This document shows, piece after piece, positions 1 through 22,593 of a stretch of DNA of 22,593 nucleotides. Below the pieces are notes generated by a model. The model did not search any database. It saw nothing but the letters and a program-made list of their open reading frames with translations, and was not told where the DNA came from. A program made the translations under genes and the position numbers. Where the stretch lies: the IMG/VR virus record IMGVR_UViG_3300042519_002406, positions 1 through 22,593 of that record; one strand, written 5' to 3'. Each line of letters opens with the position of its first letter. Positions within the stretch are counted from its first letter, which is position 1. Origin of the DNA: a virus.

Positions 1-1
1 A

Positions 2-568
2 ACCCTACGACAAGAAAACGAAAAGGTTGTAATAATGAGTACGGATAAGGATTTCCTTCAATTGGTAAATAAAGATGTGAGTGTATATTCTCCATCTAAA
101 AAGAAAGTTTACAATATTCCAGAAGTAGTAGAGGAATTTGGTATTCATCCACATAATTTTATAAATTTCAGAATGATTGACGGAGACAAATCCGACAATG
201 TTGAAGGTATAAGTGGATTGGGTGTCAAATCAATTATGAAAGCATTTCCAATGTTATCGGAACACCAATTGGTTGATACTACCGATATGGTTAATTATGT
301 AAACACACTAACAAAAAAATCAAAAGCACACGAATTATTCTTAAATAATTTGGAAATTTGCGAAAGAAATCGTAAATTGATGCAGTTAGCAGAACCAACA
401 TTTAGTGGCAATCTCCGTATGAAAATTATGGATAGATACAACGAACCGACTACTAAATTTGACAAACAAACTTTCTTAAAGTATGGTTTGAAAAATAGAG
501 TATTAGAAGGTTTCCCAAATGTGTTGGACTGGTTACAATCAACATTTTCACATATAGCAAAATTTTAA
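2..568 (+). CDS. 5'-3' exonuclease / flap endonuclease (T4 RNase H-like), 5'-truncated
   Basis: This is the C-terminal part of a FEN/5'-3' exonuclease that removes RNA primers and 5' flaps during lagging-strand synthesis. The reading frame is open from base 2 with no stop, and the residues upstream of the ATG at 35 (…EKVVIMSTDKDF) already fit the family's core strand and the acidic S-T-D-K-D-F metal site. The gene therefore starts before the window, and Met at 35 is internal. The helix-3-turn-helix DNA-binding motif is visible as GDKSDNVEGISGLGVKSI about 50 residues after that Met. The tail lacks an obvious clamp-binding peptide. It lies 12 bp upstream of groES and in the same direction as the other replication genes. 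The family call is firm. T4 RNase H rather than the polymerase I 5'-nuclease domain is inferred from the T4-like context and the stand-alone ending. Confidence 0.85.
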   Translation, partial: TLRQENEKVVIMSTDKDFLQLVNKDVSVYSPSKKKVYNIPEVVEEFGIHPHNFINFRMIDGDKSDNVEGISGLGVKSIMKAFPMLSEHQLVDTTDMVNYVNTLTKKSKAHELFLNNLEICERNRKLMQLAEPTFSGNLRMKIMDRYNEPTTKFDKQTFLKYGLKNRVLEGFPNVLDWLQSTFSHIAKF

Positions 569-580
569 AAACAAAAAGTT

Positions 581-898
581 ATGACAAAAACAGCAGACAA
601 ATTAGCAAAACCATTAGGAGACAGAGTTCTTTTAACGGAATTAGACCCAAAAGAAGAATCAAAAACTGCCGGTGGAATCATTATCCCAGATAGTGCAAAA
701 TCGGAAGATGTAAAGAGAGCAAGAGTAGAAGCCGTAGGTGACGGAATCTATACACAATCAGGAGTAGCAATTCCAATGAGTGTAAAAGTAGGTGATGAAG
801 TAATCCTTCCACCATATCATCAAGGAGTAGAAATTAAAGTAGGTGGTAACAAATACATCTTACTTAGAGAATCGGAATTATTAATGGTTATTAGATAA
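581..898 (+). CDS. groES: GroES-type co-chaperonin (Cpn10)
   Basis: A 105-residue Cpn10 co-chaperonin, the lid of the GroEL folding chamber. The family signature is clear: PLGDRVLL near the N terminus (residues 11-18), a mobile loop ending in the hydrophobic GGIIIPD anchor (about 31-37) that docks into GroEL, the VGDEVILPPY roof/barrel segment, and the closing YILLRESELLMVI strand. Length is slightly over the usual 95-100 residues because of an N-terminal MTKTADKLAK extension. T4 carries gp31 in this role, for folding its major capsid protein with host GroEL. No GroEL is present here, so the protein presumably works with the host's. The GGIIIPD loop is the form typical of bacterial hosts such as Bacteroidota, unlike T4 gp31, which points to capture of a cellular gene. 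The start ATG follows an A-rich leader with no Shine-Dalgarno sequence. Confidence 0.93.
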   Translation: MTKTADKLAKPLGDRVLLTELDPKEESKTAGGIIIPDSAKSEDVKRARVEAVGDGIYTQSGVAIPMSVKVGDEVILPPYHQGVEIKVGGNKYILLRESELLMVIR

Positions 899-909
899 CA
901 TAAAAACAT

Positions 910-915
910 GGAGGT
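910..915 (+). promoter_or_regulatory. Strong Shine-Dalgarno (GGAGGT)
   Basis: GGAGGT sits 5 bases before the ATG at 921. It stands out because nearly all other starts in the window have only A-rich leaders without a Shine-Dalgarno, so this small gene and the coupled helicase may be translated more strongly or differently. Confidence 0.6.
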
Positions 916-920
916 CAACA

Positions 921-1130
921 ATGAAGTGTCTTAAAAGTAGTAAAACAGGAAACATTATTAGAGTAAGTGATAGAGAAGCTTACAACGCAACGAGTGAATG
1001 GAAGTTTATTCCTAAATCAGAGTGGAAAGCAGAAAGAAGACCTGCTAAAAAAGAAGTAGAAGTTGTTGTAGAAGTACAAGAACAAACAATCGCAGAAAAG
1101 CAATTAAACAAAAAGAAAAAAGATAAGTAA
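921..1130 (+). CDS. Small basic protein of unknown function
   Basis: A 69-residue protein I do not recognise. It has a compact N-terminal half (MKCLKSSKTGNIIRVSDREAY, with W27, W35) resembling short phage proteins that carry a K-x-G-x-I-x-R-V-S-D/E strand pattern. A very charged Lys/Glu/Val tail follows (KKEVEVVVEVQEQ and a KKKKDK end), likely disordered or coiled. The start is well supported because it is one of the few genes here with a strong Shine-Dalgarno, GGAGGT at 910-915. Its stop codon shares one base with the helicase start (TAATG at 1128-1132), so the two are probably translationally coupled. The context suggests a role in replication, but nothing in the sequence proves it. Confidence 0.7.
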   Translation: MKCLKSSKTGNIIRVSDREAYNATSEWKFIPKSEWKAERRPAKKEVEVVVEVQEQTIAEKQLNKKKKDK

Positions 1131-2488
1131 TGCAAGAAGTAGATACACTAGTCAAATATGGCCAGAGTTATCAATCTAAAGTTGTAGCTGCACTTATCAC
1201 GGATGTAAAATTTTTAGAACAAGTTGGTGAAATTACTAAACCTGCATTTTTTGAATCTCAAGCAAACCAATGGATTATAGGTGAAGTCCAACATTACTTT
1301 GATGAGTATAGAACAGTTCCGACAATGGAAGTGTTTAAGATTAAAGTTGGTGCAATAGAGGATAAGGGATTGAAGTTAACTGTAGTAGAACAATTGAAGA
1401 ATGTCTACCTACAAGTTGGTGCAGAGGATATGCCTTATGTAAAAAAAGAGTATCTAACATTTTGTAAAAACCAAAAAGTTAAAGAAGCCTTATTCAAATC
1501 AGTAGACTTACTCAAAAACGGACAATACGAACAAATTATAGATACAATGATGAAGGCATCCAAAGTGGGTGTTGAATCTGATTTAGGTTTGGATTTTATT
1601 GAAGATTTTGAAAGTATATTAGAGAACGTTAAAAGAGATTCGTGTCCTACGGGTTGGTCAGTAATTGATGAACTTATGGATGGTGGTTTAGGTCCTGGCG
1701 AATTAGGTGTAGTAATGGCTCCATCGGGCATAGGTAAAAGTTGGTTCTTATCTAAAATAGCATGTTCTGCTTTGGAAAAAGGTATTGATGTATTACATTA
1801 TACTTTGGAATTATCAGAAAGTTATGTAGGTCAAAGATATATCACAATCTTAACAGGTATTCCAACAACCGACCAGAAAGATAGAAAGGATGAGATTATC
1901 AGAAAGGTAAAGCAAGTTCCAGGTAGAGTTCGTATTAAGTATTATCCACCACAATTTGCATCTGCTAAAACAATTGCAGCTCACATTGAAAAGATAAAAC
2001 AAACCGGATTCAAACCAAAACTTATCATTATTGACTACGCAGATTTATTAAAGAGTGGAAATGGTAACAGGGATGGTCTTTATGCTGAATTAGGTGGGAT
2101 ATATGAGGAGTTAAGAGGTTTGAGTGGTGAAACACTTATCCCGATTTGGACAGCAACACAGACCAATAGAGCAGCAATAGACCACGAAGTTATTGGAGCA
2201 GATTCGGTAGGTGATTCTTATAAGAAAGTTCAAACTGCAGATTTCATTATGTCAGTTAGTAGAAAAACAAAAGATAAGTTATCAAACACAGGTCGTATTC
2301 ACATTGTCAAAAATAGATTTGGTCCTGATGGTTTAACATTCCCTGCAAAAATTGACACTTTCACAGGTACAATGGATGTGTTTGCAGCAACATCGGTGGA
2401 TGGTATGGCATCAACTAGAGATAGTAAAAGTGGTGAAGGATTAGAGAAAAAACTCCTACATAAGAAGTATGTGGAGAATATGGGATAA
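1130..2488 (+). CDS. Replicative DNA helicase, DnaB/T4 gp41 type
   Basis: A 452-residue RecA-fold hexameric helicase that unwinds the fork ahead of the polymerase. The N-terminal ~150 residues form the helical domain. The C-terminal ATPase domain begins at GWSVIDELMDGGLGPGEL and carries Walker A APSGIGKS (about 196-203) and Walker B LIIIDYADLL (about 298-307). The ELSESYVGQRY helix after Walker A is characteristic of DnaB-family proteins. An ATQTNRAA sensor-like motif and the VKNRFGPDG loop complete the fold. Length matches T4 gp41 (about 475). No primase is present in the window, so it must be elsewhere or supplied by the host. The ATG at 1130 overlaps the previous stop by one base. The gene is followed by the longest non-coding gap of the window, so it probably ends a transcription unit. 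Confidence 0.92.
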   Translation: MQEVDTLVKYGQSYQSKVVAALITDVKFLEQVGEITKPAFFESQANQWIIGEVQHYFDEYRTVPTMEVFKIKVGAIEDKGLKLTVVEQLKNVYLQVGAEDMPYVKKEYLTFCKNQKVKEALFKSVDLLKNGQYEQIIDTMMKASKVGVESDLGLDFIEDFESILENVKRDSCPTGWSVIDELMDGGLGPGELGVVMAPSGIGKSWFLSKIACSALEKGIDVLHYTLELSESYVGQRYITILTGIPTTDQKDRKDEIIRKVKQVPGRVRIKYYPPQFASAKTIAAHIEKIKQTGFKPKLIIIDYADLLKSGNGNRDGLYAELGGIYEELRGLSGETLIPIWTATQTNRAAIDHEVIGADSVGDSYKKVQTADFIMSVSRKTKDKLSNTGRIHIVKNRFGPDGLTFPAKIDTFTGTMDVFAATSVDGMASTRDSKSGEGLEKKLLHKKYVENMG

Positions 2489-2650
2489 GTATTAAAAAAT
2501 TAAAAAAAGTGTGAATAAATATTTTCGAAAAAACCTAAAATTAACTAAAGAAAATGGGGTATAACATTAGTCTATTCCATATATATCTTTACATTTCCCA
2601 CTTTTTAGGGAAAAATATTTACTAACTAAAATTAAAAATTTACAAACAAA
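2489..2650 (+). other. 162-bp non-coding gap upstream of the reductase
   Basis: The largest intergenic stretch in the window, extremely AT-rich and without an ORF. It holds an AATAAATA element (2514-2521), a perfect 10-bp palindrome TTTTCGAAAA (2522-2531), a TATAACATTAG stretch (2560-2570) and a short hairpin (2594-2613). It probably contains the helicase gene's 3' end signals and a promoter for nrdJ, but the TTTG-N20-TATATTA arrangement seen elsewhere is absent. There is no long structured GC-rich element, so a cobalamin riboswitch is unlikely despite the B12-dependent gene downstream. Confidence 0.5.
2594..2613 (+). other. Small hairpin TTTCCC-N8-GGGAAA before nrdJ
   Basis: Inverted repeat with a 6-bp stem and 8-base loop (ACTTTTTA), 37 bases before the nrdJ start. 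It is not followed by a clean T run, so it is a poor intrinsic terminator. It could be an mRNA leader structure or an operator. The stem is short and the region AT-rich, so chance is possible. Confidence 0.35.
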
Positions 2651-4507
2651 ATGGACATTTCAAACAAAATCCTTTCAGAAATTACGGTTTATATGAAGTA
2701 CGCAAAGTACAGACCCGAATTACAAAGGAGAGAGACGTGGGAGGAATTGGTTACAAGAAATATGGAAATGCATATTAAAAAGTATCCACAATTAGAACAA
2801 GAGATTAGAGATAACTACAAATTCGTATATGATAAGAAGTGTTTACCATCTATGCGTTCAATGCAGTTCGCAGGTAAACCAATTGAAATAAGTCCAAATA
2901 GAATTTACAATTGTGCATTTGCACCGATTGACGATTGGAGAGTATTTTCAGAAATTATGTTTTTACTATTAGGTGGAACGGGTGTAGGTTATTCGGTTCA
3001 ACAACATCATGTAGAGGCATTACCTGAAATTAGAAAACCAAATGCAGACAAAACTCGTAGATTTCTTATTGGAGATAGTATTGAAGGATGGGCAGATAGT
3101 ATTTCAGTATTGGTTAAAGCGTATTTCTTTGGTGGAAGTAAACCTCAATTTGACTTTAGAGATATTAGAGCAAAAGGAGCAAGATTAATTACATCAGGTG
3201 GTAAAGCACCAGGACCTCAACCACTAAAAGAGTGTCTTATCAAATTAGAAGGTATATTAGATGCAAAAAAAGATGGTAGTAAATTAACTCCATTAGAAGT
3301 GCATGATATGGTTTGTCATATTGCAGATGCAGTATTGGCAGGTGGTATCCGTAGAGCAGCATTGATTTCTTTATTTAGTGCAAGTGACGAACAAATGATT
3401 AGTTGTAAGTCTGGTGCATGGTGGGAAACAAATCCACAAAGAGGTAGAGCAAATAACTCAGCAGTTTTAATGAGACATAAGATTACAAAAGAATATTTTT
3501 TAGAACTTTGGAAAAGAATTGAAGCAAGTGGAGCAGGTGAGCCTGGTATCTACTTATCAAACGACAAAGATTGGGGAACTAATCCATGTTGTGAGATTGC
3601 ATTAAGACCATTCCAATTTTGTAATTTATGTGAGGTGAATGTGAGTGATGTAGTAGACCAAGACGATTTGAATGCAAGAGTAAAAGCAGCATCATTCATT
3701 GGAACATTACAAGCGGGTTATACCGATTTTCATTACCTTCGTCCAATCTGGCAAAGAACAACTGAAAAGGACGCACTTATTGGTGTATCTATGACAGGTA
3801 TCGGAAGTGGTGCAGTTTTGAAAATGGATATGAAAGAAGCAGCAAAAGTTGTAAAGATAGAAAACAAAAGATTAGCAGAAGTAATGGGTATCAATCCATC
3901 TGCAAGAACTACAACAGTTAAGCCTGCAGGAACAACATCATTGACATTAGGAACAAGTAGTGGTATTCATGCTTGGCATAATGACTACTATATTCGTAGA
4001 GTAAGAGTAGGTAAGAACGAAGCAATTTATTCTCACTTATTAGTAAACCATCCGGAATTAGTAGAAGATGAATATTTTAGACCACATGATACGGCAGTAA
4101 TTGGTATTCCACAAAAAGCACCATCGGATGCAATTTTTAGAACTGAGTCTCCAATTCAATTATTAGAGAGAGTTAAGAAAGTACATAGTGAATGGATTAA
4201 GCCAGGACATAGAACAGGAAATAATTCACACAATGTATCCGCAACTATTTCAATTAGAGAACATGAGTGGGACGCAGTAGGACAATGGATGTGGGAGAAT
4301 AAAGAATATTACAATGGACTTTCAGTATTACCTTACGATGGTGGAACTTACATTCAAGCACCATTTGAAGATTGTACAAAGGAAAGATACGAAGAATTAA
4401 TGAAAACACTTACAGAAGTAGACTTAAGCAAAGTTATTGAAATCGAAGATAATACAGATTTATCAGGTGAGGTAGCTTGTGCAGGAGGTGCTTGTGAAGT
4501 TAAATAA
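2651..4507 (+). CDS. nrdJ: Class II (adenosylcobalamin-dependent) ribonucleotide reductase, monomeric RTPR type
   Basis: Reduces ribonucleotides to deoxyribonucleotides using a B12-derived thiyl radical; 618 residues. The thiyl-radical loop is TNPCCEIAL, with C313 and E315 in catalytic positions. The redox pair is C88 (RIYNCAF) and C324 (FQFCNLCEV). The C-terminal swinging-arm cysteines C610 and C615 lie in CAGGACEVK, closely matching the CEGGACPIK end of the Lactobacillus leichmannii enzyme. VKPAGTTSLTLGTSSG and LPYDGGTYIQAP are further family blocks. It is about 120 residues shorter than the Lactobacillus protein, apparently lacking the N-terminal allosteric insert, as in many phage versions. 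The usual Gly after the radical Cys is Cys here (C314). No small subunit or activase is needed. Thioredoxin lies two genes downstream and is the likely reductant for C610/C615. The start follows an A-rich leader (TTTACAAACAAA). Confidence 0.93.
   Translation: MDISNKILSEITVYMKYAKYRPELQRRETWEELVTRNMEMHIKKYPQLEQEIRDNYKFVYDKKCLPSMRSMQFAGKPIEISPNRIYNCAFAPIDDWRVFSEIMFLLLGGTGVGYSVQQHHVEALPEIRKPNADKTRRFLIGDSIEGWADSISVLVKAYFFGGSKPQFDFRDIRAKGARLITSGGKAPGPQPLKECLIKLEGILDAKKDGSKLTPLEVHDMVCHIADAVLAGGIRRAALISLFSASDEQMISCKSGAWWETNPQRGRANNSAVLMRHKITKEYFLELWKRIEASGAGEPGIYLSNDKDWGTNPCCEIALRPFQFCNLCEVNVSDVVDQDDLNARVKAASFIGTLQAGYTDFHYLRPIWQRTTEKDALIGVSMTGIGSGAVLKMDMKEAAKVVKIENKRLAEVMGINPSARTTTVKPAGTTSLTLGTSSGIHAWHNDYYIRRVRVGKNEAIYSHLLVNHPELVEDEYFRPHDTAVIGIPQKAPSDAIFRTESPIQLLERVKKVHSEWIKPGHRTGNNSHNVSATISIREHEWDAVGQWMWENKEYYNGLSVLPYDGGTYIQAPFEDCTKERYEELMKTLTEVDLSKVIEIEDNTDLSGEVACAGGACEVK
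4483..4488 (+). promoter_or_regulatory. Shine-Dalgarno AGGAGG inside the nrdJ 3' end
   Basis: AGGAGG lies 5 bases before a GTG at 4494, inside codons for the NrdJ C-terminal Ala-Gly-Gly. It decides the start of the next small gene in favour of GTG 4494 over the in-frame upstream GTG at 4479, which would place the element within the coding region. Confidence 0.5.
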
Positions 4508-4676
4508 AGATGATAAAGAATTATATTATTTGGAAAATGGTAAAGTGGTGTTCACTCCTAAGTATCATCTCAAACGAGGTGATTGCTGTGGGAGTGGGTG
4601 CCGCCATTGTCCATATATTCCAGTTGGTATAAAAGGAAATAAAAATACAAAACAAAAACAAAATGGTAACAGTTAA
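4494..4676 (+). CDS. Small cysteine-rich protein, DUF5522-like
   Basis: A 60-residue protein with a compact motif CC-x3-C-x2-C (C31, C32, C36, C39 in RGDCCGSGCRHCPY), probably binding zinc or an Fe-S cluster. The preceding pattern YYLENGKVVFTPKYHLKRG matches my memory of the short DUF5522 proteins common in Bacteroidota genomes, whose role is unknown. I chose GTG 4494 because AGGAGG sits 5 bases upstream. GTG 4479 is in frame but lacks an upstream signal. The gene overlaps the reductase by 14 bp and thioredoxin by 14 bp, placing a putative redox/metal protein exactly between NrdJ and its likely reductant. A helper role in reductase turnover is a guess. The Lys/Asn-rich tail probably has no structure. 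Confidence 0.7.
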   Translation: MKLNKDDKELYYLENGKVVFTPKYHLKRGDCCGSGCRHCPYIPVGIKGNKNTKQKQNGNS

Positions 4677-4926
4677 AAAATTCTCAGCAGTATGGTGTGG
4701 CCCTTGTAGAGCATTAACCCCAGTAATGAATGAAATCAAAGGTAATTATTCAAATGTAAAGTTTGAAGAATATGATATTGATGAATATAGTGATATAACA
4801 GAAGAATACGGAGTTCGTTCAGTTCCAACAGTTATAATCGTAAAAGATGGTATTGAATTACAAAGATTTACAGGACTTTCATCTAAAATGGCATATGTCA
4901 ACGCAATCAATGAGGCAATAAAATAG
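4663..4926 (+). CDS. Thioredoxin
   Basis: An 87-residue single-domain thioredoxin. The redox site WCGPC is at residues 11-15, and the cis-proline motif SVPT is at 53-56, followed by the closing strand and helix (KDGIELQRFTGLSS). It is shorter than the usual 105 residues because the first helix and strand are trimmed, as in several phage thioredoxins. Two genes downstream of class II ribonucleotide reductase, it is the obvious candidate for re-reducing the NrdJ C-terminal disulfide. The ATG at 4663 overlaps the previous gene by 14 bp. A glutaredoxin is unlikely given WCGPC. Confidence 0.92.
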   Translation: MVTVKKFSAVWCGPCRALTPVMNEIKGNYSNVKFEEYDIDEYSDITEEYGVRSVPTVIIVKDGIELQRFTGLSSKMAYVNAINEAIK

Positions 4927-4928
4927 AA

Positions 4929-5522
4929 ATGAATATTATTGAAATAGGTGCAAACGATGGAACTGATACATTAAAATTTGCAAAAAATGGAAAAGTTTGG
5001 GCATTTGAACCAAACCCATATTATGTATCTATTTTAAATGAAAAATTCAAAAATAATAAAAATATTTCTATAATAGAAAAAGCAGTTAGTGATTTTGATG
5101 GAACTGCCGTCTTTAATATAGATAAAATTGGTTACTCATCATCTTTAAATAAATTAAGTAATTTTACTATAAAGAATAATTTAATTAAATATGAATCGAA
5201 CATGATTGTTAATGTTACTAGAATGGATACTTTTTTAATTGAAAATAATATAGAAGTTATAGATTATTTCCATTGTGATGCACAAGGAAGTGATTTAACA
5301 ATTTTGAAATCTTTTGGAAATATGTTATCAGTTATAAGAGGTGGAGTAATCGAAGTATCATTTAATGATGAACTATATGATGGTGTTGTAAATCATTTAA
5401 AAGATGCTATAAATTTTTTAAAAGAAAATAAATTTACTATTGATAATTTACCAGAAATATTAAAAAATATAAAAAGATATGATGGAAATTTAAAATTCCA
5501 TAAAAATGTTGGATTTATATAA
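4929..5522 (+). CDS. FkbM-family SAM-dependent methyltransferase
   Basis: A 197-residue class I methyltransferase. Motif I is EIGANDGTDT (residues 5-14), followed by the acidic strand WAFEPNPYY (about 24-32) and the FkbM-type block VDTF-like RMDTFLIENN with DYFHCDAQGSD (about 110-120). FkbM enzymes O-methylate sugars or small molecules, and in phages they usually sit among glycan genes. The gene starts 2 bp after thioredoxin, with no Shine-Dalgarno. Its base composition is visibly more AT-rich than its neighbours, with runs such as AAAATAATAAAAATATTT near 5045, so it looks like a later insertion behind the nrdJ-thioredoxin group. The substrate is unknown. A link to the glycosyltransferases at the right end of the window is possible. 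Confidence 0.85.
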   Translation: MNIIEIGANDGTDTLKFAKNGKVWAFEPNPYYVSILNEKFKNNKNISIIEKAVSDFDGTAVFNIDKIGYSSSLNKLSNFTIKNNLIKYESNMIVNVTRMDTFLIENNIEVIDYFHCDAQGSDLTILKSFGNMLSVIRGGVIEVSFNDELYDGVVNHLKDAINFLKENKFTIDNLPEILKNIKRYDGNLKFHKNVGFI

Positions 5523-5528
5523 AATAGA

Positions 5529-5559
5529 TTTGTTAATATGAAAAAAATGAGTTATATTA
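5529..5559 (+). promoter_or_regulatory. Putative Bacteroidota-type promoter (TTTG-N20-TATATTA)
   Basis: TTTG at 5529-5532 and TATATTA at 5553-5559 are separated by 20 bases, matching the known Bacteroidota -33 TTTG / -7 TAnnTTTG layout with a partial -7 match. The -7 box ends 5 bases before the ATG at 5565, so transcripts would be almost leaderless. It would drive the helix-turn-helix gene and the two Mom-like genes. Confidence 0.5.
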
Positions 5560-5564
5560 GACAT

Positions 5565-5768
5565 ATGAAATTAGTAGGTGAATTACACCCCATGCATAAA
5601 CTGACTGAAGAACAGATATTGCAAATTAGGGAATTATACAAAATAGGTCATAGAAATATTAATGTAATAGCTAGGAACTATAAAGTTTCACCTGCAAACA
5701 TTAAAAAAATAGTTACAAACGAAACGTGGAAACACATGGTTAAGTGGCCATATGAAAGTACAAGATAA
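5565..5768 (+). CDS. Solo helix-turn-helix protein (homing-endonuclease tail type)
   Basis: A 67-residue protein with one recognisable unit: GELHPMHKLTEEQILQIRELY, then IARNYKVSPANIKKIVTNETWKHM. The pattern G-E-x-H-P-x-x-K-L-T-E-E-Q … I-A-x-x-Y-x-V-S … T-W-K-H is familiar from the DNA-recognition tails of HNH homing endonucleases, but no nuclease domain is present. It is therefore either a relic of a homing gene or a small DNA-binding regulator. I prefer the ATG at 5565 to those at 5538 and 5547 because the -7-like box TATATTA lies at 5553-5559 and the conserved region begins here. It overlaps the first Mom-like gene by 17 bp, which suggests the two are co-expressed. Confidence 0.6.
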   Translation: MKLVGELHPMHKLTEEQILQIRELYKIGHRNINVIARNYKVSPANIKKIVTNETWKHMVKWPYESTR

Positions 5769-6519
5769 ACAATATTGTGATACTTCCAAGTTTAGTGTAA
5801 GGTTAATAGAAAAGTCGGTTGCAAAGAATATAATAGTAAAACATCATTATTCAAAACAATGGACAAAAGTTAGTTACGCATTAGGTTTGTTCTACGAAAA
5901 CGACACCGAACATAAATTCTTTGGTGGAGTAAATCACGAACTAATTGGTGTGATTTGTTATGGTGACCCAATTGGTAGACATTGTGGAGCATCTATAAGT
6001 GAGACATTAGATAGAACGGAAGTAATGGAGTTGGTAAGACTTTTTGTATTTGACGGATATGGTTGTAACATTGAAAGTTGGTTTGTCGGAAAATCTTTTG
6101 AATGGTTAAAAGAAAACGCAAAACAAATAAGAGCATTGATATCATACTCCGACCCTGTACAAGGACACAAAGGACAAATATATCAGGCAACAAATTGGTT
6201 ATATCAAGGAACAAGTATTAGACCTAACGACACATGGTCTTTTCGTTTTGAAGAAGGTGGTAAATGGATACATGGTAGAACTATGGCACCTTATTGGGGA
6301 ACAACCTCACCTTTCAAATTACAAGAACTTATTGATAAACCATTTTGGGTAAAGAGAGAACCAAAGAAACATAGGTACATCTACATTTTGGGTAAAGATA
6401 AAAAAGATAAAAAGGAATTGTTGAAAAATATAAAACATCCCCTATATTCATATCCAAAAACATTAGAGGAATATACCGAAGAAATATTAAAATTAGAACC
6501 AATTGAAAGAGTTAAATAA
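5752..6519 (+). CDS. Mom-like DNA-adenine modification protein, copy 1
   Basis: A 255-residue protein resembling the GNAT-like Mom family of phage Mu, which hypermodifies adenine in phage DNA to block host restriction. Visible family pattern: VKHHYS (H31, H32, Y33), a strand-turn LIGVICYGDPIG (64-75), ELVRLFVFD (93-101), NIESWFVGKSFEWL, then ISYSDPVQGHKGQIYQATNWLYQG (about 130-153), the block that in Mom proteins reads S-Y-A-D…G-H-x-G…Y-x-A-x-N. A C-terminal extension with KWIHGRTMAPYWG, a KHRYIYILG segment and a Lys-rich tail follows. It is adjacent to and clearly paralogous with the next gene. The family call comes from recalled motifs, not a search. Another GNAT-fold transfer activity is possible. 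The start overlaps the helix-turn-helix gene by 17 bp. Confidence 0.72.
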   Translation: MKVQDKQYCDTSKFSVRLIEKSVAKNIIVKHHYSKQWTKVSYALGLFYENDTEHKFFGGVNHELIGVICYGDPIGRHCGASISETLDRTEVMELVRLFVFDGYGCNIESWFVGKSFEWLKENAKQIRALISYSDPVQGHKGQIYQATNWLYQGTSIRPNDTWSFRFEEGGKWIHGRTMAPYWGTTSPFKLQELIDKPFWVKREPKKHRYIYILGKDKKDKKELLKNIKHPLYSYPKTLEEYTEEILKLEPIERVK

Positions 6520-7306
6520 GTTATATTGTGATACAAGTAGAGTATCAATTAGAGAAATAAGTTCTGCAGTAGCAAAAGAGATTATAGTTAAGAAACACTA
6601 TACACACGCATGGACGGCTTGTAGATATTCATTAGGAATATTTTACAAAACTGATGAGTCAAATGCATTGGGTGATAGTGATAAACTAATTGGATGTTTA
6701 GTGTATGGATTCCCAGTAGGTGCAAGAGCTGCAAACTCAGTTTCCGATTCAATTACAAAAGATAACATTTTAGAATTGACAAGATTGTATTGTGATGATG
6801 GATATGGTTCAAATATTGAGTCATTTGCATTAGGACAATCGTTTAAGTGGTTCAAAGAGAACGATAAAGCAATCAAAGTTTTAATATCATACGCAGATAA
6901 CGGACAAGAACATTTAGGAGGAATTTATCAGGCAACCAATTGGATTTATCAAGGAATGAATACTGATATTGCATTGATGCCAAATTACGGAATATCACTT
7001 TCAAAAGACCCCTACAAATGGATACATAGTAGAACTGTATTTTCAATGTGGGGTAGTGGCAATTTAGAACATCTTAGGAGAGAAATAGGTAAGCAAGGAT
7101 ATAAACAATTTTGGAGAAGGGAAGAACCACCAAAACATAGATACATACAGGTATTGGGTGCAGATAAAAAAGAAAAAAGAGAATTACTTAAAACTCTTAA
7201 ACACGACCCTAAAAATTATCCAAAAGATACAAGAGAATTTAATAAGGATATAGAAATTCATACTACAATTGCACCTGAAACAGAACTTGCAAGTAAGTTT
7301 TGGTAA
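6503..7306 (+). CDS. Mom-like DNA-adenine modification protein, copy 2
   Basis: A 267-residue paralogue of the preceding protein, colinear over its whole length: YCDTS at 8-12, VKKHYT (H32, Y33), LIGCLVYGFPVG, ELTRLYCDD (91-99), ISYADNGQEHLGGIYQATNW (about 128-147), KWIHSRTVFSMWG, and KHRYIQVLGADKKEKRELLK. The second copy keeps the H-Y and S-Y-A-D residues but has an extra segment after IYQG (MNTDIALMPNYG) and a Q-E-H in place of Q-G-H. The start is a TTG at 6503, chosen because no ATG or GTG exists before the conserved region and because it aligns codon for codon with the first copy's start. It overlaps copy 1 by 17 bp, the same overlap copy 1 has with its own upstream gene. The two probably have different partners or targets. 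Confidence 0.72.
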   Translation: MKELNKLYCDTSRVSIREISSAVAKEIIVKKHYTHAWTACRYSLGIFYKTDESNALGDSDKLIGCLVYGFPVGARAANSVSDSITKDNILELTRLYCDDGYGSNIESFALGQSFKWFKENDKAIKVLISYADNGQEHLGGIYQATNWIYQGMNTDIALMPNYGISLSKDPYKWIHSRTVFSMWGSGNLEHLRREIGKQGYKQFWRREEPPKHRYIQVLGADKKEKRELLKTLKHDPKNYPKDTREFNKDIEIHTTIAPETELASKFW

Positions 7307-7329
7307 TTTGGATAATTTTTAGTATATTA
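7299..7329 (+). promoter_or_regulatory. Putative Bacteroidota-type promoter (TTTG-N20-TATATTA)
   Basis: TTTG at 7299-7302, within the last codons of the second Mom-like gene, and TATATTA at 7323-7329 with 20 bases between. The -7-like box ends 5 bases before the ATG at 7335, as at 5553-5559. It would drive the DUF4338-like gene and the DNA polymerase. An alternative TTTG at 7307 has a less suitable 12-base gap. Confidence 0.5.
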
Positions 7330-7334
7330 CATAT

Positions 7335-8504
7335 ATGAACAAATTTTGGGAAACAGGGAAAGATACAACGACATTTGACTTTGAAGGTAATAAAAAAGAA
7401 TTAGTATCTAATTTAGATTATATATCCGAAATGTCGGTTGAAGAACAAACACTTTATAAAAAGTGGATAGAGTGGAATCAGGATTTGCATACCAGTATGA
7501 TGAAATTGCCTATAATACAATCTTATTATGATTTATTATGGACACCAACTGATTTGACAAATTATGATTTAACGATTAAAGAAATACAATCTTTAGAACC
7601 ATATGTTGAGATAGTAGAAGACCCGAAAGAGTCTGGCAAATGGTCTGATATTCGTAAGTTAATTCACACAATGGACTTTACTGCAAATCCAGGTCGTAAT
7701 GTTAAAATATATGTTAAAGATAAACTGACTGGAAAGATATTAGGACTAATAAGTTTAGGTAGTGATATTACAAGTCTAGGTGTTAGAGATGAATTTATAG
7801 GATGGACAAAAGATGATAAATTTGTAAATGGTAAATTAAATAATACCACCATTGCAACTACAATAGTTTCGGTTCAACCATTTGGATATAATATGTTAGG
7901 TGGTAAGTTAATTGCAACTATGACCACTTCTCCTGTTATTAGAGATTATTGGTATAAGAAGTATAATAATATATTAGTAGGGGTAGGAACGACTGCATTG
8001 TATGGTGCATCGTCAATGTACAATGGTATTCCACATTTTAAAACATTGGGTGAATCAAAAGGAATGATTAGTATTAAACCAGATGATAAGTATTACGATG
8101 TTTGGCATCAATACATTAAGGTAAAATATCCAGAGAAATACGAAAAGGCAATCAACTCAACAGGACCAAAACAAAATGTCCTTAATATGATTTTTAGAGA
8201 GTTGGATATTAAAACCACACACTATAATCATGGATTTAAAAGAGGTGTATATTTTGCACAAATGTATGAAAATGGTAATGCATTTTTATGTAGTAAAATA
8301 GATGAGACGGGATTAAAGTTGAACAATAGATTTACAAAAGGTGATGAATATAGTATCCAATGGTGGAAAGATAAAGCTGTAAAACGATATACCACATTGT
8401 ATAATGATAATAGAATTAAACCTGAAATATTATTTTATTCAGATGTGATTGGAATGACGTGGGAACAATGTAAAGAAAAATATTTAAAAGAAGTGGGGAG
8501 ATAA
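7335..8504 (+). CDS. DUF4338/DruA-like protein
   Basis: A 389-residue protein. The central region resembles DUF4338, the domain of DruA in the Druantia anti-phage system and of related phage proteins: a strand pair KIYVKDKLTGKILGLISLG (about 124-142), the diagnostic RDEFIGWT (151-158), then VSVQPFGYNMLGGKL, RDYWYKKYNNILVGVGTTALYG (about 208-227) and FKTLGESKG. The N-terminal ~110 residues are acidic and helical, and the C-terminal ~130 contain W- and Y-rich segments. I know of no proven activity for this domain. It follows the two Mom-like genes directly, separated only by a likely promoter, and precedes the polymerase by 2 bp. None of the other Druantia components (for example the large DruE helicase) is in the window, so a complete defence system is not supported. 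Confidence 0.6.
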   Translation: MNKFWETGKDTTTFDFEGNKKELVSNLDYISEMSVEEQTLYKKWIEWNQDLHTSMMKLPIIQSYYDLLWTPTDLTNYDLTIKEIQSLEPYVEIVEDPKESGKWSDIRKLIHTMDFTANPGRNVKIYVKDKLTGKILGLISLGSDITSLGVRDEFIGWTKDDKFVNGKLNNTTIATTIVSVQPFGYNMLGGKLIATMTTSPVIRDYWYKKYNNILVGVGTTALYGASSMYNGIPHFKTLGESKGMISIKPDDKYYDVWHQYIKVKYPEKYEKAINSTGPKQNVLNMIFRELDIKTTHYNHGFKRGVYFAQMYENGNAFLCSKIDETGLKLNNRFTKGDEYSIQWWKDKAVKRYTTLYNDNRIKPEILFYSDVIGMTWEQCKEKYLKEVGR

Positions 8505-8506
8505 TT

Positions 8507-11062
8507 ATGTATCAGAATATATTCTATGAGAGAACAAAAAACTTAATACATCTTTGGGATGATAAGAATGGATATCAAACAATGCCATATAGAAAGTATG
8601 CATATAAAAAAGACCCGTACGGACAATATCGTTCAATGTATGGTGACAAACTAACCCGTATTTCAAAATGGGATAAGGATGAAAGTGATGACCTATTTGA
8701 AAGTGATGTTCCAGAAACGACAAGGGTATTAGTAGACATATACGATAATGATATTCCATCAACAGGTCATAGAGTATTGACTTTTGACATTGAGGTTGAA
8801 ATGATATCAGGACTCCCAAACACAAAAGAAGCACAAAACGAAATTACTGCAATTGCTGCACATGATGGTGCAACCAAATTATATGATGTATTTGTATTAG
8901 ACAAAGATAAAATAGTAAAAAATAATGCCAAAAACTTTAACAAAGATGGGAGAGAAGTTACTCTACACATTTTCGATAACGAGAAAAATCTCTTACTTGC
9001 TTTCCTTAATTATTACCAGGAAGTTGACCCGACTATTCTTACAGGGTGGAATATAGATTTCTTTGATATTCCGTATTTGTATAACAGACTTAAAAATGTG
9101 TGTGGTGAGAGTCATGCAAAAAGATTGTCCAGAATAGGGCAGGCATATTGGTCACCATATAGAGAGAAGTTTAGTTTTGGTGGAGTATCCGTTTTGGATT
9201 ATATCAAATTATACAAAAACTACAACTATGGTTTGGAAAGTTCATACACACTTAATCACATTGCAACAAAAGAATTGGGTAGAGGTAAGGTTGAATATGA
9301 AGGAAGTTTGGATGATTTATTCGTAAACGATTTAGAAAAGTTTATTGAATATAACATTGTCGATGTGGACTTAGTAGTAGCAATGGATGAGAAGTTAAAA
9401 TTTATTGATTTATGTAGGGCGATATGTCACGCGGGATTTGTTCCATATGAGGATTACATTTATTCTTCAAAATTCTTAGAGGGAGCATGTTTGGCATACC
9501 TTAAAACTAAAAATATGGTTGCAACAAATAAACCAAAGGATAGAAATGAGAGAATGCAGGCATTGAGAGATAATAATGAGGAAAAGTTTATTGGTGCATA
9601 TGTAAAAGAACCCATCGTTGGAAAATACGATTGGATTTATGATTTGGATTTGACATCACTATACCCATCAATCATTATGACCTTAAATATCTCACCTGAG
9701 ACAAAGATTGGTAAAATTGAAAATTGGGATGCAGAGAAGTATATTAAAGGCGGAGAAACCGATTATAGATTGGTTGGAAAAGATGGTGAAACATATGATT
9801 ATACCAAACAAGAATTAGAAGAAGTTATTAAAGATAGTAATTTAGGTGTTGCATCAAATGGTGTATTATATTCACAAGACACTCCTGGTTTGATTGCAGA
9901 CATTTTGGACACATGGTTTAAACAAAGAGTTGAATTCCGTAAATTAGAAAAGAAATATGGAGAGGCCGGTGATACTGAAAAATATGAATTCTATGGTAAA
10001 AGACAATTGGTTCAAAAAATCTTATTGAACTCAATGTATGGTGTATTAGGCCTACCAGCATTCCGTTTCTATGATGTGGATAACGCAGAAGCAGTAACCC
10101 TAACAGGACAAATCGTAATTAAAAAGACGGCTGAAATGGCAAATAGAAAATATTGGAAAGAATTAGGAACAACCGATGACTACAATGTTTATATTGATAC
10201 GGATTCAATTTATATGATGGCAGAACCTTTGGTAAAACATAGATACCCAGACTATAAGACATTTGACGAAAAAAGAATGGCAGTTGAGGTAGACAATATT
10301 GCAACCGAAACACAAACATTCTTAAACTCATTTTACGACTTATTGGCAGAGAGATTTTTCTTTATTCCAAAAGACAAACATAGATTTGAGATTAAAAAAG
10401 AATTCATCAGTAAAGCTGGATTTTGGGTAGCAAAGAAAAGATATGCACAATGGATGATTTTGAAAAACGGAATACCTTGTGACAAATTAGATGTTAAAGG
10501 ATTGGATGTAGTTAGAAGTTCATTCCCCAAAGCATTCCAAAAGTTTATGTCTACAATGTTGAAAGATATTCTAATGGGTAAAGACCATGATTATATTGAT
10601 GATACATTATTAGCCTTTAAGAAAAGTTTACCAACACTTCCTGTTAATACAATTGCAAAAGGTGGAGCAATCAAAGAGTTGAGTAAATATGATGATGGTA
10701 GTTGGAAAACAGGTTCATCAATTGCAAACTTTGAAAAAGGAACACCTGCTCACGTTAAAGCTGGAATAGGATATAATCGATTATTGAAATTCTTTAACGC
10801 ACCTTTCAAAAATGAACCAATTAGAGATGGTGATAAAGTAAAATGGGTATATCTTAAAAATAACCCACTAGGTTTAGAAACTCTGGCATTCAAAGATTAT
10901 AATGACCCAAAAGAAATTATGGACTTTGTAGAACAATACATCGACAGAGATAAGATATTTGAGGCAGAATTAGAAAATAAATTAGATGACTTTTATAACG
11001 CATTGAAGTGGGATAAAGTCACCGCAGATACAAAAACAGCAAAGAAATTCTTCGCATTTTAA
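8507..11062 (+). CDS. Family B DNA polymerase (T4 gp43-like)
   Basis: The phage replicative polymerase, 851 residues, with complete exonuclease and polymerase domains. Exo I is FDIEVE (D94, E96), Exo II is GWNIDFFDIPYLYNR (about 178-192), and Exo III is YNIVDVDLV (about 283-291). Polymerase motif A is DLDLTSLYPSI (about 379-389), motif B is KILLNSMYGVLG (about 503-514), and motif C is YIDTDSIYM (about 562-570) with both catalytic aspartates. The C-terminal tail AKKFFAF has the hydrophobic/aromatic look of the clamp-binding tail in T4/RB69 polymerase. It is not split or interrupted. GGGGAG just before the ATG gives a fair Shine-Dalgarno. The sliding clamp lies one gene downstream. Confidence 0.96.
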   Translation: MYQNIFYERTKNLIHLWDDKNGYQTMPYRKYAYKKDPYGQYRSMYGDKLTRISKWDKDESDDLFESDVPETTRVLVDIYDNDIPSTGHRVLTFDIEVEMISGLPNTKEAQNEITAIAAHDGATKLYDVFVLDKDKIVKNNAKNFNKDGREVTLHIFDNEKNLLLAFLNYYQEVDPTILTGWNIDFFDIPYLYNRLKNVCGESHAKRLSRIGQAYWSPYREKFSFGGVSVLDYIKLYKNYNYGLESSYTLNHIATKELGRGKVEYEGSLDDLFVNDLEKFIEYNIVDVDLVVAMDEKLKFIDLCRAICHAGFVPYEDYIYSSKFLEGACLAYLKTKNMVATNKPKDRNERMQALRDNNEEKFIGAYVKEPIVGKYDWIYDLDLTSLYPSIIMTLNISPETKIGKIENWDAEKYIKGGETDYRLVGKDGETYDYTKQELEEVIKDSNLGVASNGVLYSQDTPGLIADILDTWFKQRVEFRKLEKKYGEAGDTEKYEFYGKRQLVQKILLNSMYGVLGLPAFRFYDVDNAEAVTLTGQIVIKKTAEMANRKYWKELGTTDDYNVYIDTDSIYMMAEPLVKHRYPDYKTFDEKRMAVEVDNIATETQTFLNSFYDLLAERFFFIPKDKHRFEIKKEFISKAGFWVAKKRYAQWMILKNGIPCDKLDVKGLDVVRSSFPKAFQKFMSTMLKDILMGKDHDYIDDTLLAFKKSLPTLPVNTIAKGGAIKELSKYDDGSWKTGSSIANFEKGTPAHVKAGIGYNRLLKFFNAPFKNEPIRDGDKVKWVYLKNNPLGLETLAFKDYNDPKEIMDFVEQYIDRDKIFEAELENKLDDFYNALKWDKVTADTKTAKKFFAF

Positions 11063-11063
11063 T

Positions 11064-11810
11064 ATGGATATTTTAAATTATTGGAAACCAGAAACATTTG
11101 ACATAGCTAGTTTCAAATGGCATTTAAAGGAACGTGTAAATAAAGAAATATTAGGAAATGGTTCTGATATAGGAAGTTGTTATTACACTTTTAATGAATT
11201 GGGATTTAGAGGAGACTCACCAAAAAAGAAAGGAACTAGAGTAATGTCTGTTGGTTGTTCACACACCGAAGGAATTGGTGTACACAATCATCAAACTTGG
11301 TCACATTATTTGACTAGAAGTATGAAATCTGCCGTTGATTTGAATTTAGGAATAAATGGTAGAAGTAATGATTATATAACTAGAGCAGTATTAACTTGGG
11401 TTGATTATTTAAATCCTGATATAATATTTGTAATGTATACATATCCACACAAACGTGAATATTATAGAGAAGATTCAAAAATAGAACCATATCATCCAAA
11501 ACCTTGGGGATATTTTAATGATGATTTAGAGGGCCGACTTAGGTGGTCTAATATGTTAAATGCATCTACAATTGAGGAGGATTATATAAATTGGTATAAA
11601 AATCATTTATTGATTACAAATTATTTGAAAGTAAAGGAAATACCATTTATTTGGAATGGCACATTTTTACAAACTGATTATGTTGATGAAAATAGATTTG
11701 ATGGTGATTATCCATATTTTGAAGAAAAAAATCAATATGCAACCGCACAACAAAATGAAATATATTCCAAAAAACTTTTAAATCATATTAAAAAAAATTT
11801 TGAAATTTAA
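11064..11810 (+). CDS. SGNH-hydrolase-like protein 1
   Basis: A 248-residue protein with the front half of an SGNH/GDSL hydrolase fold. YTFNELGFRGD (41-51) is the usual lead-in, block I is VGCSHTEG (S66 as nucleophile), and block II is LGINGRSND (about 95-103, with Gly and Asn for the oxyanion hole). A YP after strand 3 is seen at VMYTYPHKREY. I cannot find a convincing C-terminal D-x-x-H or H-P-N block, so it may be catalytically degenerate or use another histidine. The gene begins 1 bp after the polymerase stop, is very AT-rich and is followed by a likely promoter, consistent with insertion between polymerase and clamp. SGNH proteins often remove or add acyl groups on glycans. The substrate here is unknown. 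Confidence 0.65.
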   Translation: MDILNYWKPETFDIASFKWHLKERVNKEILGNGSDIGSCYYTFNELGFRGDSPKKKGTRVMSVGCSHTEGIGVHNHQTWSHYLTRSMKSAVDLNLGINGRSNDYITRAVLTWVDYLNPDIIFVMYTYPHKREYYREDSKIEPYHPKPWGYFNDDLEGRLRWSNMLNASTIEEDYINWYKNHLLITNYLKVKEIPFIWNGTFLQTDYVDENRFDGDYPYFEEKNQYATAQQNEIYSKKLLNHIKKNFEI

Positions 11811-11828
11811 AAAATTAATCGTATATTA
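11799..11828 (+). promoter_or_regulatory. Putative Bacteroidota-type promoter (TTTG-N19-TATATTA)
   Basis: TTTG at 11799-11802, overlapping the end of the preceding gene, and TATATTA at 11822-11828 with 19 bases between. The ATG of the sliding clamp lies 18 bases further, leaving room for a short A-rich leader (AAAACAAACATAAAAC). It would drive the clamp-dut-clamp-loader group. Confidence 0.45.
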
Positions 11829-11846
11829 GTAAAACAAACATAAAAC

Positions 11847-12560
11847 ATGAACAAAAACAATTTATTAAAATTCATTCAAAAGTATTCACTAGGTGGACTT
11901 ATTGAATCAGTAGCGTGGAACGCAGAAGGAACGAAATTATCAGTTAGATTTATTTCAGATGACAAAACATTATTAGGTGAGGTTGAGTACAACGCTTACA
12001 CATCAACGCCAATCAATGTAGGTATTTACACAACATCATTATTAAAAAATATGATTGGTGTATTGGATAACGATTTAACATTGAAAGTTGATAAATCAGG
12101 TGATAAATCAGTATCATTAAAATTCGTATCAGACGAAACTGAAACATCTTATCAATTAGCAGACTTGGGAGTTATTCCACCTGTACCAGATTTGAAAACA
12201 TTACCTAATTTTGGTATTTCAATTGATATGGCATCTAATATGATTGATAAGTTTATCAAAGCAAAAGGTGCATTAACTGACATAGATACTTTTACAATCT
12301 TTACCGAAGGTAGTGATTTAAAAATGGCAATTGGTTATTCTGCAATCTCAACAAATAGAGTTACATTTACTGTACAAAAAGATTATGCAGAAACAGTAAA
12401 ACCTATTTCCTTCTCAGCAAAGTATTTGAAAGAAATCTTAACAGCAAATAAAGAAGCAACATCAGCAAAATTAAAAGTTTCAACGGATGGTTTATCAAAT
12501 GTTGAATTCCAAATCGATGACTTTATTTGTAAGTATTATTTAGTAGAAATCTCAAATTAA
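11847..12560 (+). CDS. Sliding clamp (T4 gp45-like)
   Basis: A 237-residue DNA sliding clamp candidate, close to the 228 of T4 gp45. It has the two-domain repeated strand pattern of gp45/PCNA clamps: an opening helix LLKFIQKYS, acidic strands (SVRFISDDKTLLGEV), LLKNMIGVLDNDLTLKV, a linker near ADLGVIPPVPDLKTLP (about 106-120), then a second domain ending in SAKYLKEILTANK and FICKYYLVEISN. The terminal Y-Y-L-V strand fits the last strand of gp45. The identity is supported mainly by position between the polymerase and the two clamp-loader genes and by length, since clamps diverge fast. The start follows an A-rich leader typical of Bacteroidota. Confidence 0.82.
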   Translation: MNKNNLLKFIQKYSLGGLIESVAWNAEGTKLSVRFISDDKTLLGEVEYNAYTSTPINVGIYTTSLLKNMIGVLDNDLTLKVDKSGDKSVSLKFVSDETETSYQLADLGVIPPVPDLKTLPNFGISIDMASNMIDKFIKAKGALTDIDTFTIFTEGSDLKMAIGYSAISTNRVTFTVQKDYAETVKPISFSAKYLKEILTANKEATSAKLKVSTDGLSNVEFQIDDFICKYYLVEISN

Positions 12561-12564
12561 TAAA

Positions 12565-12879
12565 ATGAAAGAACAATTAGAATTATTCCCACAAGAGGAA
12601 TTACAACAAGACGCGGGTAGTATTAATGTACCCGAAGCACAACCAATTAAAGACGCAGAGTGGTGTTTTCAATTTTTTAACAATGAACCAATTGTATTTG
12701 CATGGTCAAATGAAGGTGAAGAACCTGCTCCATTGGTTTTGCAATTACAACCTGTGGAAAGTGAGGGGTTAAATTTCCAACAAAATGGAATGACTTTTAG
12801 AGTATTCCCAAGAGAAATTAGTGAAGAAACAAAATTAGAAAGAAAAAAACAGAATGAAAGTCAAAATAAAGAAGCTTAG
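12565..12879 (+). CDS. Small acidic protein with a clamp-binding-like QLELF motif
   Basis: A 104-residue acidic protein I do not recognise. Residues 4-8 are QLELF, one substitution from the bacterial clamp-binding pentapeptide QL(S/D)LF. The gene starts 4 bp after the sliding clamp, so a clamp partner is a reasonable inference. The remainder contains one compact hydrophobic region (WCFQFFNNEPIVFAW, then PLVLQLQP and MTFRVFPREI), suggesting a small beta domain, with Gln/Glu-rich flanks and a charged Lys/Glu tail. The 3' end overlaps dut by 26 bp. It could equally be an unrelated phage early protein, and the motif could be chance in a Gln/Glu/Leu-rich N terminus. Confidence 0.65.
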   Translation: MKEQLELFPQEELQQDAGSINVPEAQPIKDAEWCFQFFNNEPIVFAWSNEGEEPAPLVLQLQPVESEGLNFQQNGMTFRVFPREISEETKLERKKQNESQNKEA

Positions 12880-13270
12880 TCCGGAAGCAGTTATACCCAC
12901 TTACGCAAAAGAAGGTGATGCCGGTATGGATTTGGTTATCACCGACATTAAGGGAGAAACGGAGTGGGATATCAGTTATGGATATGGTATCTCAATGGAA
13001 ATTCCTAAAGGTTTTATGGGACTTGTTTTTCCTCGTTCATCAATAAGAAAATACGATTTGGCATTAACAAATTGTGTAGGTGTAATTGATAGTGGATATA
13101 GAGGAGAAATTCAAGCAACATTTAAGAAAACAGGTGGAGCAGTATACAAAATAGGAGATAGAGGTGCACAGATTATTATCATGCCACATCCAATTGTTGA
13201 TTTCGTAGAAGTAGAAGAATTAACAAACACTGAAAGAGGTGAAGGCGGATTCGGTTCAACTGGAAAATAA
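12854..13270 (+). CDS. dut: dUTPase (dUTP diphosphatase), trimeric type
   Basis: Hydrolyses dUTP to dUMP, keeping uracil out of phage DNA and supplying dTMP synthesis. At 138 residues it has all five trimeric dUTPase motifs in order: AGMDL (23-27), PRSSI (about 60-64), the GVIDSGYRGEI uracil-binding loop (about 75-85), GDRGAQIII (about 101-109), and the C-terminal RGEGGFGSTG arm (about 128-137) that closes over the phosphates. The third-motif aspartate and tyrosine are intact, so it should be active. The ATG at 12854 lies inside the preceding gene (26-bp overlap), and the alignment begins immediately with MKVKIKKLSPEA, supporting this start. Confidence 0.95.
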   Translation: MKVKIKKLSPEAVIPTYAKEGDAGMDLVITDIKGETEWDISYGYGISMEIPKGFMGLVFPRSSIRKYDLALTNCVGVIDSGYRGEIQATFKKTGGAVYKIGDRGAQIIIMPHPIVDFVEVEELTNTERGEGGFGSTGK

Positions 13271-13271
13271 T

Positions 13272-13976
13272 ATGAAGAAAATATATTTTGATGGTTGTTC
13301 GTATACATTTGGCCAAAGTTTAGAACTATATTGTAATCCATTGGGCATATTTGAACATAATAGAATGAGTAAATATGAATTTACAAATGAAGATATCTTA
13401 TTTTTAAAAAAAAATAGATATAGTGCTATTGTTTCCAAATATTTTGAATTATTAGAAACAAATAATTCCAAAAATGGCAAATCCAATGGCCGTATTTTAT
13501 TTGATTTAAATCAAAATGATATAAATAATTACGAATATGTTATTATTCAGTTAACACATTTTGGTAGATATTTTACAAAAAAAATGCACGAGTGGCAAAG
13601 TCATAAGGAAACTATTGATTTTATGTTAAATAATAATTTTTTAACTCAAGATGAAATAGATTACACCATAGAAAATATTGAAAAAATACAATTAAATTAT
13701 TTTTTAGAATTGGAAAACATTTTTAAAGATTTTCCAAATAAACTTAAAATTATATTTCATAGTAATGAATGGGAAAACATCTTATCAAACGAACAAATTG
13801 AAAAATATGGAATATCAATTGATGGTGAATATATGATTAGAAGATGGGCAGAAAAAAATAATATGTTTATAAATCAACAACCACAATTTAAAGACACCAA
13901 ATTTGCATCACATGATACTCATTTGTGTATAGAAGGACATAAAATATTAGCAGAATCAATAATAAAACAATTATGA
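13272..13976 (+). CDS. SGNH-hydrolase-like protein 2
   Basis: A 234-residue SGNH/GDSL-fold protein. Block I is FDGCSYTFGQ (S10), block II is NGKSNGRI (N72), and a C-terminal catalytic-type block reads HDTHLCIEGHK (D215, H217), followed by a terminal helix. I chose ATG 13272, one base after the dut stop. An in-frame GTG at 13239 would overlap dut and add residues not belonging to the fold. The 3' end overlaps the clamp-loader start by 4 bp (ATGA). Base composition is markedly AT-rich, with Asn/Lys/Ile/Phe codons dominating, compared with dut and the clamp loader on either side, so it looks inserted without breaking the operon. The substrate is unknown. Glycan esterase/acyltransferase-like activity is the family's general theme. 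Confidence 0.7.
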   Translation: MKKIYFDGCSYTFGQSLELYCNPLGIFEHNRMSKYEFTNEDILFLKKNRYSAIVSKYFELLETNNSKNGKSNGRILFDLNQNDINNYEYVIIQLTHFGRYFTKKMHEWQSHKETIDFMLNNNFLTQDEIDYTIENIEKIQLNYFLELENIFKDFPNKLKIIFHSNEWENILSNEQIEKYGISIDGEYMIRRWAEKNNMFINQQPQFKDTKFASHDTHLCIEGHKILAESIIKQL

Positions 13977-14920
13977 GTTTTTTCGCAAACGATATAAACA
14001 AAAGAGAACATAGTTTGTGGGTGGAGAAATACCGTCCACAAACTCTTGCTGACTATGTTGGTAATGAAACCATCAAAGAAACAATTCAGCAGTATTTAGA
14101 TGCAAACGACATACCACATTTATTGTTGTATGGAAAAGCAGGTACGGGTAAGACCACACTTGCTAAACTAATCGTAAACACAATCAAATGTGACTTTATG
14201 ATTATCAACGCATCGGATGAAAACAATGTGGATACTGTTAGAACAAAAGTTAAGAACTTCGCATCATCGGTTGGGTTTGCAGGTTTCAAAGTAATCATCT
14301 TAGATGAGTTTGATTATATGACACCGGGAGCACAAGCGATTTTGAGAAACTTAATGGAAACATTCTCTAAGCATTGTAGGTTTATATTAACCTGCAATTA
14401 CATTGAGAAAATCATTGACCCTATCCAAAGTAGATGTCAGTCTTTCGCAATAACACCTCCGACTAAAAAGGATGTAGCAGTTCAGGTAGCAAAGATATTA
14501 GATGCAGAAAAGATTAAGTATGAACCAAAGAATATGGCTGATGTGATTAATTCATACTACCCAGATATTAGAAGGATACTTAATACTTGTCAATTACAAT
14601 CTGCAAAAGGAGAATTAAAAGTAGACCATAGAGTAATGGTTGAAGCAAACTTTGCAACTAAGCTTATTGAATTGTTAAAGGAATCCGATGACAAACGAAA
14701 TATGTTTATGAAAATTAGACAGGCAGTAGCAGACAACAAATTAAACGACTATTCGGAAATGTATACAATGCTATACGATAAAGTGGATGAATACGCAACA
14801 GGAAATGTAGCAAATGTGATTTTAACTATTGCAGATGGTCTTTCAAAAGATGCATTAGTAGTAGATAAAGAAATCGTATTTATGTCTACAATTATACAAA
14901 TATTAAACATAATAAAATAA
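13973..14920 (+). CDS. Clamp loader large subunit (T4 gp44 / RFC small-subunit type)
   Basis: An AAA+ ATPase of 315 residues that opens and loads the sliding clamp at primer ends. It opens with the RFC-box WVEKYRPQTLADYVG (16-30). Walker A is GKAGTGKTT (54-62), Walker B is IILDEFDYM with D111-E112, sensor 1 is LTCNY (139-143), and the SRC arginine-finger motif is SRCQSF (153-158). PDIRRILNTCQ is the sensor 2 region. The C-terminal collar domain is complete. Length matches T4 gp44 (319). It overlaps the SGNH gene by 4 bp and shares its last base with the next start (TAATG). Confidence 0.95.
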   Translation: MSFFANDINKREHSLWVEKYRPQTLADYVGNETIKETIQQYLDANDIPHLLLYGKAGTGKTTLAKLIVNTIKCDFMIINASDENNVDTVRTKVKNFASSVGFAGFKVIILDEFDYMTPGAQAILRNLMETFSKHCRFILTCNYIEKIIDPIQSRCQSFAITPPTKKDVAVQVAKILDAEKIKYEPKNMADVINSYYPDIRRILNTCQLQSAKGELKVDHRVMVEANFATKLIELLKESDDKRNMFMKIRQAVADNKLNDYSEMYTMLYDKVDEYATGNVANVILTIADGLSKDALVVDKEIVFMSTIIQILNIIK

Positions 14921-15159
14921 TGGAACAACAACAACAATTACCACCGAATTTTAATTTAAATGATGCAAGAGATATGGATTGTGAATGTGGTGGAAAGATA
15001 TTCTTACCAGCATATAGATTCAAAAAAATTAGTAGATTATTAACAGGTGCACCAAAAGATTCGGTTATGCCTATTGAATTGTATGTATGTGCATCATGTG
15101 GAAAAGCATTGAATGAATTATTACCACAAGAATTGCAAGAAACAAAAATCATAGAATAA
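14920..15159 (+). CDS. Small zinc-ribbon protein
   Basis: A 79-residue protein with two cysteine knuckles, C21-x-C23 (CECGGKIF) and C57-x2-C60 (CASCGKAL), expected to bind one zinc. The layout, a KISRLLTG helix between the knuckles and PIELYVCASCG before the second, resembles small zinc-ribbon proteins found beside replication genes of T4-like phages, but I cannot name the family. The N terminus is Gln-rich from a CAA repeat (14925-14936). It is locked between the two clamp-loader genes with one-base TAATG overlaps on both sides, so its stoichiometry is probably tied to theirs. A role as nucleic-acid-binding accessory is a guess. Confidence 0.75.
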   Translation: MEQQQQLPPNFNLNDARDMDCECGGKIFLPAYRFKKISRLLTGAPKDSVMPIELYVCASCGKALNELLPQELQETKIIE

Positions 15160-15608
15160 TGGCACAAAAGTTATTTGACCATATTAACGCAATAACTACC
15201 ATTCAAGACCCAAAGTATTTTGATAAACTTGGTGATGAGGATTTGAAAACTTGGAGTAATTTTATGATTAATAGATTTTTATCAATGAAACCTGAATGGG
15301 TTGAGTTGATTGCATCTTTATTACCTTTAACACAAACTTTACAACCAAAGGAAATGTATAAGTTGTATATTAGTGTTATTCCAAAGGGTAAATACTTTTT
15401 GAAATATATTAAAGGAAAATCCGAAGATAAATACGAACAATTCATAGTAGACCTTTTAAAGAAAGAATACGATTGTTCGGAAAACCAAGCAATAGAATAT
15501 TTAGAAGTTCTTTATTCAACAAGAGAAGGTAGAGAATATATGAAATATGTCTCTGAAAAATATGGTATTGATAAAAAGCAAATAACTAAATTGAAACTTA
15601 AAATATAA
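15159..15608 (+). CDS. Clamp loader small subunit (T4 gp62-like)
   Basis: A 149-residue protein matching the general form of phage gp62, the non-ATPase clamp-loader subunit that bridges gp44 and the clamp. The diagnostic stretch is FMINRFLSMKPEWVELIASL (about 34-53), recalling the F-x-x-N-R-x-L-S pattern of gp62 homologues. After it come a YKLYISVIPKGKYFLKYIKG helix pair and a C-terminal segment (YDCSENQAIEYLEVL) that resembles the gp62 tail. It is shorter than T4 gp62 (187) but near the size of cyanophage versions. Its position two genes after the gp44 homologue supports the call. The start overlaps the previous stop by one base. Confidence 0.75.
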   Translation: MAQKLFDHINAITTIQDPKYFDKLGDEDLKTWSNFMINRFLSMKPEWVELIASLLPLTQTLQPKEMYKLYISVIPKGKYFLKYIKGKSEDKYEQFIVDLLKKEYDCSENQAIEYLEVLYSTREGREYMKYVSEKYGIDKKQITKLKLKI

Positions 15609-16465
15609 TGTTAGATAAAAAATATTTAATAACAAATGGGTGTTCATTCACAGAAGGTCATTTGTTAGGAAATGATGGATCGTGGGCAAAATTTTTAGGT
15701 GAAAAATTAGATTTAGAACTTATAAATTTGGGAAAAGGCGGAAGTGGAAATGATTCTATAAATTGGAGAACTATTGAGTTTTCTGAAACTAATAAAGAAA
15801 TTGCAAAAAATTCAATATATGTAATTCAATTAAGTGAATGTTTAAGATATCATATATATTTTGATAATGGTATAGACAAACCACAGGAATGGCAAGTCAC
15901 CCCCATATGTTTTTTAAAAGGCATGGAGTGGAATAAAGGTGGAAATGGTGTTCAAAGTTGGATTTATAAAAACAAAGAAGAATTGATTTATATTTACGGT
16001 AATATAACATTTGCATTATATAAAACTTTACAAAACATAATATCTCTTACATCTTATTTTGAATCAAATGGATATCCATATATTATATTTGATGGAATAA
16101 ATGACCACAATCCAATCAAAGTTAATAATTCATATTATTTAAAAGAATCTTGGAATGATAGTTTAAACGAGCAATTTAAAATATTAACATCATTAGATAT
16201 ACAATTTCCAAATGATTATAGGAAATCTTTAGTACATAGAGATTATGGTTATTTTATAAACGAAGATATGATACAAAATATATTTTCAAATAAAAAAATA
16301 TTCAAAGAAATTTCAACAATGATGAAATTTGTTATGGAAATCGGAGAAAAAAATTACAATGATAGTGAATACTATTTTAAAGAAAATAATGGCCATCCAA
16401 ATCAGGAATCGGCATCTATGTGGGCAGATATAATTAAAGATTATATTGAGAAAATATATAAATAA
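15608..16465 (+). CDS. SGNH-hydrolase-like protein 3
   Basis: A 285-residue SGNH/GDSL-fold protein. Block I is TNGCSFTEGH (S13), block II is GKGGSGNDS (N48), a block III-like strand reads YVIQLSECLRY, and the C-terminal NNGHPNQESASMWADII supplies the catalytic-type H263. The Asp usually three residues before that His is Asn here, so the triad may be a dyad. The layout resembles the second SGNH protein more than the first. The start shares one base with the clamp-loader small-subunit stop (TAATG). Very AT-rich composition (for example 16255-16310) again contrasts with the replication genes before it. It ends the clamp-loader group; a likely promoter follows. The function is not predictable beyond possible acyl-ester chemistry on glycans. 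Confidence 0.72.
   Translation: MLDKKYLITNGCSFTEGHLLGNDGSWAKFLGEKLDLELINLGKGGSGNDSINWRTIEFSETNKEIAKNSIYVIQLSECLRYHIYFDNGIDKPQEWQVTPICFLKGMEWNKGGNGVQSWIYKNKEELIYIYGNITFALYKTLQNIISLTSYFESNGYPYIIFDGINDHNPIKVNNSYYLKESWNDSLNEQFKILTSLDIQFPNDYRKSLVHRDYGYFINEDMIQNIFSNKKIFKEISTMMKFVMEIGEKNYNDSEYYFKENNGHPNQESASMWADIIKDYIEKIYK
16457..16464 (+). promoter_or_regulatory. TATAAATA, identical to the T4 late promoter core
   Basis: TATAAATA overlaps the stop codon of the third SGNH gene, 54 bases before the nuclease ATG. It is identical to the T4 late-promoter box, but in DNA this AT-rich an 8-mer of A and T is expected by chance, and no late sigma factor is visible in the window. Confidence 0.2.
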
Positions 16466-16479
16466 AACTTAAGATATAA

Positions 16480-16510
16480 TTTGGTAAATCCAATTATTTG
16501 TCTTATATTA
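16480..16510 (+). promoter_or_regulatory. Putative Bacteroidota-type promoter (TTTG-N20-TATATTA)
   Basis: TTTG at 16480-16483 and TATATTA at 16504-16510 with 20 bases between, in a 53-bp gap. The box is embedded in TTATATTAGAC, an 11-mer identical to 5552-5562 before the helix-turn-helix gene. The ATG at 16519 lies 8 bases downstream. It would drive the nuclease and probably the glycosyltransferases. Confidence 0.5.
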
Positions 16511-16518
16511 GACTTATT

Positions 16519-17403
16519 ATGGCAAGAGTATCATTTTCACAATATAGTATGTGGCATAACTGTCCACAACAATACAAATTAGCATACATAGATAAATTAG
16601 GTGAATCATCGTCTAATATTCATTCAATCTTTGGAACTGCAATGCATGAAACACTTCAAAATTATTTGGAGAAATGTTTAAGAATATCAAAGTCACAAGC
16701 TGACAAGATGATTGATTTACGAGAGTATTTAAAAGAAAGAATGAGAGATGCATATCTTAAAGAAACTGATGGAGAAATAGGGAATACTACAATATGCACC
16801 AAAGAAGAAATGGTAGAGTTTTTAGAAGATGGAAATGTCTTATTAGATTGGTTCCAAAAACCCAAAAACTTTAACAAATTCTTTTCGTTAAAACACGATG
16901 AGTTGGTAGCAATTGAACAACCTATAAACACAAAGATTTCAGAGAATGTAAACTTTATGGGTTTCATAGATTTGATTATCAGAGACACCTTTAATGGTAG
17001 ATATAGAATCATTGACTTTAAGACTTCTACAAGAGGTTGGAGTAAGTATCAAAAATCAGACCCTGTTAAAAGTGCACAAATCTTATTATACAAAAAGTTC
17101 TATGCAGAATTACTAAGTATTTCCGAAGATGTGATTGATGTTGAATTTATCATTTTGAAAAGAAAAGTGGAAGTAAGAGAGGATATCCCAACACATAGAA
17201 TTAGTAGACATGTACCTGCAAATGGTAAGGTATCGGTGAATAAAGCATGGAAAGGTTTTACGGACTTTGTAGAGAGTGTATTTGACAAAGATGGTAATTA
17301 TAAAACCGAAATAGAGTACCCAAAGAACGCAACCAAACTATGTGAATGGTGTGAGTTTTTTCATAGAGGATTGTGTGATAGAGGATTAAAAAATTTAAAT
17401 TAA
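16519..17403 (+). CDS. PD-(D/E)XK nuclease with Fe-S cluster (Cas4/RecB-like)
   Basis: A 294-residue nuclease of the Cas4/RecB/AddB type. The N-terminal motif FSQYSMWHNCPQQYKL provides C15, then FGTAMHETL (38-46) gives the conserved His. D151 in FMGFIDLII and the D-x-K site RIIDFKTS (D166, K168) form the metal centre, with KSAQILLYKKFY as the QxxxY motif. The C terminus has C275-x2-C278-x7-C286, which with C15 makes the four ligands of a [4Fe-4S] cluster. The enzyme probably resects DNA ends, serving phage recombination or host DNA breakdown. I use ATG 16519. An in-frame TTG at 16498 would lie upstream of the putative -7 box at 16504. There are no CRISPR repeats or other cas genes nearby. Confidence 0.88.
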   Translation: MARVSFSQYSMWHNCPQQYKLAYIDKLGESSSNIHSIFGTAMHETLQNYLEKCLRISKSQADKMIDLREYLKERMRDAYLKETDGEIGNTTICTKEEMVEFLEDGNVLLDWFQKPKNFNKFFSLKHDELVAIEQPINTKISENVNFMGFIDLIIRDTFNGRYRIIDFKTSTRGWSKYQKSDPVKSAQILLYKKFYAELLSISEDVIDVEFIILKRKVEVREDIPTHRISRHVPANGKVSVNKAWKGFTDFVESVFDKDGNYKTEIEYPKNATKLCEWCEFFHRGLCDRGLKNLN

Positions 17404-17424
17404 ACAATATATATTTTAAAAGTT

Positions 17425-18807
17425 ATGGCAAAAAAGAAAATTCTGTTATTGGCGGATGATTTACGAATGGCAAGTGGTATTGCAAATGTTTCTAAGCAAT
17501 TAGTTTTAGGAACTGTTGACAAATATGATTGGGTACAATTAGGTGCAGCAATCAAACATCCAGAAGCAGGTAAGGTATTTGATTTAAACGATAGTGTTAG
17601 AGAACAAACAGGCGTAAAAGATGCAAGTGTTAAAATATATCCATTTGATGGTTATGGTAATGCAGATGTAATCAGACAATTGTTAATGGTTGAAAAACCT
17701 GATGCAATCTTACACTTTACCGACCCGAGATATTGGTTATGGTTATATGATATTGAACATGAAATTAGACAAACTTGTCCCTTATTCTTTTATCACATTT
17801 GGGACGATTTACCAGACCCAAAATACAATAGAGATTACTACGAAAGTTGTGATTGGATTGGATGTATTTCAAAACAAACTTATGGTATTACCCGTAGAGT
17901 TTGGGGTTGGGATAAAGAAAAACATTGGACTAAGCCTGCAGATTGGCAAGTAAGTTATGTACCACATGGTATCAATACGGATTTATACAAACCAGTAGAA
18001 GTTCCAAAAGATTTTAAAGAAAGTATATTTGGAGACAAAGAATATGATTTTGTATTATATTGGAATAATAGAAACATTAGAAGAAAACAACCAATTGATG
18101 TTATATTAGCATTCGATAAATTTGTAGAAGCACTTGCTCCTGAACAAAGAAGTAAAGTATGTTTATTAATGCACACTGCTCCTGTTGAAGAACATGGAAC
18201 GGATTTACCAAGAACAATTGCAGAATGTTGTTCACCTGAAACAAATGTGGTATTTGCACCAAATAGATATTCCGAAGAACAATTGAACTATCTTTATAAT
18301 ATAGGTGATGTGACAATCAATGTAGCATCAAACGAAGGATTTGGATTAGCAACGGCAGAGTCAGTAATGGCAGGAACACCAATTATAGTAACGGTTACAG
18401 GTGGTTTACAAGACCAATGTGGATTTAGAGATAAAGGTACGGGTAAATTAATAACTGCAGAAGATTATGTAGAAATTGGTTCATTACACGATAGACATAA
18501 AAAAGCAGGTGTAGTTTGGGGAGATTGGGTTAAACCAATTTGGCCAGTTAGGTCAACAACAGGTTCAGTACCTACTCCATATATTTTTGATGATAGAGTT
18601 GATTTTGAAGATATTACTCCATTGATTATGGATTGGTATAAAATGCCAAAAGAAGATAGAGACAAAGCTGCATTAAAAGGTAGAAAACATTTTATGGGTG
18701 AAGGTTTATTAAGTAGAGAAGCAATGTGTAAAGAATTAGTTGATGGTATGGAAGGTGCATTTGAAAATTGGAAACCAAAACAAAAATTTAAATTAATAGA
18801 GTTATAG
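17425..18807 (+). CDS. Glycosyltransferase, GT-B fold (GT4-like)
   Basis: A 460-residue glycosyltransferase. The N-terminal domain begins KILLLADDLRMASGIANVSKQL (a Gly-rich acceptor-side loop). The C-terminal nucleotide-sugar domain has VPHGINTDLYKPV (about 178-191), VLYWNNRNIRRKQP, and the donor-binding NEGFGLATAESVMAGTPIIV (about 303-322) with the E-x7-E pattern of GT4 enzymes. No signal peptide or membrane segment is visible, so it acts in the cytoplasm. It starts 21 bp after the nuclease with an A/T-rich leader, and the next glycosyltransferase follows directly. Donor and acceptor cannot be read off. Targets could be a virion protein, a host glycan or, less likely, modified DNA. Confidence 0.88.
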   Translation: MAKKKILLLADDLRMASGIANVSKQLVLGTVDKYDWVQLGAAIKHPEAGKVFDLNDSVREQTGVKDASVKIYPFDGYGNADVIRQLLMVEKPDAILHFTDPRYWLWLYDIEHEIRQTCPLFFYHIWDDLPDPKYNRDYYESCDWIGCISKQTYGITRRVWGWDKEKHWTKPADWQVSYVPHGINTDLYKPVEVPKDFKESIFGDKEYDFVLYWNNRNIRRKQPIDVILAFDKFVEALAPEQRSKVCLLMHTAPVEEHGTDLPRTIAECCSPETNVVFAPNRYSEEQLNYLYNIGDVTINVASNEGFGLATAESVMAGTPIIVTVTGGLQDQCGFRDKGTGKLITAEDYVEIGSLHDRHKKAGVVWGDWVKPIWPVRSTTGSVPTPYIFDDRVDFEDITPLIMDWYKMPKEDRDKAALKGRKHFMGEGLLSREAMCKELVDGMEGAFENWKPKQKFKLIEL

Positions 18808-18808
18808 T

Positions 18809-20077
18809 ATGAAACCAACATTAGTATTTCAGGCACCAATAGCAACAAGAAGTGGGTATGGTGACCACGCGAGAGATTTATTACATTCTCTTTATAAATT
18901 AGATAAGTTTGAAATTAAAGTAATTAGTACACGCTGGGGTAATACTCCGATGGATTCACTTAATTATGACAATCCATTTCATAAGTGGATAGTTGATAGT
19001 ATTATTCCAAAAGTAGAACAAAAGCCAGACATTTATATTCAGGTTACTGTACCAAATGAATTTCAAGCAGTAGGACATTATAACATTGGAATTACCGCAG
19101 CAATTGAAACAACACATTCACCATTAGATTGGGTACATGGTTGCAATAGAATGGATTTAATTATAGTACCATCTGAACATTCAAAAAAGAGTTTAGTAGA
19201 TAGTGTTTATAATGAGGCCGACAACAATACAAAACAATTAATAGCACAGCACAGGATTCAAAAACCAGTTGAGATTCTTTTTGAAGGATTTGATGAAATG
19301 GATTTTGGAACCGATGATGTGGTGAATGTAACTGAATTAGATGCAATCAAAGAAGATTTTGCATTCTTATTTGTAGGACATTGGTTAAGAGGTGATTTGG
19401 GTGAAGATAGAAAGAATGTTGGAATGATGATTAAGTCATTTGCAATGGCATTCAAAAACGAAAAGGTTAAACCAGCATTAGTTCTTAAAACCAGTTCAGC
19501 AGGATTTAGTGTAATAGATAGAGAAACTACAATTAAAAAAATTAGAGAGGTATTAGGAAAAGACTATAAATCAGTTCCAATTTATCTTTTACATGGTGAC
19601 TTAACCCCATCAGAAATGAATGGGTTGTATGAACACAAAAAAGTAAAAGCAATGTTAAATTTTACAAAGGGTGAAGGATTTGGCAGACCTCTTTTAGAAT
19701 TTAGTTTGACAGGTAAACCAATCTTAGTAAGTAATTGGAGTGGACATATCGATTTCTTAAAACAAGGTGCAGTATTATTAGAAGGTGAATTAAAACCTGT
19801 ACATGAATCAGCAGCTGACCAATTCCTTTTAAAAGAATCACAATGGTTTAATGTAAATATTTCAAAAGCATTAGTTGCAATGAAGGATGTTTATAAAAAT
19901 TATGACAAGTATAAAGTAGAGGCATCTAAATTAGGAAAACATAATAAACAAAATTTTAGTTTATCAAAAATGACTGAAGGATTTGATGTGATTTTAAATG
20001 GGTATGGTATTTATACTAAAATACAACCAAAGTTTCAACAATTACAATTACCAAAATTGAAAATGTTAAATAAATAA
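18809..20077 (+). CDS. Glycosyltransferase, GT-B fold (GT4-like), second
   Basis: A 422-residue glycosyltransferase opening with VFQAPIATRSGYGDHARDLL, a Gly-rich acceptor loop different in detail from the previous enzyme. Later it has ILFEGFDEMDF and FLFVGHWLRGDLGEDRKNVGMMI (the strand and loop after the domain linker), YLLHGDLTPSEMNGLYEH, and the donor-site motif KGEGFGRPLLEFSLTGKPILVSN (about 288-310). It lies 1 bp after the preceding glycosyltransferase, and the pair probably acts in sequence on one glycan. The last base overlaps the next start (TAATG). There is no export signal or membrane segment. Confidence 0.87.
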   Translation: MKPTLVFQAPIATRSGYGDHARDLLHSLYKLDKFEIKVISTRWGNTPMDSLNYDNPFHKWIVDSIIPKVEQKPDIYIQVTVPNEFQAVGHYNIGITAAIETTHSPLDWVHGCNRMDLIIVPSEHSKKSLVDSVYNEADNNTKQLIAQHRIQKPVEILFEGFDEMDFGTDDVVNVTELDAIKEDFAFLFVGHWLRGDLGEDRKNVGMMIKSFAMAFKNEKVKPALVLKTSSAGFSVIDRETTIKKIREVLGKDYKSVPIYLLHGDLTPSEMNGLYEHKKVKAMLNFTKGEGFGRPLLEFSLTGKPILVSNWSGHIDFLKQGAVLLEGELKPVHESAADQFLLKESQWFNVNISKALVAMKDVYKNYDKYKVEASKLGKHNKQNFSLSKMTEGFDVILNGYGIYTKIQPKFQQLQLPKLKMLNK

Positions 20078-20589
20078 TGTATAGTAAGGTTTACCAAAGA
20101 TATGTAAAAAGTAAAAGTAAAATATCAGACCCATCTAGAAGTTTAGAAAGGGGTGGATTTTACCAATTAATAGAATATGATTATGTTGATGATGATGATT
20201 CTAAAACATGGTCTGCATCTATGGCACCTATTATTTATGTTTTGTATGTTTCTGGTAAAAATGATGTAGTACATTGTATAAAATTATCTGATATAAATCC
20301 ACTTACGGTTAAAAGACTTTTTGGAAAATTAGTAGACGAAGCCGATTCCGAAATAGACATGGGTAAAAATGCAAAATCTTTTTATGAAGGTAAATTAAAA
20401 AGTATGAAATTTTTCTCAAAGAATTTTTATAGAACTTATAAACTATCCGGAATTAGAAGAATTATTGAATTGGATATGGATACTACAAAATTAGTTCCGT
20501 TATCAAAAATGAAAGAAGTAAGGAAAGGATATAGGACTTATAGTAAAGCGGGCAAACAAACAAACACAGACACAAATCCAAACGATTAA
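20077..20589 (+). CDS. Phage protein of unknown function
   Basis: A 170-residue protein I cannot assign. It is basic overall, with an N-terminal YQRYVKSKSKISDPSRSLERGGFYQL segment, an acidic loop VDDDDSK, and a central strand pair PIIYVLYVSGKNDVVHCIKLSDINP (about 51-75). Then come a helical Lys-rich part with FYEGKLKSMKFFSKNFYRTYKLSGIRRIIEL and a polar Thr/Asn tail (KQTNTDTNPND). The arrangement suggests a small globular virion or assembly protein, but this is only an impression. It starts with a TAATG overlap with the glycosyltransferase and is followed by a 23-bp gap containing a tandem repeat. Confidence 0.6.
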   Translation: MYSKVYQRYVKSKSKISDPSRSLERGGFYQLIEYDYVDDDDSKTWSASMAPIIYVLYVSGKNDVVHCIKLSDINPLTVKRLFGKLVDEADSEIDMGKNAKSFYEGKLKSMKFFSKNFYRTYKLSGIRRIIELDMDTTKLVPLSKMKEVRKGYRTYSKAGKQTNTDTNPND

Positions 20590-20609
20590 CAATAAATAAA
20601 CAATAAATA
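20588..20609 (+). repeat. Tandem 11-bp repeat AACAATAAATA x2 before the next gene
   Basis: Two perfect copies (20588-20598 and 20599-20609) fill the gap between the 170-residue protein gene and the ATG at 20613. The first copy overlaps the stop codon. Each contains AATAAATA, close to the T4 late-promoter core TATAAATA. The repeat also simply resembles an A-rich Bacteroidota translation leader, and slippage in AT-rich DNA is possible. Confidence 0.6.
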
Positions 20610-20612
20610 GTT

Positions 20613-20981
20613 ATGACATCAAAAGAATTTGTCCTTTGGTTAAAAGGATTTACAGACGGAGTACATGAATTTGCAATTACTCCAAAACAATGGGACAACT
20701 TAAAAGAAAAGTTGACAGAAGTTAACGATGGAACTCCAATCGGTATAGGTGGATGGGGAACACCAAATACATTTATTACACCACCACCAACAGACCCATA
20801 CAATCCATTTAAGATAACTTGTGGTAGTGGTTCATCTGGAACAACAATAACAACAACACCGGGTGTTGGTTCAATTACAATTGCTAATCCATCATTTGGA
20901 TTTGGAAGTACATCAACTGCATATGGATATCCGAGTGGTTCTGCATGGAGTTATACAACATCAAACGAAAAAGTATTTTAA
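20613..20981 (+). CDS. Phage protein with conserved N-terminal helix domain and low-complexity tail
   Basis: A 122-residue protein of two parts. Residues 1-37 (KEFVLWLKGFTDGVHEF … TPKQWDNLKEKLTEV) match a short helical module I recall from many phage proteins (K-E-F-x-x-W-L-x-G-F … P-T/x-K-Q-W-D-x-I/L-K-x-K-L), whose role is unknown. Residues 38-122 are Gly/Ser/Thr/Pro-rich (GIGGWGTPNTF, SGSSGTTITTTPGVGS) and are probably flexible, ending SYTTSNEKVF. The tail composition suits a structural or decoration protein, and Ser/Thr-rich flexible tails are plausible glycosylation acceptors for the adjacent glycosyltransferases, which is an inference only. Its stop overlaps the next start by one base. 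Confidence 0.65.
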   Translation: MTSKEFVLWLKGFTDGVHEFAITPKQWDNLKEKLTEVNDGTPIGIGGWGTPNTFITPPPTDPYNPFKITCGSGSSGTTITTTPGVGSITIANPSFGFGSTSTAYGYPSGSAWSYTTSNEKVF

Positions 20982-21604
20982 TGAAATTAAGTTACGCAAT
21001 TACTGCCTGTAATGAGGTAGAAGAAACCATTAGATTGGTAAATCAGTTATTAAACTACAAAGAAGAAAATTCAGAAATAGTAGTTCTATTGGATACACCA
21101 AAAGCTCCTATTGAATTAGTAGAATATTTGGAACTCCAAGCAAACGCAGACCACATTACACTTATCGAATCGGAATTTGATAATGATTTTGCACAATGGA
21201 AAAATTTATTAAACTCACAATGTAAAGGTGAGTGGATATTTCAGTTAGATGCGGATGAGTATTTAACACCGGACTTAATTGTTAATATGGAAGCATTATT
21301 AGATAGTAATACGGACAAGGATATGATTGTTGTTCCAAGAATTAATACAGTTGAAGGATTGACCGAAACACATATTCAAAAATGGGGTTGGAATGTAAAT
21401 GAAAAAGGTTGGGTAAACTTTCCAGATGTTCAAACTCGTATTTATAAAAACTCTGACAAAATTGGATGGAGTGGTAAAGTACATGAGAGAATAGTGGGAT
21501 TTGAATCATACACAAATTTCCCAGCAGATGAAATATATTGCATCAGGCACCCTAAGACGATAGACAGACAAGAAAGACAAAATAATTATTACGATACTTT
21601 ATGA
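20981..21604 (+). CDS. Glycosyltransferase family 2 (GT-A fold)
   Basis: A 207-residue GT2 enzyme. It starts LSYAITACNEVEETIRLVNQ, the typical N-terminal nucleotide-binding strand with A-C-N-E, and has the metal-binding D-x-D as LDADEYLT (D90, D92). KVHERIVGFE near the C terminus is the V-H-E segment of WcaA-like transferases, and the terminal IRHPKTIDRQERQNNYY is also typical. It is short and without membrane helices. I use ATG 20981 (TAATG with the previous gene). An in-frame ATG at 20945 would overlap coding sequence and add 12 residues outside the fold. The last 4 bases overlap the next gene (ATGA). Confidence 0.87.
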   Translation: MKLSYAITACNEVEETIRLVNQLLNYKEENSEIVVLLDTPKAPIELVEYLELQANADHITLIESEFDNDFAQWKNLLNSQCKGEWIFQLDADEYLTPDLIVNMEALLDSNTDKDMIVVPRINTVEGLTETHIQKWGWNVNEKGWVNFPDVQTRIYKNSDKIGWSGKVHERIVGFESYTNFPADEIYCIRHPKTIDRQERQNNYYDTL

Positions 21605-22476
21605 AAATAACATTCATATATAATCACACTCCAAACGAAATATGGTCAACACCTTTATCTTTACTTAATGAATTTAAAGAAAGAGGTTGGGAAACTGAAA
21701 TAGTACCTATTACAGCAACCGATGATTCCGCATTACAATTGTGGATTCAACAAGATATTCCAACGGATATTGTATTGTTTATGGATTGGGGTAGGATTGA
21801 TTCAAAGTGGTTGGATAAAAATTTAAAACCAAATTCATTTTGGATACAAGAAAGTGGAGATGACCCACAAAACTTTGAAAGAAATTATCCCAAAGCAAAT
21901 CGTTTTCATTATACAATTACTCCGGATAGAGTATCGGCATACGAATATAGAAGTAGAGGTATTGATTGTGATTGGGTTCCACATTGGGCAGATACAATGG
22001 TCCAGTTTCCAATGAATTTAGAACCTGAATATGTGGGTGTAACAAGTAGAGGTAGAGGTGGTTCTGAATTTTTAGATTATCTTACACATTGGGCAGAAGG
22101 TGCAATTGGAAATCAAAATGGTATGGATGCAAAACAACATACTGAATTTTTAAATAAAGGTTTGATGGTTATTCAAAATAGTAGATGGGGTGAAATCACT
22201 CGTAGAATTTTTGAAGGTATGGCTTGTGGTAAAATGGTATTAACGGATAGGTTGGATATCAGTAGAGGTTTGGAAGAATTATTTATAGATGGTGAGGATA
22301 TTGTTTTATATAATGATATGTTTGATTGTATAGAAAAGATGAACTACTACAATGAAAACGAAGAGGAAAGAGAAAGAATTGCATATAACGGAATGGCAAA
22401 AGTTATTGCAAATCATACACAAATACAAAGAGTAGATAAATTAATAGAAAAATATGACAAGAACAGACATCATTAA
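21601..22476 (+). CDS. Glycosyltransferase, CgeB/GT-B-like
   Basis: A 291-residue protein with a single-domain-plus layout like the CgeB/Glyco_trans_1_2 group. The N-terminal domain starts with KITFIYNHTPNEIWSTP, then has DIVLFMDWGRIDSKWL and FWIQESGDDPQNFERN (about 80-95). A nucleotide-sugar site follows: DCDWVPHWADTMVQF, then MVIQNSRWGEITRRIFEGMACGKMVLTDRL (about 193-222), with the conserved R-x-F-E-x-M-A-C-G. It overlaps the preceding GT2 by 4 bp and the following methyltransferase start by 23 bp, so the three are one translational unit. The acceptor is unknown. Confidence 0.8.
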   Translation: MKITFIYNHTPNEIWSTPLSLLNEFKERGWETEIVPITATDDSALQLWIQQDIPTDIVLFMDWGRIDSKWLDKNLKPNSFWIQESGDDPQNFERNYPKANRFHYTITPDRVSAYEYRSRGIDCDWVPHWADTMVQFPMNLEPEYVGVTSRGRGGSEFLDYLTHWAEGAIGNQNGMDAKQHTEFLNKGLMVIQNSRWGEITRRIFEGMACGKMVLTDRLDISRGLEELFIDGEDIVLYNDMFDCIEKMNYYNENEEERERIAYNGMAKVIANHTQIQRVDKLIEKYDKNRHH

Positions 22477-22593
22477 TAATTTTATTCAAAAGTTTGGATA
22501 TAAGAGTTATTTAGAAATTGGTACACAAAATCCAAATGGCAATTTTAATCAAATAGACATAAAAAATAAGTATTCGGTTGAACCATTCCCACC
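22454..22593 (+). CDS. Class I SAM methyltransferase, 3'-truncated by window end
   Basis: An ATG at 22454, inside the end of the glycosyltransferase, opens a frame that continues to the window end (46 codons seen). It begins MTRTDIINNFIQKFGYKSYLEIG, with the SAM-binding motif I as YLEIGTQNPNGNF and the acidic strand end as YSVEPFP. The pattern I-I-N-x-x-I-x-K-x-x-Y-x-x-Y-L-E-I-G is typical of small methyltransferases in glycan clusters (Methyltransf_24-like). Only the first third is visible, so the family is provisional. Confidence 0.7.
   Translation, partial: MTRTDIINNFIQKFGYKSYLEIGTQNPNGNFNQIDIKNKYSVEPFP

Follow-up and report, generated by a model that had tools for sequence, protein, structure and literature searches.

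Among the motifs that bind the bacterial β sliding clamp, QLxLF and QLxLxF have the highest affinity, the motif of Hda is located in a disordered N-terminus, and expression of MGPRQLDLF inhibits E. coli growth, according to the accessible part of a review (PMC11139829). The ligands of the T4 clamp are described, in the available part of another source (PMC2988020), as having "highly similar", interchangeable tails. Here, we analysed a viral DNA stretch (hereafter, the window) of 22,593 nt, positions 1 to 22,593 of IMG/VR record IMGVR_UViG_3300042519_002406, in which a small gene next to a phage sliding clamp encodes a bacterial-type motif, QLELF.

The clamp locus and its orphan gene

On its plus strand, the window contains a T4-like replisome operon: a family B DNA polymerase (8507–11062), a GDSL-like ORF, a sliding clamp (11847–12560), the gene for a 104-aa acidic orphan protein (12565–12879), a dUTPase (12854–13270, overlapping the 3′ end of the orphan gene by 26 bp), another ORF, a gp44-type clamp-loader ATPase (13973–14920), a 79-aa ORF, and a gp62-type clamp-loader subunit (15159–15608). 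A preliminary description had placed QLELF at residues 4–8 of the acidic protein and the start of its gene 4 bp after the clamp gene; coordinates and residue counts agree. The clamp ORF ends with a TAA stop at 12560, which is followed by TAAA and the ATG at 12565, and direct counting gives 20 D/E versus 9 K/R in the protein. The clamp matches PHROG 12062 (E 2.2e-08) and an NCBIfam clamp model (1.5e-05), and a model of a relative's clamp, though of low confidence (pLDDT 48), matches PCNA and T4 gp45 (3u61_F, 1.2e-07). We conclude that the clamp in the window is of the PCNA/gp45 kind, not of the bacterial β kind. The closest isolated phage found was Microcystis phage Mel-JY01, whose polymerase and clamp are 49% and 28% identical, respectively.

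Other genes of the window include two adjoining Mom-family DNA-modification genes (5752–6519 and 6503–7306; PF25680, E about 1e-42 each), a pair that is kept in several relatives. Directly 3′ of the pair and 5′ of the polymerase lies a gene for a DruA-family protein (7335–8504; PF14236, E 2.7e-21). DruA takes its name from the Druantia defence system, and its placement in a phage replication region is therefore odd. A 5′–3′ exonuclease (35–568) ends, like its homologues, in a conserved DWLQSTF.H[IL].KF sequence, which could be a further clamp ligand.

The 104-aa protein consists of the pentameric QLELF tag (12574–12588, plus strand), a variable, acidic, Q-rich linker with many indels among relatives (residues 9–29; 12589–12651, plus strand), and a conserved core without a known fold (residues 30–90; 12652–12834, plus strand). 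In a structural model with a mean pLDDT of 76, residues 1–19 score below 50, while blocks of residues 21–100 score 77–94; the core is predicted to form four short strands followed by a C-terminal helix. The motif is thus predicted to lie accessible in a part of the protein that is disordered or flexible. For the core fold, PDB matches did not go below E 5, VIA-align gave no match with Z ≥ 2 among 88 chains, and the only BFVD matches were two uncharacterised viral proteins. Comparison of the protein with PHROGs, Pfam, and NCBIfam profiles yielded no families at E up to 1, and the best Pfam match among 76 aligned members was a family of unknown function (E 0.03). No homologues were found in isolated phages, including Mel-JY01, or, by profile, in GTDB genomes.

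A small protein with a clamp-like motif brings to mind T4 gp33, which is similar in size (112 residues, according to the available part of PMC2988020), and the orphan could be a late-transcription coactivator that joins the clamp to RNA polymerase. We consider this very unlikely. The T4 motifs are C-terminal and resemble the polymerase tail, while QLELF is N-terminal and different; the predicted strands and helix of the core lack a PDB match, as the protein lacks a sequence family match; and in relatives, the tag is present on MazG (see below). A late sigma factor that ends in a clamp tail was neither annotated in two stretches of Mel-JY01 nor evident by tail pattern.

Conservation and loss of the motif

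To collect relatives, we scanned viral contigs with the full-length protein, the clamp, three more distant queries (one of them a whole protein), and, to keep the motif from biasing the result, the core by itself; each scan retained no more than its best 80 loci. The scans returned at least 437 loci, at least 434 core matches, and at least 112 distinct proteins, two of which were cut at the N-terminus, leaving 110 with an intact one. The clamp-binding proposal had been tied beforehand to conservation of the motif in homologues, and QLxLF is present in 93 of these 110 distinct relatives among the matches listed. The third position is occupied by E in 68 cases, D in 18, S in four, N in two, and K in one, a spectrum that fits bacterial tolerance and bears out the likeness to the bacterial β-clamp motif pointed out earlier. 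The clamp-binding pattern Q-aliphatic-x-[L/M]-[F/L], or Q-aliphatic-x-[L/M]-x-[F/L], matches QLELF as well as QLKLDF, found in a MazG carrier.

Residue shuffling of nine long contigs of the clade gives 0.02–0.12 chance occurrences of QL[SDE]LF per proteome; in the actual proteomes, the motif occurs once in each of the seven contigs with a motif-keeping core protein, and nowhere else. We conclude that the QLELF motif is not a product of chance. According to codon parsimony on a clamp-loader tree, conducted with 81 motif-bearing genes, none of the codons for Q, L, L, and F changed non-synonymously, and the F codon changed synonymously 17 times; this count is conditional on the presence of the motif. 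The most variable flanking codons of the same genes underwent 26–32 non-synonymous changes. With all 90 genes included, the five motif positions accumulated 5, 4, 15, 6, and 9 non-synonymous changes, versus 425 over 21 linker codons (about 20 each). The motif therefore appears to be under purifying selection in the 81 genes, which were chosen for having it. It is also kept when its spacing to the start codon shifts (MAKKKEFEQLELF).

The N-terminus might instead be conserved for some other protein–protein contact or for expression, the likeness to a clamp motif being coincidental. Cassette-like exchange of the start context and frequent loss of the motif would agree with such an explanation, and clamp binding by the tag is itself a prediction. 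We nevertheless regard coincidence as improbable: Q, L, L, and F are kept while the third residue varies as it does in clamp motifs, the motif persists at a changed distance from the start codon, and it recurs, once in hexameric form, on unrelated carriers.

The 17 relatives without the motif have lost it through substitution or deletion, or have a different N-terminus. Presence and absence are distributed near-randomly on the tree: the 107 sequences show 13 changes, where shuffling gives 15.2 on average and never fewer than 11. The whole tagged gene is missing from three of 77 clamp loci (L366, L379, and L383), where the clamp is directly followed by dUTPase. Since both the motif and the gene can be absent, the tagged gene is dispensable. 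A degenerate motif was considered for divergent members, but comparison with L404, L407, and L410, which have QLNLF or QLSLF and the same downstream segment, showed that at least L414 and L469 lack a stretch instead. ORF scans of contigs G012 and G013 found no replacement tag for the lost motif. An internal QLPLF in G012 was dismissed as compensation, because the protein around it appears to be folded and the matches of that protein do not retain it. Alternative N-terminal modules were seen in L193, L176, and L220 (MTDxQTKEMLExTLGxEI...) and in L204 and L254 (QLE[HQ]DF...); they are common to separate tree branches, as if exchanged by recombination.

The tag on other carriers

A DNA scan with the pattern ATG-xxx-EQL[ED]LF revealed 92 distinct ORFs in 118 loci among the matches listed. 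The core family accounts for 52 of the 92; among the other 40, several begin at internal start codons or are very short. Some of these non-core ORFs resemble Dam-type methylase or HNH proteins by eye only, an impression that carries no weight. In two loci, L588 and L611, the tag directly follows the clamp and continues into a MazG-like domain (PF03819, E 1.3e-4; PF12643, E 5.6e-6), and neither the core nor dUTPase was found in the clamp-to-loader interval. Alignment of L611 with the core-family locus L016 revealed 58 matches in 60 upstream bases and 47 in the 48 bases from the start codon onward, followed by divergence. As judged from this alignment, the tag DNA is common to both sides of the switch from core to MazG carrier.

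A second MazG family (PRA-PH/MazG), from another clade, begins with MSEQLELF in G022 and G023, and its homologue in G028 begins with MSKQLKLDF, the hexameric form. Contig G028, which has a PCNA-type clamp, encodes QLELF on a 230-aa fragment in addition to its QLKLDF MazG. In G021 (L550), a homologue of the DruA-family ORF of the window starts with MREQLELF, and a protein of ca. 236 aa and of unknown kind starts with MLEQLELF / MLEQLELFQVLN in L541, L569, L596, L601, and L603, one of these loci belonging to G028.

Tagged proteins were counted per contig set as QLxL(x)F at true ORF starts, with ORFs cut by contig ends admitted. One was found in 11 of 14 cases, two in G028, and none in G012 (180 kb) and G013 (238 kb). 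One ORF each in G014, G013, G017, and Flavobacterium phage immuto was left out as short or antisense-looking. Several matches to a looser pattern were set aside as not being QLxLF: N-terminal ones in G018 and G009, of which QMPMGF is in the 79-aa protein and QIKMKL in one that is glycosyltransferase-like, as well as two matches in short ORFs of Mel-JY01. The same was done with one QIDLF at the N-terminus of a 399-aa protein in immuto and, in Tenacibaculum phage PTm1, with one N-terminal match in a 54-aa ORF and two C-terminal matches. QL[SDENK]LF is absent from the called ORFs of the complete genomes of Mel-JY01 (261 ORFs), immuto (230), PTm1 (323), and Enterococcus phage Entf1 (101).

These observations suggest that the tag is a portable module on differing carriers and that the tag itself may do the work. 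The protein had been proposed to be a phage-encoded modulator, a term that is too narrow, since the tag moves between unrelated proteins and was found on core, MazG-like, DruA-like, and ca. 236-aa proteins. Searches of the literature, subscription papers and preprints aside, found no report on QLxLF-tagged MazG or on the orphan family.

Candidate partners of the tag and relation to known systems

The host of the clade was considered in view of gene-start and promoter signals. Bacteroidota are generally without Shine–Dalgarno sites and use TTTG-type promoters. Shine–Dalgarno sites in the clade are close to or little above their shuffled numbers (12 of 192 versus 13.1, and 28 of 286 versus 20.3), which fits a Bacteroidota host; in Mel-JY01, they are enriched (50 of 134 versus 19.1). 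A Bacteroidota-like promoter candidate, TTTG-N19-TATATTAG, is located just 5′ of the clamp gene (11799–11829, plus strand). This signal is weak: the window has six matches versus 2.1 expected, and three of 100 shuffles reach six. One tagged MazG is 82% identical to a Flavobacterium phage MazG. Taken together, the lack of Shine–Dalgarno enrichment, the promoter-like site, and the MazG match indicate that the host is likely a member of the Bacteroidota. In G012–G018, TATATTTATA-like 8-mers recur 5′ of genes that are preceded by a gap of at least 35 bp; these may be a phage promoter.

We propose that the N-terminus acts as a portable tag for clamp binding, in which a motif of the bacterial β-clamp type (QLxLF, or QLxLxF in one relative) is presented on a disordered arm and would dock any fused protein onto a sliding clamp. 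The carrier in the window is a small orphan fold whose gene lies within the replisome operon; relatives have a MazG-like pyrophosphohydrolase, a DruA-like protein, or an unknown protein as the carrier. That the tag binds a clamp of some kind seems quite probable to us. As for the partner, we lean slightly, and tentatively, toward host β. The tag would then occupy DnaN during takeover, displacing host polymerases and repair proteins; phage replication would meanwhile rely on the phage's PCNA-type clamp, which the phage polymerase would contact with its FFxF tail. In the window, this tail is KKFFAF (11042–11059, plus strand), presumably a ligand of the phage clamp by inference from T4/RB69 (PMC3012046, in the part that was accessible), and all complete polymerase C-termini inspected end in KKFF[ASDT]F or QKFFAF. 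The contrast between QLELF and the polymerase tail, drawn in the preliminary description, holds for all of these C-termini. Host β is favoured because the motif forms are bacterial and unlike that tail.

The form of the motif speaks for the earlier preference for host β, yet every record in which tagged MazG was found also has a PCNA-type clamp, as would be expected if the phage clamp were the partner. Motif loss in 17 of 110 relatives, gene loss in three of 77 clamp loci, and the lack of a tagged protein in G012 and G013 also speak against host β. Since one Flavobacterium and one Tenacibaculum phage, both complete and without such a clamp, lack the tag, β-targeting is not general in Bacteroidota phages.

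It is also possible, though in our judgement somewhat less likely, that the phage's PCNA/gp45-type clamp is where the tag docks, so that a MazG-like enzyme, dUTPase (via the core), or the orphan core would be brought to the replication fork. In most loci, the tagged gene directly follows the clamp gene within the replisome operon. Where MazG co-occurs with a PCNA-type clamp (five records), it is always tagged, and in the four searched records that lack such a clamp, it is always untagged; the untagged MazG of a Flavobacterium phage, 82% identical over residues 10–168, starts with MITDPKVPFIDEVEEF. Tagged MazG in L588 and L611 supplants the core plus dUTPase, which is a hint that the core works with dUTPase. 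A precedent for an N-terminal contact is T4 RNase H, which reaches gp45 through an N-terminal peptide, according to the accessible part of PMC3012046. On the other hand, the motif is a bacterial pentamer or hexamer, being neither a PIP box nor an FFxF tail; the tagged gene persists where the clamp gene is located elsewhere and is only about 54–57% identical; and a clamp of this kind occurs in Mel-JY01, which lacks the tag. Modelling of a clamp read-through fusion (nine read-through and 12 clamp rows) left the motif at a pLDDT of about 28–29, in a model that was poor as a whole (mean 48). A PCNA-type clamp was not seen in 11 of 16 tagged records tested, which may be fragments. In nine relatives (L038, L041, L044, L060, L148, L166, L221, L480, and L493), no clamp gene directly precedes the tagged gene, which stays behind the polymerase or the GDSL-like ORF; the motif is lost in L493, and several of the nine have a more divergent clamp elsewhere in the contig. 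Should the tag bind the phage clamp, phage PCNA-type clamps would read a bacterial-style motif and tether nucleotide-sanitising enzymes to the fork.

Under the preferred reading, with host β as the partner, the tag would serve a strategy of host takeover: its five-residue motif would fill the pocket that is targeted by peptide inhibitors, in phages with a clamp of their own. A stronger version, which we hold to be rather unlikely as a whole, is that the tag and not the carrier is the active principle: one protein, rarely two, mostly from the replisome operon, would be armed with a swappable host-β motif, so that the bacterial clamp is poisoned or commandeered, and carriers would be recombined just behind the tag.

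The tag resembles the clamp-binding motifs of bacterial proteins (QL(S/D)LF and QLxLxF, for example in Hda) in its letters, the tolerance of its third position, its placement in a disordered N-terminus, and its acidic flanks. It differs from them in that its carrier is a phage protein without a known fold, whose gene adjoins that of a PCNA-type clamp, and in that its binding is predicted. Staphylococcus phage Twort Gp168, a β-clamp inhibitor, is likewise a phage protein that acts on the host clamp, as the tagged protein would; by its description in the accessible part of PMC11139829, which is all that is compared here, Gp168 binds the DNA channel of the clamp and not the motif pocket. In T4-type phages, the clamp ligands (gp43, gp55, and gp33) have C-terminal, hydrophobic–acidic tails, unlike the N-terminal QLELF, and it is the polymerase that ends in KKFFAF here. 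The principle, a short linear motif as the tether between a protein and a phage clamp with the same fold, would be shared, but the form here is bacterial and unlike the phage's own polymerase tail. Phage MazG-like and PRA-PH pyrophosphohydrolases have the same kind of N-terminal tag in five related records; the carrier in the window is not MazG, and no tag is present on the four MazG homologues examined from phages that lack a PCNA-type clamp.
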